64,000 bases of DNA from Polyangiaceae bacterium (lineage in GTDB: Bacteria > Myxococcota_A > Polyangia > Polyangiales > Polyangiaceae): contig JANXOF010000081.1 of NCBI GenBank assembly GCA_025353725.1, forward strand, positions 124,001 to 188,000. Reading direction: 5' to 3'. Positions within the stretch are counted from its first letter, which is position 1. Each line of letters opens with the position of its first letter. The notes beneath the pieces were generated by a model. The model made no database searches. It had not been told where the DNA came from and saw nothing but the letters and a program-made list of their open reading frames with translations. Both the position numbers and the translations under genes were made by a program. Below are positions 1 through 64,000 of the stretch, in pieces.

Positions 1-269
1 GACGAACACGCGAGTCGCACAGAGGCCAATCTCCCATAGGCGCCGTTGCACAACGCTCCGTCGCACGTGCGCTCAAACCCCTCACGGAGCGACGCGCTCA
101 CGGCGAACCATCGGTCGAGATCTTTCCCCTCCAGCGTCTCGGCAACGTCTGCATAGGTCGCGCGGAGGAACGCCTCTTCCTCGCCGAGGTTCTCGGAGGG
201 TGATGCGCCGCAAGCCCCTATAAGGGGCAAAGTAATCGCAAAGAGGACGTAGCGCAGTTCCTGCTTCAT
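1..269 (-). CDS. Putative lipoprotein, 3' end outside the window
   Basis: An open frame starts at the ATG ending at 269 and runs off the left edge, giving about 89 residues without a stop. The N-terminus is a short charged segment, a hydrophobic stretch and a lipobox (L-I-G-A-C, Cys near residue 20), so export and lipid anchoring are expected. The start is supported by a purine-rich GAAAGGGAG immediately upstream. The visible mature part is acidic and helical-looking, with two Cys further on (RTCDGALC). I do not recognise the family. It follows the GT4 gene in the same direction after a 166-base gap that holds nothing else I can support, so it may or may not belong to that group. Confidence 0.7.
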   Translation of the reverse strand, partial: MKQELRYVLFAITLPLIGACGASPSENLGEEEAFLRATYADVAETLEGKDLDRWFAVSASLREGFERTCDGALCNGAYGRLASVRLACS

Positions 270-435
270 ATCTCCCTTTCTGCAACGCGTATGCCGCCGG
301 CGCAAGTCCACTTTGTAGGCCGATAGTCCTCCGCGCTACACGTCCGGGCCAGTGTTTCGACTGTCCTGACTCATCCCGCCGACGACGCTCGGTTCGACGA
401 CGCAAGGCCCTTTGGAGACGACTCGGGGCGAAGGC

Positions 436-1542
436 CTAAACGTCGAGCTCTTTGCGGAAGGCCGCGGCGCAACCTTGCCACGTCGGCATGTTGCAAGATG
501 CAGCCTGGGCTGCCGCGCGCATCGCCGCGCGGAGCTCGGTGGTGGTGGCAAAGTCTTGCATGATGCACGCGAGCGAGGTTTCGTCGTCGGCAAAGAAGCA
601 TGCGGCAGGGCATGGCGCGAGCGCCTCTTCTAATCCCTGAGCGCGCGCCGCTATCACGGGTACTCCAGCGTAAATCGCCTCCGTGGCTGCGATGCCGTAT
701 CCCTCGAGCGACGAGGGCATGACAAGCACATCTGCGCTGTTCAGCGCCCGGGCGACGCCAGCTTCAGTGAGCTCTCCTTTCATTTCGATACAACGTTCGA
801 GGCCGAGCGTTTTGACCACGCGTCGGACTTCGGCGACGTACGTGGGGTCGCAGGTCGTACTGCCGACAAGGAGGAGCGTGGCGCCGCCGTTCGCCTCGTA
901 CGCAGCTCGAAACGCGCGCACGAGCGTCACGACGCGCTTTCGTGCGATGAGAGCTCCGATAAAAACGAAACGTACGCCGTTCGCGTGTTCGAGGCGTAAA
1001 GCCCTCGGTAGGCGGTCTGCCCCTGGCCAGACGACCGCTATGGGCTTTCGCGTTCCCTCGGCCAACAGTCGGTTTCGGGTCGTTAGACTCGTCGTAATAA
1101 GCTTACAGCTCGCCTCGACAGCGTAGCCCTCGACCGCGCGAAACAAGCGCCTCTGGAGGAGAGGCCGCTCGGTCTCCCACGCCGTCAAGTGGTGCACGAG
1201 CAACACGCGCTTTGGACTGCCCGTTTTAGTTCTGCGCCCCCGAAAGGCGACCGCCAACTCAGCGAAGCAAAGCTCATCGCCCACCACCACGTCCGGCGCC
1301 AAAGCCGCGATTCGTCGGGCTAGGTCGAGCCCTCGCTTGACGACCCCGAAGGCCTGTCCCAAACGCGGCCATGGGATGCCGAAGCCCGCCGTTACGGATC
1401 GCGTTTCGTTGGCGAGCTCGAGTGCATGTACGTCGTCGCCTCCGCGGCGCAACCCCGCGACCACCTCGGCATCGTAAATGGTCCCGCCCGTCCGCCGCTC
1501 GAGGCTTCCGTACAAGACCCATGCAATACGCAACGATCTCAT
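436..1542 (-). CDS. Glycosyltransferase family 4 (GT-B fold)
   Basis: A 368-residue retaining-type sugar transferase of the GT4/group 1 family. The N-terminus (IAWVLYGSLERRTGGTIYD) resembles the acceptor-side Rossmann domain with its Gly-rich loop. The C-terminal half carries FVFIGALIARKRV followed by the donor-binding EX7E-type region around SSLEGYGIAATEAIYAG (residues about 285-302), where both acidic residues are present. No signal peptide or membrane segment, so it acts in the cytoplasm. It is the last gene of a minus-strand group with a PTPS-like gene 60 bases upstream. Family knowledge: GT4 enzymes use nucleotide-sugars; the acceptor is not predictable. The context (pterin-type enzymes) makes a small-molecule acceptor such as a pterin or lumazine a reasonable inference. 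Confidence 0.88.
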   Translation of the reverse strand: MRSLRIAWVLYGSLERRTGGTIYDAEVVAGLRRGGDDVHALELANETRSVTAGFGIPWPRLGQAFGVVKRGLDLARRIAALAPDVVVGDELCFAELAVAFRGRRTKTGSPKRVLLVHHLTAWETERPLLQRRLFRAVEGYAVEASCKLITTSLTTRNRLLAEGTRKPIAVVWPGADRLPRALRLEHANGVRFVFIGALIARKRVVTLVRAFRAAYEANGGATLLLVGSTTCDPTYVAEVRRVVKTLGLERCIEMKGELTEAGVARALNSADVLVMPSSLEGYGIAATEAIYAGVPVIAARAQGLEEALAPCPAACFFADDETSLACIMQDFATTTELRAAMRAAAQAASCNMPTWQGCAAAFRKELDV

Positions 1543-1602
1543 AGCCGCTTCACCAGTCGGGAACCGATGGAAGTCGTGCGTCGGTCGCGGTTTCGGTCGC
1601 GG

Positions 1603-2001
1603 TTAGAGAGGGCGCTCGTGAGAGGCCCAAGCGACGGGCGACTCGCGCAGCAGAACGCGCAGCGTAGCGCCGCGCGCCGCCTTCGCGTCGAGAGGCAGTG
1701 CTGCAAACGCCTTCGCGAGCTCGTCGGCGACGTACTCCGCGACGCGCTCGGTGGTAGAGGTTCGGCCTGGAAAAGAAGCATGTTCGTCGAGGTTCGTGTA
1801 GTCCATGGCCGCGAGTACCTCGCGTAGGATCGAACGCATCGCGCCGATGTCCATGACGACGTGATGCGAGTTGAGCAACGGAGCGCGCACCTCCGCTTCA
1901 ATCGCATACGTCGCCCCGTGCAAGCGCTGCGCGGGTCCGAAGGTTGGGTCCGCGAAGCTGTGCGCGATCATCACGTGGTCCGAAACGCCTACCGAAAACA
2001 T
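1603..2001 (-). CDS. Atypical 6-pyruvoyl-tetrahydropterin synthase/QueD-like protein
   Basis: A 132-residue member of the PTPS/QueD T-fold family, near the family's usual 120-140 residues. The ATG is preceded by a good GAGGTGA ribosome site. Recognisable blocks are DHVMIAHSF (residues 8-16), FGPAQRLHGATY (21-32), the VMDIG block, and TSTTERVAEYVADEL near 100. Canonical QueD has a C-x-x-x-HGH motif: by my alignment the catalytic Cys position is Ala24, His28 is kept, and the second HGH histidine is Ala30. One of three zinc ligands and the Cys are therefore missing, so normal QueD or PTPS chemistry is doubtful. I recall the same FGPAQ-LHGAT form in actinobacterial homologues that sit with a glycosyltransferase, a Zn-dehydrogenase and a RibD-like reductase, which is the company seen here. 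Confidence 0.85.
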   Translation of the reverse strand: MFSVGVSDHVMIAHSFADPTFGPAQRLHGATYAIEAEVRAPLLNSHHVVMDIGAMRSILREVLAAMDYTNLDEHASFPGRTSTTERVAEYVADELAKAFAALPLDAKAARGATLRVLLRESPVAWASHERPL

Positions 2002-2084
2002 GACTCACCTCTACCACGAACTTGTCTCAGGGCATTCCCGTCGTGCCGATTGCCGGTGAGCTGTGGTCTGCGCGTGGCCGCGTG

Positions 2085-4151
2085 CTACCGCGCGGAGACG
2101 ATACGCAACACCGCGTACTGTGTGGTCGCAAGGAGCGCACCCGAAGGTAACATGGCCACGCTCGTGACCGCGCGCAGGCTACCGGGCAAGGACCCAAGTA
2201 CGGTGATATCGCGACTCGTCGGGTTACCTGCAACTGTTGTCACCGCGCCGATCCGCGTTATCGCGCGCACGGCGCGGTTGGTGACTTCGCCAACGAAAAC
2301 GTTTCCCTTGGCGTCGGCGGCGATTCCGCGCGGCGCTGCAAACAGCGAGGCCGTACCGTCCGCGAAGCCCGCGATTCCTGCGACGCCGCCAAATGTGCTG
2401 ACGGCTCCACCGTTGTCGATGCGCCGAATGGTCTGGTTTCCCTCGTCGGCGACGAGCACGTTGCCTGCTGGGTCCACCGCGAGGCCGAACGGGTAGAGGA
2501 AACGTGCGTTTTCGCCGCGCCCATCCGCGTGGCCAGGAGTGCCTGCGAGACCTGCGAGTGTCGTGACTGCGCCGTTGGGTGCAATGGCGCGTACGGTGTG
2601 GCTTCCGTAGTCTGCGACGTAAATCTTCCCCGTCGCATCCAGCGCGACGCCGGCCGGGTATTGAAACCGGGCGGCCGCGCCGAGGCCGTCCGAGCTGCCG
2701 GCGTTACCGACAAGACCTGCGACGTTGGATAAAACCCCTGTCGGCGAAATCCGTTTGACGATGTAGACTGCTGGGTCGCTGACGACGAGGCCGCCGTCGT
2801 CGTCCGCCGCGATGCCGAGGACGCGGTAGAAGCGCGCGTCCGTGCCTGAGCCATTCGCGCTGCCGGCGACACCGGGCTTCCCAGCCCACGACGTGACAAG
2901 ACCCGCCGGAGTTATTTTGCGCACTGCGGCTTCATCCGCCACATAGGCGTTGCCCGCTTTGTCGACCGCGATACCGCCGATATCGTGGAAGCTAGCTTTT
3001 GCGCCCACTCCATCGGTGACGCCGTACAGGGGTAGGCCCGCGACGGTCGAGACGACGCCATCTGGCGTGATCTTTCGGAGGGCAGCGTTTTCGTATTCCG
3101 CGACGAAAAGGTTCCCTCTCTTATCCTCGCTTACCCGGCAAGGGGTGTAGAGGCCCGCGGAATAGCCGGCTACGGTCGTCACCATGCCGGTCGCGGTAAT
3201 CTTTCGGATCGCGTGATTGTATAGGTCGGCAACGTAGAGGTTTTCCGCCGCGTCCACGGTGAGATGGCTCGGCGCATAGAAGCGAGCGGCGGAACCTGCG
3301 CCGTCAACATTGCCGAAAAGGCCTGCGCTTCCAGCGACGGTGGATACCACGCCCGTCGGCGTCACTTTGCGAACCGTGTGATTGCCGTAATCTGCAACAT
3401 ACACATTGTCAGCCCTGTCGACGGCTACGCCGGCGGGTTGAGCGAACCGAGCGCTTGCGCCTGCACCATCAGCGCTACCACTCAGTCCCGACGCGCCCGC
3501 AAGTGTGGTGACTACCCCAATCGGAGAAATCACCCGAATCGTCTGATTCGCGGTGTCCGCAACGTAAGCCCTTCCGCTAGCGCCGACCGCGACGTCGTTA
3601 AGTCCGTTGAATCGAGCGTCGGCGCCCGTGCCGTCGCGGCTTCCCGCGACGCCTGCGAGACCCGCGAGCGTCGTAACGACGCCGGCGGGTGTGATGATCC
3701 GGACGGTGTGGTTTCCGTAGTCTGCGACGTAGAGATTGCCGGCTGCGTCGACCGCGGTGCTGTTCGGCTGACTGAAACGAGCGGCCGCGCCCGTACCGTC
3801 TGCGCTTCCCGCTACGCCCGCCATCCCGGCGAACGTGGTCACGACGCCCGCGACCGAGACCTTGCGGATGACATGGTCGCCCCTGTCGGACACGTATAGG
3901 TTGCCAGCCGCGTCGACGGCGCTACCGGTTGGATGGCGAAAGCGAGCGTCTGCCGCAGGACCATCGACGTACCCATCGACGTGACCCGCGAGCAGCGTAA
4001 TCGAGGGCGCGATCGCCACTGTCGCTGATGCGCTCGCGCCATCGCTCGCTCGCGCCAGCACGTGAAAAGAGCCCGCTGCGTACGGAGCTGTATAAAGGCC
4101 TCCTTCTGTGATCGTGCCGCCCGCCTCGCCCCCTTGAACGCTCCACGTCAT
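2085..4151 (-). CDS. NHL-repeat beta-propeller protein with truncated N-terminus
   Basis: 688 residues made almost entirely of about 12 NHL-type repeats of roughly 55 residues, each following the pattern VVTTLAG-x-G-x-DG-x-G-x-ARF, then AVD-x-AGN-x-YVAD, then NHT-x-R-x-I-x-P-x-G. Such repeats form six-bladed propellers, normally extracytoplasmic in this phylum, that bind proteins or glycans. The reading frame opens in the middle of a bacterial Ig-like module (TWSVQGG...GGTIT..GLYTAP). No signal peptide is encoded: the frame is closed by a TAG at 4191-4193, only 13 codons before the first ATG, and I see no ribosome site. The first half of the Ig domain and the export signal are thus missing. 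The gene lies between the dehydrogenase and the PTPS-like gene and breaks an otherwise tight group, which suggests insertion or rearrangement. It may not be expressed. Confidence 0.8.
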   Translation of the reverse strand: MTWSVQGGEAGGTITEGGLYTAPYAAGSFHVLARASDGASASATVAIAPSITLLAGHVDGYVDGPAADARFRHPTGSAVDAAGNLYVSDRGDHVIRKVSVAGVVTTFAGMAGVAGSADGTGAAARFSQPNSTAVDAAGNLYVADYGNHTVRIITPAGVVTTLAGLAGVAGSRDGTGADARFNGLNDVAVGASGRAYVADTANQTIRVISPIGVVTTLAGASGLSGSADGAGASARFAQPAGVAVDRADNVYVADYGNHTVRKVTPTGVVSTVAGSAGLFGNVDGAGSAARFYAPSHLTVDAAENLYVADLYNHAIRKITATGMVTTVAGYSAGLYTPCRVSEDKRGNLFVAEYENAALRKITPDGVVSTVAGLPLYGVTDGVGAKASFHDIGGIAVDKAGNAYVADEAAVRKITPAGLVTSWAGKPGVAGSANGSGTDARFYRVLGIAADDDGGLVVSDPAVYIVKRISPTGVLSNVAGLVGNAGSSDGLGAAARFQYPAGVALDATGKIYVADYGSHTVRAIAPNGAVTTLAGLAGTPGHADGRGENARFLYPFGLAVDPAGNVLVADEGNQTIRRIDNGGAVSTFGGVAGIAGFADGTASLFAAPRGIAADAKGNVFVGEVTNRAVRAITRIGAVTTVAGNPTSRDITVLGSLPGSLRAVTSVAMLPSGALLATTQYAVLRIVSAR

Positions 4152-4231
4152 CGGTCCCGTAGGTGCTACCCTCGAGTTGAATGGAAAAGCCTACCGAGGC
4201 GCTCGCTCGTGAGCTGCCTGCGGGGGCCGGG

Positions 4232-5221
4232 CTATCGGTAGACGAACACGTGCGCCGGCGCCTTGTCCGAGCCGCTATCGAGGGAGGCATACAGCTGCGG
4301 CGCGTCTTGAAACGCTACGGGCTCGAGCAGGGCGTCAAGAGCGGCCTCGCCCAACAGCGAAAGTACAAAATCCCACCGCCGCGCGTAAGTCCAGCGCTCT
4401 CGCAGGCGAGGCGGCAGGGATGACACCTGGCTTGAACGAAGTTCGAGCCTGCGCCTATGAAACGCGTCTCCAAGGTCGATGGGCGCTCGGCGTCGGCCGT
4501 AGAACGAAGCCACGACGATGCGCGCTTCGGGACGCGCCCAAGCTATCGCGATATCGAGCATGGCAGGGTCACCCGTGGCCTCGATGACGACGTCGGCCGT
4601 TCCGTCGGGCGGAGCGTCATCGCTGTCCACATACGTCACGTCTGGCGCCAATACGCGACCCGCTGTGCGGCGCTTGTCACTCGGTTCGACAACCGTAACT
4701 GTCGCGCCTGACCGGCCGAGCAACCACGCGGTCAAGAGGCCGACGACGCCTCCTCCGAGGACCACGGCGCGGTCACCGAGGCTCACGTTCGCGTCCCACA
4801 CGCAGGTGATGGCGGTTTCGAGATTCGCAGCCAGCACGGCTCGTAAGCATGAGAGGCCCTTCGGCAGCGGCTTCACGTCCGCGGCGTCGAGTACGTGCAG
4901 GTCGCCGTGCGGCGCGAGAGAAAATACAACCGTTCCCTCCCGCAGGCGGACGTCCGCGCCGCGTGCGACCACCTCACCGACCCACGCATACCCATAGCGA
5001 CGCGGATACGTCGGCGCGTCGGGCGCCCCGCCGAGTGAGGTGTCGAACCGCTCCGGAGCTTCTCCGCGATACAGCAGAAGTTCTGTTCCTTGACTTACGC
5101 CCGAGGCGTAGGCGCGCACGACAACCTCGTGGCTCAACGGCTCGCGTGCGGGCGAGGTCCGGAGCTCCACGGTCCTCGGCCCCACGAACCACAGCTCGCG
5201 TACTTCAAGCGTAGACAACAT
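4232..5221 (-). CDS. Zinc-type alcohol dehydrogenase (MDR) family oxidoreductase
   Basis: A 329-residue medium-chain dehydrogenase/reductase. The N-terminal GroES-like domain includes RAYASGVSQGTELLLYRG. The nucleotide-binding Rossmann fold is marked by AVVLGGGVVGLLTAWLL (residues about 150-165) and the following acidic VVEPSD. The structural-zinc four-Cys loop is not visible, so it may not be a classical zinc ADH. I chose the ATG at 5221 rather than longer in-frame extensions because residues upstream of MLSTLEVRELWF are basic and unlike the family. This start overlaps the end of the RibD-like gene by 17 bases, so the two are translationally coupled. Substrate unknown; together with the reductase and PTPS-like protein it probably oxidises or reduces an intermediate of a pterin-like or sugar-modified compound. 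Confidence 0.85.
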   Translation of the reverse strand: MLSTLEVRELWFVGPRTVELRTSPAREPLSHEVVVRAYASGVSQGTELLLYRGEAPERFDTSLGGAPDAPTYPRRYGYAWVGEVVARGADVRLREGTVVFSLAPHGDLHVLDAADVKPLPKGLSCLRAVLAANLETAITCVWDANVSLGDRAVVLGGGVVGLLTAWLLGRSGATVTVVEPSDKRRTAGRVLAPDVTYVDSDDAPPDGTADVVIEATGDPAMLDIAIAWARPEARIVVASFYGRRRAPIDLGDAFHRRRLELRSSQVSSLPPRLRERWTYARRWDFVLSLLGEAALDALLEPVAFQDAPQLYASLDSGSDKAPAHVFVYR

Positions 5222-5969
5222 CACCGTGAACCAGAACATTCTCGCCGAGCCGCTCGACCGAGACGTTCGCAAGCCGCACCGCCTGCGTCGGTAGGGCGAT
5301 GCCGAGCGCGCCGAGCATGGGTGTTCCAGGAGCTCCGAGCAGACACATCGCAATTTCGACGCTCACGTGGTCGACGCGCCGGGCTCTAAAAAACGACGTT
5401 ACGACCTTGGCCCCCCCTTCGACGAGCAGCCGCCTAACGCCGCGTGCGGCCAGAATCTCGAGGGCGCTGTCGATGTTCACCCGGCCTTCGGCATCTGCCT
5501 CGGCCACTGCGAGGCTGACCCCGGCCGATTCGAGCGCCGCCTGCTCGCTTGCGTCGCTCTGACCTCGAGCTGAAATGACCAGCGCGCGCCCGTCGCCCTT
5601 GAGAGCGTGCGCCCCACGCGGAAGCGCGAAGGTGCTCGCGAGGACCACGCGAAGCGGATCGGAGCCAGGCGCGTCGCGCACGGTGAGGCGCGGGTTGTCG
5701 ATGCGGACCGTGCTCGCGCCGACGAGCACGGCGTCATGAGCGGCACGCGCGGCGTGAGCGCAGAACCTTCCCTCTTGGGTACTAAAGGGCGTCGTTTTGC
5801 CCGCCAACGCGACGCGGCCGTCAAGCGACTGCGCAAGGTGAACCGTGACGATTGGTCGCAAACCCACGACGCGCAACGTGTCGCGGGTTACGAGTGATTG
5901 CAAGGGCGACGCTTCGCTCTCTAAAGTGCGCTTGCGGAGCACGTTGGGCTCTGGTAGCTCCTCACGCAA
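5205..5969 (-). CDS. RibD C-terminal-domain (DHFR-like) reductase
   Basis: Up to 254 residues with the fold of the reductase half of RibD and of bacterial dihydrofolate-reductase-like proteins. Blocks: VHLAQSLDGRVAL near residue 44, RAAHDAVLVGASTVRIDNP (NADPH loop), VVLASTFALP and RRLLVEGGAKV near 170. No deaminase domain is present. Family members reduce a ribosylamino-pyrimidine or a related pterin precursor with NADPH. The longest frame starts at a TTG (5969). The usual family start would be close to LRPIVTVHLAQ (about residue 37), where only GTG or TTG codons are available and I see no clear ribosome site, so the start is uncertain. It is the first gene of the minus-strand group and is divergent from the histone-like gene, 45 bases away. 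Confidence 0.8.
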   Translation of the reverse strand: MREELPEPNVLRKRTLESEASPLQSLVTRDTLRVVGLRPIVTVHLAQSLDGRVALAGKTTPFSTQEGRFCAHAARAAHDAVLVGASTVRIDNPRLTVRDAPGSDPLRVVLASTFALPRGAHALKGDGRALVISARGQSDASEQAALESAGVSLAVAEADAEGRVNIDSALEILAARGVRRLLVEGGAKVVTSFFRARRVDHVSVEIAMCLLGAPGTPMLGALGIALPTQAVRLANVSVERLGENVLVHGDVVYA

Positions 5970-6014
5970 ACGCCGCGCGAGTGATCTCGCGCACCCTTTT
6001 TCAAGAGAAGCACC

Positions 6015-6467
6015 ATGAAAAGCCCGATAGCGACGCTAAAAGACAAGTTCGGAGACAAGGCGAAGCTCGTCGCTGAGCTCGAGAAGCTCACGAAAGACGA
6101 CGACCTTTGGGTCAACCGCGTCAACAAGAGCAAAGGCCTCGCCCACGTTTCGAACGCGAAGCTGCTCAAGCTCCAAGCTACGTTTACGGCCGTCAAAGAA
6201 AAGTTTGGCACCCGCGCGAAGATGATCGACGCCATTTGCGAGATCGAGAAGCGCGCGAAAGACGAGGGTTATAAGACGCGCCTGGGGAACTTCCCGGTCC
6301 CGCGCCTTTGGGACATGTACCGCTCGGCGACCAAGCGCGCAGGCGCTCCCGCGAAGGCTGAAGAGATTCGCGCGGCGAAGAAAGCGGCTCCGAAGAAAGT
6401 TGCCGCGCCCAAGGTCGCCGTGAAAAAGGCGGCGCCCGTCGCTGCGAAAAAGAACAAGAAGAAGTAG
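6015..6467 (+). CDS. Histone H1-like protein with Lys/Ala/Pro tail
   Basis: 150 residues. The first about 105 form a compact-looking helical domain with an internal duplication: LKDKFGDKAKLVAELEK (8-24) resembles VKEKFGTRAKMIDAICEIEK (60-79). The last about 40 residues are AKKAAPKKVAAPKVAVKKAA-type repeats ending in KKNKKK, very like eukaryotic H1 tails and the KAP tails of myxobacterial DNA-binding proteins. Such tails bind DNA without sequence preference, so a nucleoid-associated role is inferred. What the globular part binds is unknown. Single gene with its own promoter region (divergent from the RibD-like gene) and a hairpin terminator downstream. Confidence 0.8.
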   Translation: MKSPIATLKDKFGDKAKLVAELEKLTKDDDLWVNRVNKSKGLAHVSNAKLLKLQATFTAVKEKFGTRAKMIDAICEIEKRAKDEGYKTRLGNFPVPRLWDMYRSATKRAGAPAKAEEIRAAKKAAPKKVAAPKVAVKKAAPVAAKKNKKK

Positions 6468-6495
6468 GTCGCGATGCGGTGCTCGGCCGCTCACT

Positions 6496-6534
6496 CGGAT
6501 TGCAGAGTGCGGAGTACGGATCGCAGAGTGCGGA
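6496..6534. repeat. Two 18-bp direct repeats
   Basis: cggattgcagagtgcgga (6496-6513) is repeated with one mismatch at 6517-6534, separated by 3 bases, just after the histone-like gene. GC-rich slippage-prone spacer DNA of this kind is common between genes; a run of seven or more G follows. No function is evident. Confidence 0.8.
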
Positions 6535-6561
6535 ATGCCGGGGGGGGACGCTGCGGAGTCG

Positions 6562-6609
6562 AAAAGGGCCGTCGTGTGCGCGAGTAAACCTCCCGCACGA
6601 CGGCCTTTC
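6562..6609 (+). terminator. Rho-independent terminator after the histone-like gene
   Basis: Perfect 10-bp stem ggccgtcgtg (6567-6576) / cacgacggcc (6596-6605) with a 19-base loop, followed by tttct and preceded by an A-rich flank. It could act in both directions. It separates the histone-like gene from the DUF2505 gene, indicating separate transcripts. Confidence 0.65.
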
Positions 6610-6656
6610 TCCTTTGCTGGACCCCGACAGAGACTAAAAGAGTAGAGAAAGATCCT

Positions 6657-7175
6657 ATGCCCGACGTCACCCTTCGCCACGAGATCGACACGGACGAGGA
6701 TACCTACTGGGCACGTTGCGTGTTCGACGCAGACTTCAATCAGAAGCTCTATATCGACGCTCTCAAGTTCCCCGTCTGGCGGCTTCTTGACACGACGGAT
6801 GACGCCTCGAAAATATGGCGGCGCGTACAGGTCGACCCGCCCGTCGGAAACATGCCCGGTCCCGTGAAAAAGCTCCTCGGAGACCGACTCAGCTACGTCG
6901 AGGAGGGCACCTTTGACAAAAAGACGAAGCGCTATTCGTTCAAAGTCACGCCCAGCACGTTGGCGGATAAAACCACTGTGGTCGGTGAGCTCTGGGTGGA
7001 ACCGCTTGGTCCGCCCGGCGCGAAAAGAATCGCGCGACTTACCAAGGTGTCGGTGCACGTAAAGGTGTTCGTGGTCGGCGGTATGATCGAGGACCGTATC
7101 CTCGAAGACCTCAAGAACTCTTACGATGCGGGCACGGTCTTTACCAACCGTTACATCAAAGAACATGGCCTCTAG
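6657..7175 (+). CDS. DUF2505 family protein (SRPBCC-like)
   Basis: 172 residues without signal peptide or membrane segment. The alternating beta pattern, the TLADKTTVVGELWVEPLG strand pair and the ending with VFVVGGMIEDRILEDL then SYDAG match the DUF2505 family as I know it, a START/SRPBCC-related fold likely to bind a hydrophobic ligand. Its exact function is not known. It stands alone between a terminator and the convergent VWA gene; a GC-rich imperfect hairpin (7173-7204) lies between the two convergent stops. Confidence 0.75.
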   Translation: MPDVTLRHEIDTDEDTYWARCVFDADFNQKLYIDALKFPVWRLLDTTDDASKIWRRVQVDPPVGNMPGPVKKLLGDRLSYVEEGTFDKKTKRYSFKVTPSTLADKTTVVGELWVEPLGPPGAKRIARLTKVSVHVKVFVVGGMIEDRILEDLKNSYDAGTVFTNRYIKEHGL

Positions 7176-7203
7176 CCGCGCGTTCAGGGCCCGAACAGGG
7201 CGG

Positions 7204-8205
7204 CTACTTCACGACGTTGCAGTAGCTCGAAAGAACGACGGAGTTGATGGTTTCGGCGAGTGACACGGCGCCGCTCTCGACGGCTTCAAGTTCGAAGTTT
7301 TTTCCGCCGGTCGCGTCGGGCAACGGCGCGTGCCTCCCGTACGGCTTGCTCCACCCCTCGGTGATCGACGCACTCGAAGTGTGCCGGCGGTCCGTGCCGC
7401 AGCGTGAGCTGTCGGACGACCCAGGCGGCTTGAGGCGCGTGAAGGAAAACACGCGAATACCGCGCTTTTGGAGCTCCGCCACCGTCTCGTCGACGGTAAA
7501 CCTGGCAGGGTAGTTCCCTTCGCGAGGGTAGTTTGTCTTGTCCGTTCGCCCGTCGCCGTCGCGATCGCCGTAGTTGTCGGGGCGCTCGAGGAACGTATCG
7601 TCCGTCGCGACGATAACGACGCGAGCTGCGTTTTCGCGCCACGGAAATGCCGTCGCACTGTCGTGAAGCGCGTCGAGGGCGTTTTCTTCGCAGAGCGGAT
7701 TTTGCGATTTCGGACCTTGCGGACCGTCACCTGGGTTGCGATTCGGCGTGGTGTAAGTCGACTTGGCGCTTCGGAAGGCCGCCTTCAAAGAGCTGGCACC
7801 GGAGTGAACGCGGCCTCCTTCGAGGTCGCCTGTCGTATCCAGATGAACGTTATCAACAAAGAGCACCAAACCGAAGTGCGCGCCCGCCTTGAGTGCGTTA
7901 GAGGCTTTGACGACTTTGTCGATCTCCGCGTCGAGTTTGTCGAGCACGAAGTCCATCGTGCTCGAGACATCGAGCGCCAGTACGACATCGACGTCCTGCG
8001 CACACGTCTGGGGTGCTGCCCCCGCTTCGCCCGACGGGCTACCGAAAGAACCCGTTTCGGAGGGCGGCGACGCAGGTGACGTGGGTAACGACTCGCCACG
8101 TTCGTCGAAGGCATCACGCGAGGCGCCCGACCCACAATGCACGATAGCCGCGAGGCTCGGACCCACGAGGAGAGCGAGCACGCCTAGCGTCCAGGTCCGC
8201 GTCAT
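7204..8205 (-). CDS. Secreted von Willebrand factor A domain lipoprotein
   Basis: 333 residues from the ATG at 8205 (MTRTWTLGVLALLVG...), preferred over a TTG 18 bases upstream because it gives a normal signal sequence. The hydrophobic segment ends at I-V-H-C, a weak lipobox. A Ser/Pro-rich linker is followed by a VWA domain: DVDVVLALDVSSTMD carries a MIDAS-type D-x-S-x-T (S/T variant), then the domain's central sheet (VVIVATDDTFLERPD, RGIRVFSFTRL). A DGDGRTD stretch may be a calcium loop. VWA domains mediate metal-dependent protein binding at the cell surface. Last gene of the minus-strand block that includes the kinase and phosphatase; a partner is not evident. Confidence 0.82.
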   Translation of the reverse strand: MTRTWTLGVLALLVGPSLAAIVHCGSGASRDAFDERGESLPTSPASPPSETGSFGSPSGEAGAAPQTCAQDVDVVLALDVSSTMDFVLDKLDAEIDKVVKASNALKAGAHFGLVLFVDNVHLDTTGDLEGGRVHSGASSLKAAFRSAKSTYTTPNRNPGDGPQGPKSQNPLCEENALDALHDSATAFPWRENAARVVIVATDDTFLERPDNYGDRDGDGRTDKTNYPREGNYPARFTVDETVAELQKRGIRVFSFTRLKPPGSSDSSRCGTDRRHTSSASITEGWSKPYGRHAPLPDATGGKNFELEAVESGAVSLAETINSVVLSSYCNVVK

Positions 8206-8286
8206 CCGACATGGGTATCTCAAGGCGAACGGGCGGCGGCGAGGAAGGTGCGAGGACTGGCCGTCGAGACTCGGAAGAGGCGCCTC

Positions 8287-8562
8287 TCAGGCGCAGAGTG
8301 CGCGAAGTGCGTCGAGGACATCGTCGACCGCCGGGTCGATAGGGATGCCCTTATCGAGGACCGTCCGCGGACGCTTCACGATAATCGACATCGCGGGCTT
8401 TTTTGCAAACCCAGCCTCTTCGAGCACGTGGTTGAGGCCAGCACCTCCGTCCGCGCGCCCGGCCGCGGCGGCCGTGACGAGAGCGACCGGCCACGTCCCG
8501 CTCGCGGGGCTGGATTTATCGAGTTTGTGCGGACCACGTGTCACTGGAGCCTTGTTCGCCAT
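8287..8562 (-). CDS. Small conserved-looking hypothetical protein
   Basis: 91 residues: a Lys/Ala/Gly-rich first half and a well-formed second half (SIIVKRPRTVLDKGIPIDP, then a helix VDDVLDALRALCA). No signal peptide or membrane segment. I do not recognise a family. It lies between the PP2C and VWA genes on the same strand with gaps of 233 and 82 bases. The opposite-strand frames across it are antisense shadows, and its residue composition is more protein-like than theirs. The ribosome site is weak. Moderate confidence that it is real. Confidence 0.5.
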   Translation of the reverse strand: MANKAPVTRGPHKLDKSSPASGTWPVALVTAAAAGRADGGAGLNHVLEEAGFAKKPAMSIIVKRPRTVLDKGIPIDPAVDDVLDALRALCA

Positions 8563-8794
8563 CGCACTAAGGCTTGTCGCAGGTTACGTGCCGGCCTCGA
8601 GCGCCTGGTGGATCACGCGTGTCTCGGACGCAAATCGTGCGTGCGATTGGGTCGAGGGCGACCGTTTGCGTAGGCCCGCCCGCATCGAACCCCCGCGCGC
8701 CGGTACTCCATGGCTGGATCGGCCGAGCCCCGAGCTGCGCCACGGATCCTGGGTTGAACCGCGTGGACTACGCAACGGTCGTTTCGTTACTCGT

Positions 8795-9574
8795 TCAGAC
8801 GGCGGGCTCGTCGATCCAGCGCGCGAGGATAGCGGTGATGTTGTCGGGACCGCCGTTTTCATTGGCGCGCTCGACAAGCTTCGAGGCGACGACGCGGAGG
8901 TCGGAGTACTTCATGCAGATTTCGAGCATCTCCGGGTCCTCGACGGGGCCTGAAAGGCCGTCGGAACACAAGATGTAGATGTCGCCTGCGCGGGGCGTCT
9001 CGAACCGAGTGTCGACCTTGACCGTGTCTTTCATGCCGAGCGCGCGCACGATGACGTTCTTGTGAGGAAAGTTCGCGATCTCCTCCGCCGTCAGGCGCTT
9101 CATCTTGATGTAGTCGTTCAGAAGCGAGTGGTCTTCGGAGAGCTGCTCGATCTTGCCGTCGCGCACGCGGTAACCGCGCGAATCACCGACGTGAGCGATG
9201 TAAACGCCCTCTTCGACGGCGAACATGACAACGATCGTCGTCCCCATGCCTCGTTTGCCGGCTTCGCGCTGTGCGGTCTCGTAAATGCGTAGGTTTGCGA
9301 GCTTAATCCCGGTGATGAGCCGATTCTCCTCGTAGCCCTTCGCGCGGTCCATCTTGTAGGGCCAGGTGCGCTCGGGATCTTGCGCGGTAGCAGCGAAAAA
9401 CTCTTTTAGGGAGTCCACCGCCATTTTGCTCGCGACCTCGCCCGAAGCGTGGCCACCCATGCCATCGGCGACCACATAGAGGCCGCTATCCTCGATGATC
9501 GAGAAATTGTCCTCGTTGTGCGTACGCTTCATCCCGACGTTAGTTTCGCCGGCCACCTCGATGCGAAGTCCCAC
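8795..9574 (-). CDS. PP2C-family serine/threonine protein phosphatase
   Basis: 259 residues, a complete stand-alone PPM/PP2C catalytic domain of the PrpC/Stp type. Metal-binding motifs are seen in order: RTHNEDNF near residue 17, VADGMGGHASGE near 37, AHVGDSRGYRVRDGKIEQLSEDHS near 150, LCSDGLSG near 205, and GGPDNITAILA at the C-terminus. It is soluble and expected to remove phosphate from Ser/Thr of kinase substrates using two Mn or Mg ions. Context: same strand as the membrane Ser/Thr kinase 2 kb upstream and 42 bases after the HtrA-like gene, so it is the likely counter-enzyme of that kinase. Confidence 0.93.
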   Translation of the reverse strand: MGLRIEVAGETNVGMKRTHNEDNFSIIEDSGLYVVADGMGGHASGEVASKMAVDSLKEFFAATAQDPERTWPYKMDRAKGYEENRLITGIKLANLRIYETAQREAGKRGMGTTIVVMFAVEEGVYIAHVGDSRGYRVRDGKIEQLSEDHSLLNDYIKMKRLTAEEIANFPHKNVIVRALGMKDTVKVDTRFETPRAGDIYILCSDGLSGPVEDPEMLEICMKYSDLRVVASKLVERANENGGPDNITAILARWIDEPAV

Positions 9575-9616
9575 ACTCGGATGGTCCTAGGCTAGCGGCC
9601 TACTGTCAACGACCGT

Positions 9617-10663
9617 CTACGGGGCGGCGCGAAGAGTGACCAAGACCTCGCGAAACTTGCCCTGACTGAAGACCAAAAATTTGACCTGCTGGTCGACTCC
9701 CCGCTGGGCGATGGAGCTCGCGAGCTGCTCGGGCGTCTCCACGGGTGTCCCGTCTACGGCGACAATGACGTCGGGAGTCTGGCCGCCTGCCTTCAACCCA
9801 GACGCCTCCGCTGGGCTGCCTGGGGCAACCCCCACCACCCGTACACCCTTGACGCCGCCAGGTTCCGTCGACGCGCCCCCGAGGCCAAGCCAGGCGGACG
9901 GCGCGGCCGCTTGAACGGGTGCCTTCATCAGGAACGCACGAAGGGCGTACACGGGCGCGCCAACCGTCAGCGTTACGCAAGGCGTGCCCGAAGCCATCTC
10001 AGCCACGGGGCGTACGCGTGACGCGGGGCCGACCAAGTCAACCGCCGGCTTGCATGCTTTGATGAGCACTCCCACCACATGGCCGCTCGGATCGACAAGC
10101 GGCGCTCCGGGAACCGAGACAGCCCCTTTGAAGTCGATCTCCAGCGCACTACGCAGCTCGTCACCGTGCTTCGCTTTCGCGTCGATACGGCCCTTCGCGA
10201 CGAGCGAGGCTTGAGCGAGTTTGCCGCCCTTTGGAAGAAACGATCGGAGCTCGACGCCCTGCGGGTCGGAATCGGTCGGGCTCAAGCCGTCGCGCCATCG
10301 ACTGCCCGTAGGGGCCAAAAGCGCGAGATCCCAGGCGTCGTCCGTGTGCACGATTTTAGCTCGCACGACGCTTCCGTCGGCGTAGCGAATGTCAGGCTCC
10401 GCGACATTCGTGAGCGACGAAAGAGCGGTCAACACGCGTCCGTCGTTGGCGAGCACTGTGCCTACCGCGAGGGGCCGACCGCCTTGCTCGACCTGCACAA
10501 TGCCTCTGCGGATAGCTTCCGGTTGACTTAAAGGTGGAGTCGGGTTGGTCGCATGAGCGGAGCCTACGGGCGTCGCGGGAGCCGCTCGCGTGACGCGCGA
10601 GATTGCCGCGAGTTCGAGGACAACCACGGACAAGAGAAGACTAGAACCAACGGTGCGCGCCAT
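9617..10663 (-). CDS. HtrA/DegP-like protein with degenerate protease triad, PDZ domain
   Basis: 348 residues: signal peptide (cleavage near residue 28 after V-T-R-A-A), a trypsin-like domain (about 45-235) and a PDZ domain (about 245-345, with VRVVGVAPGSPAEASGLKAG). Aligning to HtrA by eye, the His motif TNNHV is TALSS (Ser82), the Asp motif is kept (DDAWDLALL, Asp112), and the Ser motif GNSGGPL reads SVPGAPL (Pro185 at the catalytic Ser). Two of three triad residues are gone, so it should be proteolytically dead and act as a periplasmic sensor, scaffold or chaperone. It lies between the kinase-associated membrane protein and the PP2C gene, which fits a sensing or adaptor part in that signalling group. 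Confidence 0.85.
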   Translation of the reverse strand: MARTVGSSLLLSVVVLELAAISRVTRAAPATPVGSAHATNPTPPLSQPEAIRRGIVQVEQGGRPLAVGTVLANDGRVLTALSSLTNVAEPDIRYADGSVVRAKIVHTDDAWDLALLAPTGSRWRDGLSPTDSDPQGVELRSFLPKGGKLAQASLVAKGRIDAKAKHGDELRSALEIDFKGAVSVPGAPLVDPSGHVVGVLIKACKPAVDLVGPASRVRPVAEMASGTPCVTLTVGAPVYALRAFLMKAPVQAAAPSAWLGLGGASTEPGGVKGVRVVGVAPGSPAEASGLKAGGQTPDVIVAVDGTPVETPEQLASSIAQRGVDQQVKFLVFSQGKFREVLVTLRAAP

Positions 10664-10765
10664 TCGATGGTGGACGCTAGCACCGCCAGCGCCGCATCCA
10701 AGCCGCAGGGGCGACGGCCCTCAAGAACGCCCAACGCCCGATGCCACGACCGCCGGCGTCGCGCG

Positions 10766-11641
10766 CTAGAACGTGAACCATGGGCTCGCGGCGGTAGGTC
10801 GAGCATGCCTTGAACTTGGAGCGTCCTCCGGATCACGATGACTTCCCTGCGCGAAGTACCAAACGAGACCACCGAGGAGCGCGACGGCGCCGCCGATACC
10901 GACCGCCAGGCCCGTATTCGAGAGTCGAAGGCCGGATTCGGCTTTGGCAAATACCGATGCCCCGGGTGGTGCCGCACATTCCCTCGTCGACACAGAGCAC
11001 GCGTCGGGAACGCTGCTCGAACCGAGGCCAAAGAGCACACCGCCTGTGACTACGGCCGCTGCACCAACGCCCGCGACGACAAGAGGAAATGCGCCTCGCC
11101 TCGTGGGGGCTGCCCGCGCAACCGGCGCGTCGGCGGCGTCGCTTTTCGAAGGCGAATGGTCCACGAACGACGCGGTTAGGTTTCGCCCGCGTTCTCCCTG
11201 GTTGAGAACGACCTTGAGCGCGACTTCTTTGCCCTCGTGAACATACCGGAGGACATGTTTTCCCGGCTCCAACTCGTAGGCTCGCCCATCATCGAGTCGC
11301 GTTGTGACGAGAACATCGTCTACGTAGACCGAGGTGAGGGAGAGATCGCCGCCGGTCGCATCTCGCGCGCTCAACGTCACCGTGGGGACGAGCTGCGCGA
11401 GCTCTTCGCCAAAGCGCGCGCAGTCTTGCTGCACGAGAGACGGACACGAGCTTTGGGCGCACGCAAGAAAGGCCTGCCTGGCCCGCGCGATTTGCCCGCG
11501 CTCGCGAAACTCTTGGGCACGACCGTGAGCGTCGACGCATTCCTCGCGCGACGGCGCCGCTTGTGCCCACGAGGATACGAGAATCACGAGAGAGGCGGAG
11601 CTTAGCACCGCGAAAGACTGTGGCGTTCGTCGCATCGACAT
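10766..11641 (-). CDS. PEGA-like secreted/membrane protein linked to Ser/Thr kinases
   Basis: 291 residues from the ATG at 11641, which has AAGGAG eight bases upstream; an upstream in-frame extension would overlap the kinase gene. Signal peptide ends at S-W-A-Q-A-A. Next comes a Cys-containing helical segment (EECVDAHGRAQEFRERGQ...CPSLVQQDC) like the TPR-type start of this family, then a beta sandwich resembling PEGA (SVYVDDVLVTTRLDDGRAYELEPGKH), and two hydrophobic segments near residues 190-210 and 240-265. Proteins of this build commonly follow membrane Ser/Thr kinase genes in Polyangia. It starts 24 bases after the kinase stop, so co-transcription is very likely; the role is probably surface sensing or envelope anchoring. 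Confidence 0.75.
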   Translation of the reverse strand: MSMRRTPQSFAVLSSASLVILVSSWAQAAPSREECVDAHGRAQEFRERGQIARARQAFLACAQSSCPSLVQQDCARFGEELAQLVPTVTLSARDATGGDLSLTSVYVDDVLVTTRLDDGRAYELEPGKHVLRYVHEGKEVALKVVLNQGERGRNLTASFVDHSPSKSDAADAPVARAAPTRRGAFPLVVAGVGAAAVVTGGVLFGLGSSSVPDACSVSTRECAAPPGASVFAKAESGLRLSNTGLAVGIGGAVALLGGLVWYFAQGSHRDPEDAPSSRHARPTAASPWFTF

Positions 11642-11664
11642 CAAGGACTCCTTCAGGCGGGAAA

Positions 11665-13380
11665 TTATAAGCAACTTGGCTTGAATACCTTTTTCGTTCC
11701 TTCGAAGAAAAAGGGAGGATTGCAGTCGACTTTCACGCTCGACACCGAAGCGGCTGCTGAGGCCGGACTCGCCACCGCAGACGGACTTTGTCCTGAGGGC
11801 GCGGACGGCGTCACGCGCACGGGCCCAGCAGCGCGCGGGGCCCAGTGATTCGGCTTGGGCAGAGGCGCACTCGCGGGGGCCGTTGGAGGGGACGTAGGCG
11901 TCGCAGAAAGCGCCGCGAGTGGCGCTCGCGCCGACGTTATCGCGAGCGCGGACTCCGCCGAGTCGCTCTTCGAGGGCACGGAGCTGAAATCGACCGCGGG
12001 AGCCGAATCACGCCTCACGGCAGAGGCCGCCGCGCGGGATGTCACCATGCTTTCACGTACGAATCCGCCCGCGAGGCCGGCTAGTACTAGCGCCGAAGCC
12101 GCTACCCAAGTCACAAGCCGCGAGCTTCGCATCGCGGCCACGGAACGCGGCACGGACGACGCCCCGAGCGCTCGTCGAAAAACCTCCGAGTCGTCCGCAT
12201 CGCCGGGGGCACGGGAAGGAAACGTCACGGACGGCGGAGCCGAGGTGCGCGTTGACGAAGAGGCATAGCCCGCGATCGAGAGCGAGTCGGTCGAGCCGAG
12301 CGACAGCGCTCCCACCAACGAGCCCACGGTGCGCTGCGTACCTGAGCTCGGGGCAAAGAGCGCCTTGCGCCGGAAACTTTCTTCGTTTGCAGTGAGCACG
12401 CGTTGGCTTTGGTCGAGGAACTCAGCCCCTGCCGCGCGCACCCAATCAGCGACCTCCATCGAGGTGGCGCCGGGGCGAACGTCGAGAAGCGCGCGCTGCA
12501 TTTCGGCCGCCGTCGCAAATCGGTCGGTGCTGCTTTGGGACATGGCGCGCGCCACGATGGCGTCGAGCGCAAGCAGCTCCTTCCACCGTGCTTCCGCCGT
12601 CGTGCGGCGCGAATCAGCGAGCGCCTCGGTCACTCGCGGGATGGATCCGTTCATCACGGCCGTGACGAAAGCAAGCTCACTGCGTCCGTCGTAAATGCGT
12701 CGATTGACAAGCATCTCCCAGGCGAGAACCCCAGTCGCATAGAGATCGGCCGTGCGGTCAATGCCCTCCATCCTCAGCTGTTCAGGGGCCATGTAGGCGA
12801 GCTTCCCCTTGAATACACCGTCACGTGTATGGTGCGCACTGGTCCGCGCTTTCGCGATCCCGAAGTCCAGCAGCCGCGGAATCCCATCCACGCTGACCAT
12901 CACGTTTTGAGGAGAAACGTCGCGATGCACGATGTCGAGCGGTTGCCCGGCTTCATCCGTCACTTCGTGCGCCGCGTGGAGACCGGCGAGAACCCCCGTC
13001 AACAATGCGACGGCGATATCGAGAGGAAGCGGCGCGCCGCTGGTCTGCGCAGCCTTCATCAACTGGCTAAGCGGAACGCCGTGCACGTACTCCATAACGA
13101 GAATAAGCTCGCGGCCAGCCATAACGACATCGAGTACGGGAACCACGTTCGGATGATGAATGTGGGAGGCAATGCATGCCTCGTCGTGAAACATAGTCAC
13201 GAAATCCGGATCTTCAGCGAATTGAGGGTGAAGCCGTTTGGCCGCAACGAGACGCGAAAATCCCTCGGCGCCGACGAGTCGTGCGGTATGTACGGAAGCC
13301 ATACCGCCGCGTGCGATCGCCGGGTAAAGAAGATACCGACCGAACGACTCGGGCGGAATCGAGTGCGCGAGCTCGTTCAT
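11665..13380 (-). CDS. Transmembrane Ser/Thr protein kinase (PKN type)
   Basis: 571 residues. Kinase domain about 14-285: Gly-rich loop ARGGMAS, VAAK with Lys48, Glu67 in the C helix, HRDVSPQN (Asp154) and DFG (172-174). All catalytic residues are present. A linker leads to one membrane helix near residue 425 (WVAASALVLAGLAGGF), then a Ser/Pro/Ala-rich outer region ending with a Cys-bearing tail (CNPPFFFEG...FKPSCL), a C-terminal signature I associate with Polyangia kinases. AGGAGACCCGCA precedes the ATG. The gene follows a LivK-like receptor gene by 51 bases and precedes its PEGA-like partner, so the outer tail may receive a signal from either. Confidence 0.95.
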   Translation of the reverse strand: MNELAHSIPPESFGRYLLYPAIARGGMASVHTARLVGAEGFSRLVAAKRLHPQFAEDPDFVTMFHDEACIASHIHHPNVVPVLDVVMAGRELILVMEYVHGVPLSQLMKAAQTSGAPLPLDIAVALLTGVLAGLHAAHEVTDEAGQPLDIVHRDVSPQNVMVSVDGIPRLLDFGIAKARTSAHHTRDGVFKGKLAYMAPEQLRMEGIDRTADLYATGVLAWEMLVNRRIYDGRSELAFVTAVMNGSIPRVTEALADSRRTTAEARWKELLALDAIVARAMSQSSTDRFATAAEMQRALLDVRPGATSMEVADWVRAAGAEFLDQSQRVLTANEESFRRKALFAPSSGTQRTVGSLVGALSLGSTDSLSIAGYASSSTRTSAPPSVTFPSRAPGDADDSEVFRRALGASSVPRSVAAMRSSRLVTWVAASALVLAGLAGGFVRESMVTSRAAASAVRRDSAPAVDFSSVPSKSDSAESALAITSARAPLAALSATPTSPPTAPASAPLPKPNHWAPRAAGPVRVTPSAPSGQSPSAVASPASAAASVSSVKVDCNPPFFFEGTKKVFKPSCL

Positions 13381-13431
13381 TGCGGGTCTCCTGACGTCGC
13401 TTCGCTCGTTTCCAACGTTGAATAAAGCATG

Positions 13432-14949
13432 TTACTCAAAGAGCTGAATCGGAGTACCTTCGCTCCAAAAGTAGCTATTTGCAAAACTCCCATCGGCCGC
13501 GATAGCGGTTCCGAAAACAGACTTCGAGTAGTCGTGGCGCGCAGCCGTAAAGCCCGACGTAGCGCCGAGTCCGAGACTCAAGCGCGGGAGCTTCTCGAAG
13601 GTGGCTACAAGCGCGTCCGGAGTGAAGGGCCCCTCGTGGGCGGCAAGGCCCGCCACGAAAATGCGCCCTGCGAGATAGCCCTCGAGCGACGTGAAGCTCG
13701 GCGCAAGATTGGAGGCGGCAAGCGCTTTGAGATAATCACGCACGCCGTCACTGTCGTCACTCTGGTAGTTCGGAACGACTTGCGAGACGAAGACACCTTC
13801 CGTGTAGGACTTTACGCCGTCAGCGGTTTGAACGCCGCCGGCATCATGGAGGCGCGCGGCGAGAGAGTTCGGCCCCACGAACGACACATTACTAAAATAT
13901 AGAGTAAGACGTTTCGCTTTATTATTGGATGTTTGCTCTACGTCGCTCGCGTACTGCCAATCTCGAATTCCGCGAATGTACTGCGTTGAAGGCCCGTAGG
14001 TGTCGGTCATCAGGATACCGACAACGTGGTTCCCTGGTTCTGCGAGGAGCTTCGAAAAGTAAGCTGTGGTGGCTTTAATTTGCTCCGGGACGCTCGAGGT
14101 GTCCTCCCGCGCATAGCGAAACCGTGCAACCGGTACCGCAGGCGGGCCTTCAACGGCTGTCACCGCAGCGACAAGGCCGTCGTAGCCGGCTTGGCCGAAC
14201 GAGTCAGCCTGGTCAAAACTCACGAAGTGGCGTGCGTCGGAAACGCGAAGTTTTTTGAAATACTCCACCGTCGCGCGCGCCTCCTGAGCGTAGCTCGCGC
14301 GGACGTTGAAGATGTACTTACGACAAGGGCCCGAGAGTTCGTCCCGGAGCACCTTCGCGGCTCCGGTGAATGCGCCGAAAAAGAGGCTCCCTGTTTCGAC
14401 CGCAATAGGTGCAGACCGCACCATCGTCGGTGTTCCGACGCTACCAAGGAGCGCGAGCACCGCGTTCGGCCCCCGAACGAGGGCGCTGTCGGCCACCGGC
14501 TGGTCCCCCGACACTACGGCTGTCGTCGTCGTTGGGCATCGTGCGGGCGTCGACGACGCCACGACGTCGAGCAAGTCCCGTGCTGCGATTTCAGCCGTTT
14601 GCGGTTGGTATTGGTCGTCGCGGAAGGCGAGCTCGATGGTGCGACCGCGAATGCCGCCGAGTGCGTTTTGGCCGTCGAAGGCGAGCGTAATGCCTTTCTT
14701 CATTTCGGTCCCGAGCTCTTGGCTAGGCCCGCTAAGCGGTGCGCTCATTCCGATACGCAATGGCTCGTCAGCGCTCGCGACACAGGTGGACTGCCCCGAA
14801 CGTGTTCCACACACGAATCCGGTGCCGCACTCCGTGTCGGTTTTGCACGCCTTCGCGTGAAATGTAGCCGAGCACGAAGCGAGCGACGAGAGAGAGACAA
14901 GGAAGGCGACGGCGAGGGCCGCTACGGGCGAAGAATCCGGGCGAGGCAT
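13432..14949 (-). CDS. LivK-like periplasmic ligand-binding lipoprotein
   Basis: 505 residues from the ATG at 14949, chosen because it begins the signal peptide; the frame upstream is Arg-rich. Lipobox S-L-A-S-C. A short Cys-rich EGF-like knot follows (CKTDTECGTGFVC), then a type I periplasmic-binding fold of the Leu/Ile/Val-binding family: RIGMSAPLSGPSQELGTEM..GITLAF, GGIRGRTIELAFRDDQY, and VLALLGSVGTPTM. In transporters this domain delivers amino acids, but no permease or ATPase genes are nearby. Sitting directly upstream of a membrane Ser/Thr kinase, it more likely acts as a ligand receptor for that kinase (inference). Substrate unknown. Confidence 0.87.
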   Translation of the reverse strand: MPRPDSSPVAALAVAFLVSLSSLASCSATFHAKACKTDTECGTGFVCGTRSGQSTCVASADEPLRIGMSAPLSGPSQELGTEMKKGITLAFDGQNALGGIRGRTIELAFRDDQYQPQTAEIAARDLLDVVASSTPARCPTTTTAVVSGDQPVADSALVRGPNAVLALLGSVGTPTMVRSAPIAVETGSLFFGAFTGAAKVLRDELSGPCRKYIFNVRASYAQEARATVEYFKKLRVSDARHFVSFDQADSFGQAGYDGLVAAVTAVEGPPAVPVARFRYAREDTSSVPEQIKATTAYFSKLLAEPGNHVVGILMTDTYGPSTQYIRGIRDWQYASDVEQTSNNKAKRLTLYFSNVSFVGPNSLAARLHDAGGVQTADGVKSYTEGVFVSQVVPNYQSDDSDGVRDYLKALAASNLAPSFTSLEGYLAGRIFVAGLAAHEGPFTPDALVATFEKLPRLSLGLGATSGFTAARHDYSKSVFGTAIAADGSFANSYFWSEGTPIQLFE

Positions 14950-15090
14950 AGTCCGCCGTGAAGCACGTCCCGGGCCATCACCGAGCACACGGCTCGGTCG
15001 ACTTGCGCGCGCGAGACCCAGGGTGGTGCGTGGGTTTACCCGCATCATGCCTGCGGGATACGCGCCGCAAGGAGACGTGAGACCGCGTGG

Positions 15091-15696
15091 TCACGCGTAG
15101 GTCTTGCGGGCAAAAAGCGACCGGCTCGGGTCCGCGACGCGGTCGACAAAGACGAATCCGTCGAGATGGTCGATTTCGTGCTGTAGGCATCGAGCCTCCA
15201 TCGCATCGGCCGCAACGCGCACGAGCTTTCCGGAGCCCGGCTCGTAACCCTCGACGACAACGGTGGCCGCACGCCGGACGTCGCCGGTAAAGTCGGGGAC
15301 GCTCATGCAGCCCTCACGCATGAGAATCTCCCCCGAACTTTCGACGATCCGAGGGTTCGCCATCACGACAAGCCCGGCGCACGAGCGCGCTTTCTTGTGC
15401 CCCGTGAGATCCATGCAAAATACACGAACGGACTCGCCGACCTGCGGCGCCGCAAGACCTACGCACGCCGGCGAAACACGCATCAAGGCGACCAGCGATT
15501 CCGCGAGCTCAAGGACGGCGGCCGCACGTGGATTCACCTCGCCCGCGCGCATCCCGAGGACTGCGTTCGGACACGAGAGAACGCGGCGCACGGGTGACAA
15601 GCGGAACGTTCCGCTGATGGTTCCGCGCGAATTGATGGGTGCGGGTGCGGGTGCGTACTGCGGGTCGACGGTGAGAGCATGCAGGTTTTTTGGCAT
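15091..15696 (-). CDS. def: Peptide deformylase
   Basis: 201 residues from the ATG at 15696, which has GGAGG nearby upstream; an in-frame GTG lies 36 bases earlier. All three deformylase motifs are present: GLAAPQVG (residues 80-87), EGCMSV (128-133, Met in place of the usual Leu; Cys130 is the metal ligand) and HEIDH (173-177). It removes the N-formyl group from new proteins using Fe2+ or a similar metal. It is longer than the about 170-residue bacterial enzymes because of an N-terminal extension of some 35 residues rich in Pro and Ala. It follows the sigma54 activator by 66 bases on the same strand. No fmt gene is seen next to it. It could be a second copy. Confidence 0.9.
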   Translation of the reverse strand: MPKNLHALTVDPQYAPAPAPINSRGTISGTFRLSPVRRVLSCPNAVLGMRAGEVNPRAAAVLELAESLVALMRVSPACVGLAAPQVGESVRVFCMDLTGHKKARSCAGLVVMANPRIVESSGEILMREGCMSVPDFTGDVRRAATVVVEGYEPGSGKLVRVAADAMEARCLQHEIDHLDGFVFVDRVADPSRSLFARKTYA

Positions 15697-15762
15697 ACGC
15701 GGGTGGCCTCCAGACGGATCTGGGGAGCACAACGCGGGCCAACTGACGCGCCGCGACGAGGC

Positions 15763-17223
15763 TTAAGCTTTCCGCCCTACCTTCAACCCGTGTTTCTGCG
15801 CGAGTTGATGAAGATACATTCGGTCCATCTTCGCAGCGCGCGCGGCCTGGCTCACATTGCCGTTGCATCGCTCGATGAGAGGCGCCAGGTACGCTCGCTC
15901 GAACGACGTAACGGCCGCCTCTTTCGCGATGCGAAAAGCGACGTCCGTGTAGTCCGCCTTGTTCTCTGGTTTCCCGTCCGCGTAAGGTCGCTCCGAATCG
16001 CGTGGCTCGCCGAACGGAGCGCCGTCGGGCTCTTCGACAAGAGGTCGCACACTCGAACGAATCGTCCCGCTCCGGCGCGACGGAGGCGGTACGTCGTCGA
16101 GCACCACGCTCCGTTCAATGTAGTTTTTGAGTTCGCGAACGTTGCCCGGCCAGTCGTGTCTCTGCATCTCAGAGACGACCTCCGGCGAGAAGAGTCGCGA
16201 CCCGTCTTGCCCTCCAATCTGCGCGAGGAAACTCGTGACCAAAAGTGGGATGTCCTCGACGCGGTCGCGCAGGGGCGGAACCCTCACGCCTACCTTGGCA
16301 AGGCGGTAGTAGAGATCCTCACGGAAGCGACCGCGATTTACCTCACGCTCCAATTCACGATTGGTGGCCGCAATCACGCGGACGTCAATCGCCTTCATTT
16401 TCGTCTGTCCGACGCGCCTCACCTCGCGCGCTTCGAGGGCACGGAGAAGCTTCGGCTGGAGCTCTAAGGGCAGTTCGCCTATCTCGTCCAGAAAGAGTGT
16501 TCCACCGTCGGCCGCCTCGAACGCTCCCGCGCGATCGCGGTCTGCCCCCGTGAACGCGCCGCGAACATGGCCGAAGAGCTCACTCTCGACCAAGTTCGGC
16601 GAAATAGCGCCGCAATCAACCACGACGACGGGGCCGTCGGCGCGTGCGCTGCGCTGCACGAGCTCCGTCGCTACGAGCTCTTTGCCTGTGCCACTCTCGC
16701 CGTTGATGAGCACATCGATTTCACTCGCCGCGATGCGTTCAAGCACGGCGAACAGCCGCTGCATGAGTAAGCTTTGCCCAATCATCGCGCCAAACTGCGT
16801 CGGGACAACGACCCTGGTGACGTGACCGCGGCTCACAGGCCGCACGCGAATCGACGATTCACCGAGCGAGATGAGCGACTCGCTCTCGAACTCCGCGGCA
16901 AGGACTTTCACGCCGTCGAGCCGCGTCCCGTTCATCGATCCCGTATCGGTGACGCGCCACGCCTTTCCTTCGCGTGCGATGCGACAGTGAAAACGCGAAA
17001 TCGTCTTGTCTTCGAGCACCAAGTCGTTCGACTCATGGGAGCCAACTCGGCAACCCTCTCCGTCGAAGTCGAGCGCGAGGGAAGACTCTTTTCCGGCGAC
17101 GCGCTCCACCTTGATGTGAAGCCTGACGAGTTCCAGTGCCGCGGTTGCGCCATGCGCGGCAAGCGGGTTCGCGTACTTTGCCCGTGTGACGTTACGCTCG
17201 CTGAAGTCTTCGCTCGCCGCCAT
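15763..17223 (-). CDS. FHA-domain sigma54-dependent transcriptional activator
   Basis: 486 residues in three parts. FHA domain (about 30-125): GCRVGSHESNDLVLEDKTIS then RFHCRI and DTGSMNGTRLDG, the phosphothreonine-recognition loops. AAA+ domain (about 145-385): Walker A GESGTGKE, the sigma54-contacting GAFTGA within ELFGHVRGAFTGA, Walker B GGTLFLDEIGE, and the WPGNVRELKNYIE segment. C-terminal Fis-type helix-turn-helix with RCNGNVSQAARAAKMDRMYL. It should open sigma54 promoters after sensing a phosphothreonine partner, probably a substrate of a Ser/Thr kinase. FHA-fused activators of this kind are characteristic of myxobacteria. It follows the response regulator gene by 11 bases, so they form an operon. 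Target promoters are not known. Confidence 0.95.
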   Translation of the reverse strand: MAASEDFSERNVTRAKYANPLAAHGATAALELVRLHIKVERVAGKESSLALDFDGEGCRVGSHESNDLVLEDKTISRFHCRIAREGKAWRVTDTGSMNGTRLDGVKVLAAEFESESLISLGESSIRVRPVSRGHVTRVVVPTQFGAMIGQSLLMQRLFAVLERIAASEIDVLINGESGTGKELVATELVQRSARADGPVVVVDCGAISPNLVESELFGHVRGAFTGADRDRAGAFEAADGGTLFLDEIGELPLELQPKLLRALEAREVRRVGQTKMKAIDVRVIAATNRELEREVNRGRFREDLYYRLAKVGVRVPPLRDRVEDIPLLVTSFLAQIGGQDGSRLFSPEVVSEMQRHDWPGNVRELKNYIERSVVLDDVPPPSRRSGTIRSSVRPLVEEPDGAPFGEPRDSERPYADGKPENKADYTDVAFRIAKEAAVTSFERAYLAPLIERCNGNVSQAARAAKMDRMYLHQLAQKHGLKVGRKA

Positions 17224-17234
17224 GGCGCCGGAGT

Positions 17235-17750
17235 CTAGCGGCCCGGCGCAAGTCGCGCGACAGGTTGGATGGGGCTCCGGTGTGTGCCTTTGCCCGCGTC
17301 CGCAGAAGAGCCTCGGCTTATTGTCGTCTCAATCGCGGGCTCCGCAGGAGCGGCAGGCTCCGGGCGACGCAAACCGTCAGCAAGTGTCTTGCGCAGCAGC
17401 TCGACAGGTGTGGGTTTCGCGAGGTGCACGTCGTAGCCGGCCCCGATCGACCGAGCGACATCTTCAGCCGCGTCGAAGCCTGAAAGTACGATAGCAACCC
17501 GCGGCATATGCGCGGCGTCGAGTCCGAGCAGCAGGTCTAGGGCTGTTCCGTCACCGAGCGACAGGTCCGAGACGAGTCCGTCGACCGCACGCTGTTCGAG
17601 GACCCGGCGCCCGGCGGCATAGGAATTTGCGGTCACCACTTCGTAGCCGACCATCTCGAGAAGCGCCTCGAGCATGAGAAGGTGGTCTTCGTCGTCGTCC
17701 ACGACAAGCACGACCACGGACGGCTTTGGTTCCGGCGTCTTCATGCGCAT
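17235..17750 (-). CDS. Response regulator, receiver domain with short tail
   Basis: 171 residues: a single CheY-like receiver domain with the acidic pocket Asp18-Asp19, phospho-acceptor Asp62 (in LVSDLSLGDG) and Lys112 (HLAKPTPVEL). The about 45-residue tail is rich in Pro, Ala and Arg and holds no output domain. It therefore probably works by protein contact, likely with the FHA-sigma54 activator encoded 11 bases downstream. No histidine kinase is encoded in the window. Confidence 0.92.
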   Translation of the reverse strand: MRMKTPEPKPSVVVLVVDDDEDHLLMLEALLEMVGYEVVTANSYAAGRRVLEQRAVDGLVSDLSLGDGTALDLLLGLDAAHMPRVAIVLSGFDAAEDVARSIGAGYDVHLAKPTPVELLRKTLADGLRRPEPAAPAEPAIETTISRGSSADAGKGTHRSPIQPVARLAPGR

Positions 17751-17831
17751 CTAGTAACTGCTGCGTTCGCCGCAAGCCACTAGATCTACGTTCGCAATTT
17801 GCAACTTCTGCGTCAGCCTGGCGCGGGACGC

Positions 17832-18578
17832 TCAAAACTCAAAAGCGAGGCCCATCGACCACGTGTTCGTGCCGACGTGGAGCGCGTTTTTCTGCCCGAG
17901 GCCGTCCAGGGTAAGCCAGTAGGCCTCCGCGAAGACGTACGTGCTGTTGATTCCGGTGGAGTTGTCCATATTTCTCGACGCCCCGGAATCGAGGACATCA
18001 AGCGCGAACGAGACCCCAACCGCGAGATTTGTGCCCCACGTCGTCCCCCGACCCGAAACGTTATCGGTGGTCGACGTGGTCCCCGACTTCGACGCCTTCC
18101 AGCGTGCGACGCCGACGCCAAACTTCGCATACGGCACGAGCGGAAACCCAAGCTCCCGATAGAAGACGTCCGCACGGAGCACTGCAACGGCCCAGAAGGG
18201 AAAGATCTTGAGGCTGCTTTCATCGCCCGATTCGCGCCCAGAGACGGTTCGCACGTTACGATTAACGCTCACATAGCCAAGTCCAAGACCTGGCCCGATC
18301 GTCCCGATATGAGGAATTCGGAACGTCTGCCAATCGAGTTCGGCACTGATAAACAAGCGCGGCGCCGTCCCGAAAGAGGCTTTGTACGGCGTCGTCGCTC
18401 TGAGCGCCGGCTCGTCGTCGATCTGAGGCCTGTAGGGCGAAAACCGGAGCTCCAAGGCGAAGTTTTGCGCGGACTTGTACGGGTGCGCCGTCGCGGGCGT
18501 CCCCAGCTCGAGCGCGCGCGCCTCATTCGCCGCCAGAAGACCGCCCGCAAACGCCGCCGTCGCCACCACTCGCTTCAT
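17832..18578 (-). CDS. MXAN_2562-type outer-membrane beta-barrel protein
   Basis: 248 residues: cleavable signal peptide (ends A-N-E-A-R-A), then alternating amphipathic strands with aromatic girdles (FALELRFSPYRPQID, GPGLGLGYVSVNR, LVPYAKFGVGVARWK, TWGTNLAVGVSFALDVL) and a terminal strand ending in F-E-F, a typical BAM-recognised C-terminus. This fits the myxobacterial MXAN_2562 barrel family, whose function is unknown. Its ATG overlaps the stop of the upstream MYXO-CTERM-like gene by four bases (ATGA), and that pairing is the conserved one, so both proteins probably form one envelope unit. Confidence 0.8.
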   Translation of the reverse strand: MKRVVATAAFAGGLLAANEARALELGTPATAHPYKSAQNFALELRFSPYRPQIDDEPALRATTPYKASFGTAPRLFISAELDWQTFRIPHIGTIGPGLGLGYVSVNRNVRTVSGRESGDESSLKIFPFWAVAVLRADVFYRELGFPLVPYAKFGVGVARWKASKSGTTSTTDNVSGRGTTWGTNLAVGVSFALDVLDSGASRNMDNSTGINSTYVFAEAYWLTLDGLGQKNALHVGTNTWSMGLAFEF

Positions 18579-19933
18579 CGCTTAGTCCTTCCGAGCTTTG
18601 TACGGCGGCGCACGGTCGAGACGCCCATCACCGCCGCAAGGGCGACAACCGCGAAGCTTCCGGCAGGCGCCCCTGCGCCGCCAGGTCCGTCCACGGAGCA
18701 AAAGCCGCCCCCTGCGCTACCGCCCGAACTTCGGTAGTCGCGCCAAAAGTCGCTCGTCGGCTCAGGGTATTGGCAAATGGGAGACGAGAGCTCGCCGACG
18801 TTTCCAAACGAGTCGACGGCCGCGACCGCGACCGCGACCGTCTGTCCATTGACCAAGTTTGGCGCGACGATGGTGGTGCCGACGCTACCGCTCACATCAC
18901 CACACTTGTACTTTGCATCGAAAAGCGCGTCGGGGACCAGGCTGACACCGCTAACCCGTGCAAACGCCGCGTTCGTGCAAGCCGTCCCTTTTGCGTCGAG
19001 GTTGGGCGGCTGGGGAATGGCCGTCGACGAGGTACGTTGACTCGGCACGGTCGTGCACGTCGGCTCAGGCGCCTCGGAGGCGTCAGCTGAGGCTTCGGCC
19101 GTTACGCATACCTGGGAGCTTCCCGCGTCGCTCGCAGTGGCATCAGCGGAGGTCGGATTGGTGTCGCAATAAGCCTTGGCCCCGGTAATGTCATCGGTTC
19201 CGCCTTCTCCCTGCCCGTCCCAGGAAACTTGGATGCGCGTGTCTCCGGGAAGCACGCGAATGTTCGACAGCGGACGCGGCCCGACCGTGTCGAACTTGAT
19301 CGCCACCTTGTCACTCGCTGCAGCCTTGGTCGACGGCCCTCCCCGGAAGAGCATGAAGTAAACGGTCACGGTCGAAAGGTTCACGAGGCGGCACCCACGA
19401 CTGTCGAGTGTCGAGGCATCGCCCGTTCCGCGAATTAAGTCCTTGACGGTGACGGTGACGGACTGCGTCGCCGTCAACACGAAGCTCGCGTTCGTAAGGC
19501 GGTAACAAACAGGCGGAATCCCCGGCCGGCTGGTGTACTCCGTGCAGTCCGCAGCATTGTCGGATGCCCACACCTCGACGGTATCGGTCGCGGCAAAGGC
19601 ACTCATCGTGACAGGAAACTGAATTTTCTGGTCTGCGTGACAATCGTCAAGGTTTACCCCCTCGCGACTGGCGACGTTGTCTCGCTTCGTGACTCCGCCG
19701 CCCGCTGCGTCGATGCGTGGGAGCGACTCTTTGTTCGTTATCGCAACTACCTGGGCGTGTGCGACGGAGGGCGCGGCCACCGAGGTGAAAAGTGAACCCA
19801 CAGTCAGAAGGAGCGAGGCTAACGCGAACGGCGCAATCCTTCGGCGAATGAACGACGCGCGGCTTGGATGGCAAAGCGGAACAAGGAGAGGGGGAGACCC
19901 CCAACGGAGGGCGATGGGAAAGCGAAACGACAT
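18575..19933 (-). CDS. MXAN_2561-type surface protein with MYXO-CTERM-like anchor
   Basis: 452 residues. Long signal peptide (hydrophobic part APFALASLLLTVGSLFTS, ending S-V-A-H-A). The body contains fibronectin-III/Ig-like strands (DTRIQVSWDGQGEGG, and NGQTVAVAVAAVDSFGNVGE) and several Cys. The C-terminus is tripartite: GGFCSVDG with a single Cys, a hydrophobic helix SFAVVALAAVMGVS, and a basic RRRTK tail. This matches the MYXO-CTERM sorting signal, processed by a myxosortase (a CPBP-type protease) to give a surface lipoprotein. Partner of the adjacent barrel gene through a 4-base overlap. Confidence 0.8.
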   Translation of the reverse strand: MSFRFPIALRWGSPPLLVPLCHPSRASFIRRRIAPFALASLLLTVGSLFTSVAAPSVAHAQVVAITNKESLPRIDAAGGGVTKRDNVASREGVNLDDCHADQKIQFPVTMSAFAATDTVEVWASDNAADCTEYTSRPGIPPVCYRLTNASFVLTATQSVTVTVKDLIRGTGDASTLDSRGCRLVNLSTVTVYFMLFRGGPSTKAAASDKVAIKFDTVGPRPLSNIRVLPGDTRIQVSWDGQGEGGTDDITGAKAYCDTNPTSADATASDAGSSQVCVTAEASADASEAPEPTCTTVPSQRTSSTAIPQPPNLDAKGTACTNAAFARVSGVSLVPDALFDAKYKCGDVSGSVGTTIVAPNLVNGQTVAVAVAAVDSFGNVGELSSPICQYPEPTSDFWRDYRSSGGSAGGGFCSVDGPGGAGAPAGSFAVVALAAVMGVSTVRRRTKLGRTKR

Positions 19934-20244
19934 GCGGACCGGGCGCAGAGCATAGCGCGTGCCAACGTCGCGGGGTGAGAGGCGATGCGAACCGACGACG
20001 GATCTCGACCCAAACCGCGGCGCGGCTGACCCCGACCCGACAACCTGTCAGCCGCGATGCGCGCCTGCGGTCGTACGTGCCAATTTGACAAATTATTCTG
20101 AAGCGCGGTCGTTAGGCCGAAGGCCGTCCCGACTCGCGGTCGTTCGACGAGGCGAGCATCCCCCTGCCCTGGCGGCCAATCGTACGACGAAATACGCGCG
20201 GTGTTCCGTCTGGCGTGCAACCACCTCCGTGTTAGTGCTTCGCG
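19934..20244. other. Gene-poor spacer, 311 bp
   Basis: Between the MXAN_2561-type gene and the DUF3667 remnant. Open frames on both strands here are Arg-rich shadows with no recognisable domain. It must hold the promoter of the surface-protein pair; I cannot pick convincing -35/-10 boxes. The first 60 bases of the 20.0-20.1 kb part have local AT-rich patches (gacaaattattctg). Confidence 0.5.
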
Positions 20245-20379
20245 ATGTCCCCCTCGACGGCTGCTCAATGCCCGAATTGCGACCAAGCGATCGCGTCCGC
20301 GTATTGCGGCAACTGCGGTCAAAAGAACGAGCCGCTGAGTCTGTCTTTCGGCGCTCTCGCGCACTCTGTCACCGCCTAA
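20245..20379 (+). pseudogene. DUF3667 N-terminal zinc-ribbon remnant
   Basis: A 44-residue frame starting at an ATG: QCPNCDQAIASAYCGNCGQK is a four-Cys zinc ribbon followed by LSLSFGALAHSV. The C-x2-C ... Y-C-x2-CGQ pattern followed by a segment like K-x-L-x-x-E is how DUF3667 membrane proteins begin. Those proteins are normally 250-400 residues with several membrane helices; here the frame ends at a TAA right after the ribbon and the sequence downstream is the unrelated small-protein/nucleotidyltransferase pair. I read it as the stump of a gene cut by a rearrangement. It could still make a tiny zinc protein. Confidence 0.65.
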
Positions 20380-20403
20380 GCCTACGTGTTAGGGTTGGCC
20401 CTC

Positions 20404-20652
20404 ATGGAGAATCGGCCCTTCGACACGACGCCGAGTGCATGGGAGTACGTCAACGACGGCTTAGAGCGGATGACTCCCACCGAGCGAATCAATCGATCCA
20501 TATCGCTTACCGTTTTCGCTCACTCTTTTGCGCTCGCGTACATACGGCAGCGCTATCCCAATGAGGACGAGCGAACGCATCGTCTCCGATTGGCAGCACG
20601 CACGATTGACAAGGCAACGATGCGCGCCGCCTTCAACTGGCCAAATGACTGA
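20404..20652 (+). CDS. Small protein coupled to a nucleotidyltransferase
   Basis: 82 residues from the ATG at 20404 (an in-frame GTG lies at 20386). Mostly helical: WEYVNDGLERMTPTERINRS, then ALAYIRQRYPNEDERTHRLR and a C-terminal ATMRAAFNWPND. No signal or membrane segment. I recall short proteins of this type (M-T-P-x-E-R-I, Y-P-x-E, F-x-W) encoded directly before nucleotidyltransferases, but know of no assigned function. Its stop overlaps the next ATG in ATGACTGA, so the two are co-translated, an arrangement typical of antitoxin/toxin or other two-component modules. Confidence 0.7.
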   Translation: MENRPFDTTPSAWEYVNDGLERMTPTERINRSISLTVFAHSFALAYIRQRYPNEDERTHRLRLAARTIDKATMRAAFNWPND

Positions 20653-21247
20653 TCCCGACGAGTTCGCGCGCGCGCTGAGCTCTCTCGCTGCGGCGCTTAC
20701 GTCGCTCTCCGTGACTTGGGCTGTCGGAGGTCCACTCGCCAGTGCCGCGTACGGCGAGCCTCGCGCGACCAACGACATTGACGTTATTGCCTTGCTTGAT
20801 GAACGCACCGCCCGAGAGCTTGCAAAGGCTCTTGAGCCAAATTTTTATACCGATAGCGACGTCGCAGTCGCCGCGGCTCGCACGCGCGGGAGCTTCAATA
20901 TCATCGACAATCGCAGTTTCATCAAGATCGACGTGTTTGTGCCAGCGACAGGCCCGATGGGCACGGGCCAATTGAGTCGGCGCCGCATTCTCGAATCTGT
21001 TGGTGGCGTATCCGCCGTCCCGGTTCTCGGGCCCGAAGACGTGGTGCTTCAGAAGCTGCGATGGTTCGACCTCGGAGGTGGAGTCTCCGAACGGCAGTGG
21101 CGCGATATTTTATCGGTCTTGCGAGGCGTGGGAGACGACCTTGATCATGCCTATCTCGATGGCGTGGCGAGCCAGTCAGGTCTGCAGACACTCCTCAACC
21201 GCGCGCGATTGGGCGCAGCTGAAGCGGCCGCGAAGGGTCCTCCGTGA
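20645..21247 (+). CDS. Nucleotidyltransferase-fold protein (DUF6036/AbiEii-like)
   Basis: 200 residues from the ATG that overlaps the preceding stop. The N-terminal domain has the Pol-beta-type signature: VGGPLASAAYGEPRATNDID with the G-G motif and the first catalytic Asp pair D-x-D, then FIKIDVFVPA with a further Asp. The segment LGPEDVVLQKLRWFDLGGGV and SERQWRDILSVL matches the conserved K-x-R-W and D-I motifs of AbiEii/DUF6036-like transferases. These enzymes add nucleotides to tRNA or protein in several toxin-antitoxin and phage-defence systems. Preceded by a small coupled partner and a broken DUF3667 gene, so the locus has the look of a mobile defence cassette. Function here is inferred only. 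Confidence 0.78.
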   Translation: MTDPDEFARALSSLAAALTSLSVTWAVGGPLASAAYGEPRATNDIDVIALLDERTARELAKALEPNFYTDSDVAVAAARTRGSFNIIDNRSFIKIDVFVPATGPMGTGQLSRRRILESVGGVSAVPVLGPEDVVLQKLRWFDLGGGVSERQWRDILSVLRGVGDDLDHAYLDGVASQSGLQTLLNRARLGAAEAAAKGPP

Positions 21248-21428
21248 TTGAGGATTCGCTCCCGGGGCCACCGTTCCCTACGCACCTCGATTGAGTGTGC
21301 GCGGATCATCCGGGGGCCTGTGAGAGCACACGATCCACACGCGACCGCATATCGAATAGCAAAACGCGGGGAATCACGAGGTAGGTGAGCGCGCTCGTTG
21401 TGGCACATGCAATGCAAGCCCCGACACT

Positions 21429-23810
21429 ATGCGCAATCACGATCCGGGAGCTGCTTCACGCTTCCCGTTCGCTTTCGTTTGTGCTCTGTTTTTCGCGGCG
21501 TGCGCGACGACCGACAATGTCGTCGATAAAACCGCGAGCAACGTCGAAGCCCAGCCACGTGCGGACGACCCAAGCTTCCGTCCCGCACCCGGCGACGCGC
21601 CGTGTACGTTCGAGGCGATCCCCGAAAGCGCATGGTCCGACGTCCGGGATGGCCGTGTTCGCGTGGGGGACTTCGAGCTAAGCGTCGACCGCGTCGCCGA
21701 CGGAGGCGGGGTCTCGGTAGCCCACGCGAGTGAACCTTCGCGTGTGCTTTTCGCCGCGGAACCGCACCGCCTCGTGCAGGCAGAGCGCGGTGGTTTCTCG
21801 GCGGTCGATCACCAAGGGTCTTTTACGCTAAGCGAACAGAGCGGACTCGCATGCCGCCTGCCGCACCTCGTCGACAGCGTTGCCTCGAACGGGAAGCTGC
21901 GGCTTCGCGGGACGTTCGACGACGGCGACGACGCGTGCCAATCGCTTCGGTTCACAGCCTCCATGTGTCAACCGCGTCCGGGTCACCTGACGCTCGAAGT
22001 GCGCGTCTCGGACCCTTCGTTTACCGCGCTAACGCTCGAGACCGCGTCCGACGCCTTTGAGCGCATTTACGGTCTCGGCGAGCAATTCCGGCACGATTCG
22101 CTCAATCTCAAAGGACAACGAATTCCCGTGCTCGCGCAAGAGGGCGGCGTCGGGCGCGGCCACATTCCCATCTCGCCGGGCGTCCACCTAGCGTCGACAG
22201 GCTCGGCGGGCAGCGAGAACTCAACCTACTACGCGGCGCCGCATATTCTAACGAGCCGCATGCGCTCGTTATTCCTCGAGAACACCGACCTCAGTATCTT
22301 TGATATGACCGACGCTGCCGCTGTGCGCATAAAAACGTTCGCGCCGGTCGTTCGTGCGCGTATCCTGTACGGCCGCTCGCCGCTCGAACTCATCGAACGT
22401 TTCACGGAATACGCGGGGCGCATGCCCGAACTGCCCGAATGGGTAAACCAAGGCGCTATCGTCGCCCTCGCGCGGGAGCTTGACGCGAGCGTCGCTATCG
22501 TCGACCGAATGCAACGCGCCGGGGCCGCGATCTCGGCGGTCTGGAACCAAACGTGGCCGGGCAAGGCGCGGACGTTCATTGGCGAACAAGTCCTTTGGAA
22601 TTGGGCTTACAATCCGGCGGCTCATCCGAATTGGGCGGGCTATGTCAGCGACCTCGAGCGGCGCGACGTCCGCGTACTGTGCTATGTCAATCCGATGTTC
22701 AGGGCCGTCCCTGCGGACGCCCGACCGGTCGCTCGCGACATCTTCGCGGAGGGACTCGCGCAGGGAGCCTTCGTCCAAAATACGCGAGGATCGCCTTACA
22801 TTATCCCTGTTACGGCCTTCGACATCGCAATGCTCGACGTGATGAAACCATCCGCACGCACGTGGATGAAGGCCGTACTCGGCGACGAGATGATCGACAA
22901 GGCTCGGTGCAGTGGGTGGATGGCAGACTTCGGAGAGGCGCTACCTCTCGACGCCGTACTAAACTCCAAAGTTGGAGGCACAGCGGCTCACAACGCGTAT
23001 CCCGTGGAGTGGATGAGCATCAATCGCGAGCTTCTCGAAGAGCGCGGCTTGGTAGGCAAGGTCCTTGTTTGGAATCGATCGGGTGGAACGCGGACACCGA
23101 GCGTGAGTACGCTACTCTGGGAAGGCGACCAGCTCACTACGTGGGATAAGTACGACGGCATGGTCAGCGCGTTGCACGGTCTTCTCAACGGGGGCTTCTC
23201 CGGACTTGCACTCAATCATTCAGATACGGGCGGTTACACCTCGCTAAGCGCCAAAGGCGTGGGATACGACCGCGAGCGAGAGCTTCTCGAGCGGTGGACC
23301 GAGATGAACGCGTTTAGCGCCGTCCTCCGCACGCACGAGGGTAACCAGCCCGAGCTAGACGCTCAGGTCTACGACGACGCGGGCATCGCACACTTCGCTC
23401 GGATGTCGAAAGTTTACCGCGCTCTCGCGTCCTACAGACGCTCACTGTTCGCCGAAGCGACGACGCGAGGGTGGCCCGTCGTTCGTCACCTCGCGCTCCA
23501 CTATCCGTCGGACGCCGAGAGCTGGCGCACGGACGACGAACTTCTCTTGGGCAGTGAAATCTTGCTCGCTCCGGTCAAAAACAAGTGCTTCACGTGGTCC
23601 GCTTGCCCGTACGACAAGAACGTCTACTTACCCCCAGGAAGGTGGGTCCATCTGTGGACGGGGAACACCTTTGGCAACTCGGAGTCGAGCGCTCAGGGAA
23701 CGCACGTCTCGGTGAAAGCTCCGCTCGGCAAGCCTGCGGTCTTCTATCGCGAAAGCTCGCCGGTGGGCCTCGCGTTTGCGGCGAACTTAAGGGCCGCAGG
23801 CGTCCTCTAA
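21429..23810 (+). CDS. GH31 alpha-glycosidase lipoprotein (sulfoquinovosidase/MYORG-like clade)
   Basis: 793 residues with lipobox F-A-A-C (Cys25), so envelope-anchored. The central GH31 barrel is clear: nucleophile motif GWMADFGEALP with Asp500 and acid/base motif LNHSDTGGYTSL with Asp599. The MADFGE and HSDxGGYT forms belong to the YihQ sulfoquinovosidase/MYORG side of GH31 rather than classic maltases. By alignment from memory to YihQ, the substrate-binding Gln is kept (WNQTW, Gln374) and Trp390 too, but the Arg of the sulfonate pocket is Gln387. It may therefore cleave a neutral alpha-glucoside or alpha-galactoside. N- and C-terminal beta domains look intact. Stand-alone gene with no sugar transporter beside it. 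Confidence 0.88.
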   Translation: MRNHDPGAASRFPFAFVCALFFAACATTDNVVDKTASNVEAQPRADDPSFRPAPGDAPCTFEAIPESAWSDVRDGRVRVGDFELSVDRVADGGGVSVAHASEPSRVLFAAEPHRLVQAERGGFSAVDHQGSFTLSEQSGLACRLPHLVDSVASNGKLRLRGTFDDGDDACQSLRFTASMCQPRPGHLTLEVRVSDPSFTALTLETASDAFERIYGLGEQFRHDSLNLKGQRIPVLAQEGGVGRGHIPISPGVHLASTGSAGSENSTYYAAPHILTSRMRSLFLENTDLSIFDMTDAAAVRIKTFAPVVRARILYGRSPLELIERFTEYAGRMPELPEWVNQGAIVALARELDASVAIVDRMQRAGAAISAVWNQTWPGKARTFIGEQVLWNWAYNPAAHPNWAGYVSDLERRDVRVLCYVNPMFRAVPADARPVARDIFAEGLAQGAFVQNTRGSPYIIPVTAFDIAMLDVMKPSARTWMKAVLGDEMIDKARCSGWMADFGEALPLDAVLNSKVGGTAAHNAYPVEWMSINRELLEERGLVGKVLVWNRSGGTRTPSVSTLLWEGDQLTTWDKYDGMVSALHGLLNGGFSGLALNHSDTGGYTSLSAKGVGYDRERELLERWTEMNAFSAVLRTHEGNQPELDAQVYDDAGIAHFARMSKVYRALASYRRSLFAEATTRGWPVVRHLALHYPSDAESWRTDDELLLGSEILLAPVKNKCFTWSACPYDKNVYLPPGRWVHLWTGNTFGNSESSAQGTHVSVKAPLGKPAVFYRESSPVGLAFAANLRAAGVL

Positions 23811-23908
23811 AGCGGAGAACGTCACCGAAGCTCTCTCGACCGCGAGAACCGCCTCGTCACGGGTTCAGGGCGGGTTCGCGCGCAACGGTTTCGCGCAATG
23901 CGTCAAGG

Positions 23909-25246
23909 TTAAGCGACGCCGAGGCGGTTCCAGTACGGCGTAATATCGACGCGGCTGCGAAGTGCGCGGCCCATGCTGTAAACGCCACCGAGCTTGCGAT
24001 GAAGGAAGATGAGCTGCGCGGGTGGCGCGGAGTGCCTCAAGCCTTGGTAGAAGACTTTGACCTTCGCCGCGCACTCGAGGACGTAGTCTTTGTCTCGAAA
24101 GTCGACGGGTTGGAAGTCTGCGCGAAACACGCGAAGGACCACCTCGAGAAGCTCGAAGAGCTGTTTTTTCGAGGTCTCGCTCTCGCGGGCGTCGATAAGT
24201 CCGAGCTCCTCGCACAGCCGAATCGTTGTCACGTAGTCGCCACGAAACGCCGCGCCGAGGAGCCTGCCGTACTGGTCGCGAAACGTTTTTGGGTAGTCTC
24301 GCGTCGCACCGAAATCGAGCAACACGACCTCGCCGAGTTCGGGACGAAAGAGGAAGTTCGCAAAGTTTGCGTCCGTTTGAACGAGTCCCCAATCGAAAAA
24401 TTCGCGAAAGTACAAGTCGAGGAGCTGTTTGACGATGTTGTTCCTCGCGTCATCGCTCGGGTTTTGGCTCAAAAATGCGTCGAGCTTGATGCCTTCCTCG
24501 AAAGACATGACGAGCACTTTCTTCGTCGAAACCTCGGGAAACACCTGAGGGACGCGAAGACCCGGAATCGTATGGGCAAACGCGCGGTAACGTTGAAGGC
24601 TGTCGGCTTCGGCCTCGTAGTCGGCCTCGCGCGCGAGCACCGTGCGTAACTCGGCGAAAACTGCGGACAGGTCGATGGCCTTCAATTGAACCGCGAGGAA
24701 AGCGCGCGCGACCCGTTCGAGAACGGCAAGGTCGGACTCGATAGTCTCCGCGATCCCTCGAAACTGCACTTTGATGGCGACCTGCTGTGGCGCCTCGCCG
24801 TCGGCGGTATACGTCGCTCGATGCACTTGGCCTATCGACGCACTCGCGAGGGGTTCGCGCTCGATAGCGAATTGCGCGAACCGCGCGTCGCCGAGTTCGT
24901 CGCGAAGAATGGATTCAATCTCACCCCACGAGACTGTAGAACCCGAATCTTGCAGAGCACTTAGGACGTCAATAACTTCGGTCGGCAGAACGTCACGCAG
25001 CTCAATGCTGAGAAACTGGCCGGCCTTCATCGCCGCGCCTTTTAGCTGCCCCAAGCTCTGCACGATCGCCTTTGCTTGAGCTACCTGTACGCGGAGCTTT
25101 TTAAGCGTCTCCTCCGCGCTCCCCGCTTCACCTCCGGCGCCGGAGAGTCGGGACTTGAGCTCTTGCGTCGCAACGCCAGCAGCAAGCGACAGAAGGCGTG
25201 TCGATCGCGACCATACAGACTTCGGTGGCGGCGCATTCACCTTCAT
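23909..25246 (-). CDS. ABC1/AarF/UbiB-family atypical kinase
   Basis: 445 residues from the ATG at 25246; a TTG extension is possible but adds only Arg-rich sequence. UbiB-family hallmarks: the K-x-G-Q helix (GAAMKAGQFLSIEL, near residue 75), the Ala-rich nucleotide loop (ASASIGQVHRA), the VAIKVQFRG strand with the catalytic-type Lys, QTDANFANFLF in the place of the usual H-x-D-x-H-P-x-N catalytic loop, and LLDFGATRDY as the DFG motif. The catalytic loop reads TDANFAN. Family members support ubiquinone or lipid biosynthesis and transport as ATPases. No C-terminal membrane helices are obvious. Divergent from uvrA with 143 bases between them. Confidence 0.92.
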   Translation of the reverse strand: MKVNAPPPKSVWSRSTRLLSLAAGVATQELKSRLSGAGGEAGSAEETLKKLRVQVAQAKAIVQSLGQLKGAAMKAGQFLSIELRDVLPTEVIDVLSALQDSGSTVSWGEIESILRDELGDARFAQFAIEREPLASASIGQVHRATYTADGEAPQQVAIKVQFRGIAETIESDLAVLERVARAFLAVQLKAIDLSAVFAELRTVLAREADYEAEADSLQRYRAFAHTIPGLRVPQVFPEVSTKKVLVMSFEEGIKLDAFLSQNPSDDARNNIVKQLLDLYFREFFDWGLVQTDANFANFLFRPELGEVVLLDFGATRDYPKTFRDQYGRLLGAAFRGDYVTTIRLCEELGLIDARESETSKKQLFELLEVVLRVFRADFQPVDFRDKDYVLECAAKVKVFYQGLRHSAPPAQLIFLHRKLGGVYSMGRALRSRVDITPYWNRLGVA

Positions 25247-25389
25247 GAGTCGGCTTAGACGCGCGACCCGCCGCGGGCGTTGCGATCGAATGGGCAACGT
25301 GCACGCGCGCGACTCGGTTTCGGTTGAGAAATGCGAGGGCTTCGCTCGTCATAGCTGCCAGGGCGCGCGCCTCGGCCTACGCTGCCCCC

Positions 25390-28356
25390 ATGGCACGGTC
25401 CCCTTCTCCAGGCTCGACACATCGGCCCCCGACGACGCCGCGATCGGCACGACTCGAACTGGATTCGATTGAGGTGTTCGGGGCACGGGAACACAACCTC
25501 GATGTCCCTCACCTGTCGATACCAAAGCGCGCGCTTGTCGTATTCACTGGGCCGAGCGGCTCAGGAAAGTCGTCGCTCGCGTTCGACACGCTCTACGCCG
25601 AAGGCCAACGTCGTTACCTCGAGACGTTGAGTTCTTACGCACGGCAGTTTCTCGGGCAACTCGAGAAACCGCGTGTCGATCGCATTCGCGGATTGTCACC
25701 AACGATTGCCATCGAGCAAAAAAGCGCGGCGTCGAATCCGCGCTCGACCGTGGGCACAATTACTGAAGTTCACGACTACGTTCGCGTTCTCTACGCACGA
25801 ATTGGCGAGCAGCATTGCGTCACGTGCGACAAAGCCGTGAAGGCCCGCAGCGCGCAAGAGATCGCAAAGGAGCTGCTCTCGCTGCCGAAAGGCACGAAGC
25901 TTCGCGTGCTGGCGCGGCTCGTGACACACCGCAAGGGTGAGCACCGTGAGCTCTTCGCCGACCTTAAAAAACGAGGCTTTTTGCGCGCTGATGTCGCGTC
26001 TGGCGCGGGAAAAGCGAGGGCCGAGGAGATTACGCTCGACGAGCCGCCGACGCTCGAAAAGCACGTAAAGCATACGATTGACCTCGTCGTTGACCGCGTT
26101 GTCGTTGGGTCGACGGGCGCCACGCGCGTTACCGAGGGGGTCGAGGTCGCGCTTCTCGAGGGGAAGGGCGAGCTCATCGCCTCGTTCGGCGACCAACGCA
26201 GCGTGTTCAGCGCCAATCGCGCGTGTTGCGGAAAGAGTTACCCGGAACTCTCCCCCGCAAGCTTTTCGTTCAATAGCCCGCTTGGCATGTGTCCAGACTG
26301 CAACGGTCTCGGGACGCGCGCCGAAATCGACGCTTCGCTTATCGTCACAAGCCCGGCGCTCTCGATAAAAAAAGGAGCGATAGCGCCGTGGGCGGCCGCT
26401 ATGACACGCGGTGATGGCTGGGTGTATCGCATCGCCGAAGCCGCGGCGCGCGCGTGTGAAGTTAGCCTCGAAACGGCGTGGAAGGACATCCCGAAAGAAA
26501 AGCAAAAGAAGCTTCTGCACGGAATTGACGGAGACAAACTCCGGGTCAGTTGGGGCCGCGAGGGATCCGAAAGCCACGGCACTTTCGGCGTGACATTCGA
26601 GGGCGTGATCCCGAATCTCGAGCGGCTCTATCGCGACACGACGAGCGAGTCGATGCGTGAACACTACAAAAAATTTTTCCGCGACCGAACATGCAACGCC
26701 TGCGCGGGAAGGCGCCTGCGCGCCGAAAGCCAAACAGTGTTCGTCGGGGGGAAAACCATCGGCGATTTTTCGGCCATGACGGTTGAGCAGGCGGTCGCGC
26801 ATATCCGCGGGCTTTCGCTGCGGCCCGCTCAAAAGCACATCGCCGAGGGCGCCGTCACCGAGATCGAGAGTCGCCTCCGGTTCCTCCTCGATGTGGGGCT
26901 CGACTACCTCACGCTCGAACGACCCGGGCCGTCGCTTTCAGGCGGCGAGGCCCAACGCATTCGTTTGGCGAGCCAACTCGGCAGCGAGCTTTCTGGCGTG
27001 ATGTACGTGCTCGACGAGCCCTCGATAGGCCTTCACCCTCGTGACAACGCGCGCCTTATCGCGACGCTGCGCCACCTGCGCGATCTTGGCAATACCGTGC
27101 TTGTCGTCGAGCACGACGAAGAGACGATTCGCGCGGCCGACCACGTCTTTGATTTTGGACCAGGTGCGGGCCACCTCGGCGGAAAAGTGACGGCGCAAGG
27201 CACGCCCGACGCTATCGAAAAAAACCCGGAGAGCCTCACGGGCGCGTACCTCTCGGGTCGCAGCCGAATCGACGTGCCCGCGTCACGAAGGGCCCCAACC
27301 GCGTACGTCGAAGTCCTAGGCGCGCGAGAGCACAACCTGAAAAATGTCGACGTGAAGCTGCCACTCGGCGTTTTCGCGTGCGTCACGGGCGTCAGCGGCG
27401 CCGGAAAAAGCTCTCTCGTGAATGGCATTTTGCTCCCCGCGCTCGCGGCGCGACTCCACGCGAGTGTCGAGCACGTCGGAGCGCACAGAGCCCTCAAGGG
27501 AATCGAGGCTCTCGATAAAGTCATTGCCATTGATCAAAAACCTATAGGACGTACTCCGCGCTCGAACCCTGGCACCTACACGAAGGCCTTCGACCAAATT
27601 CGCGAAATTTTCTCCCAACTCCCCGAGGCGCGAGCGCGCGGTTACGACGCAGGGCGATTCAGTTTCAACGTAAAAGGCGGCCGCTGCGAATCGTGTCGGG
27701 GGGACGGAGAAGTCACGGTCGAGATGCACTTTCTCGCCGACGTGCGCGTGCCATGCGAGGTGTGTCACGGCACGCGCTACGCCGAAGCGACGCTTGAAAT
27801 CCTATTCAAAGGAAAGAGTATTGCGGCCATCTTGGATACGAGCGTTGCCGGCTGCCTCGAGCTTTTTAGCGCGTTTCCAGCTCTGCGGCGCGTTCTCGAT
27901 ACGCTCGTGTCCGTCGGCCTCGGTTACATGAAAATAGGCCAAAGCGCGCCTACTCTGTCGGGGGGCGAAGCGCAGCGCGTCAAGCTCTCGCGCGAGCTCG
28001 GTAAGGTTCAAACCGGCCGAACGCTTTACGTGCTCGACGAGCCTACGACCGGCCTACACTTCGAGGATATTCGGCGGCTACTCCTCGTGCTCCAACGCTT
28101 GGTCGACGCAGGCAACACGGTGATCGTTATCGAGCACAATCTCGATGTCATCAAATGCGCAGACTGGGTCATCGACCTTGGCCCCGAAGGCGGCGCAAAG
28201 GGCGGCGAGGTGGTGTGCGCAGGCACCCCTGAACATGTAGCGGGAGTACCTCAATCCTATACGGGACAGTTTCTCAAGGCGCTCGTCCGAAGGCATTCAC
28301 CTGGTAAGGCGACCCCACTTGCTTTAGGGTCCGCGAACATCTCAACAGGAGCTTGA
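25390..28356 (+). CDS. uvrA: UvrABC excinuclease subunit A
   Basis: 988 residues from the ATG at 25390; longer frames add only non-conserved residues. It has two ABC ATPase modules: Walker A GPSGSGKSS near residue 55 and GVSGAGKSS in the second half, two signatures of the type LSGGEAQRIRLA and LSGGEAQRVKLS, and two Walker B VLDEPSIGLHP and VLDEPTTGLH. Zinc modules: the CCGKSYPELSP...CPDC region and GRCESCRGDGEV...CEVCHGT. It recognises bulky DNA lesions and loads UvrB in nucleotide excision repair. A short Pro/Ser-rich N-terminal extension and slightly longer total length than the typical 940 residues are the only oddities. The 69-residue gene after it is coupled. Confidence 0.97.
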   Translation: MARSPSPGSTHRPPTTPRSARLELDSIEVFGAREHNLDVPHLSIPKRALVVFTGPSGSGKSSLAFDTLYAEGQRRYLETLSSYARQFLGQLEKPRVDRIRGLSPTIAIEQKSAASNPRSTVGTITEVHDYVRVLYARIGEQHCVTCDKAVKARSAQEIAKELLSLPKGTKLRVLARLVTHRKGEHRELFADLKKRGFLRADVASGAGKARAEEITLDEPPTLEKHVKHTIDLVVDRVVVGSTGATRVTEGVEVALLEGKGELIASFGDQRSVFSANRACCGKSYPELSPASFSFNSPLGMCPDCNGLGTRAEIDASLIVTSPALSIKKGAIAPWAAAMTRGDGWVYRIAEAAARACEVSLETAWKDIPKEKQKKLLHGIDGDKLRVSWGREGSESHGTFGVTFEGVIPNLERLYRDTTSESMREHYKKFFRDRTCNACAGRRLRAESQTVFVGGKTIGDFSAMTVEQAVAHIRGLSLRPAQKHIAEGAVTEIESRLRFLLDVGLDYLTLERPGPSLSGGEAQRIRLASQLGSELSGVMYVLDEPSIGLHPRDNARLIATLRHLRDLGNTVLVVEHDEETIRAADHVFDFGPGAGHLGGKVTAQGTPDAIEKNPESLTGAYLSGRSRIDVPASRRAPTAYVEVLGAREHNLKNVDVKLPLGVFACVTGVSGAGKSSLVNGILLPALAARLHASVEHVGAHRALKGIEALDKVIAIDQKPIGRTPRSNPGTYTKAFDQIREIFSQLPEARARGYDAGRFSFNVKGGRCESCRGDGEVTVEMHFLADVRVPCEVCHGTRYAEATLEILFKGKSIAAILDTSVAGCLELFSAFPALRRVLDTLVSVGLGYMKIGQSAPTLSGGEAQRVKLSRELGKVQTGRTLYVLDEPTTGLHFEDIRRLLLVLQRLVDAGNTVIVIEHNLDVIKCADWVIDLGPEGGAKGGEVVCAGTPEHVAGVPQSYTGQFLKALVRRHSPGKATPLALGSANISTGA

Positions 28357-28358
28357 CC

Positions 28359-28568
28359 ATGGAATCGTTTGAAAAGATGCTCGAGAAGGCGTTTGAAAAC
28401 AAGACGGCGAAAGAGCTCGTCAGCGCGCCTGTGGGCGCGCTCGCAGGGGTGTCGAAGACCGACGCGGAGCTCCTCGCAAAGGCGTTCGGTATCAAGACCA
28501 TCGAAGACCTCGCGACGAACAAGTACTTCGTCGCCGCGCAGCAGATCTCGGCCATCGCCAAGCGCTGA
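28359..28568 (+). CDS. 69-residue helix-hairpin-helix-like protein coupled to uvrA
   Basis: The ATG at 28359 is two bases after the uvrA stop and has AGGAG eight bases upstream inside the uvrA end. The protein is all-helical: ESFEKMLEKAFENKTAKELV, then GVSKTDAELLAKAFGIKTIEDLA. The second part (G-V-S-x-x-D-A-x-L-L-x-x-A-F-G-I-x-T-I-x-D-L-A) has the spacing of a helix-hairpin-helix, a non-specific DNA-backbone binding motif. I recall similar short proteins in myxobacteria without a function. Coupling with uvrA suggests a DNA-repair or DNA-binding accessory role (inference). Confidence 0.8.
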   Translation: MESFEKMLEKAFENKTAKELVSAPVGALAGVSKTDAELLAKAFGIKTIEDLATNKYFVAAQQISAIAKR

Positions 28569-28586
28569 GTCGCGCGAAGCCGCGAG

Positions 28587-28699
28587 CGCGCACCGCTTCC
28601 CACGGCCCGCCCGCGCCAGTCGTTGGGGGGGGTCGCCCAGAGCGGTGCGCGGCCACCCTATGCCTCTGCACTAATCGGAGCGGCCGCGAGCGGTGCGCG
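28587..28699. repeat. 11-bp repeat in one inverted and two direct copies
   Basis: agcggtgcgcg occurs at 28641-28651 and 28689-28699, and its inverse cgcgcaccgct at 28587-28597, in the 218-base gap between the uvrA follower and the YkuD gene. The outer inverted pair could form an 11-bp stem with a 43-base loop, possibly ending the uvrA transcript, though no T tract follows. It could also be a small repeat element. Confidence 0.6.
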
Positions 28700-28786
28700 C
28701 ACATTTCAGCGTACGCTCCTACCCTTTGGCCAAACGTATGCTAGCTACGCTGCGCGGTCGAAATCGGCCGTCAGGAGTAGCTGAAA

Positions 28787-30127
28787 ATGGCGCGTAATTC
28801 GTTTTCCGGTGTGGCGCTTCTTGCCTCTGTCTCAGCCTTGTCGTGCGGGCTGCTCGTAGGGTCGACAGGCTGTTCGACCTCGATAGCCGACGATGGCGCC
28901 GACCGCGAAGAGACGGGGTCGGTTCACGATCCGCTCCTCAGGAAGACCGCGAGCACGTCGCGATGGTCGTACCGAGGCTTGATGCCCAGACTCTCCGACG
29001 CGCGCATGACGGTCTCACTCGCGGGTCACACCGTGCGCGTCTCCGGCTTGCTGCCGTCCGGATACACCGGTTCGCTTCCGTTTTACGCCATTACGGAGCC
29101 TGACTCCTCGGGCTCGGGCCGTACGCAGGTACAGGTGGTCTATCCCATTGCGACCGTCGGCGAGGGCTCTGAAACGCTCGAAGGCCTGCCGACGCGGAAC
29201 CCAGAGCCGTTCACGTACGAGGTTTGCGGGGGCGAAAATGCGCACGCCTCGAACGAAATCGGCAGCTTCGGCGGCTTCCCGTTCATCGAGTACGTATGCA
29301 GCCACCGCGACCGCGACGGCCGCGTGCGTGGAGGTATCGCATTTCACGGCCCCATCACGAGCCGGGATCTCGAAGGCGCCTCGTTTTGGTCTCTCCTTCG
29401 CGGCCCCGTTTCGCACGCGTGCAACCGAATGCTTGGCGAGCACGTCCTCGAGCTCGCGCATCTCATCGGCTTCGACAATGGCAATCAAGGAACGCCCGTC
29501 AAGGTCATCGCCGAGCTCGATACGTGGCGCGGCAAGAGCGTTGACGTCGATTACCCCGCAAGCGGCTGGACCCGCCCCGCGGCGTCGCGGTCGTTCGTCT
29601 TCCCGACGTGGCAAGCCGTGCGCGGCCTGAGTGACGGCACGGCGAAGGTCGAGTTCCCGCAATGGGCTTGCGAGACGTCGCGATGCGCGAGCATGCCGGC
29701 AAATTCCGTCGACGAGACAACAGGTGGTCGTGAACGCGGAGCTGTCGCGTGCCCAGCGGCCTACCACGTCGAAACGGTCGGCTCGCGTGGTGGTTTGATG
29801 TGCATAAGCGATGACAACGTGAACGCGTGGGGCCCCTACACGGCCGGCATGGTCGACGCGTGTGTCGCGGCGGGGGGTGGTTCGGTCTGCCGCGGAAGCG
29901 ATCGTTGGGCGGCATCGTTCGCCAAGGGTCTGCGCGGTACCGGCGCATGCCCTGTCGGCGCGCGCTATGACTCGGTCACGGGTTATTGCGCAGAGGGCGA
30001 AAACGCGTTCGGCCCCTTCCCTGCCAGCACCGTTCAGCGATGTATCGATGCGGGCGGCGGCGAGGCGACGTGCCGTTCTGCGCGCTACAACCGATTCTTC
30101 CTCGCAGGACTCATCGGCAAGCTCTAA
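28787..30127 (+). CDS. Secreted protein with YkuD (L,D-transpeptidase-like) domain
   Basis: 446 residues. Signal sequence with Cys29 in S-T-G-C, a possible weak lipobox. The domain at about 140-225 has the L,D-transpeptidase active-site order: GIAFHGPI (His187), then SHACNRM (209-215) with catalytic Cys212. Canonical enzymes read S-H-G-C-x-R, so Gly is replaced by Ala211. Family enzymes cross-link peptidoglycan or attach proteins to it in the periplasm. After residue 330 come two Cys-rich repeats (CPAAYHVETVGSRGGLMC and CPVGARYDSVTGYC, each followed by FGP/WGP and a helix with paired Cys), which look like a duplicated disulfide-bonded binding module. Stand-alone gene. Confidence 0.8.
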   Translation: MARNSFSGVALLASVSALSCGLLVGSTGCSTSIADDGADREETGSVHDPLLRKTASTSRWSYRGLMPRLSDARMTVSLAGHTVRVSGLLPSGYTGSLPFYAITEPDSSGSGRTQVQVVYPIATVGEGSETLEGLPTRNPEPFTYEVCGGENAHASNEIGSFGGFPFIEYVCSHRDRDGRVRGGIAFHGPITSRDLEGASFWSLLRGPVSHACNRMLGEHVLELAHLIGFDNGNQGTPVKVIAELDTWRGKSVDVDYPASGWTRPAASRSFVFPTWQAVRGLSDGTAKVEFPQWACETSRCASMPANSVDETTGGRERGAVACPAAYHVETVGSRGGLMCISDDNVNAWGPYTAGMVDACVAAGGGSVCRGSDRWAASFAKGLRGTGACPVGARYDSVTGYCAEGENAFGPFPASTVQRCIDAGGGEATCRSARYNRFFLAGLIGKL

Positions 30128-30295
30128 CCGACGTCAACCGTATGCGCTTGAGCCTGATAGGCTCGAGCGCTCCGAGCGCGTGACTCTGGACTCCTCGTCA
30201 TCGCTCTTTTTGCGTGTTCCCACACGTATGCCGCGCACCGACGCCCAAGGTTACGGATCGACCAGCGTAACTCAGATGGCGAGGACTTCGACTCG

Positions 30296-30445
30296 TCACT
30301 CTATCGCGAGCAGGTCGCTTTCGTCTGAAGTCAAAACAGGCCACCCGCGCTCGCGGGCCAAGAGCACCACGTGGCCATCCACCGTATCTGTGGTTCCAGT
30401 GAGCCCAAACATCATCCCAGCAAGCGTGCCATCCATACTGGGCAT
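30296..30445 (-). pseudogene. PIN-domain (VapC-like) C-terminal remnant
   Basis: A 49-residue frame reading LTGTTDTVDGHVVLLARERGW-PVLTSDESDLLAIE. The G-T-T-D-x-V-D-x-H-V-V and V-L-T-S-D-x-x-D-L blocks are the third and fourth acidic motifs of PIN-domain ribonuclease toxins; the first half of the domain is absent because a TGA lies four codons before the ATG. After the stop, the same frame continues RVEVLAI and then another stop, which is how PIN proteins normally end, so the TGA inside looks like a nonsense change. I read this as a decayed toxin gene. No antitoxin is seen. Confidence 0.7.
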
Positions 30446-30459
30446 AACGTGAGGTCACG

Positions 30460-30960
30460 CTAGAATCCTGGGCCGGCCACGCTGGGCACGACCTTGCAGT
30501 CGTTGTCGAGGTCGGGGAGGCTAAGAAGGTGCGCACGGAAGCGCTGTTTTTGAGCCTCGAGGCCCGCAGGCGAAGAAAGGTTTGGCATGCGTAGGACCTC
30601 GGCGGAAAGCCGGATGGTCGCTCGGTCCACGCCGCAGTCCGTGAAGTCCGCGATACGCTCGTCCATAACTTTTTTTTCAGGCTCCGAGAATCCGCGTGTC
30701 TCGAACCGAAAGCTGAGCGTAGCGGCGTCGGTCTTTTCGGTGGTCGCGAAGACATAGAAGTTATCGTTCGTGTCCGTACACACCTTCTGCTCCTCGAACG
30801 ACCTGTTACCGGCTGCAACACTTGCTGTGAATGGCTTGCATCCGCGAACAGCATCGGTCCTCGAAACCGCGTTGGGCGCGTCGTCGGCAAGCTCGCCGCC
30901 ACAGGCCACGCTCAGCGAGGCGAAAGCAAATCCTAGAGACACGGCGAACGATCGAAGCAT
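30460..30960 (-). CDS. Putative lipoprotein
   Basis: 166 residues from the ATG at 30960, with AAGGAG seven bases upstream. Signal with lipobox S-V-A-C. The mature part has a small number of Cys (RGCKPF, KVCTD, TDCGVDR, NDCKV), probably two disulfides, an amphipathic helix EPEKKVMDERIADF and a Leu-rich helix. I recognise no family. The start is overlapped by an inverted repeat that covers the ribosome site (listed separately). Confidence 0.75.
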   Translation of the reverse strand: MLRSFAVSLGFAFASLSVACGGELADDAPNAVSRTDAVRGCKPFTASVAAGNRSFEEQKVCTDTNDNFYVFATTEKTDAATLSFRFETRGFSEPEKKVMDERIADFTDCGVDRATIRLSAEVLRMPNLSSPAGLEAQKQRFRAHLLSLPDLDNDCKVVPSVAGPGF

Positions 30961-30968
30961 GGGAAACT

Positions 30969-30991
30969 CCTTGGTTACGGGTACACCAAGG
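30969..30991 (-). promoter_or_regulatory. Hairpin over the ribosome site of the lipoprotein gene
   Basis: A perfect 7-bp inverted repeat, ccttggt (30969-30975) and accaagg (30985-30991), with a 9-base loop, lies just upstream of the lipoprotein ATG. In the mRNA the 3' arm contains part of the AAGGAG ribosome site, so the fold would hide it. This may tune translation, or be a protein-binding operator. Confidence 0.45.
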
Positions 30992-31110
30992 TAGGTGCAA
31001 GTATGACGCCAGGGTCCAGGGCTCGGCCCGTGCGTGCAGGCATGCGCAAGCATGCTTCGAGAACCTCGTGATGGTGAAGCTTCGTACCAGCCCTCACGCG
31101 GGATGGTTGC

Positions 31111-32955
31111 TCACTGCGCGAGTCGGGTTCGGCGGTACAGCGAGATAATCGGCACACCGTCGTGAGTGAGGACGTAGGCCGGTGTCGACGAGTGGTATTC
31201 CGTCCAAATATTGTAGTCGACCTCGTTCATGTGTTGCTCGTGGTGGACTATCGAAAGCTCCGCGTCGGCCGGGCTCCCGACGCCGCGCAACCAAGGCGGA
31301 ATTCGCTTTTCATCGATAAGCCGAACCCATGACGACCAAGCCGTGTCCATGAAGTAAAGCGTGTCGCCAGGCTTTGCGTATTCCGAGAGCCACGGCCCAA
31401 GGCTCTGGGTCGTAAAGCCCCAAAATTGTCGGTTCAAGCCGAGGTCCGCGCCGCCCGCGGTCCCGCCCGCGAAAGGCACGTACGCCGAGAGACCGAACGG
31501 GTGCGAGTGCACGGTCGTGGCGAGCGCTCCTCCGAACGTCAGCACCACGAGCGCGATGCGCAGCGCGACCAACGTTACCGCGTCGAGTTTCACGTACTTC
31601 GCCGTGAGTGTCTCAACCGCGGTGCTCACCACGTCAAATCCGCGACCCGCGACGATGGCAAGCAGTGGGTACGCCGTGATCCAATGCTTCGTTCCGCCGA
31701 AAATAGGCGTACGTGGCAACAGAAACGGACCGAGCGCGACGCCAATAGCAAGGAAGAGGAGAAGGTCAGTCTGCACGCGGTCGCTCTTCGGCCACGACGA
31801 TACCCAAGCGAAGGGGCGCGCGAACACGCCGCCCGCGACCGATAGCGCAGAAAAACCCGATCGAACCAGAGCGCGCCCCCGATCCGCCGCTCCAACCAGG
31901 ACGAGAACGAGCGTAGCGGTCGGAACGGTCGCCGCGATCATGACTGGCAAATAAGCGCGCGGCGACGGAGGCCCGAAGTACGTCTGACCGAGAAACTCAA
32001 TGTTATAGTATTCGTGATGAACGTGAAAATTGACGTACTCCTGAAAGCGCGGGAGCGTGTCGTTCCAAAGCCACGGCCATAGCAGAAGGAACACGCCGGG
32101 GCCTATCGTCGCCATCGCCATAAGCGACGTCGGAATGGGAATGCGGGAGCTACGCGAAGCCGCGCGCGACATCGCCTGCCCGTGCACCGCCAGCGCGTGA
32201 GGAAGGAAGACCGCCGGCAACATCCACGCGTTGTGCTTCGTCTCTAACGTGAGGCCGTACACGAGCCCCGCCGCGAGCGCCCAGCTGAGCCCACCCTCCC
32301 TCTCGGCGCGCCAATAAACGTAGATGCACGTGACCCACATCGCCATGATCGGCACGTCGAAGCACGCGAGGTGTGCGTGGTAGAACACGCGCGGCATCAG
32401 GCCGAGAGCGATGGCCGCGACTATGCCCGCGCGGCGTGAGTACGCCTTCGCCGCGAACGTGTACGTCACGAAAATCGCGAGGCCCATCATCAGCATTCCT
32501 GGAAAGCGAAACGCCGTGCTCTCGTCCGCGAAGACTTTCCACTTTTCATAAAAAAGCGTATGCGAGAGTGCAAAAAGGCTCTTCATGAGCGCAGGGTGTT
32601 CGTGATTGTTCGACCAAATGCCGTCAATATTTGCGCGGTCGAGCGCTTTGGCGGGCGACGCGAAGAGGAGCGCAAACCATCGTTTGTACTCGTAGGCCGC
32701 CGTGAAATAAAACCCTTCGTCGCGTGAGAAACCGAGACTGCGCGCCGTGGCCAATAGCCAACCGACGTAAACCGCGGCGAGTCCGCCGCCGATTAAAAGA
32801 TCGGCATGGGTCCGAGCGGTTTCACCACTCTTTAAAGGCGCCTTGCGAGCCGTTTTCGGAGCTTCGCTGTTCGACGCCGCTTCGTCCTGTTTCTGAGCGT
32901 CATCCTCTTTTATCGAAGTCGGCGGCTGGGTATTCGTCTCGCGGTCGGAGGTCAT
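31111..32955 (-). CDS. GT39-type integral membrane glycosyltransferase
   Basis: 614 residues. A charged cytoplasmic N-terminus of about 50 residues is followed by roughly ten membrane helices. The first outer loop carries LGFSRDEGFYFTA (acidic motif near residue 75) and later NNHEHPALMKS, typical of GT39/PMT-like and ArnT-like GT-C enzymes that take sugar from a polyprenyl-phosphate donor. Further features: FYHAHLACFDVPIMAMW and KHNAWMLPAVFLP in helices. The C-terminal part is a soluble outer domain. Acceptor unknown: lipid A, protein and cell-wall glycans are all possible. Its ATG overlaps the stop of the upstream gene by four bases, so both are one operon. Confidence 0.87.
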   Translation of the reverse strand: MTSDRETNTQPPTSIKEDDAQKQDEAASNSEAPKTARKAPLKSGETARTHADLLIGGGLAAVYVGWLLATARSLGFSRDEGFYFTAAYEYKRWFALLFASPAKALDRANIDGIWSNNHEHPALMKSLFALSHTLFYEKWKVFADESTAFRFPGMLMMGLAIFVTYTFAAKAYSRRAGIVAAIALGLMPRVFYHAHLACFDVPIMAMWVTCIYVYWRAEREGGLSWALAAGLVYGLTLETKHNAWMLPAVFLPHALAVHGQAMSRAASRSSRIPIPTSLMAMATIGPGVFLLLWPWLWNDTLPRFQEYVNFHVHHEYYNIEFLGQTYFGPPSPRAYLPVMIAATVPTATLVLVLVGAADRGRALVRSGFSALSVAGGVFARPFAWVSSWPKSDRVQTDLLLFLAIGVALGPFLLPRTPIFGGTKHWITAYPLLAIVAGRGFDVVSTAVETLTAKYVKLDAVTLVALRIALVVLTFGGALATTVHSHPFGLSAYVPFAGGTAGGADLGLNRQFWGFTTQSLGPWLSEYAKPGDTLYFMDTAWSSWVRLIDEKRIPPWLRGVGSPADAELSIVHHEQHMNEVDYNIWTEYHSSTPAYVLTHDGVPIISLYRRTRLAQ

Positions 32956-33887
32956 GGCGCCGGGCTCCTCGTGTCGAATTCAAAGCAGTACGCGCGCGGT
33001 CCACTGCCGGTGACGTCGGCCGTCAGCTCGCCGGTTTTGCCCGCGAGTTCGGGCGTGGGGAATTCGAACCCTGTCCAACCGGAGCCTACGCGGTGCACGT
33101 TCTGCCCGAGAGGCCGCCCGAACGCAGAGAAGGCAACCTCGATACGCTCGAGGCTAGGCGTTCGCTCGTAGAGCCATTGAACGCCGGAATGACCGTGAAG
33201 AGATTGGCCAAAAGCGACCCCAGAAACCTTAATACGAAGTGACCCACCGTTCCCCGGGGGTGACGCAAACACGCACGAGTGCGGGTGGTGGTCGAGCCCA
33301 TGAAGCACGGCGACCCCGACATAGGTTCCGCTGCTGCACACAAACCGTTCGCCTGGAACGGCGGGGCCTTGGGGAACGCCGAGGCCGCCCGGTTGGCCCG
33401 GACCGCGCTGCCACACGCACGGCACTTCGGCGTTGTTTTGGACCTGCGACACGCTCATCCGCGCGGGGGTGACGAGAGCGAGCACGTCCGTCAAAACCTG
33501 AACCGGCGCGGGATTGGCGTAGAGAGAAATCGCGAGCTTTCCGACGCGCTTCTCCGAAAGTTTGTTCCAACCGTCGAGCTCGGCGCGGTGGGCGCCGTGG
33601 ACGGCTACCTCGAAAGCACGCGCGAACCGCGTCTCATCGGGCCGCGCCTCGCGCGCTAAACCCGCGAGCTCGTCACCGAAAAACTCGCGCCCGATCGGAT
33701 CGGCCCAAAATGGAGCGAAAAGCACGAGATCACCGGTCCTCGCATCGGCGCTTACGGACGCGCGCGCGCTTCTCCAATCCGAGTCGGAGGCGACGTCGGC
33801 GGTCGTCTGCTTGACGTGCAAAGCGAGCTCGGCCACGCCGACGAGCGGAACGGCGGCAAGCGCCCAAACGAGAAGCTCCTTTTTCAA
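32952..33887 (-). CDS. Membrane-anchored periplasmic protein paired with the GT39 enzyme
   Basis: 311 residues: N-terminal membrane anchor (LLVWALAAVPLVGVAELAL) and a periplasmic part with strands and several Cys (EVPCVWQR, FVCSSGTY, HSCVFASPPG, YCFEFD). No known domain is obvious. The GLDHHPHSCVF and GHSGVQWLYER segments look like conserved ligand-binding loops. It ends at a 4-base overlap with the GT39 gene, and is divergent from the bactofilin operon 82 bases away. A role as accessory or acceptor-presenting partner of the glycosyltransferase is the simplest inference. Confidence 0.75.
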   Translation of the reverse strand: MKKELLVWALAAVPLVGVAELALHVKQTTADVASDSDWRSARASVSADARTGDLVLFAPFWADPIGREFFGDELAGLAREARPDETRFARAFEVAVHGAHRAELDGWNKLSEKRVGKLAISLYANPAPVQVLTDVLALVTPARMSVSQVQNNAEVPCVWQRGPGQPGGLGVPQGPAVPGERFVCSSGTYVGVAVLHGLDHHPHSCVFASPPGNGGSLRIKVSGVAFGQSLHGHSGVQWLYERTPSLERIEVAFSAFGRPLGQNVHRVGSGWTGFEFPTPELAGKTGELTADVTGSGPRAYCFEFDTRSPAP

Positions 33888-33969
33888 CGCGGCGCGAGCT
33901 TACCGTAAACATCACAAGCCGTGTGCTGAGGGATGACAGGAACGGAAGCCTGTACTACTAGCCGACCCG

Positions 33970-34386
33970 ATGGCGACGTCTTCAGCACGGTCGGGCGCGG
34001 GCAATTCGGCTGAAGCCGCAGACTTTGACGCCGTCATTGGCGCGTCCACGCGTGTGCGCGGTCGCGTCACCGGAGACGGCGACCTCCTCGTCGAGGGTCA
34101 GGTTGACGGCGACATCACCGTCCGCGGCGACGTCACCATAGAGCAGGGCGCGCGGGCCACGTCCGCCGTCGACGCGTTCGGGCTTACCGTGCGCGGGGAC
34201 CTCGAGGGTGACATTCGCGCGAGCGGCGTCGTTCGCATCGAGTTGGGCGCACGCGTTCGCGGTGACATCCAAGGCGACTTGATCGCACTCGAGGAAGGTG
34301 CTGAATTCGTCGGCCGGCTCGACGCAACATTTGAGCTCCCGCCCGAACTGAGCGGCGGAAACTCCGGAAGTGGACGTCGGCGCTGA
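33970..34386 (+). CDS. Bactofilin (first of three)
   Basis: 138 residues. The DUF583/bactofilin right-handed beta-helix is read as short repeats: VRGRVTGDGDLLVEGQVDGDI, VTIEQGARA, LTVRGDLEGDIRA and VRIELGARVRGDI. Flanked by short disordered tails, as usual. Bactofilins polymerise without nucleotides into cytoskeletal filaments that position cell-wall or chromosome-segregation factors. Three bactofilin genes in a row here resemble the bacN-bacO-bacP arrangement of Myxococcus, where the filaments anchor ParABS components. I do not assign individual symbols. Confidence 0.93.
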   Translation: MATSSARSGAGNSAEAADFDAVIGASTRVRGRVTGDGDLLVEGQVDGDITVRGDVTIEQGARATSAVDAFGLTVRGDLEGDIRASGVVRIELGARVRGDIQGDLIALEEGAEFVGRLDATFELPPELSGGNSGSGRRR

Positions 34387-34450
34387 GCGCTCTCTCGCGA
34401 ATCGGCCCCACGACCACGCACCAAGCATAGAGAAATAGACGGAGAACGAC

Positions 34451-34765
34451 ATGGCGAGCACGGTCATCGGCGCAGGGATCACGATCGAGGGTGAAGTTAC
34501 GAGCGACGAAGACGTCGTCGTACTGGGCACTCTTCGCGGAAAGCTCGTCGCGAAAGACGCCGTCACGGTCGAACAGGGAGGCGTAGTGGAGGCGGATGTC
34601 GAAAGCGGCCCCGTCACCGTCGCGGGATCCATCACCGGCAACATAAGCTCGAACGATCGCGTCGATCTCCAAAACGGAGCCAAGGTCGTCGGCAATGTGA
34701 AGGCGACGCGCATCACGATCGCCGACGGCGCCCAGTTCAAGGGCAACGTCGATATGGACGTGTGA
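34451..34765 (+). CDS. Bactofilin (second of three)
   Basis: 104 residues, essentially only the beta-helical core: VIGAGITIEGEVTSDEDVVV, VEQGGVVEADVESGPVTVAG, VDLQNGAKVVGNVKATR and ITIADGAQFKGNV. It is the shortest of the three and has no tails. Expected to co-assemble with its neighbours. It ends one base before the next start. Confidence 0.93.
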   Translation: MASTVIGAGITIEGEVTSDEDVVVLGTLRGKLVAKDAVTVEQGGVVEADVESGPVTVAGSITGNISSNDRVDLQNGAKVVGNVKATRITIADGAQFKGNVDMDV

Positions 34766-34766
34766 C

Positions 34767-35471
34767 ATGGCAGACCGTTCAAACCAAGGCCTCCCCCGGG
34801 GAAACTCAAACGCCTACGCGCAAGGGCCTGAAGACCGTACCGTGATCGGCGCCGGTTGCTTCGTCCGCGGTCGAATCAACGGCTCAGGAGATCTCGAGAT
34901 CGCCGGCCGCGTCGAAGGTGACGTGACGGTAAGCGGCGAAGTCATCGTCGACACCGCCGCACTTGTTGCATCGGCTATCACGGCGCGTCGCATCGTGGTT
35001 CGCGGCGCCGTAAAAGGCGACTTAGTCGCTTCCGAGTCGGTTATCATCGAGTCAGGAGCGCGCGTCGTCGGCGACCTCCGAGCTCCGAGAGTCGCCATCG
35101 CCGAAGGCGGACTGGTGCGCGGGCACGTGCAAACGGGAGCGGCAAGCGCCGGTCGCATGGCCAGCAGAAGCGCGATGGCCACGGCGACCACCGAAGGTCG
35201 AGCCATGCGTCCCGTCGCGAATCCGCCCGCGGCCGTCATCCCTACAGCGCCGACAACGCCGACAACGCCGACAACGCCGACAAGAGTCGCTCCGAAGCCG
35301 ACGCAAGCGGCCAGCGCGGCGCCTCCGTCAAACCATGGCAGCGAGCGCGACAAGGCTGCCCCGCCGCCACGCACCGGGTCGATGGTAGCAGGCCGTCTAG
35401 GTCCCCCGCCGCCCGTCGTGGCGTCCCTTAAAAAGGGCACGAAGGCGATCGCACACCATAAGAAGCGCTAA
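34767..35471 (+). CDS. Bactofilin with long C-terminal tail (BacP-like)
   Basis: 234 residues: beta-helix about 24-125 (VIGAGCFVRGRINGSGDLEI, VTVSGEVIVDTAALVA, IVVRGAVKGDLVASESVIIE), then a low-complexity Thr/Pro/Ala tail and a basic end (LKKGTKAIAHHKKR). In Myxococcus the last bactofilin of the triple, BacP, has a long tail that binds partner proteins; the same architecture is seen here. The tail includes a 9-bp tandem repeat encoding T-P-T units. Confidence 0.92.
   Translation: MADRSNQGLPRGNSNAYAQGPEDRTVIGAGCFVRGRINGSGDLEIAGRVEGDVTVSGEVIVDTAALVASAITARRIVVRGAVKGDLVASESVIIESGARVVGDLRAPRVAIAEGGLVRGHVQTGAASAGRMASRSAMATATTEGRAMRPVANPPAAVIPTAPTTPTTPTTPTRVAPKPTQAASAAPPSNHGSERDKAAPPPRTGSMVAGRLGPPPPVVASLKKGTKAIAHHKKR
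35249..35284 (+). repeat. 9-bp tandem repeat in the third bactofilin
   Basis: gccgacaac is repeated four times (last copy ends in g), in frame, coding for Thr-Pro-Thr units. Copy number may vary between strains and change the tail length. Confidence 0.85.
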
Positions 35472-35501
35472 TGGCTGGGCTCGGGCCTTTCGGTTCAGCG
35501 A

Positions 35502-36098
35502 ATGAACGAGCGCCTCGTGGTTGACCGTCTCGGCGACTCGGGGGCTAACGCTCATGATCGGTTGCGCAATCTTCTCCGCGATCGGTCGTTCGCCCGGAAG
35601 CGCGTCGTGCTCGCGTCCGGCAAAGAGAGCGACTTCTTCATCGACTGCAAGCAGACAGTTCTCACGGCTGAGGGCCACGCCCTCGCTGGCGAGCTCATGC
35701 TCAATGCGCTCGAACTGTGGCCGCTATGCGAGGCGGTCGCGGGCGTCGAGCTCGGGGGCTGCCCGCTCGCGAGCGCCGTAGCGCTAACGAGTCATCTTCG
35801 CGGCACGCCAAAAAATGCGATCTATGTTCGCAAAGAGACGAAAGATCACGGCAGCAAGCGAGGAATCGAGGGCGATACGCACTTCGCTCCGGGGACAGTT
35901 GTGGCGATGTTGGAAGACGTCATCACCACCGGAGGCTCCACGCTGAAGGCTGTCGAAAAGTTACGTACGGCCGGTTACCAAGTGTGTGGTGTAGTCGCCC
36001 TGGTCGACCGACTCGAAGGTGGGCGCGAGGCGCTCGAGGCTGACGGCTTGGCGTTCGTTGCATTGTACACACGCAAGGACTTTCTCCCCGATTCGTGA
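35502..36098 (+). CDS. pyrE: Orotate phosphoribosyltransferase
   Basis: 198 residues. PRPP-binding motif VAMLEDVITTGGSTLKAVE (near residue 132), plus KESDFFIDCK near 43 and YVRKETKDHGSKRGIEG, the OPRTase flexible loop. It makes OMP from orotate and PRPP in UMP synthesis; cytoplasmic dimer. It begins 30 bases after the bactofilin stop on the same strand, so it may be co-transcribed with the bactofilins, but function is unrelated. The ATG at 35502 lacks a strong ribosome site. Confidence 0.94.
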   Translation: MNERLVVDRLGDSGANAHDRLRNLLRDRSFARKRVVLASGKESDFFIDCKQTVLTAEGHALAGELMLNALELWPLCEAVAGVELGGCPLASAVALTSHLRGTPKNAIYVRKETKDHGSKRGIEGDTHFAPGTVVAMLEDVITTGGSTLKAVEKLRTAGYQVCGVVALVDRLEGGREALEADGLAFVALYTRKDFLPDS

Positions 36099-36128
36099 CA
36101 CCAAAGGCAAGTGAGCCTTCGCGTGGGT

Positions 36129-37790
36129 TCACGGCTTGAGGCCGTCCCCCAAGAGGTCACCGACGTCGCTAGGCGGTGGCGATGGCGACGGAGGAGGGGA
36201 AACGGCAGGTCGCACTTCGTCGTCCGCGCTTGGGACGGCGCCCCCAACAACCTTCGGCGACGGCAGAGAAGCACCCCCCGCCGAACGGTGAGCCCGCATG
36301 CGACGAGGAGGAGGCGCGGAGGCCACCGGCACAGCAGCCACCGAAGCCACCGGCACGGCAGGCACCGGCACGGCAGCCACCGGCGCTGCAGCAACGAGGG
36401 GCGACGTCGGGGACATGGCCGCGAGAGCCAATGCGGACGCGGGAGGAGCGACGGGGGCTACCGCCATGGGCGCCGTTGGGGACGGTGCGGCTGTGAGTGG
36501 TGTTACGTCGGCGGGTCTCCCGACACTTAGAAATCCCGTACCGAAGAGAGCGAACATGACGCCGAGGGCGCTGCCAGCGACGAACCACGAGATGCGCGCG
36601 AACTTGCCCGTCACGGATAGCGCCTCCGTGAGCTGCGCCCCGACGGGCTGGGCGCGTCGATGGGTCGACGGCGCCATCAACGGAATCGGTTGGATAACCC
36701 GTGGTGTTTGAGACACCGAAGCCAGCACGCGTACTTGCTGGGCGGGAACGTGGGCGGGAAAGTGCTCCGCAAGGCGCGGCGTCGCGGACATGCGAGTCGC
36801 AGCAGGCGTCGGTGTCCGATAGACCTCGTCGCGCCTGCGGACGGCGTGCATCGGCGCGGTGGCCATCGGGGGAACAGGCTTCGGCGTGATAGGTAAAGGG
36901 GGTTCGAACGGTGGACTAAACGCAGGTGGCGTGCGCCACGCGGGCGCCTCAAGCGCGGCGTTTCGAACAGGCTGCACGCCCACCACAAACGCCGGGCGCA
37001 TCGAATCCGGAACGCGCGGCGCGGGCGGAATCATGGGCTGCGGTGCGATCCCGTCGGGAGGCTCGTTCGCCCAAACCGCCGGACGACGCGCAGGGTAGTC
37101 AAGCGATTCGTACGCCGAGGAGGCCGCGTCCAGCGTTTCGGCGATGGCAAGCGGGCGTTCGCGGCGACCCGACGGCTCGTCACGTCGTCCCGCACGCCTC
37201 TCCTGAGAGACCTCCGGGTACAGGGTCTCGTCGTACGAGCGGTCGGCGGAAACGGCTGCGTTCGCGCGAGGGTGCATCGCGTGACGATGCGACTTCAACT
37301 GCGTCACTGGCTCTCGATCACCCGAATCAGCTTCGTAGGTGTCGTAGGGGCGACGTACCTCAAACGACGGAAGAGAATCGTACTCGACACCAAAGTCCGC
37401 AGGATGTGGGGCTGGCGCGGGCTCAAACGCGCCCCTGAGCTCGTCAAGGACGGAATCGTCGACGGTGTGCGCGCGCGTCTCCGCATCGAACGAAACTCCG
37501 GTGGCGTCGACGCATTCACGTCGCGCGGTAAAGAGTTCGCGCGGCATGGTGTCCGGCGATTTATCCGCGGCCAACGTACGCCAAAGCCCGTCGGGATCGT
37601 GCGCGATGGCCTCGGCAAGCCTAGGGGTCGCCGTGGTTCCGCGCGGCACCAAACCCGAAGCGTTGCGGCGTGGGGGCGCAGGTGGAGGCTGCGGAGGAGT
37701 CGCCTTCGCCGAGCGCACTACGGGACGCGCAGGCGCGTCACGCCCGAGCATCGCGGGTCGAAAGGTGGGCAGCATCCCTCGTTTACCCAT
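36129..37790 (-). CDS. Long Pro/Ala-rich single-pass membrane protein
   Basis: 553 residues. The N-terminal 390 residues are charged, Pro-rich and mostly disordered. A membrane helix near residue 400-420 (ISWFVAGSALGVMFALFGTGF) is followed by a low-complexity Pro/Ala/Val tail (repeats such as VAAVPVPAVPVASVAAVPV) and an acidic end. N-inside topology would put the tail in the periplasm, where such Pro/Ala arms span the peptidoglycan. No known domain, no clear homologue family. Convergent with pyrE (31-base gap). Confidence 0.72.
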   Translation of the reverse strand: MGKRGMLPTFRPAMLGRDAPARPVVRSAKATPPQPPPAPPRRNASGLVPRGTTATPRLAEAIAHDPDGLWRTLAADKSPDTMPRELFTARRECVDATGVSFDAETRAHTVDDSVLDELRGAFEPAPAPHPADFGVEYDSLPSFEVRRPYDTYEADSGDREPVTQLKSHRHAMHPRANAAVSADRSYDETLYPEVSQERRAGRRDEPSGRRERPLAIAETLDAASSAYESLDYPARRPAVWANEPPDGIAPQPMIPPAPRVPDSMRPAFVVGVQPVRNAALEAPAWRTPPAFSPPFEPPLPITPKPVPPMATAPMHAVRRRDEVYRTPTPAATRMSATPRLAEHFPAHVPAQQVRVLASVSQTPRVIQPIPLMAPSTHRRAQPVGAQLTEALSVTGKFARISWFVAGSALGVMFALFGTGFLSVGRPADVTPLTAAPSPTAPMAVAPVAPPASALALAAMSPTSPLVAAAPVAAVPVPAVPVASVAAVPVASAPPPRRMRAHRSAGGASLPSPKVVGGAVPSADDEVRPAVSPPPSPSPPPSDVGDLLGDGLKP

Positions 37791-37974
37791 TCGCTCCGTG
37801 GGGGAGCTGCAGCTTCCGTGCTCACCGCCACGAAACGCTTTCGCCGCGCTGATGCCGCCTGGTAGGCCGCGTCAAACCTCGAAAGGAGGGATCTGTCTGG
37901 ATCCACCCTGGGTCCATAGGAACTCTCCGCACGAGGGCTACCTTTTGCGACCGGGGGCATGATAGAAAATCCGC

Positions 37975-38823
37975 GTGACTACCGAGGACGCAAAGCGCAT
38001 CGACGTACTTTCCGACTCGACGGGAGAGACCGCCGAGAAGGTTGTGAGAGCAGCCATGCTCCAGTTTCCGCACTCCGGTGCACACCTAAGGCTGCACACG
38101 CGCGTGCGAACGAAAGAGGCGGCGCGGCCGATCCTCGAGCGGGCGGCACGTGAAGGGGCACTGGTCGTCTTCACCGTCGTGAGTCCCGAGCTGCGCGAGT
38201 ACATCCACGCGGCGAGTTACGAGCTTCGCGTCGAGGCTCTCGACCTCATCGGTTCGCTTATCGGTAAGCTCACGGTGTACCTCGATCGCCAGCCGATCAA
38301 CACGCCGAGCGGGATGTTGCCGCTTTCCGACGAGTACTTTCGGCGCATCGAGGCCGTCGAGTTCACCGTGAAGAGTGACGACGGCAAAGAGCCGCGAAAC
38401 TTCAAAAAAGCCGACATCGTACTCGTAGGTGTCAGCCGCACGTCGAAAACGCCCTTGTCGACGCTACTCGCGCAGCGCGGTCTCAAGGTCGCCAATCTCC
38501 CCATCGTGCTCGGCGTCTCGACGCCTCCAGAGCTCGAAGAGGCGAACCAGGAGCGAATCGTCGGGCTGACCATTGGCCTCGACCCCCTCGTCGAAATTCG
38601 AAAAGCCCGATTAAAGCAACTCGGAATGAGCGTCGACGCGAACTACGGACTAAAAGACCAAGTCCGAGCCGAATTGGACTACGCGCAGCGGATTTTCGGC
38701 GCACACCCCGGCTGGCCCGTGATCGACGTGACCGGCCGCGCGATTGAAGAGACCGCCGTAATTATCCTCGAGTCGTTGAAAGAGCGCGAAGACGCGAAAG
38801 CTATCGCAAGGCAGCTCGTTTAG
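37975..38823 (+). CDS. ppsR: PPDK/PEP-synthase regulatory kinase-phosphorylase (DUF299)
   Basis: 282 residues from a GTG. P-loop GVSRTSKTPLSTLLA near residue 147 and the conserved block NLPIVLGVSTPPELEE. The C-terminal half carries DYAQRIFGAHPGWPVIDVTGRAIEETA. These proteins use ADP to phosphorylate, and phosphate to remove it from, a Thr on PEP synthetase or pyruvate phosphate dikinase. The N-terminal segment IDVLSDSTGETAEKVVRAA is the family start. The target enzyme is not in this window, so PpsR versus PpdK-regulator cannot be separated. Confidence 0.92.
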   Translation: MTTEDAKRIDVLSDSTGETAEKVVRAAMLQFPHSGAHLRLHTRVRTKEAARPILERAAREGALVVFTVVSPELREYIHAASYELRVEALDLIGSLIGKLTVYLDRQPINTPSGMLPLSDEYFRRIEAVEFTVKSDDGKEPRNFKKADIVLVGVSRTSKTPLSTLLAQRGLKVANLPIVLGVSTPPELEEANQERIVGLTIGLDPLVEIRKARLKQLGMSVDANYGLKDQVRAELDYAQRIFGAHPGWPVIDVTGRAIEETAVIILESLKEREDAKAIARQLV

Positions 38824-38848
38824 CGCTGACTGCGCTCGCCAGAGGTAC

Positions 38849-38881
38849 GTAAAGTTACGGTTAGTAGGTCCGTAATTTTAC
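38849..38881. promoter_or_regulatory. 12-bp inverted repeat upstream of the DUF4143 gene
   Basis: gtaaagttacgg (38849-38860) and ccgtaattttac (38870-38881) form a near-perfect 12-bp stem with one mismatch and a 9-base loop, in an AT-richer spacer. No T tract follows, so it looks like a dyad operator or a promoter-associated element rather than a terminator. It lies about 70 bases before the broken ATPase gene. Confidence 0.55.
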
Positions 38882-38950
38882 TGGTAGTCGCTTGCTCTGC
38901 GACTGAAGTATGCCTTGAGTGGCGCCGGGTGAGTACATTGTCCGCCTCGC

Positions 38951-38983
38951 TGACGCGTGGATGACGCGTGGATGACGCGTGGA
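38951..38983 (+). repeat. Three exact 11-bp tandem copies at the start of the DUF4143 gene
   Basis: tgacgcgtgga occurs at 38951, 38962 and 38973 without interruption. Eleven is not a multiple of three, so each copy shifts the frame. The repeat covers the likely start of the ATPase gene and may be part of its decay. Confidence 0.85.
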
Positions 38984-40184
38984 TAGCGGAGCTGCTGGCC
39001 GACGTTCCCGCGCTCCTTCTGGTCGGTCCGCGATCAGGAGAAAAAACCACGACGGCGCTCAGGCACGCGCGCACGGTCCTACGCCTCGACGAATGCGCTG
39101 TGCGAGGAGCCATGGCAGCCGACCCGGACGCCGTTCTCCGAAATAGCGTTCCACCGGTGCTCGTCGATGAAGGGCAATTTGAGCCCGTGTCGCTTGCCGC
39201 GGCAAAGCGTGTCCTTGATGTCGACGATACTCCGGGACGATTCATTTTCGCAGGATCAGCCGCTGACGAGGTGGGGGCTCATAGCCTGCGACGGGCCGGT
39301 TCATCCGTGTGCCGCTGTGGGGGCTCACGCGGCGTGAACTCGAAGACGGGGCGCGAAGCACTACCTTTTTCGACACCGTGACTGACGACCTTTTCGATGG
39401 CACATTCCCACTTCCGTTCGAGCGTCCTGACATGATGGGGTACATCGATCGCGCGCTCGCCTCAGGATTCCCGCAAGGGGTCAAAATTAATTCAGAGCGC
39501 ACCCGCAGCGCTTGGTTGAATTCCTATATCGATCACTTGGTCGGGCGTGACGTCGCGCTCATCGCTGAAATTCGTGATCCGATGCGCCTACGAAGGTACC
39601 TGAGCACAATTGCCGCAAACACGGCAGGTACGCCCAGCGTGAGTACGCTCGTCGAGACAGCGGGCCTCAATCGCGAAACGGCTCAGCGTTACGACGTATT
39701 GCTTGAACGCCTGTTTGTGACGGAGCAAGTGCCTGCGTGGTCGAGTAACCGACTAAGTCGGCTCTCCGCACACCCGAAACGCTACGTGTGTGATCCAGCT
39801 CTCTCGGCCGCGCTCATCGGCGCAGACCGCCGGGCCATTCTGCGTGATGTGGATCTCCTCGGCAGGATGATTGACACCTTCGTCGTCTCGCAATTACGCC
39901 CCGAACTCACCCTTGGGCGCCTTCCCGTGACGATGTTTCATCTTCGACAGGACGGGCAAAAGGAGGTGGATATCCTTCTCGAGGAGCGAAACGGCACGCT
40001 TGTCGCCATCGAAGTGAAAGCCGCTAACGACGTCAACCGTTCGGATGCGCGCCACCTCCTTTGGCTACGTGACAAACTCGGACCCGCCACGGTTCGTGCG
40101 AGCATTGTATTTTACACGGGCAGTCACGTCATTCGACTCGACGAACGCGTATGGGCGGTTCCTATTTGTTCGCTTTGGGGATAG
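38968..40184 (+). pseudogene. DUF4143-family AAA ATPase, frameshifted
   Basis: Two frames together make one protein of about 400 residues. The first (38968-39281) has LADVPALLLVGPRSGEKTTTAL and VLVDEGQFEPVSLAAAKRVLD plus RFIFAGSA. The second (from 39285 on) continues RVPLWGLTRRELE and holds the DUF4143 region and a C-terminal nuclease-like part (KEVDILLEERNGTLVAIEVKA). The frame changes between 39262 and 39287, and a TAG (39282-39284) closes the second frame. The P-loop is also damaged: the GK glycine is Glu (GPRSGEKT). Intact relatives are accessory ATPases of mobile origin with uncertain function. Confidence 0.82.
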
Positions 40185-40195
40185 CCACGTCGCGG

Positions 40196-40714
40196 CTAGC
40201 AGCCGCAGAGTGACGCGCAGCCTGATCCGCCACCGCATTCCTTGACGCACTGGCGATCACACGCCGGGTTCGTCGGCGTACTGCCCGCGCTCGGCGCTCG
40301 GAGACTACAGCGGCCCTCCGAGAGCTGCGTGCACACTTGCAGTTCAGTTTGCGAAGAAAGCAAGGTCGCAGCCTGAGCACACGTTGTGTACGCGCCCATC
40401 GAGCATATCGAATCGCCGCAGCCGCAAAGGAGTTCTGACGCAGAACCCCGGATACGAAACCCGCAATGCGGCATGGCCGCTTTATCGATCACGAGCTTCG
40501 GACACGCGCTGGTGGCGAGGCAGAGTTGCGCACCCGAACCGCTCTCGACTCCGCATCCAGCACCTAGAATTTCGGTGGTAGCGCCAGCGTCAGTCCCACC
40601 GTCGGCGGCGGGCTTGGGTTTTTCGCTCGTACCGCTCTGGAGCACCTGCTCGAGGCCGCAGCCAGACAGAAGAGGTGCGGTAACGGTGAGCAACATCGCA
40701 AGTGCAGGACGCAT
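40196..40714 (-). CDS. Cys-rich lipoprotein
   Basis: 172 residues with lipobox L-S-G-C. The mature protein is Cys-rich (about 20 Cys): GAGCGVESGSGAQLCLATSAC, LLCGCGDSICS, VCTQLSEGRCS and ending ACDRQCVKECGGGSGCASLCGC. Spacing suggests several disulfide-linked small modules. It is a secreted or surface protein of unknown function. Convergent with the broken ATPase (11-base gap). Confidence 0.75.
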   Translation of the reverse strand: MRPALAMLLTVTAPLLSGCGLEQVLQSGTSEKPKPAADGGTDAGATTEILGAGCGVESGSGAQLCLATSACPKLVIDKAAMPHCGFRIRGSASELLCGCGDSICSMGAYTTCAQAATLLSSQTELQVCTQLSEGRCSLRAPSAGSTPTNPACDRQCVKECGGGSGCASLCGC

Positions 40715-40797
40715 GGTTCGCGACCCTAACGAAAGCGCGAGCCGAACGCCAATTCTCCTCCTTGGTAACGGTTACATCTAAATGTGCACTGCGCGAT

Positions 40798-41172
40798 TCA
40801 TGTCCAAACGATGTCAATGCCGTAAGGGCGCATGGCGACGTCGTGAGTGACAAGTTGTACATTTGTCGCGATGGCCTGCGCCACGAGCATTCGATCGAAC
40901 GGGTCACCGTGATGCGCGTGCAGGGTGCCGAACTGAAGCACGTGCGCGAACTCAAGCAGCAGAGGCTCGAATCCTGCTCGCGTAATCCCTGTCATCACCG
41001 ACTCGGGAAGAGAGAGCCGTCCGAGCCGTACCTTGATGGTTAGCTCCCAAGCCGTGACGACGCTAACGTAGACAACGTCGGCCTCAGCTATCGCCTTTCT
41101 TGCGGTCGGTTTCAACCTGCGATCATCCGCGCAAGCCCAAAGAAAGACATGACTGTCGAGCAGAAGCTTCAC
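40798..41172 (-). CDS. VapC-type PIN-domain toxin
   Basis: 124 residues. PIN acidic residues: LLLDSHVFLWA (Asp at 6), SVVTAWELTIKVRLG (Glu near 43), GDPFDRMLVAQAIA (Asp near 91) and LVTHD at the end. Toxins of this family cut RNA with Mg2+. The ATG overlaps the stop of the antitoxin by four bases, so it is made after it. The H-x-D-P-F-D-R-M-L form is the commonest VapC subgroup. Complete, no sign of decay. Confidence 0.92.
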   Translation of the reverse strand: MKLLLDSHVFLWACADDRRLKPTARKAIAEADVVYVSVVTAWELTIKVRLGRLSLPESVMTGITRAGFEPLLLEFAHVLQFGTLHAHHGDPFDRMLVAQAIATNVQLVTHDVAMRPYGIDIVWT

Positions 41173-41417
41173 TCTGGGAGCTCGCCGAAAGCCTCGAGCA
41201 GGACATCGGGCAAGGGGTCGTCAAAGTCCTTGCTCACCGTGACCTTGCCTTTCCACACACCCAAACGGACCGCGTTGGTTTTGGCGAGCGGTAGAATTCT
41301 GGCTTTCGGCTTTCCCGACTTGGAGACGATAAACTCCTCGCCTTTCGCAGCGCGTTCAATAAATTCCGAAAGGTGCGTCTTGGCCTCATAGAGGCTGACC
41401 ACTTTTGCGCTTCGCAT
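41169..41417 (-). CDS. Phd/YefM-like antitoxin
   Basis: 82 residues from the ATG at 41417. KVVSLYEAKTHLSEFIERA is the Phd-type DNA-binding N-terminus, and the C-terminal half is the toxin-binding part (KGKVTVSKDFDDPLPDVLLE). The longer frame upstream is rejected because the ATG at 41417 lies immediately after a promoter with a palindromic operator, so the mRNA is probably leaderless. It should neutralise the VapC encoded next and repress its own promoter. Confidence 0.9.
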   Translation of the reverse strand: MRSAKVVSLYEAKTHLSEFIERAAKGEEFIVSKSGKPKARILPLAKTNAVRLGVWKGKVTVSKDFDDPLPDVLLEAFGELPE

Positions 41418-41423
41418 CGTATA

Positions 41424-41452
41424 AAAATAGCTCGCCAGACCACTCTGGTCAA
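41424..41452 (-). promoter_or_regulatory. Promoter and operator of the VapBC-type module
   Basis: Read on the minus strand: TTGACC (41452-41447), 17-base spacer, TATTTT (41429-41424), and ATG seven bases on, giving a leaderless or nearly leaderless transcript. A perfect palindrome GACCA-N3-TGGTC (41438-41450) overlaps the -35 box and spacer, the usual place for autorepression by the antitoxin. Confidence 0.65.
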
Positions 41453-41853
41453 ATCGACCAAAGTAGGGAGGCTCGAACTCCGTGACGCATCCCGCAACGA
41501 CCACGGTTCACGCCTACCGGATTGCTCAGCAGAAAACTCTGGCGATTCGTCTCAGGCGCAGATGCCGACTTCGCGCGCTGAGATTTATCAACGCATCGTG
41601 TCCGCGGCGACGCTTGCGACCGTAACCGTTTTGCTACCGGTGCACTTGGCCACCAGATCTGCTGCCTGCGAACCCAGCGCTTGCCAGTCTCATTGGAAAC
41701 GTAGGGTGCGACATCTTCACTTTCCCGATCGGAACATGTGATCACCATTCGCCGAGATTTTTGGCATGGGTTATGCCCTAGACACTTACATCGCGCATCC
41801 CTACGCAGATGCGCGCACGGGGGCATCACCCACCAAGTTAATGAACTCTCGCC
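41453..41853. other. Spacer between the toxin-antitoxin module and the next lipoprotein, 401 bp
   Basis: No convincing gene. A GCGCATC/GATGCGC hairpin near 41792-41813 is visible, with a possible regulatory role for the lipoprotein gene that follows. The region is of mixed composition and no known repeats are present. Confidence 0.5.
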
Positions 41854-42996
41854 ATGAATCACCTCGCCGCCGTCAGCACGTTGCGCCTCGCCACCGTTCT
41901 CCTCGCGGCCACGCAAGCCATTGCGTGTAGCTCGAACAACGACGCCTCAATTCAAGGCGCCAACGTCGTCAACCGAGTAGAGCCGACAGTTAGTGATACG
42001 AGAATTAAACTTAGTGGGGCCTCCTTTGACACCACTGGATTTAGCGGCGAGTACACATTCGATAATGTTTTAATTGGCACCGGGACAGATCGAGTCGCAA
42101 GCGTCGGAACTTTTGATTTTTCCGTCAGGCCCAGTGAAGGAAGCACATTTGTGCGCGCGATGAAACGATCAGTTCGGGTCAACATCTCCGAGAATACGCG
42201 GACCACCTTCGCACCAAGCGGTCTTTTTGTACGCTACTCCGAGCCAATCAATCTCGGAGTAGTAGAAATTGGGGTCCGTGCTGTCGAGAACGGTTTCCCC
42301 GCCGACAGAGCCAACGAGGCACTACTGTCCGGGCAAAGCAAAGAATGGAAAATGTTTGTACTTCCCGGCCGTGTCACGATTCAACCCAAAGGAGAAACAG
42401 CTTTCGAAGCGACGATCGAGAAAGACGCATTAGCGACGATAACATTACCAACTACTCGCGTACACGTAGCACTTGACCCGATTGACGCACAATTTCCACT
42501 TTTCTCATCAGACTCCTGCGGCTTCGAGTTTGCGTCAGTACAGACGACCCATGATGATGGGTCTTATAAAACGCCGGGCGACAGCGCCAACGTCCGTCGA
42601 CCCGACGGCAGCGCTCCAGAGTTCGTCGTATCAAGCGGAGGTCCACGCCGAGTACATTTGCGAGCGCGCAATTTACAAAATCTTATTTCGCAAAATACTC
42701 ACTCGCCCAGTGGCGACAAGATTGACGATCTCTACTTTCATCTGAACCGACTCGAAGTCGACGACGTGCAGTTCGTTTCCGGAAATTCTACCGTGATGGT
42801 GAAAGGAACTTACGTCGTCTACCGCAAGGATGACCGGCCGAATCCAGGAGGCTCGGAGTTGTCATTTTATGACGTAGGATGCGTTGCACCAACGAAAACG
42901 TCGATGGACGTTCCCGACGGAACGTATGAGATCAGGACGACCGCTGAGACGAGTCTCAGTCGGCAGACTTCCGTTCGACGGGTGTCGTTTCCGTAG
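41854..42996 (+). CDS. Putative lipoprotein of AT-richer composition
   Basis: 380 residues with signal and lipobox I-A-C (Cys25). The rest reads as repeated beta-strands with few Cys, ending in VRRVSFP. No known family. The coding sequence is visibly poorer in GC than its neighbours, with many AAA, ATT and TTT codons, so recent transfer is likely. It lies in the accessory segment next to the toxin-antitoxin module and the broken ATPase. Confidence 0.72.
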   Translation: MNHLAAVSTLRLATVLLAATQAIACSSNNDASIQGANVVNRVEPTVSDTRIKLSGASFDTTGFSGEYTFDNVLIGTGTDRVASVGTFDFSVRPSEGSTFVRAMKRSVRVNISENTRTTFAPSGLFVRYSEPINLGVVEIGVRAVENGFPADRANEALLSGQSKEWKMFVLPGRVTIQPKGETAFEATIEKDALATITLPTTRVHVALDPIDAQFPLFSSDSCGFEFASVQTTHDDGSYKTPGDSANVRRPDGSAPEFVVSSGGPRRVHLRARNLQNLISQNTHSPSGDKIDDLYFHLNRLEVDDVQFVSGNSTVMVKGTYVVYRKDDRPNPGGSELSFYDVGCVAPTKTSMDVPDGTYEIRTTAETSLSRQTSVRRVSFP

Positions 42997-43019
42997 CGTA
43001 AATTTAGTAGCTTGACCGC

Positions 43020-44144
43020 ATGATTGCAGATGCCTACGCGCCGACGAACGATGTGAAGACCGCCACGCTTGGGCGGCTGCTTCAGACTCTTGCCGAAGAT
43101 GCAATGTTCGCGCTGTCCGCAGGGGGAGGCGCCGACGTGCTCGACCTCCTCGGCAAGCGGCGCAGCGAAGCGTACGCGGCGGTCCTTACGGGGCAGCGAC
43201 GCATGACGATGTCGGGCGAGTTCGACGCATGGGTTGTGGAGCTTTCGCGCGCGATAGCGCCAATTTGCGCGCCGGGGTGGATGCCCATGGCCGACGTGAT
43301 CCGTGAACGCGTCACCCTCGAAGTCGGGGCGCGCGGGCTGCGCTCACTGTTTTCTTCGACGCCGAGCGACAAAGACGTTCAGCGCGTAAAACGCCTCGGG
43401 ACGTTTACCGTGCGCGTGCTGCGCGCCGTGTTCCACGCGGATGGCGCGCTCAACGCCGACGAGAACCGAACGCTCGCATGCGTCATTGCGTCGCTGGGTC
43501 TTTTTGACGATGCCGCACGCGAGCTGTTCGTGGAAGGCCCACTCCCGGTCGAGCAGCTCGACATGTATGGCGATATCGATCCGGCCATTACCAAGGCTGT
43601 TTTGCAAGGCGCTTGGCTCGCCGCTGCGGCTGACGTCATCGACCCACGCGAGGAGCACATCATCCGCGTGCTCGCGCACAAGCTTTCTGTCGCGGCCATG
43701 GACCTTGAAGTGCTGCGCGCCGAGGCCGTTCAGCGCGTCGAAAAGAGTCGCCTTGTGGGACTCGCGACCGCCGACGCGATTCGCTTCGTGCTCTCGGACC
43801 GCGTGCCAGGGCACGGCATGACGCTCGCCGCAAAAGCGGCTCACTTGCTCCTCACGCGGCGTCACCGCGACGAGGCCCTCGCGTACGTCAACGCCGGTGC
43901 GAAAGTCGTTCTCGCGAAACGATTTCCGCACCTCGGTACAGACGACGGCCACACCGTGCTCGGCATCACGTGGGCTGCGGCGCTCTATGAAGATCCCTCG
44001 CTCGCGAGGCGCGCTTTTTTGCGCGCACGGCACGATCGCGTGGCCGCCGATCTCGGTGAGGACGGGGCCGAGGCACGTCACACCGTCGAGGCGTGGCTCG
44101 CGGAGGTTCTCGCCCCCGCAGCGTTTGCGATGAGCGACGAATGA
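43020..44144 (+). CDS. TerB-like (tellurite-resistance domain) protein
   Basis: 374 residues, nearly all helical. The central region VLRAVFHADGALNADENRTL then VIASLGLFDDAARELF matches the TerB fold (the A-D-G-x-x-x-x-E-E metal-binding helix). A second, weaker copy may be VLQGAWLAAAADVIDPREEHIIR. TerB domains sit in envelope-stress and phage-response complexes but many act alone. The gene overlaps proC by four bases (ATGA), so they are co-translated. Confidence 0.8.
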   Translation: MIADAYAPTNDVKTATLGRLLQTLAEDAMFALSAGGGADVLDLLGKRRSEAYAAVLTGQRRMTMSGEFDAWVVELSRAIAPICAPGWMPMADVIRERVTLEVGARGLRSLFSSTPSDKDVQRVKRLGTFTVRVLRAVFHADGALNADENRTLACVIASLGLFDDAARELFVEGPLPVEQLDMYGDIDPAITKAVLQGAWLAAAADVIDPREEHIIRVLAHKLSVAAMDLEVLRAEAVQRVEKSRLVGLATADAIRFVLSDRVPGHGMTLAAKAAHLLLTRRHRDEALAYVNAGAKVVLAKRFPHLGTDDGHTVLGITWAAALYEDPSLARRAFLRARHDRVAADLGEDGAEARHTVEAWLAEVLAPAAFAMSDE

Positions 44145-44998
44145 ACAATCAAAAACCGACCATGAACACCAAAACACTCGGATTCATCGGCGCCGGAAAC
44201 ATGGCAGAGGCTCTGGTAAAAGGCCTTCTGCACGCGAAGCTCATGCCGCCCGCGAAAGTCTTCGTGAGCGACGTAAAAGCCGAGCGCCTCGCGCACTTCG
44301 AGAGCGCTCACGGCGTCACGACGACGCAAGACAACCACGCGCTCGTGCGCGCCTGCGACGTCCTCGTGCTTTCGGTGAAACCTCAAGTCATCGACAAGGT
44401 GCTCGGGTTGATAGGCTCCGACGTAACGACCGCAAAGCTCGTGATTTCCGTGGCGGCAGGCGTGCCCGTCTCGGCGCTCGAGGCGCGGCTCCCCGAAGGC
44501 ACACATGTCGTTCGCACGATGCCGAACACGCCGGCGACGGTCCAGGCAGGAGCCACGGCCATCGCCGCGGGAACCCACGCGACCGAGGACGACCTGAACG
44601 TCGCGCGCGCGCTCTTTGAGGCGGTCGGGCGCGTGGTGACACTCGACGAAACGCTGCTTGACGCGGTGACGGGCCTCTCCGGCAGCGGTCCGGCATACGT
44701 GATGCTTATGATCGAGGCGCTCGCCGACGGCGGGGTAAAAGTTGGGCTTCATCGCGACACCGCGCTGCTGCTCGCGGCGCAAACCGTATACGGCTCGGCG
44801 AAGCTCTTGCTCGACACGGGCGAGCACCCCGGGCGCCTCAAAGACATGGTCACGAGCCCCGGAGGCACGGCCATCGCGGGACTACATACGCTCGAGTCAG
44901 GCGGGCTTCGCCGCACGCTCATCGACGCCGTCGAGGTCGCGACGAATCGCGCCATCGCACTTGGCGAAATCATGGCGGCGAAGATGATGAAGAAATAG
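44141..44998 (+). CDS. proC: Pyrroline-5-carboxylate reductase
   Basis: 285 residues from the overlapping ATG at 44141; an alternative ATG at 44162 is closer to the conserved start. NAD(P)H-binding GFIGAGNMAEALVKGLL, then SVKPQVIDKVL and VVRTMPNTPATVQAGATAI, and the C-terminal signature DAVTGLSGSGPAYVMLMIEA plus PGGTAIAGLHTLE. It makes proline from pyrroline-5-carboxylate. Complete and standard. Coupled to the TerB-like gene, with no proA/proB nearby. Confidence 0.95.
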   Translation: MNNQKPTMNTKTLGFIGAGNMAEALVKGLLHAKLMPPAKVFVSDVKAERLAHFESAHGVTTTQDNHALVRACDVLVLSVKPQVIDKVLGLIGSDVTTAKLVISVAAGVPVSALEARLPEGTHVVRTMPNTPATVQAGATAIAAGTHATEDDLNVARALFEAVGRVVTLDETLLDAVTGLSGSGPAYVMLMIEALADGGVKVGLHRDTALLLAAQTVYGSAKLLLDTGEHPGRLKDMVTSPGGTAIAGLHTLESGGLRRTLIDAVEVATNRAIALGEIMAAKMMKK

Positions 44999-45008
44999 CC
45001 GCGACGGA

Positions 45009-46112
45009 CTACTTCGAGGTTTGCCCCGAACTCGAATTCCGCGAGGGGAAAACGTCAGTGTACGTCACGACTGCGATGAGCGTGAGAAACATGAGCAACC
45101 CAACCGCGTGAATTTTGGCCTCGATTTTCGCATCGGCTTTTCGTCGTGACGTCGCTTCGAAGCCGAGAAAAAGAAGTCGCCCGCCGTCGAGGGCGGGGAC
45201 CGGCAAAAGGTTGAACCCGCCGAGGTAGGCGCTGAGTGCGCCGAGGAACATCAAGTACGAGTGAACGCCGTCTTTCGCCGCGCTGCCCACCTCTTTGACG
45301 ATACCAACCGGGCCCGCGAGCTGAGGCTTATCTTTGAGCGTGATTACCCGCGCTAGCCCTTTGACAAGATCGTAGACGACTACCGGAGGTCGTTTGACGC
45401 TCAGCACCGCGGCCTGGCCAACGGTCACCGGTTCGACGTGACCGTCGGGCCCGACAAGGATTTTCCCCTTGAACTCGCCGTCACGCATCGGCGTCGCGAA
45501 AAAGTGAAACGTCTCGCGCGTCCCCGGCGCCGCGCCCTTTACGTCGCGGTCAATCTCGATGTCGATCTTGTCGCCGGCGTGCGCGCCAATCTGTTTTTTG
45601 AGCTGGTCCCAATCCTTCACGGCATCGCCGGCGATACTTAGAATACGGTCACCGTCGGTCAAACCCGCCATCGCGGCAGGCCCGCCGGGCTGCACATGCA
45701 CGCGCATGCTGGTCTCATCTTGAATATAGTTTCCGCCGATGAGAAAACTTATAAACATAAGGACAGAGGCGAAAAAATAATTCGAGAGTGGGCCTGCGGC
45801 AATGGTCACTACGCGCGCCCACAGCGAGGCATTCGCATAGCTTTCAGGGTCTTTCGGGTCCGACTCCTCATAGGGATTCATCCCTGCAATTTGCACGTAG
45901 GCAATAAACGGAATGAGCGCGACCTGAAACGTTGTCGGGCTGCCCTTAGGATTGTACTTCCAGAGCGTGGGCCCGAACCCTATCGAAAATTTCGTTACGC
46001 GCATGCCGAACCGGCGCGCGGCCAGGTAGTGGCCACCTTCGTGAACCACCATCAGCACGGCTAGCCCTAAAATGGCGATGATCACATACGCAAGCGACAT
46101 GGCGGCAAGCAT
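45009..46112 (-). CDS. rseP: RseP-type site-2 (M50) zinc metalloprotease
   Basis: 367 residues from the ATG at 46112 (46100 also possible). First helix holds HEGGH (His24, Glu25, His28), the zinc site. A PDZ domain lies about 140-210 (PAAMAGLTDGDRILSIAGDAV). The third zinc ligand and LDG motif is GGFNLLPVPALDGGRLLF in a later membrane helix, plus a last helix near the C-terminus. It cleaves transmembrane segments, usually anti-sigma factors or signal peptides. PDZ count is one, whereas E. coli RseP has two. No dxr or bamA neighbours, unlike many genomes. Confidence 0.9.
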   Translation of the reverse strand: MLAAMSLAYVIIAILGLAVLMVVHEGGHYLAARRFGMRVTKFSIGFGPTLWKYNPKGSPTTFQVALIPFIAYVQIAGMNPYEESDPKDPESYANASLWARVVTIAAGPLSNYFFASVLMFISFLIGGNYIQDETSMRVHVQPGGPAAMAGLTDGDRILSIAGDAVKDWDQLKKQIGAHAGDKIDIEIDRDVKGAAPGTRETFHFFATPMRDGEFKGKILVGPDGHVEPVTVGQAAVLSVKRPPVVVYDLVKGLARVITLKDKPQLAGPVGIVKEVGSAAKDGVHSYLMFLGALSAYLGGFNLLPVPALDGGRLLFLGFEATSRRKADAKIEAKIHAVGLLMFLTLIAVVTYTDVFPSRNSSSGQTSK

Positions 46113-46208
46113 AGCGGGAAAGAAACGCCTCGCCCACCGCACTTCCGCGGTTTTCCATGGTTTGGGGCGCCGCGAACGGCACCGTGGACGTGGTAGATAG
46201 GGGCGGAA

Positions 46209-48251
46209 ATGCAAGGGCCACGCGCACTCACGAGCTTCGTGGTGTGGCTTGCCGTTCTGTCGCGCTCTTTAGAGGCTCGCGCGGACGACGCATCCGAAGC
46301 GGGGGCGGCGCAGGTCGACGTTCGTGGAGCCGGCCGCGCGGCCAGCGGCTTCGTGTCTCGCGCGTCGGTCGACGACTCGACGCGTGAAGTCACCGACGCC
46401 GCGAGTTTGATCGAGCCACTTCCAGGCGTGCACGTGCGACGGTTGGGTGCCGATGACTCGTTCGCCACACTCTCGATTCGAGGGTCGAGCTCCGCTCAGG
46501 TGGCCGTTTATCTCGCGGGGGTGCCTCTCACGGGCGGCGCAGACCCGTCGCTCGATCTCGCGACGCTCCCACTTTGGCCTGGCGCCCGCGCGCGCGTTTT
46601 TCGCGGGTTTGCGCCGGCCGCCCTCGGGAGAGGATCACTCGGTGGCTCCTTAGTCATCGACGCGCCTTCCCCACGCTCGAACGCGCGCACCGACGTGTGG
46701 GCCGCGGGCGGATCGTTCGGCGCGGCCCGCGTGCGGCTCGGCGATGTGCGCGGGGTGGACGGCGGCGTTCGTTTCGCTACGGGCGTAAGCGCCTCGCGGT
46801 CTGACGACGATTTTTCGTACGTCGACCGGGAAGCGAGCGTCGCCCGACAAGATGTAGTTTACCGCGACCGCCAGAACGCAGGGCACGCCTCCGTGAGCGG
46901 CCTCGCGAGCATCGCTCTCCCCATTCAGTGGCCTGGGAATAAAGTGGGTGCGCTCACGGTCACGACGCTTCTCCAGGCCCGTCGTCAGCGACTGCCCGGC
47001 ACCGCGTCGCTACCGACGCAGAACCAACGGCTCGACTCGAGCCGAATCGTCGAGGCGCTTGAAATAACGGTGCCTTCTGGCGTCGGAACGGCCAGTTTGC
47101 GCGCATGGGGACGACGCGAAGGCCTCGCCATACGCGACGCTTCCACCAGCTCGAAAGGGCTTAGCCCGACATCGACCTCGGATTCCATTCTCGCTCTCGG
47201 CACGAGCGTCGGTTGGAAGGGGAGGCCCTTCGAAACGCTCTCGGTCGAAGCGCGCATCGACGGAAGCGCCGAACGTTTTGCGCCGGGCACGTGGGTAGGT
47301 GTCGTGCAACCGCCCGGCGCGCGGCGAAGCAATGCAGGTGCAGGAGTCGACGTTTTATGGACTCTGTCACGCGTCACGACACTCGCCTCGAGCGCGCGCG
47401 CCGATGCATGGTTTGATGCGTCTGAAGACGGCACGATCAGTAGCGCGTTCAAGCCAACCGGCAACGTCGGTGTCGAGACGGCCATCGGCATAGCGACCTT
47501 CGCGTCTCACGCCGGGATCGTGGCGAGGCCGCCTTCCTTCGTCGAGCGCTACGGAAACCGCGGCGCCTTTGTTGGGGACCCCGCACTTCGCACGGAATCA
47601 GCGGCAACCGTAGACGCGGGGCTGCACGCTTCGCACGCCTTTGGGCGCCTACGACTCGACCTCGAAGGGTCGCTCTTTGGCACTTGGGCAAGCGACCTTA
47701 TCGTCTTTATTCCTCAGGGTGCCTACGGGCGTGCGAAGGCTAAAAACATAGGCCAGGCGCGCCTTTTAGGGACCGAAGCCAGCGCGCGCGCCGCGGCGTT
47801 CGGGTTCGACTTGCGCGTCTCGCACTCGGCGCTTTCCACGCTCAATCTGAGTGACTGTCGGTTCACGACGGGGGCTTGCACACGACCGCCCCTTCCCGGA
47901 CGGCCAGAGCACGACTTTGTAGGCGACCTCGCGTTCACGACCGGCCGCCTTCGCGTTCGCTATGGCATCGACGTCGTGGCGGGGATCTCAGCCGACGCGT
48001 CGGGCTCGTACGCCTACGCCGTGCCCGACCGTGCGCTACACAGTGCGGGCGCTCGGTTCGACGTTCCCGGCGTCAATGGCCTAAGCGTGACACTCGACGT
48101 GCGAAATCTTTTTGACCTCAGAGTTGCCGAGTATCCAAATGTCCTTGGTGGGAAAGACCCCTACCCCATCGGTGATTTTTTTGATTTTCCTATTCCCGGA
48201 CGGCGTTTTCTTTTGAGCCTCCGCTACGTCATTCCAGGCGCTATCGAATGA
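46209..48251 (+). CDS. TonB-dependent outer-membrane receptor
   Basis: 680 residues: signal peptide, then a plug domain (ASLIEPLPGVHVRRLGADDS then LSIRGSSSAQVAVYLAGVPL) and a 22-strand-type barrel ending in the aromatic RRFLLSLRYVIPGAIE. No TonB box is obvious. Family members take up siderophores, cobalamin and other bulky ligands. The size and the presence of a cobalamin nucleotide-loop operon and a BtuC-like end in the same window make a BtuB-like role plausible, but there is no cobalamin riboswitch that I can see in the 96-base upstream gap. Confidence 0.87.
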   Translation: MQGPRALTSFVVWLAVLSRSLEARADDASEAGAAQVDVRGAGRAASGFVSRASVDDSTREVTDAASLIEPLPGVHVRRLGADDSFATLSIRGSSSAQVAVYLAGVPLTGGADPSLDLATLPLWPGARARVFRGFAPAALGRGSLGGSLVIDAPSPRSNARTDVWAAGGSFGAARVRLGDVRGVDGGVRFATGVSASRSDDDFSYVDREASVARQDVVYRDRQNAGHASVSGLASIALPIQWPGNKVGALTVTTLLQARRQRLPGTASLPTQNQRLDSSRIVEALEITVPSGVGTASLRAWGRREGLAIRDASTSSKGLSPTSTSDSILALGTSVGWKGRPFETLSVEARIDGSAERFAPGTWVGVVQPPGARRSNAGAGVDVLWTLSRVTTLASSARADAWFDASEDGTISSAFKPTGNVGVETAIGIATFASHAGIVARPPSFVERYGNRGAFVGDPALRTESAATVDAGLHASHAFGRLRLDLEGSLFGTWASDLIVFIPQGAYGRAKAKNIGQARLLGTEASARAAAFGFDLRVSHSALSTLNLSDCRFTTGACTRPPLPGRPEHDFVGDLAFTTGRLRVRYGIDVVAGISADASGSYAYAVPDRALHSAGARFDVPGVNGLSVTLDVRNLFDLRVAEYPNVLGGKDPYPIGDFFDFPIPGRRFLLSLRYVIPGAIE

Positions 48252-48261
48252 GTTCTACACA

Positions 48262-48786
48262 ATGCTAAAAAGCGAACGACTCGTGCTCCGTGACTTCGAG
48301 TCACACGACGGTGCAGCGATGCTCGCGGTGGAGAGTGACCAAGAAACCGTGCGGTATCAGTCGTTCGAGCCGCGTACCGCAGGCGATTGTGATACCTACA
48401 TCGCTCGCGATTTGCGTGGACGCGGTGACGACAGGACGTGTTTCGACCTCGCGGTCACCCTGGCGGAGAACGGTCGATTCGTCGGCCGAGTCGGTCTTGA
48501 CATTAAGCTCCCCGAGGCGAGTCTCGGGGAGCTTTGGTTTATCCTCGATCGGTCACTTTGGGGCCAAGGCTTAATGCCTGAAGCCGTGCGGCTCCTTGTA
48601 ACCTTCGGATTTCAGGAAAAGGGACTTCACCGCGTGTTCCTCGAGTGCGATCCGCGCAACCGAGGGGCGATACGCTTAGCCGAGAAACTCGGATTCGTAC
48701 GCGAGGGTCAGCTCCGAGCTCACGCTTTCATCAAAGGAGAATCGTGCGATTCGCTTTTCTTCGGCGTACTTGCGACGGAGTGGTAG
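48262..48786 (+). CDS. GNAT-family N-acetyltransferase (RimJ/RimL type)
   Basis: 174 residues. Starts SERLVLRDFESHDGAAML; acetyl-CoA loop FILDRSLWGQGLMPEAVRLL (Q-G-x-x-x-E-A form of the Q/R-x-x-G-x-A motif), then LHRVFLECDPRNRGAIRLAE and KLGFVREGQLRAHAF. It acetylates N-termini or small amines. It begins ten bases after the TonB receptor stop on the same strand, but is likely unrelated in function. Confidence 0.9.
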   Translation: MLKSERLVLRDFESHDGAAMLAVESDQETVRYQSFEPRTAGDCDTYIARDLRGRGDDRTCFDLAVTLAENGRFVGRVGLDIKLPEASLGELWFILDRSLWGQGLMPEAVRLLVTFGFQEKGLHRVFLECDPRNRGAIRLAEKLGFVREGQLRAHAFIKGESCDSLFFGVLATEW

Positions 48787-48792
48787 GGCGAC

Positions 48793-49242
48793 TTACGCGG
48801 ATTCGCAGGCGGCACGCGTCACCTCGTGGCGGTACGTAAAAAGGCGGTTGAGCTCACGCCGCGCGAACCATCCGCCGGCAGCGCGCCCAAGAGTGCCGAG
48901 CGGAAGCTCGTAATCGACGTCGTCCGTGAGAGTGCACGTCGTGTCGGTCTCGGGCTCGACAATATGGCGATGGAGCCACGAGGCAAACGGGCCTTTGACC
49001 ATGCGATCGGCGAACATATGGCCGGCCTCATAGGCGACATGGTGCGCTATGATTGTCTGCCAGAACGGGCCTATTCGCGTCTTTAAGATCACCTCGGTGC
49101 CAATCGCGAGCGAGGTCGGCGGCTTGACGATTCGTGTCGTTTGCCACGGTGGGGTGAGGCGAGCGAGAGCGTCTTTCGCCTCGTGAAAGGCGAAGACACG
49201 CGACGCCGGAGCTTGAATGCGAGTGGTGCGTATGAATTTCAC
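48793..49242 (-). CDS. SRPBCC (cyclase/coenzyme Q-binding) protein
   Basis: 149 residues. N-terminal RIQAPASRVFAFHEAKDALAR is the typical first helix of the START-like fold; strands and a C-terminal helix GRAAGGWFARRELNRLFTYR complete it. Such proteins bind hydrophobic ligands or act as chaperones for polyketides. No partner is near; the gene is convergent with the acetyltransferase. Confidence 0.83.
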   Translation of the reverse strand: MKFIRTTRIQAPASRVFAFHEAKDALARLTPPWQTTRIVKPPTSLAIGTEVILKTRIGPFWQTIIAHHVAYEAGHMFADRMVKGPFASWLHRHIVEPETDTTCTLTDDVDYELPLGTLGRAAGGWFARRELNRLFTYRHEVTRAACESA

Positions 49243-49308
49243 GGTGCGGGTGCGAGTTTAGGGCTGCGAAGGGCTCGCCGACAAGGTCGAGCCTGCTATC
49301 GTTAACGC

Positions 49309-50043
49309 TTGAGACCGTATCCGCATCAGGCAGTCCGAACTCTTCGCCTTCTCGGCGTCGTGAGCTGCCTTAGCCTAGCGATGAATGCGTGTGGCTCGTT
49401 CGGTTCGGCCGCGGAGGACGGCAACGAGAGCCAGAACGACGGTGGCGTGCCGTCTGCGGATTTGGCCGCCGGACGCAACGTTAGTGAAAGGCCTGACGCG
49501 TCGGTTCCCGCCACGAAGCAGGCCGACGACGCAGGGTCGGGCGAGTGTAAGCCTCCTGACATTTGCCCGAAACGTGTATTTGTGACGGCCGAATTTTACA
49601 AAGGTGACATGGGCGGCGTGACCGGCGCAGACCAGAAGTGCATGGATGCTGCAAAGGCCGGATTGAAACCGACTCTGCAAGGCAAGAGTTTTGTCGCTTG
49701 GGTTAGCGTACCGAGCGGTAGCGCGTTCGATCGAATATGGAGCGAAGGGAAGTACGCGCGCATCGACGGAAAGCTGGTCTCGAATTCGATTGAAGGACTT
49801 CGAAAGGGACTTTTAAATCCTATTGTTGTAACTCAGAATAACACGACAATCAGCGCAGACTTCGACGTCTGGACAGGCACACAGGGCGACGGAACAGTCA
49901 TTGGAAACTGCACCGATTGGGGTAAGGAAAAGACTGTTGGTCGAGGAAAGACTGGCCAAGCTACGGCGATAGACAGCCAGTGGACCGACCACATGGATAG
50001 GGGCTGCGGCCAAAAAGCTCGACTCTATTGCTTTGAAAAGTAA
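49309..50043 (+). CDS. DUF1554 (lectin-like) lipoprotein
   Basis: 244 residues from a TTG at 49309; no earlier ATG fits and the first ATG (49381) is inside the signal. Lipobox-type M-N-A-C. Thr/Ser/Asp-rich linker, then the DUF1554 core: KRVFVTAEFYKGDMGGVTGAD, AWVSVPSGSAFDRI and FDVWTGTQGDGTVIGNCTDW, ending CGQKARLYCFEK. The fold is related to C-type-lectin-like domains and was first noted in Leptospira. Surface location is likely. Confidence 0.8.
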   Translation: MRPYPHQAVRTLRLLGVVSCLSLAMNACGSFGSAAEDGNESQNDGGVPSADLAAGRNVSERPDASVPATKQADDAGSGECKPPDICPKRVFVTAEFYKGDMGGVTGADQKCMDAAKAGLKPTLQGKSFVAWVSVPSGSAFDRIWSEGKYARIDGKLVSNSIEGLRKGLLNPIVVTQNNTTISADFDVWTGTQGDGTVIGNCTDWGKEKTVGRGKTGQATAIDSQWTDHMDRGCGQKARLYCFEK

Positions 50044-50075
50044 CCTAGGAGGACGGTCGAGCTGAGGACGCGCAT

Positions 50076-50858
50076 TCAAGAAGCGGTCGGAAGTTGGCCT
50101 CGCACAAGGAATTGCTCGCGGGAAAACACCCAGCTACGGCGGCGAGCTGCGAGTAAGTCTTTCTCCTGCACCTCAACCTGCGTTTTCGTCACCGACGAGG
50201 TCCATGTCTCGAGGCGCTTCGGAACTCGAGAGGCAAACGCTCGTGGCGTGAAGAGCCCCACACTCGCCTGACCGTCTGGGTCGCGGGCAGACGTGTAGAC
50301 GAAGGCGTCGATACCCGCCTCGCGCATGGAGGTCCCGATAGCGTGGCAAGTTTTATAGCGTGATCTCGACGTCCATTCCCTACGGTAGGCGTCGAACGGC
50401 GACGCGCGGAGATCAATCCCGCGCGCCGTACGAATCGGCACGTTAAAGCTCGAGAGTTCGACGAAGAGAGGTTCGAGGCGAGCTTCGGTATCCTCCAGAA
50501 AGAGAAATCGGTAATATGCGACCTCCGCGAACGCGCACGACAATGCAAGCGCGCCGTACCAAATTCCGCGCTCGTTGCGTCGACCAAAACGCGAGCCGTG
50601 AACGAGAGGCGGATGGCGAAACGGAGTGAAGAGCAGGTAGTGAAGGCCTTCGAACTCAAGGCTCCCGGGCGCGGCGAGCGGCATCGGTGGCTTCACCTTT
50701 TCAAGGAGCTCCTCGAGCTGCGCGTGCTCGGCATCCGAATCGACGAGCTTCCGCGTGGAGATCACGTGCTGCGACTCGACGACGCGAAACACCTTGTCGA
50801 AGACGAGCGTTCGCTCGTTAGAGCTTGCCCCGCATTGCGTCCAAATATTCAGCGACAT
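50076..50858 (-). CDS. RES-domain toxin
   Basis: 260 residues from the ATG at 50858, inside the antitoxin 3' end. RES-family blocks: SRFGRRNERGIWYGALALSC with the first Arg, AFAEVAYYRF with the Glu and GQASVGLFTPRAF with the Ser. RES toxins break down NAD+. It is the second gene of a RES-Xre pair and overlaps the antitoxin by 41 bases. It appears intact. Confidence 0.9.
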   Translation of the reverse strand: MSLNIWTQCGASSNERTLVFDKVFRVVESQHVISTRKLVDSDAEHAQLEELLEKVKPPMPLAAPGSLEFEGLHYLLFTPFRHPPLVHGSRFGRRNERGIWYGALALSCAFAEVAYYRFLFLEDTEARLEPLFVELSSFNVPIRTARGIDLRASPFDAYRREWTSRSRYKTCHAIGTSMREAGIDAFVYTSARDPDGQASVGLFTPRAFASRVPKRLETWTSSVTKTQVEVQEKDLLAARRRSWVFSREQFLVRGQLPTAS

Positions 50859-51210
50859 GCACGAGCCCCCCAATGGTTTTCACGAGCTCACGCGGAACGC
50901 CTGCGAGCGTACGATTCTGCGCGCTGAACCAAGCTTCAGCTTTCTCTACGCTCCCCCCGACCAACGCATCGAGACTCCGGAAGACGCGCACTAAGTACAG
51001 CGCGAGCTCCCCCTCTTTGCTCTCCGGGGCGAGCCTTTTACTCCCGGACATGAGACGCGACACTGAGGCCGCGGACAGCCCAAGCGTTTGCGCAAGCTCG
51101 AACTGAGAAAGGCCAAGCCGGTCGCTTACGCGGAGCGTGGCCTTGGTCAACGTGGCGCTTGCGTCGGGCTGGACTGCAGCGTCGAGGGCGCGGGAGAGGG
51201 GTAAAGTCAT
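50818..51210 (-). CDS. Xre-MbcA-ParS antitoxin
   Basis: 130 residues: an N-terminal helix-turn-helix (LGLSQFELAQTLGLSAASVSRLM) and a C-terminal MbcA/ParS-type toxin-binding domain (VRVFRSLDALVGGSVEKAEAWF, then NRTLAGVPRELVKTIGGLVHV). It inhibits the RES toxin encoded downstream and represses the operon through operator repeats just before its own ATG. Confidence 0.9.
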   Translation of the reverse strand: MTLPLSRALDAAVQPDASATLTKATLRVSDRLGLSQFELAQTLGLSAASVSRLMSGSKRLAPESKEGELALYLVRVFRSLDALVGGSVEKAEAWFSAQNRTLAGVPRELVKTIGGLVHVAEYLDAMRGKL

Positions 51211-51244
51211 CTTTCAGGTGAAAGAGTTAGCCATAAAACTTTCA
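51211..51244 (-). promoter_or_regulatory. Operator repeats of the RES-Xre module
   Basis: ctttcaggtgaaag (51211-51224) is an inverted repeat abutting the antitoxin ATG, and a third half-site ctttca occurs at 51239-51244, about 28 bases from the first. Three CTTTCA/TGAAAG half-sites beside the start codon are the expected binding sites of the Xre antitoxin. A weak -35 (TTGCAA) precedes on the minus strand. Confidence 0.6.
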
Positions 51245-51271
51245 TTTGCAAGACACGAAGCCGGTCGAGTT

Positions 51272-51835
51272 TTACGCATTGTGCGCGAAGGTGGACAGGC
51301 GTTCGAGTTCAAGATGAGGAACCGACGTGCTCATAGCGTCGTCCCAAGACAGATCTCTCACGACGACAAGCAGAGCCCGGATGACGCCTGCGTGCGCCAC
51401 AAGTAGGTGTGAGGCATCGGGTGCGGTTTCCGTCCACCACGCGCGCACTCTGTCCGCGATGTCACTCGTGGTCTCGCCGCCGGGTGGCGGGAGCTCACGC
51501 CACCGAGCCATCCACGCGCGGTAGGCGTCGCCGTCATCGCGCTCGATAGCCTCCCACGTGCGCCCCTCCCATCGCCCCATGGAGAGTTCCTTGATTCGCG
51601 CGTCGAGCGCAAGCCTTGCACCAAGAGCGCGCGCGATGAGGGCCGCGGGCTCGGCGCAGCGCGCAAGCGGTGAGGAGTGTACGACGCGCACACCGGCAAG
51701 CTCAGGATTCGACACGATGCCGTCGGCGACCTGCGTTGCGGTCACTTTAACCGCGACGGGATGGTGGCCGTAGCACGTCCCCTTCGCTTCGACCGGCGCG
51801 TGCCGCACGAAGCGAAGGTCGAGGGGCGCAGTCAC
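51272..51835 (-). CDS. cobC: Alpha-ribazole phosphatase-type histidine phosphatase
   Basis: 187 residues from a GTG at 51835 that overlaps the cobS stop (GTGA). Histidine-phosphatase motif DLRFVRHAPVEAKGTCYGH near the start; the R-H-x core is present and HLLVAHAGVIRALL provides the second His. The cobalamin-cluster context indicates dephosphorylation of alpha-ribazole-5-phosphate. In other contexts the same fold is phosphoglycerate mutase-like, but operon position supports CobC. Confidence 0.87.
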   Translation of the reverse strand: MTAPLDLRFVRHAPVEAKGTCYGHHPVAVKVTATQVADGIVSNPELAGVRVVHSSPLARCAEPAALIARALGARLALDARIKELSMGRWEGRTWEAIERDDGDAYRAWMARWRELPPPGGETTSDIADRVRAWWTETAPDASHLLVAHAGVIRALLVVVRDLSWDDAMSTSVPHLELERLSTFAHNA

Positions 51836-52605
51836 GGTGCACCTCGGACGAGCGCGAGCGCGAGAAGCAGCCCGCACTCCACCACCTGCTGCGTCGCGCC
51901 GAGAAAGTCGCCCGTGATGCCGCCCGCTCGCTTGCGAAAGCGCCATGCACATACGGCCGTAAGGACGAAGGCCGCGACGGCCATGCCGAGGAACTCTTCA
52001 CTACGAAGCCGACGCATCACGCCCGTCACGAAGCAAACGCCGAGGCCGAGACTGGTCGCTAAAATGAGTTGAGGGACGCCCGCGCGGGCGATATCCCTAC
52101 TTTTCGCGCCGTCCTCGGCAGTGACATAAGGCATGGCCGCCATAAGCCATATCGGAGGTACGCGAGAGAGACACTGCGTGACAACAATGGCCACGGGCGC
52201 GAACGCGTCGAGTCGAGCGAGAAGAAGCACGCGGAGCAAGAGCGAGCAGATGAGCGCCGAGGCGCCGAAGGTGCCGACTCGGCTGTCTTTGAGAATCTCG
52301 AAGAGCTTTTCGCGTGTGTACGCCCCGCCAAGCGCGTCTGCCGTGTCGGCAAGGCCGTCTTCGTGAAACGCGCCGGTAAGCAGAAGACTCAGGGTTACGG
52401 TGACCGTCGCCGCGACGAGCACTCCGCCACGAAGACAGAGCACGAAGAGAGCGGCTTGCAAGGCTCCGAGCCCTAATCCGATGAGTGGAAAGTACGCGGA
52501 GGCCCAGCGCCAATCATCTTTGGAAAACGGAAATCCGCCTATCGGGATACGCGTTAAAAAAATAGCCGCGGCACGGGCGCCGCGAAAGTACGGAGGAGCG
52601 TTCAA
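51832..52605 (-). CDS. cobS: Adenosylcobinamide-GDP ribazoletransferase
   Basis: 257 residues from a TTG at 52605, chosen because it overlaps the cobT stop (TTGA). The signature GAFHEDGLADTADALGGAYTREK is clear, followed by about five membrane helices. It joins adenosylcobinamide-GDP to alpha-ribazole (phosphate) in the membrane, the late step of cobalamin assembly. Second gene of cobT-cobS-cobC. Confidence 0.93.
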   Translation of the reverse strand: MNAPPYFRGARAAAIFLTRIPIGGFPFSKDDWRWASAYFPLIGLGLGALQAALFVLCLRGGVLVAATVTVTLSLLLTGAFHEDGLADTADALGGAYTREKLFEILKDSRVGTFGASALICSLLLRVLLLARLDAFAPVAIVVTQCLSRVPPIWLMAAMPYVTAEDGAKSRDIARAGVPQLILATSLGLGVCFVTGVMRRLRSEEFLGMAVAAFVLTAVCAWRFRKRAGGITGDFLGATQQVVECGLLLALALVRGAP

Positions 52606-53681
52606 CGGTCGACCTTCGTGGGTACGCCCGCAGTCTCGAACGTCGCCATCTCGAGATGCAGCGCGCATGCGAGGTCCAGAAGCGGAACGGCCGCGAGAGC
52701 GCCGGAGGCCTCACCGAGTCGAAGCCCAAGGTCGAGGAGCGGACGCGCATCGAGCGCCTCGAGAACCAACGCGTGCCCGGCCTCCTGCGACCGATGGGCA
52801 AAAATCAAGTGCCTCCGTACGTCGGGGACCGCGCGAACGAGCGCTAACATCGCGGCCGAGACGATGAAGCCGTCGACCAACACGGTCATCCCGCGTTGTG
52901 CGGCTTCGCCTGCCGCTCCAACAAGCGCGGCGATCTCACGACCGCCCACAGCCTTGAGCACGTCTGCCGATGCGCTGCCGGCGGGAACTCGGTCGAGGGC
53001 GGCCTGGACGACGTCGCGTTTTACCGCGAACGCCGAACCGCTGACCCCGGTCCCGGCGCCGACGATCGCGGCGGCGTCGCACCCTAGAAGCGCACCGGCG
53101 ATCGCGGCGGCGACCGTCGTATTGCCTATTCCCATCTCGCCAAGCACGACGATGCGCGTCGCTGGGTCGAGGCTGGCGACGGCGCGGCGCCCGGCCTGAA
53201 TGGCGGCGCCGAGCGTTTCGCCCGGAAGGCCATCCTCCATTGAAATGTCGCCGACCATGGCGTCCACGACCGCCTCACGCAAAAAGCGAACGTTTCGCTT
53301 TCCGGGGTCGAACTCAGTCGCATAAGGGTGAGCGACACCGACATCGACCACGAGCAAATCGGCGCCGATCCGAGCCGCAAGCACCGACGCCGCGGCACCT
53401 CCCGACAAGAAATTCGAAACCATCGCGGCCGTGACCTGTTGGGGGTAGGCCGAAACTCCGCGTGTGGCGACCGGGTGGTCCGACGCGAAAAGGATCGCGC
53501 TGACGGGGCGGCTGCGGGGAACTCCGTCCTGCGAAATAGCAGCAAGCGCAACCGCGACGTCTTCGAGCGCTCCGAGGCTGCCTTGCGGCTTGGTGAGGCG
53601 CGCCTGCCGCGCGAGTGCGCTCTCGCGGTGGAGCGGGTTCGGCGTGGGTATCCGGAAGTCAAACGGCGGCGGGGCCTGCAT
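52602..53681 (-). CDS. cobT: Nicotinate-nucleotide:dimethylbenzimidazole phosphoribosyltransferase
   Basis: 359 residues from the ATG at 53681. Motifs: TKPQGSLGALEDVAVAL near residue 30, VGVAHPY, LGEMGIGNTTVAAAIAGALLG, and the catalytic-Glu segment LRLGEASGALAAVPLLD near the C-terminus. It activates the lower ligand of cobalamin. Head of the operon. No cobU/cobP (adenosylcobinamide kinase) or corrin-ring genes are in the window, so the cell may salvage cobinamide or carry those elsewhere. Confidence 0.94.
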   Translation of the reverse strand: MQAPPPFDFRIPTPNPLHRESALARQARLTKPQGSLGALEDVAVALAAISQDGVPRSRPVSAILFASDHPVATRGVSAYPQQVTAAMVSNFLSGGAAASVLAARIGADLLVVDVGVAHPYATEFDPGKRNVRFLREAVVDAMVGDISMEDGLPGETLGAAIQAGRRAVASLDPATRIVVLGEMGIGNTTVAAAIAGALLGCDAAAIVGAGTGVSGSAFAVKRDVVQAALDRVPAGSASADVLKAVGGREIAALVGAAGEAAQRGMTVLVDGFIVSAAMLALVRAVPDVRRHLIFAHRSQEAGHALVLEALDARPLLDLGLRLGEASGALAAVPLLDLACALHLEMATFETAGVPTKVDR

Positions 53682-53753
53682 CAGGGCGAGCAAGGTACTC
53701 GGATCGCACGGGCGCCGTGCTCGAAGTTACGGTACGAGCCCTGCCAAGCCACG

Positions 53754-55028
53754 ATGAGCGACTCCGAGCCGAACGCACGCGCCACGTTCCCCAAGACCTT
53801 CTACTACGCCAACACGATCGAACTTTTCGAGCGGATGGCCCACTACGGATTTTACATCGGACTTGCGATCTACCTCCGAAAGATCGTGGGTATGTCGGAC
53901 GTCGAAATAGGCTTCACGCTCGGAAACTTTCGCTTCGTCGGCTCGCTCGCGCCCATTCCGTGCGGCGCAGTCGCAGACCGCATCTCGTTCAAGCGCTCGC
54001 TGCAAATCGCCTTCGTGGGCTACGCAACGGCATATGCGACGATTCTCTTCCTACCGAAAAAGGGATTTGTCATCGGCGCGCTCTTCCTTGCGGCGGTTTC
54101 GGGCGGTTTTCTAAAGCCGGTCATCATGGGGACCGTCGTGAGGACAAGCCCGCCCGGTCGCCAAGCGGAGGGATTCGCCGTGTTTTACAGGACGGTGAAC
54201 GCCGGGAGCGTCGTCGGGAAGACACTTGCTTACGTGGTGCGCCTCTTGCTCAGCATTCGGTTCGTCGCGGCTACGTCGGTCTTGGCGAGTCTTGCGGCTC
54301 TGGCCATAGCGACGTTTCTCTATGAAGAGCCACACGCGGCCGGGGAGTTAGCCGGAGAAGCGCGTGAAAAAGAGAAAAAGCCAACGTTTACCGAGCTTTT
54401 ACGCGGATACGGAGAGGCGCTGAAGGACCTAAAATTTACCGCTTTTCTACTAATTTTTAGCGGCTATTACTTCATGATTGAGCAGTTCTACATGACGTTT
54501 CCGCAATACGTTACACGGCATATCGACGAAAAAGCGCCGCTTGAGATTATTACGCTCATCAACCCGGCGACGATCGCCGTCGCTGGCGGGGTCATTGGAA
54601 AGAGCGTCATGAGGTTCATGAAGCCCGCTGCCCCCATCTGGACGAACGTCCTCGGAGTAACCATCGCGTCTCTTTCGATGTTTGTCATGGGCGCTATTCC
54701 TACGATTGCGGGCGCGTGCTTGTCGGCCGCGATCTTTGCCGTGGCGGAGATGACCTTTACGCCGAAGTTCTACGACCAGCTCGGGAGCCTCGCCCCGAAA
54801 GGCAAGGAGGGAATGTACATGGGTCTTGCGTTTCTCCCGAGCGCTATCGGCGCTTGGGTGGGCGGTCAAGTATCAGGTCCGCTCATCAAAATGTATCTCC
54901 CTGAAAAAGGTGAGCGAAATCCGTTTCTCATCTGGTCGATCTACGCGATTCTCGGGCTCGTCTGCGCCTTCGCGATGGCAGTTTTTGGCAAGCTCACGTC
55001 GCGCAAGGAAACCTCGGCGAGCGCCTAG
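53754..55028 (+). CDS. POT/PTR-like major facilitator transporter
   Basis: 424 residues from the ATG at 53754; the longer frame to 53328 is antisense to cobT. The start FYYANTIELFERMAHYGFYIG is the POT (proton-coupled peptide transporter) first-helix motif (E-x-F-E-R-x-x-x-Y-G). About 12 membrane helices; a hydrophilic loop (AREKEKKPTFTELL) in the middle. Substrates may be di- or tripeptides or related compounds. Divergent from cobT; 72 bases between them. Confidence 0.85.
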   Translation: MSDSEPNARATFPKTFYYANTIELFERMAHYGFYIGLAIYLRKIVGMSDVEIGFTLGNFRFVGSLAPIPCGAVADRISFKRSLQIAFVGYATAYATILFLPKKGFVIGALFLAAVSGGFLKPVIMGTVVRTSPPGRQAEGFAVFYRTVNAGSVVGKTLAYVVRLLLSIRFVAATSVLASLAALAIATFLYEEPHAAGELAGEAREKEKKPTFTELLRGYGEALKDLKFTAFLLIFSGYYFMIEQFYMTFPQYVTRHIDEKAPLEIITLINPATIAVAGGVIGKSVMRFMKPAAPIWTNVLGVTIASLSMFVMGAIPTIAGACLSAAIFAVAEMTFTPKFYDQLGSLAPKGKEGMYMGLAFLPSAIGAWVGGQVSGPLIKMYLPEKGERNPFLIWSIYAILGLVCAFAMAVFGKLTSRKETSASA

Positions 55029-55364
55029 GCGCGCTTTCTTTTGTGGCGCTTGTCACGCATACTCAAAGACCGACAAGGATCTTGAAGCGAGTTCGCCGTC
55101 GCTCTAGGTCGCTCTAGGTCGCTCTACGTCGCTCTTCCCAAGCCGCCCGAGGCGCTCTCGCTCACGGTCCGCAAGCTTCTCGGGAAAGTTGAGGCGGAAG
55201 CCAGATCCTCACCGGTATCGAGCGCGCGCGCGAGGCATGGCCATCGATTCGAGATACTGCGCCGGCTCGTATGCGAAAGTCCATTGAAGCGCACTGGCAA
55301 GAAGTACCCCTCCTCGCGCATAAGGGGTTGACGAGGTAGGAGAACGAAGCTGGTTTCGACGCGC
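55029..55364. other. Spacer with tandem repeat, 336 bp
   Basis: Between the transporter and a convergent membrane-protein gene. Contains a 10-bp tandem repeat (listed separately). Frames of up to 130 residues cross it but show no domain features and one overlaps the neighbouring gene on the same strand in another frame. Nothing else recognised. Confidence 0.55.
55098..55136 (+). repeat. 10-bp tandem repeat, four copies
   Basis: gtcgctctag occurs twice exactly at 55098 and 55108, then gtcgctctac at 55118 and a partial gtcgctctt at 55128. Noncoding slippage repeat. Confidence 0.85.
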
Positions 55365-56132
55365 TCAGGGCCCCGTGTCTGACGGGTTCGCGGGCGCTGC
55401 GGGGAGGCAGAATGTGCCTCGTACGCGAACGACCGCGGTTCCAAACGGTGGCTCGCGTGTCGGCTCTGCCACTCGGCTGACATCGGCCTCAAAGCGGCCG
55501 GAGATACGCTCTCCATCCGCGCCCGTCACTTCCATAAGTGACTTTCCGGCACGCGCGAGGCGATAGGCCTCCGTCTCGCCTTGAGTAACGATAGTGAGGT
55601 ACGAAAGCTGCGTTCGGCCGACGTCTCCACGTAACGGATCACCGACGATGCGGACGGAAATCGGGCCGCCCTCGACCGTAACCCACGGTGACCGCGTACC
55701 GTCGCGATGGTACTTATGATCCGCTCGATCGTGTTCGCTATGTGCGAAGGCGCCGGCATCTTCACCAGCTACCGTAAGCCGCACACCAAGCGTCGCGCAC
55801 GGGTCGTCGGCGACCCTCGGTGAAGGCACGTTGGGCGCCGCGACCTCAGCCCAGAGAGGAACAGAAACGCGTGGCGTCACACGCGAGCGGACAAAAAGGA
55901 AGCCCGCGCCTGACAATCCAACGGTGACCGCTAACCCAACCCACGCGAGCGGTCGCAAGCGAGGCGACGGCTTTTGGCGAAGGGCAACTTGCAAGCGGTC
56001 GAAGACGGCGTTCTCGTCGGACGACCGCTGCCGAAGTGCCTCCAGCTCGCACGCGCGCACGGCGAGCGCCTCTTCGAGATGGTGAATTCTTGCACGCAGC
56101 GAGTCGGTGTCATCTCTGTAGGCGTTGCTCAT
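55365..56132 (-). CDS. Single-pass membrane protein with coiled coil
   Basis: 255 residues from the ATG at 56132. Residues about 10-45 form a coiled coil (LRARIHHLEEALAVRACELEALRQ). A membrane helix follows (PLAWVGLAVTVGLSGAGFLFV), then a periplasmic beta-rich domain (VRIVGDPLRGDVGRTQLSYLTIV, GERISGRFEADVSRV). No family recognised; there is one Cys near the C-terminus. N-inside topology is expected, with possible oligomerisation through the coiled coil. Confidence 0.75.
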   Translation of the reverse strand: MSNAYRDDTDSLRARIHHLEEALAVRACELEALRQRSSDENAVFDRLQVALRQKPSPRLRPLAWVGLAVTVGLSGAGFLFVRSRVTPRVSVPLWAEVAAPNVPSPRVADDPCATLGVRLTVAGEDAGAFAHSEHDRADHKYHRDGTRSPWVTVEGGPISVRIVGDPLRGDVGRTQLSYLTIVTQGETEAYRLARAGKSLMEVTGADGERISGRFEADVSRVAEPTREPPFGTAVVRVRGTFCLPAAPANPSDTGP

Positions 56133-56200
56133 CGGTGCGTTACTACGCTGGGCGAAGACTACCTCGAAAAGGTTCAATCACGCGCAGGCGCCAATCCGCC

Positions 56201-56239
56201 AAGAAAGCGAGCCGAGGCGTTCGACGCACCTCGGCTCGC
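56201..56239 (-). terminator. Rho-independent terminator of the DUF4397 gene
   Basis: A perfect 11-bp stem gcgagccgagg (56207-56217) / cctcggctcgc (56229-56239) with an 11-base loop. Read on the minus strand it follows the DUF4397 stop by about 20 bases and ends in TTTCTT (aagaaa at 56201-56206). Confidence 0.82.
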
Positions 56240-56259
56240 TCTTGATCAGTCAGTCGCGC

Positions 56260-57696
56260 TCAATCCGCCGCGATTGAGCCGACATGCCAAGGCGTCGCCT
56301 CGGTTTGCACGCTCAGGAGCTGAAGCGGAGCGCCTCGACCGGCGGTAAGCGCGCCCGCGACAAGCACGAACGAGCGCTCAGACGGCGTTGCGAGCGTCGA
56401 GAACGAGGCTACTGGCGTCGGGCTACCGGCGGGCGCCACATTCACGACGAAGAGCGCCTCGCCGGCGAGGGAAATCGAAGCCACGGGCCCGGCCAGCGGG
56501 AACGAGGCATCCGTCGCAAGCGAGATCGAGGCGCCTGCGGCGTCGACCGCCGACACGTCCACGGCGGGTGCGTCGGGCGACGCGTGAATCGCCTGGATCT
56601 CGGTCTCTCCGCGCGTGAACCTGTCGGCATAGAGCGAAAGGCCGAATCCGGCTCCGCCCGCGGCCGCGTTCAAAAATCCACCCGCCACGGCGAGGTAGCG
56701 CTCGCCTGCGACCAAGGGTCCCGTGGAAACGCGCGTAAGGGCCGCGTCTGCGCCGTCGGCGACAAAGACATCGAGCTCGTAGGCACTCGGTGGCACTTGG
56801 AGCGGCGCCGAGAGTTCGCCAAACGCAAGTCGGTTGACGACCACGGGACCTGAGGCCAATCCGAGTCGGACGGCAGGCGCGTCGGGAGAGGCATGAAGGG
56901 CGTATACCGTCGGGTTTTGCTTGATAAACCCGAGTGTTCCACGCGGTCCGACGGCAAGAAGGCCGAAGCCGTCTCGCTCACGCGGGAGGTGCGAAAGAAA
57001 ACCCGTCGCGATGACAAGCAAGCCCGCGCCGGTCGGGAGTTCTGGAGTCGTAAAGGCGGTCTGACGCGCGCCTCCGGCACCAATCGCGACTTGAAGCGCG
57101 ACGCCGGCAGGCAACGCAATCCCCGCTTCGCCCGTGTCGCTAAATCGATCCAGGTTGGGGACTTCGGGATTCGCGATATCGTCGTCACCCACGTCGAGCG
57201 AGACCGAAGGCGCGTCCGGAGATGCGTGTATAATGCGCACAAGACCGTTGCCCGCGCTTGCGGCCGCGAAGCGCTCGACGACAGGGAGAATCCGGAACCC
57301 TGACGCGGCGTCCGTCGACGCGAGCGAACCCGAGGCGATACCCGTGGTGCGCACGCCGGCTTCGAGCGTTAATTCGGCCGAAAAGACGACAGCGTCGGCG
57401 TCCGTCGAGGGCGTGGCGCGGACGTCGACGGTATAGGAGCCCGCCTTCAAGCGAAGGTCTCCCGTGGTGTCCGTGAAGGCCAAGCCCGAAGCCACGGGGA
57501 GGGACTGCCCGCGAACGTAGACGTCAACCGCGGGCGCATCCGGTGAGGCATGAACCACGCGAAGCCGCGCGACCGAGCTCAGCGCCTCGCTTAGAGCGGA
57601 CGTGCCGTCCGCGGCCACGGGTTCGCGATTCGCCGACTCCACCGAGCAAGCGACGAGTGGAAACATAAGGCATGCAAGACGTGCATAGCTGCGCAT
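56260..57696 (-). CDS. DUF4397 repeat lipoprotein
   Basis: 478 residues from the ATG at 57696, with AAGGAG six bases upstream. Lipobox L-V-A-C. The body is four DUF4397-type domains, each starting with a near-identical ASPDAPAV-type motif (VVHASPDAPAVDVYV, IIHASPDAPSVSLDV, ALHASPDAPAVRLGL, AIHASPDAPAVDVSA) and continuing with beta strands. Domains of this kind are common in secreted myxobacterial proteins; function is unknown, perhaps adhesion or matrix. A strong terminator follows. Confidence 0.88.
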   Translation of the reverse strand: MRSYARLACLMFPLVACSVESANREPVAADGTSALSEALSSVARLRVVHASPDAPAVDVYVRGQSLPVASGLAFTDTTGDLRLKAGSYTVDVRATPSTDADAVVFSAELTLEAGVRTTGIASGSLASTDAASGFRILPVVERFAAASAGNGLVRIIHASPDAPSVSLDVGDDDIANPEVPNLDRFSDTGEAGIALPAGVALQVAIGAGGARQTAFTTPELPTGAGLLVIATGFLSHLPRERDGFGLLAVGPRGTLGFIKQNPTVYALHASPDAPAVRLGLASGPVVVNRLAFGELSAPLQVPPSAYELDVFVADGADAALTRVSTGPLVAGERYLAVAGGFLNAAAGGAGFGLSLYADRFTRGETEIQAIHASPDAPAVDVSAVDAAGASISLATDASFPLAGPVASISLAGEALFVVNVAPAGSPTPVASFSTLATPSERSFVLVAGALTAGRGAPLQLLSVQTEATPWHVGSIAAD

Positions 57697-57856
57697 GAGA
57701 ACTCCTTCACGAGAGAACGTTGGGTCACCATCGGTTCTGCACCGGTGCTGATAGAGTTCGCTGTGCGAAGGAGGTTGGATTTCGCGACCCCTACGAATTG
57801 GAGAAAAAGTCGAGACGTCACGCGCGTGCCTTTTTTCGAGACGAAACGCCGCAGCT

Positions 57857-58006
57857 CTAGAACTTGCGGTCGGTATCGCTCTTCGAGGCGTCGACGGTTT
57901 CGGCGCCCTCCTTGGGCTGGTCACCAATCACGCTTTTCAACGGGCACGCCGAATAGAGCGCGCATTTTTTACAACCGACCACCAGAGCAACAGGGCAAAG
58001 CGTCAT
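57857..58006 (-). CDS. 49-residue Cys-rich small protein
   Basis: A small frame from an ATG at 58006: MTLCPVALVVGCKKCALYSA then CPLKSVIGDQ and an acidic/basic tail to a TAG. Cys at 4, 12, 15 and 21 give C-x7-C-x2-C-x5-C, consistent with a zinc or Fe-S site. I recall similar tiny proteins with G-C-x-x-C and C-P-L-K-x-x-I-G-D in deltaproteobacterial genomes, without function. Codon use is like its neighbours. The ribosome site is weak. Confidence 0.7.
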   Translation of the reverse strand: MTLCPVALVVGCKKCALYSACPLKSVIGDQPKEGAETVDASKSDTDRKF

Positions 58007-58077
58007 AGCGGGCCGTCTACCATGAAACGCACCGTGGAGGCGCCTCGCCGCGCCGAGGTGCGTGGTACAACGTAGGG

Positions 58078-58335
58078 ATGGGCCAAGCCGCGGCGTCGCC
58101 TTACGTCAATTTTGAAGACTATGCCGAGTCCGAGGCTAGCGGCGGCAAGTTTCGAGCGTGCAAGCACCGCGCGTCGCTGCGTGAATACGTCCTTGTTTCT
58201 CAGGACGTTCGCCAAGTCGAGGTGTTCCGGAGGAACGAGGAATGGCGCGGCGAGGTCGCGACGGGCGGAATGCGCGTGATGCTTCACGGGGCATCGGTCG
58301 AGGTCGACGCCATCTACGGCGCTTTCCAGGCCTAG
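58078..58335 (+). pseudogene. Internally deleted Uma2-family nuclease remnant
   Basis: 85 residues. The start (SPYVNFEDYAESEA) resembles the first strand of Uma2, and the second part (ASLREYVLVSQDVRQVEVFRR and VDAIYGAFQA) is its C-terminus. The two are joined at about residue 24, leaving out some 90-100 residues that should hold the catalytic Asp and E-x-K. Normal Uma2 proteins are about 190 residues. The frame itself is open, so a short product is possible, but it cannot be a nuclease. Confidence 0.75.
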
Positions 58336-58465
58336 GGGCACTTGGTGCGCAGCGCGCCCGCCGGCTTCGATAGCCACGAAAACCGAGCCACCGGGCGCAC
58401 CTCGGACGTCTGCCGCGGACGCGCTGGCCTTCATTGCGTGCCTGGTGCTAACTTCGGCGCCTAAA

Positions 58466-59644
58466 ATGAGCCAGACGACCTCCACGCCGCCGCGCCCCAA
58501 CGCCCCCGGAATGCCCGCCCCCGAGACCACGTCGGGAGATGGCGGAATCGCCGTGCGAGGCGGCGCGGCTATTCTTGCCCCCATTCAGTCCTTCCCAAAC
58601 GGCGTTCCCGCCAACGCGATGGTGCTCATCCCGCTCGGGCCGAACGGCGAGCCCGTTGAGAAGAACGTCGTCGACGGTCCCGTCGCCGTCACGATGGAGC
58701 AAGTGTGGAAGCTCCTCGGGTTCAACGGCCCGGCCGTGCAGGTGCAAGACGACCAGGGTCGCCCCATCGCGATTGGCCTCGAGGACTTGCTTGCAGGTCT
58801 CGAGAAGCATTGGGTCGATAGTCAAGACGACCTCGATCGCGGCCGCATCTTCGCACAGGAGCTGATGAAGTATCAGCGTCACGAGAAGGCTGAAACCGTG
58901 CTTTCCAAAGTCGTCGCTCGCGGCGGTGACGGGAATGATTGGCTCGCGCTCGGCGTCGCGCAGCTCGCGCAGGAGAAACTCGAGAAGGCCGAAGGCACCC
59001 TCAAGGGCGCTCAAAACCTGATGAAGGAGAATCCCTATCCCAGCCTGCATCTCGCGAAGCTCGCGCATTCGAGGAAAGACGAAAAAGCCGAGCGCGACGC
59101 CGTCGAGCGTGCGATTCAGATTCAGCCCGGCAACGTCGACGCGTGGGCGTACCTGTTCAACTTCGTCAAGGAGGCCGAGAACGAGGAGAAAGCGATAGCG
59201 GCCGTCGAAGAGCTCGCCAACGCGCCGGTCAACGCGAAGACGGCCGCGCCATTCGTCGCCCTTCAGGGCTTCTACGCAGGCGAAGAGGCGACGCGCGACA
59301 AGGCTATAGCGTTCGCGAAGAGGGGTCTCGAGCGCGCGCCGAGTGACCCGATTCCGCTAATTGTGCTCTCGGCCCTCTACGGCCAGGCAGGCAAGATTGA
59401 CGAGGTGGTCAAACTACTCGCGCCGCAGGAGGCGCTCATGCAGCAAGACGTGCGCATTGCACACAATTACTTCGAGGCGCTCTTCCAAGCGAAGGACATG
59501 GGCAAGATTACCGCTCTGCTCAACAAGCTCGCGACGTCTTCGAACAAAGAAGTAAAGCAATTTGCTATCGAGCGTTCACGCGCGATAGCGCAAATGCTCC
59601 AGCAGCAACAGCAGGCCCTCACGGCGCCTGGCGCCCAGTCCTAG
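58466..59644 (+). CDS. TPR-repeat protein with disordered N-terminus
   Basis: 392 residues from the ATG at 58466. N-terminal 60 residues are Pro/Gly-rich. A small N-terminal domain (VPANAMVLIPLGPNGEPVEK, VTMEQVWKLLGF) is followed from about 125 by four or five TPR-like helix pairs: YQRHEKAETVLSKVVARGG, LAQEKLEKAEGTLKGAQNL, AERDAVERAIQIQPGNVDAW and IAFAKRGLERAPSDPIPLIV. C-terminus ends in a Gln run. No signal peptide. Protein-interaction scaffold; partner unknown. Confidence 0.85.
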   Translation: MSQTTSTPPRPNAPGMPAPETTSGDGGIAVRGGAAILAPIQSFPNGVPANAMVLIPLGPNGEPVEKNVVDGPVAVTMEQVWKLLGFNGPAVQVQDDQGRPIAIGLEDLLAGLEKHWVDSQDDLDRGRIFAQELMKYQRHEKAETVLSKVVARGGDGNDWLALGVAQLAQEKLEKAEGTLKGAQNLMKENPYPSLHLAKLAHSRKDEKAERDAVERAIQIQPGNVDAWAYLFNFVKEAENEEKAIAAVEELANAPVNAKTAAPFVALQGFYAGEEATRDKAIAFAKRGLERAPSDPIPLIVLSALYGQAGKIDEVVKLLAPQEALMQQDVRIAHNYFEALFQAKDMGKITALLNKLATSSNKEVKQFAIERSRAIAQMLQQQQQALTAPGAQS

Positions 59645-59738
59645 AGCTACGGAGTTCGTCGTACCCGGTAGGATGAGCGCCCTCACGGCGCTCTCCTCGG
59701 CGAACGTCTTCATGATCCCGCTTGGCGCACATCAGGCG

Positions 59739-61175
59739 TTAGGCGAACATGCCGGGGAGACGGGTGTTGAAATCCCCAAGTGGGTCCGCGACGCCCACCG
59801 CCGTCATGGCTGAGTAGAGGACTTGGGCGGGATGTGCGCCGTCCGCGCGGACATGTTGAGGTTTCATTCCGCCGGCCAATCCTGCGTAAAGCGCGATCAT
59901 GTTCTCGGTGCTGTGAGAGCCGTCCCCCTCGGTCTCGCCCCAGCCACCCTCGAAGCACATCGTGAGCGCAGTGTTGTTGATCATCGGACTGCCATCCACG
60001 TCCTTCTGCGCCTGAAGCAGCGACACGAGGCGGGCGAACGGGTCGATAGCCCAGGCTACGCACCGCGGAACATCATCGGCTGTCTTATACTGGCCATGGC
60101 CGAGCTCATGAATGTCTAACGTAGTATCGACTCCGCAGGCTAGATTCGCCGAGACAAATACCTGGTGGAAACTGACTTGAAGTGTCGAAACCTGCCAAAG
60201 GTCGCAGGCAAGCCCCAACGCGAGTAAGTCTACCATTGTCGTTGCCCGGAGGTTTTCACCGCTCCAGCCAATCGCCGCACCATCGTTGCCGACTGCAGGG
60301 TCCGCTCCTAGCGGTGTCGGCTTCCTGCACGACGTACCCCCGGCGGCGATATCGATAGAGTCGAGGTCCTTCTCGATTTGACGAATGAACTCCAGGTGCG
60401 ACTGCATCGTCAATGCATCCGCCGCACCCAATCGCTTGTTGAGTCGCTGGATCCCGCCGCCGACGAGATCGAGGACACTTTTTCGACCCGCTCGCGCAGC
60501 GAGAACTTCGGGCGAAGGTCCAGTCGCGGCAGCGGCGCCCGCGGCACCCTCGAAGTTGCTTAGAAACGTGTCAAAAATAGTTCGTGGCGAAGCATACGGA
60601 TCACGCTTGACCCCCTTGTTATATGACATAAGGCCACGGCCGCTATCGGCACCACCGCCTCTATAGGAGGTAGGCTGAACGCGCGCGTTCATGTATTTTG
60701 CGCCCAACTTGGCGGCGACGATTTGATCGCACGTCGACCCCCTCGGTGTAAAATCTCCCTGTTTCAGCGAAGGGTCCTTTTCCCCAGAGAGTTGTGGAAA
60801 CACCGTGTGACCGTGGAAGAGAGTATCTTTGTCAGGGGAAAGGCGAGCCCCGGGCTCGCTGGAGCCGGTAGGAATGCGAAGCCCCGTGGCAATTCCAACA
60901 AGCGGCTTTACCTTGTATTTCTCCAACGGCTTCAGAGCTACCGTAGTTTCGTAGTTCTGCCCAACAGTCGCAGGGTGAACCTTCCCGTTTCCTCCCTTAA
61001 TGGCAGGCATATCGCCTAGGGATCCGCCCGCCAACATCGAAACGAACTTCTTTTTCACGACCGGCGCGGCGTGAGCAAAGCGAGACCAGCCCATGATCTC
61101 CAACGCCGGAAGCGCAATCGCCACCCCCCCGAGACCACGAAGGAGACTGCGCCGATTAATAACGTTCTTTGACAT
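59739..61175 (-). CDS. DUF1552 secreted protein
   Basis: 478 residues from the ATG at 61175, with GGAGG five bases upstream. Tat-type signal NRRSLLRGLGGVAIALPALE. DUF1552 blocks: FVSMLAGGSLGDMPAIKG-like start, QNYETTVALKPLEKYK, GSTCDQIVAAKLG and GLACDLWQVSTLQVSF, followed by DVDGSPMINNTALTMCFEGGW. Related to the DUF1501/sulfatase-type fold; usually paired with DUF1592 proteins in Planctomycetes and Myxococcota, with suggested roles in sulfated-glycan or heme-protein breakdown. The start is separated from the DUF1592 stop by 70 bases. Confidence 0.92.
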   Translation of the reverse strand: MSKNVINRRSLLRGLGGVAIALPALEIMGWSRFAHAAPVVKKKFVSMLAGGSLGDMPAIKGGNGKVHPATVGQNYETTVALKPLEKYKVKPLVGIATGLRIPTGSSEPGARLSPDKDTLFHGHTVFPQLSGEKDPSLKQGDFTPRGSTCDQIVAAKLGAKYMNARVQPTSYRGGGADSGRGLMSYNKGVKRDPYASPRTIFDTFLSNFEGAAGAAAATGPSPEVLAARAGRKSVLDLVGGGIQRLNKRLGAADALTMQSHLEFIRQIEKDLDSIDIAAGGTSCRKPTPLGADPAVGNDGAAIGWSGENLRATTMVDLLALGLACDLWQVSTLQVSFHQVFVSANLACGVDTTLDIHELGHGQYKTADDVPRCVAWAIDPFARLVSLLQAQKDVDGSPMINNTALTMCFEGGWGETEGDGSHSTENMIALYAGLAGGMKPQHVRADGAHPAQVLYSAMTAVGVADPLGDFNTRLPGMFA

Positions 61176-61245
61176 AGAAACCTCCAACACCTCGAAACGA
61201 AGACTGCGGACGTACGTAGCAACGACAAGTCATGCCGAGAACGCA

Positions 61246-62886
61246 CTAGGGACTTCGCCGACTCCCAAACGCTTCTGACGACACCATATCAAGCAGAAAG
61301 TCTTTCATCTTGACCTCGCCCGAATACTGCTTTGAGAACGAGCCCACGTATTCCTCGTCTGCGCTGTCGAGCTCGCGTCGGCCGTTCGCGAATCGTTTGA
61401 CTTGCTTGAACATGCACTGACTTAGCTTGCCCGATTTGAGAAGCAGATCCGTCAATTCCGCGGGACCGCTAAACGCGCCCGCGCCCGGAATGTTACCCTT
61501 ACCGTCAATCGCGCAATCGGGTCGACCAGGCTCAATCTTGCGGCGTTTCCCCGTCTCGTCGTACCCTTCGAGCCCGAACCCAATCCCATCGATCGACTTA
61601 TGGCACGACGCGCAAGAGGGATTGGCTTGGAGTGCCATATAACGGTCGTGCTTGCAAGCGTTCGCAGTCTCCGCCTTCGGAGGCTCGTCGAGCTTCAGGC
61701 CGGGAGGCGTAGGCAACACTCCATCGCACGTAATTTGCTCGAGAATCCACTTCCCGCGCTGCGTGGGGCTTGTGTCTCCAAACTTTTGGCCGTTCGAAAG
61801 CAGACTGCCTTGCGAGAGCAGACCCTTTCGCCCGGGACCGAACGAAACCCACTTTGGTTGTGCCCCCGGAAGAGGAAGCTCATACACGGTGGCGAGAGCG
61901 TCCGAGATATAGGTCTCCGTAGACCGGAAGACGTCGAGCCACGGCCGATTGTCATCGAAAATGACCTTTTCTACGAGCGCGTCGGACTCCGTCCGCATCG
62001 CGTTGGCGAGGGGGTCAGGTTGCGCAAGGCGCTCGTAACCCATCCACATTTGGAACATGCGAAGAACCTGAGCGCGCGCCGCGGGCGTCGCGAGGAGCTC
62101 TGCGGCAGCATTCCGAATGCCTTGCGGCTGGTCGAGCTTCCCGGCCGCCGCTCGGTCGAGGAGAGCATCGCTCGGCCCGGCACCGGTTAGGAAAAACGCG
62201 AGTCGCGTCGCGACCTCAAATCCGTTTAGCTTCACTAAACCAGGCGAACCTCCAACAAGACTCCCCACTTCGACGCGGTAAAGGAACTCTGGGTGCTGCA
62301 GAAACGAACGAAGGGCAAGATCGACGGCTACGTAAAAGTCATTTCGTGCTTTGGCAACCTCTATAAGTGCCGTAAAGCTTAGGACTTCGTCTGTCTCGAG
62401 AGGGCGCCGCAGTGCGAGTCGCCCGAAGTGCTTTACGAACGAGGTAAAACACTCGACGTCACCCGGCCCGGTCGGAACACAACCGACGACAGCGTCGCGC
62501 TTCGCAGGGTCTGCGATGACGGAGGCCGCAAGCTTCTCTGCCATCGACTCGAGAGGTCGGACAAATGCATCCGAAATAGCCTGCGTCGAATAGTCATTAT
62601 CAAACGGAGTCCGAGCGTCTCTGGGTAGCACCTCAGCAGACACTGGAACTCCAAGAAACGCGCTTGCCGTGAGCTCGAATTCGCGATGCGTAAGCCTTCG
62701 AAGCGCGGGCGCCTTGGAGGCGAGCGCCTGACCCGGTAAACCGGCCGGAACCGGGCCTGCGCCGGGGTCGACGGCTTCGACGCCCAGCGAGTCATCCCCG
62801 GCTCCTCGCAGGAGATTGCTTGCGTCGTTTTTGCATGCGCCTATCGCCAAAGGTCCGGCAAGTAATCCGATGAGCCAGCGGTTCAT
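61246..62886 (-). CDS. DUF1592/DUF1588-family c-type heme lipoprotein
   Basis: 546 residues: signal with lipobox I-G-A-C. Domains in order: DUF1587/1595-like LRRLTHREFELTASAFLG near 60, DUF1592 RVEVGSLVGG to GYERLAQPDPL (about 200-310), DUF1588 YERLA...GQKFGDTSPTQRGKWI, and the DUF1585-like end ELDSADEEYVGSFSKQYSG. The CASCHKSIDGIGFGLEGYD motif is a c-type heme site (CxxCH), typical of this group. It sits immediately before the DUF1552 gene in the same direction, the conserved pairing. Confidence 0.92.
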   Translation of the reverse strand: MNRWLIGLLAGPLAIGACKNDASNLLRGAGDDSLGVEAVDPGAGPVPAGLPGQALASKAPALRRLTHREFELTASAFLGVPVSAEVLPRDARTPFDNDYSTQAISDAFVRPLESMAEKLAASVIADPAKRDAVVGCVPTGPGDVECFTSFVKHFGRLALRRPLETDEVLSFTALIEVAKARNDFYVAVDLALRSFLQHPEFLYRVEVGSLVGGSPGLVKLNGFEVATRLAFFLTGAGPSDALLDRAAAGKLDQPQGIRNAAAELLATPAARAQVLRMFQMWMGYERLAQPDPLANAMRTESDALVEKVIFDDNRPWLDVFRSTETYISDALATVYELPLPGAQPKWVSFGPGRKGLLSQGSLLSNGQKFGDTSPTQRGKWILEQITCDGVLPTPPGLKLDEPPKAETANACKHDRYMALQANPSCASCHKSIDGIGFGLEGYDETGKRRKIEPGRPDCAIDGKGNIPGAGAFSGPAELTDLLLKSGKLSQCMFKQVKRFANGRRELDSADEEYVGSFSKQYSGEVKMKDFLLDMVSSEAFGSRRSP

Positions 62887-63348
62887 GTGGGCGATCCTCT
62901 CGTCTCAATTTGAGCCACGTCGCTCGGCTCACCCGGACATAAAGCGTCCGATGAATCTTGCGGTGACGCCGTCGGGGAGGGTTAGAGCAAACGAGAGGCC
63001 AAGCCCCTCTCTGCGTGGGACGCTCACGTTTTCTATTCTTCCCAGGTGTATGAAGATACCTCACGGGCCATCGTCATACGCGACCGTAGCGGAAGAGAGG
63101 CGAATGGCCCTCTCCGCGGAGGCCTGGTGATCCACCGCGGGGCGACTAAGACAAGAACCTACGTATCTCCTCCGCGTTATTTCGGTTACCTGTGGCCTCT
63201 TCCGCGACATGATTCCCGCCTCAATCGCTCGCGACGTAAGCCAACGACGGCTCGCGTGGTGACGATTCCCTCCCGTGCGCAGCGTCCACGCTCGCGCGCC
63301 TGGCTTTGTCGCTTGCGGCGCGATCGAAAGAGGGCCCATTCTCCAGGC
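62887..63348. other. Spacer between the DUF1592 gene and the LEA-like gene, 462 bp
   Basis: Divergent promoters of the DUF1592/1552 operon and the LEA-like gene must be here. Open frames across it lack recognisable domains and are Arg-rich. I cannot support any gene. Confidence 0.55.
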
Positions 63349-63789
63349 ATGAGTATTCTCGACAAAGCGAAGGAAGCCGCTCAAGCCGCACTCGACAAGA
63401 CCAAGTCCGTGGCAGGTGCTGCGGCATCCGCCGTAGATGAGGTCGCCGCCAAGGCGAAGGTCGTCGCTGAAGAGGCTGCAGCCAAAGCCAAAGCCGTCGC
63501 TCACGACGTCAGCGCGGCCGCATCCGAACATGCCGGTCACGCCGCCGACAAGGCGAAGGAGCTCGCGGCGGACGCGGTCGACGCGTCGAAAAAAGCGGGT
63601 TCGTCGGTCGCAGCCGCGGCCCATAACGCGGCCGACAAGGCCGGAGATCTGGCGGACGAGGCTGCAGAGGCCGGGAAAGGCGGATTCGCCGGAGCTGTCA
63701 ACGCCGTGAAAGGCGCGGGAGCGTCCGCTCTTGGTGCGGTCGAAAAAGCGACCGGCAAAGACATCAACGGTGACGGCAAAGTCGGCTAA
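63349..63789 (+). CDS. LEA-like Ala/Lys-rich protein with terminal calcium-loop motif
   Basis: 146 residues from the ATG at 63349; a longer in-frame start exists upstream but adds Arg-rich sequence. The body is repeated amphipathic helix: SILDKAKEAAQAALDKTKSV, EVAAKAKVVAEEAAAKAKAV and ADKAKELAADAVDASKKAG, the 11-residue periodicity of group 3 LEA proteins. The end DINGDGKVG is the loop of an EF-hand/dockerin-type calcium site. Such proteins protect against desiccation or bind membranes. It stands alone. Confidence 0.78.
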   Translation: MSILDKAKEAAQAALDKTKSVAGAAASAVDEVAAKAKVVAEEAAAKAKAVAHDVSAAASEHAGHAADKAKELAADAVDASKKAGSSVAAAAHNAADKAGDLADEAAEAGKGGFAGAVNAVKGAGASALGAVEKATGKDINGDGKVG

Positions 63790-63880
63790 CTCAAGACGCG
63801 CATGACTCGCGCGCTGAGTCGCTTATGGGCGATTGAGCGCGCAAGTTGCGCGGTTTTACTGCCGCCACCTGTCCGAGCAC

Positions 63881-64000
63881 TCAGCCGGCGCGGCGGCGAA
63901 GAAGGAAGAGAAAGAGTGGGCCGCCTAGCAGAGCCGTGACCGCGCCGACAGGAGGCTCGGTGTGAAGCCATCGAAAGGCACCGCGACTCACGAGATCGCA
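63881..64000 (-). CDS. C-terminal end of a BtuC/FecCD-type ABC permease
   Basis: The last 39 residues of a minus-strand gene entering from the right edge: WLHTEPPVGAVTALLGGPLF followed by LFLLRRRAG and a stop. P-V-G-x-V-T-A-x-x-G-x-P-x-F is the last conserved helix of FecCD permeases for vitamin B12 and iron siderophores. The rest lies outside the window, so substrate and completeness cannot be judged. Confidence 0.85.
   Translation of the reverse strand, partial: CDLVSRGAFRWLHTEPPVGAVTALLGGPLFLFLLRRRAG

Follow-up and report, generated by a model that had tools for sequence, protein, structure and literature searches.

A conserved receptor, kinase and PEGA-like gene module of myxobacteria as a candidate periplasmic sensing unit

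On the sequence evidence, three consecutive genes encoding a receptor lipoprotein, a membrane Ser/Thr kinase and a PEGA-like protein appear to be a conserved three-gene sensing unit of myxobacteria. We give a probability of roughly 0.6 to the reading that they constitute a receptor Ser/Thr kinase in which sensing is by a periplasmic binding protein and a TPR/transthyretin-like partner docks on the kinase tail. In the window, by which we mean the whole 64,000-nucleotide stretch of DNA that was analysed, these genes adjoin a dead HtrA protein and a PP2C phosphatase, and the block appears to split in two, into the receptor-kinase-PEGA-like module and a separate HtrA-PP2C pair. The preliminary description had taken all five genes for one complete phospho-signalling circuit; conservation upholds the three-gene part of this claim, but not the membership of the HtrA and PP2C proteins.

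The five genes are real, all lie on the minus strand and follow the order first described (receptor, kinase, PEGA-like, HtrA/PDZ, PP2C), and the short intergenic gaps are borne out by their coordinates, being 51, 23, 102 and 42 bp from receptor to PP2C. The features are as follows.

8795-9574, minus strand: PP2C phosphatase, Stp1-type (NF033484); outside the module, partner of the HtrA
9617-10663, minus strand: HtrA/PDZ protein, catalytically dead; outside the module
10679-10694, minus strand: sigma-54-like promoter element, 31 nt before the HtrA
10766-11641 (11674 from an upstream TTG), minus strand: PEGA-like protein; model pLDDT 82, with fold matches
11665-13380, minus strand: membrane Ser/Thr kinase (PF00069, E 6e-30), comprising kinase domain, TM helix, disordered linker and tail
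11671-11724, minus strand: tail of the kinase (residues 553-570, CNPPFFFEGTKKVFKPSC), predicted to fold as a beta-hairpin on the outer side of the membrane
13432-14949, minus strand: receptor lipoprotein; N-terminal segment small and Cys-rich, ligand-binding domain of LivK type (Peripla_BP_6)
14962-14977, minus strand: sigma-54-like promoter element, 28 nt upstream of the receptor start; score 14.5 of 16.5
15091-15696, minus strand: peptide deformylase (PF01327, E 2e-39), between activator and receptor; linked passenger
15763-17223, minus strand: FHA-domain sigma-54 activator (FHA E 4e-14, Sigma54_activat E 2e-67); accessory, proposed output

Conservation of the three-gene module

The 6.6 Mb source genome holds 152 kinase-domain matches, so a kinase adjoining any given gene pair is not rare, and conservation elsewhere is therefore the real test of the block. 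Of the 33 loci that could be assessed, 28 have a kinase directly after the receptor and five have no following kinase, and a PEGA-like gene directly follows the module kinase in 19 of the 22 receptor loci where this could be assessed. As a control, the 52 next-best binding-protein loci, many of them short stretches, have a kinase in one case and a PEGA-like gene in none. The module spans two families (f1 and f23), three single-contig genomes included; Minicystis rosea DSM 24000, a cultured strain, carries all three genes in this order at locus L281. Of the gene order expected in relatives, the receptor-kinase-PEGA-like part is kept in more than one family, but the HtrA-PP2C part is not attached to it.

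Receptor and HtrA loci were counted by eye; three weak receptor matches out of 34 (G058, G142 and G167:C201) were left out. Genes outside the window were called with our own codon-likelihood caller, which shortened some starts; the loci of one scan partly overlap, such that a small number of sites may have entered it more than once. Around the second receptor of one neighbour genome (G011), comparison of the ends of contigs C444, C235 and C178 found no exact overlap. Between 8.5 and 17.4 kb of the window there are no consensus sigma-70 promoters, and the six terminator-like sites are fewer than the shuffle mean of 8.7, so the scan is uninformative on operon ends.

Kinase tail, PEGA-like partner and receptor

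The kinase is of the Hanks type, exceeding the PF00069 cut-off, and its Lys48, His152-Arg153-Asp154 and Asp172-Phe173-Gly174 are invariant in 16 kinases. It has a single hydrophobic segment at residues ~423-441, and the structure prediction shows a kinase domain, a helix at 418-450, low-confidence linkers and an ordered terminal hairpin (block means of pLDDT 84 and 86 for residues 551-570), with a disordered linker of ~100 residues between TM helix and tail. This tail is a conserved C-terminal peptide with the consensus CNPPFYFEGxKKxFKPxC. Eight of its positions are invariant across 16 tail-bearing module kinases, with the codons varying, and its two invariant cysteines would form a disulfide.

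The PEGA-like protein is modelled as a signal peptide, a TPR-like three-helix segment, a transthyretin-like beta-sandwich and two hydrophobic helices; the structure models were built from 16-17 sequences. Its original label may hold as a description of fold, given the sandwich in the predicted model, but not as membership of Pfam PEGA: of the 17 family members searched, none gives a PEGA match at E up to 1, while there are ten TPR models that match a single member each. For residues ~84-162, fold comparison gives, among the matches listed, 6hif_Y (Z 9.7) and carboxypeptidases N and D (Z 8.4-8.6), along with many lower-scoring rows of the same class. Arginines precede the first hydrophobic helix, which by eye is a misfit with a simple periplasmic topology. 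In a PDB profile search the best rows were ribosomal protein eL38 at E 0.03, which we took as chance, rejecting it as a relative.

The tail is found in all 19 module kinases that have a PEGA-like gene directly next and in none of the three that do not; these 22 loci are related, so that the perfect match represents fewer than 22 independent events. Such co-occurrence argues against a tail whose function does not involve the PEGA-like protein, for instance in disulfide redox sensing, in anchoring to the cell wall or as a clip for dimerisation, with adjacency reflecting co-expression only. Yet this reading, which we consider unlikely but the strongest of the alternatives, is consistent with the two invariant cysteines, with the presence of two tandem tails in L361, a small non-kinase protein, and with the neighbours of tail genes at large. 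Across the class, 93 of 289 genomes have similar tails, often lacking a PEGA-like neighbour. In a sample from the genus, 34 of 63 tail genes have the PEGA-like gene directly after them in the same orientation, as against 2 of 12 non-tail kinases; a different gene is next for 27 of the 63, and for two more the PEGA-like gene lies on the opposite strand. Tail genes lacking this neighbour are therefore common, and docking to an adjacent partner is no general rule for tails.

These counts depend on how the loci were gathered. The 65 C-terminal tails were sampled from 138 matches, partly in loci fetched with a PEGA-like query and partly in stretches that we chose; two of 67 hits were left out since the motif was not C-terminal (L123 and L149), and two more tails were left out of the neighbour count, with too little downstream sequence. 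Seeding of the first tail profile used loci that the PEGA-like query had brought in, where the PEGA-like gene is next in 10 of 10 by construction, and this favours a link between tail and PEGA-like gene. When tail place was the sole basis for fetching loci, the PEGA-like gene is next for 16 of 35 tail genes and another gene is next for 17 of 35.

For the receptor, the proposed LivK-like identity is confirmed by a match to Peripla_BP_6 (PF13458, E 1.8e-37, 130 bits against a cut-off of 31.7); a lipobox-like LASC was recognized by eye, and the nearest solved relative to the family profile is 4kv7 (E 3.6e-78). A tree of matched regions, built from 25 receptor-family rows and 17 of 52 other binding proteins, places the receptor family and transporter-type relatives on two sides of one branch with support of 100/100. 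It could be that the receptor merely scavenges for a distant ABC transporter, while the kinase senses something else through its tail and PEGA-like partner, as the ligand-binding domain has many invariant columns in common with transporter-type relatives in the alignment and five receptor loci lack a following kinase. We think this improbable: the kinase comes next in the other 28 loci, no ABC transporter gene is found by Pfam among the eight window proteins scanned (7.2 to 17.2 kb), and most receptor-family members carry a Cys-bearing insertion that is absent from the four aligned transporter-type proteins, as also from the divergent L302 and L303.

The FHA activator at 15.8-17.2 kb, put forward at the outset as a possible substrate, is linked to the module elsewhere: a 65-76% orthologue stands before the receptor in three other genomes. 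The window's protein exceeds the cut-offs for PF00498 and PF00158 and has GAFTGA in its translation. The score of the sigma-54-like element before the receptor is reached by 0 of 200 shuffles, and an element scoring at least 13 precedes the receptor in four of four activator-linked loci versus 2 of 22 others, a correlation drawn from four related genomes, in one of which the element is weak (its score is equalled or exceeded by 19 of 200 shuffles). An FHA activator of 42% identity lies 3.4-3.9 kb upstream in three further genomes, but there the scores before the receptor are only 9.5, 12.0 and 13.0. rpoN is present. A 62-69% orthologue of the deformylase adjoins the receptor in five other genomes.

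In the receptor-kinase reading that we favour, the lipoprotein would bind a small ligand in the periplasm, and the PEGA-like protein, docked on the kinase tail, would couple the state of the receptor to the kinase, possibly through kinase clustering, stabilisation or release of inhibition. The cytoplasmic kinase domain would then phosphorylate targets on Thr. Here and in three other genomes the output may include the FHA-sigma-54 activator encoded nearby, and this activator might act on the receptor promoter as well.

The HtrA-PP2C pair

As described at the outset, the HtrA lacks two triad residues: His and Ser are gone and Asp112 is kept in 10 of 10 full-length genus sequences, the window's included. 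With columns placed by DegQ alignment, Ser82 is invariant at the His position, and the Ser position has Pro, or Leu in one sequence; the best DegP-type NCBIfam score is 54.9 bits versus 416. Its neighbour is a Stp1/IreP-type PP2C (NF033484, 246.3 bits, cut-off 230), 86-95% identical within the genus, and the two adjoin in 12 of 12 genus genomes.

The module stands directly upstream of the HtrA at 1 of 25 loci, which is the window, and at none of the 24 other HtrA loci. Under strict cut-offs, 72 of the 289 class genomes have the HtrA, 31 the receptor and 15 both; in the 14 other genomes with both, separate contigs carry the two, except in three single-contig genomes, where 5.3-6.2 Mb lie between them. 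Independent distribution was one half of what the preliminary description held would speak against its circuit, and it is what we find for the HtrA-PP2C half. A promoter-like element precedes the HtrA in 9 of 10 genus members tested, in a stronger version 30-35 nt upstream in eight of the nine others, the window's copy being weaker (7 of 200 shuffles reach it). We infer that the HtrA and PP2C genes are transcribed apart from the module; they form a core pair of the genus, probably an older unit that came to adjoin the module here by rearrangement. The PP2C could still act on the module kinase as a general phosphatase.

That the junction between the PEGA-like and HtrA genes is an assembly chimera is quite improbable. 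It is seen only here and the source assembly consists of 98 contigs; however, the junction is inside a 199-kb contig with no G+C step there, and genes of both flanks have close relatives in one neighbour genome, G011. A single five-gene circuit, in which the dead HtrA would serve as periplasmic adaptor and the PP2C as dedicated phosphatase, is suggested by the common strand and the 23-102 bp gaps in the window, but it is very improbable, and we reject the five-gene operon for the HtrA-PP2C genes, in view of the distribution, locus contexts and HtrA promoter-like element just given and of a survey that cautions on kinase gene proximity and reports kinase-phosphatase co-organisation to be rare in myxobacteria (PMC2887360).

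Known systems and implications

The kind of system is known, but its architecture and the kinase tail appear to be new; among titles and abstract openings of the open-access literature we found no description of the tail or of the module, and nothing on a PEGA domain in Myxococcus. In the GlnH-GlnX-PknG system of Actinobacteria, as presented in PMC6069109, an operon likewise encodes a binding-protein lipoprotein, a membrane protein and a Ser/Thr kinase, and the lipoprotein is proposed to sense amino acids and signal to the kinase. There, however, GlnH owes its name to homology with a binding protein of glutamine transport, whereas our receptor is of the LivK/Peripla_BP_6 type, and PknG has a TPR domain and no transmembrane segments (PMC6069109), whereas the kinase here has a predicted TM helix, a tail and no Pfam TPR match, which sets it outside that system. 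No GlnX-like four-helix-bundle protein (4HB, Pfam) is found among the eight window proteins scanned. Kinases of Streptomyces and Nostoc likewise join a solute-binding or ANF-receptor domain to a Ser/Thr kinase, but as fusions according to PMC1262709, in place of the separate lipoprotein, tail and third protein seen here. PASTA kinases (PknB/PrkC) share the plan of a cytoplasmic kinase domain, one TM helix and an outside region; our kinase differs in having no Pfam PASTA match and 207 bits to NF033483 (PknB/Stk1) against a cut-off of 450.

Serratia RtkS, which is encoded near signalling genes, is reported to bind the periplasmic part of the membrane Ser/Thr kinase PpkA, to be required for PpkA stability and to raise Fha protein phosphorylation (PMC6082577). 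In the RtkS-PpkA structure 9k1u a 76-residue chain, which may be either protein, resembles the PEGA-like sandwich with Z 7.9, a value within the range of common arrangements; the likeness is one of fold, without a sequence relation shown.

An older survey counted 317 Ser/Thr kinases in Sorangium cellulosum and 99 in Myxococcus xanthus, and reported one kinase region only, pkn4, to be syntenic among seven myxobacteria (PMC2887360). Given that single region, a module that is kept in more than one family is of use. What stimulates bacterial kinases is called an outstanding question in PMC6069109, and a conserved receptor that gene order links to one kinase in more than one family allows a definite ligand-finding experiment. 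The tail also provides a sequence marker by which the expanded kinases could be sorted, and with which to test how pathways running in parallel are kept from cross-talk.

Tentatively, and at somewhat less than even odds, we suggest that the tail marks an undescribed class of receptor kinases with an extracytoplasmic disulfide hairpin (the 'CxPP...KPxC tail') on a flexible tether, many of them docking a dedicated periplasmic TPR/transthyretin-like partner encoded adjacently; a deeply conserved subclass would take its ligand information from a LivK-like lipoprotein and complete a transcriptional loop through an FHA-sigma-54 activator. If true, paralogue-specific pairing of tail and partner would keep as many as about twenty kinase pathways in a single cell insulated from one another. 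Named carriers of kinases with this tail include Labilithrix and Polyangiaceae.

Receptor, kinase and PEGA-like gene across genomes

The preliminary description named five consecutive genes at 8795-14949. Their identities and order prove accurate except for the PEGA label, as the Pfam PEGA domain was not recognised in any of 17 members of this family. In reading order, preceded by two upstream genes, the block comprises:

15763-17223, minus strand: FHA-sigma-54 activator, upstream of the five genes
15091-15696, minus strand: peptide deformylase, upstream of the five genes
13432-14949, minus strand: LivK-type lipoprotein (receptor), first
11665-13380, minus strand: membrane Ser/Thr kinase, second
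10766-11641, minus strand: PEGA-like protein, third
9617-10663, minus strand: dead HtrA/PDZ protein, fourth
8795-9574, minus strand: Stp1-type PP2C, fifth

The first three genes form a module whose order is conserved. We compared 35 receptor loci (the window, six from the genus, 26 from the class and two named ones, L281 and L294), of which two stop in or just past the receptor. The next gene is a kinase in 28 of the remaining 33, and where the kinase is complete with sequence beyond it (22 loci), a PEGA-like gene follows directly in 19, all from taxonomic families f1 and f23. Minicystis rosea DSM 24000 is one named carrier; others include Labilithrix, Byssovorax and Kofleriaceae bins. Five receptor loci have no following kinase (L051, L106, L195, L204, L294), and in four of these a PEGA-like profile match lies just upstream (E 3e-87 to 2e-9). 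Among 52 control loci of the next-best binding proteins (31-35% identical, mostly from Bradyrhizobium and similar), many of them short contigs, a kinase was seen in one and a PEGA-like gene in none; in a tree, a single fully supported branch separates 25 receptor-family rows from 17 of these controls.

On contig C235 of genome G011 (L051/L286), the PEGA-like gene has another receptor gene after it, 60% identical to the first, which suggests that the receptor was duplicated there. In five other genomes, too, the deformylase gene accompanies that of the receptor.

The kinase tail and its proposed PEGA-like partner

The module kinases share little sequence outside the kinase domain and the C-terminal extension of that domain: over residues 341 to 540 of the window kinase, 20-residue blocks show 3-38% majority identity among 21 kinases, and the last two blocks show 41% and 70%. 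This tail follows the pattern [DN]C[NDTS][PT]P[FY][FY][FYW][ED]GxKKx[FY]KPxC[LI]. Eight of its positions (Cys, Pro, Gly, three Lys, Pro, Cys) never change in 16 tail-bearing kinases, yet the codons for Pro, Gly and some of the Lys do, which points to selection on the tail as protein, not as a DNA signal. In a model built from 16 sequences, a transmembrane helix spans residues 418-450 and a disordered linker residues 451-548, after which an ordered beta-hairpin is predicted at 557-560 and 563-566, with block means of 84 and 86. The two Cys would bracket this hairpin and presumably form a disulfide.

Within module loci, tail and partner are correlated: the tail is present in all 19 complete kinases with a PEGA-like gene directly after them and in none of the three without. 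Two of these three (L243, L260) have a weaker PEGA-like relative elsewhere nearby, by eye without the Cys pattern; at the third, the divergent f15 locus L259, no PEGA-like gene or relative was called.

The model of the PEGA-like protein (mean pLDDT 82) combines a TPR-like segment of three helices with a beta-sandwich (87-158) and a pair of long hydrophobic helices; this pair is compatible with more than one topology. Fold matches of the sandwich include transthyretin-like domains of carboxypeptidases and similar folds, with a best Z of 9.7, and, at Z 7.9, one chain from the RtkS-PpkA complex; both values are usual in this fold class and say nothing about function. Six Cys are invariant in 13 aligned members, a feature that would suit an oxidising compartment.

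Tails extend beyond the module. Across the 12 genus genomes the tail profile matches 138 times at E up to 1, between 1 and 22 times per genome, and at E up to 1e-6 it has matches in 93 of the 289 class genomes; of 140 phylum genomes, the 10 with matches at 1e-5 all belong to the window's own family. With 152 kinase-domain matches in the window genome, its 11 tail matches are a minority. From 65 C-terminal genus tails sampled, 63 could be assessed for the next gene: 34 have a PEGA-like gene there on the same strand, 2 have one on the opposite strand and 27 have a different gene, whereas a PEGA-like gene is next for 2 of 12 non-tail kinases in the same loci. This sample is biased because part of it came from loci fetched with a PEGA-like query. 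Loci fetched by tail position alone gave 16 of 35, plus two on the opposite strand; thus the partner often, not always, adjoins the tail gene.

Kinases were recognised in 56 of 67 tail-hit ORFs, most others being cut before the kinase domain; L134 and L158 carry a C-terminal tail and no recognised kinase domain. L361 (1965-2372) encodes a small protein, called at 135 aa and not a kinase, whose end carries the tail motif twice in tandem; this raises the possibility that the tail is a portable mini-domain. The tail kinases of L154-L156 and L177 have tails of the ...G[RK][RK]KYKLECM type and are followed by a gene of ~680-715 residues in place of the PEGA-like gene.

The HtrA-PP2C pair

PP2C adjoins HtrA in 12/12 genus genomes, counting two (G008, G011) whose HtrA is truncated at a contig end; identity to the window copies is 86-95% for PP2C and 52-63% for whole HtrA. 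Upstream of HtrA, all nine other genus genomes with a whole copy have a divergent gene of family F3, which by eye we take to be lyase-like, and five of them a small F9 gene in between. At 14 HtrA loci outside the genus, PP2C is the next gene in seven and lies two genes further in three; it was not seen in three, from other families of the order, and one locus is cut.

The receptor-kinase-PEGA-like unit stands immediately upstream of HtrA in only one of 25 loci with upstream sequence, the window itself. By family profiles with strict cut-offs, 31 of 289 class genomes have the receptor and 72 have HtrA; 15 have both, an overlap counted from the two distribution tables. Module and pair lie 5.3-6.2 Mb apart in three single-contig genomes (G228, G237, G253) and on different contigs in the other 11 besides the window's, which alone is no proof of distance. 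Of the single five-gene circuit first proposed, the receptor-kinase-PEGA-like unit is supported and the membership of HtrA and PP2C is not. The Discussion of PMC2887360 warns that proximity of kinase genes in these genomes is easily over-read, and this applies to the HtrA-PP2C half.

In several genus members (L090, L091, L094-L096, L100) the pair lies near a phosphate-uptake-like operon, presumably pst/phoU-like as named by eye.

Proposed mechanism and promoter-like elements

We infer a mechanism, from ligand and tail-partner binding to direction of control and output, in which the kinase tail and the PEGA-like protein would form a complex that sets kinase activity, and the lipoprotein would signal the presence of a periplasmic ligand to this complex. 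FHA proteins, among them the adjacent activator in loci that have one, would read the phosphothreonine output, and PP2C, acting as a general phosphatase, may undo these phosphorylations. The proposed sensing through a binding protein by a Ser/Thr kinase is known from GlnH-GlnX-PknG, as described in PMC6069109, and from the kinases fused to binding-protein domains described in PMC1262709; RtkS-PpkA, a membrane kinase with a periplasmic activator (described in PMC6082577), parallels the proposed PEGA-like role. The open-access literature searched yielded no system that combines a LivK-like lipoprotein as a separate protein with a kinase bearing a hairpin tail and a TPR/transthyretin-like partner, and the three-part system is therefore a new arrangement of a known type.

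Of 9 other genus members tested, 8 have a sigma-54-like element (GG-N10-GC with a good consensus score) 30-35 nt upstream of the HtrA start, and the window has a weaker one. In 60 genus sources, sites scoring at least 14.5 number 46 in 79 kb of intergenic and 10 in 654 kb of intragenic sequence (~38-fold higher density between called genes), and 24 of these 56 begin 15-44 nt before a called start. Such enrichment and position make them likely promoters of some kind. With this spacing, messages would have almost no leader, an odd feature for sigma-54; rpoN is present. Window elements read TGGC[AC]C-N5-[GAT]TGC, 28-45 nt before several start codons:

14962-14977, minus strand: promoter-like element preceding the receptor
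15726-15741, minus strand: promoter-like element preceding the deformylase
19949-19964, minus strand: promoter-like element
21401-21416, plus strand: promoter-like element

In the window, no element scoring at least 11.5 was seen just before the kinase or PEGA-like gene. Before the receptor, an element scoring at least 13 occurs in 4/4 loci with an adjacent FHA activator versus 2/22 others, and at these four loci 0, 0, 0 and 19 of 200 shuffles reach the element score. This link is only suggestive because the four genomes are related. In three further genomes an FHA activator of 42% identity lies 3.4-3.9 kb upstream, and the element scores before the receptor are 9.5, 12.0 and 13.0. The deformylase has a promoter-like element scoring at least 14 in all six loci tested.
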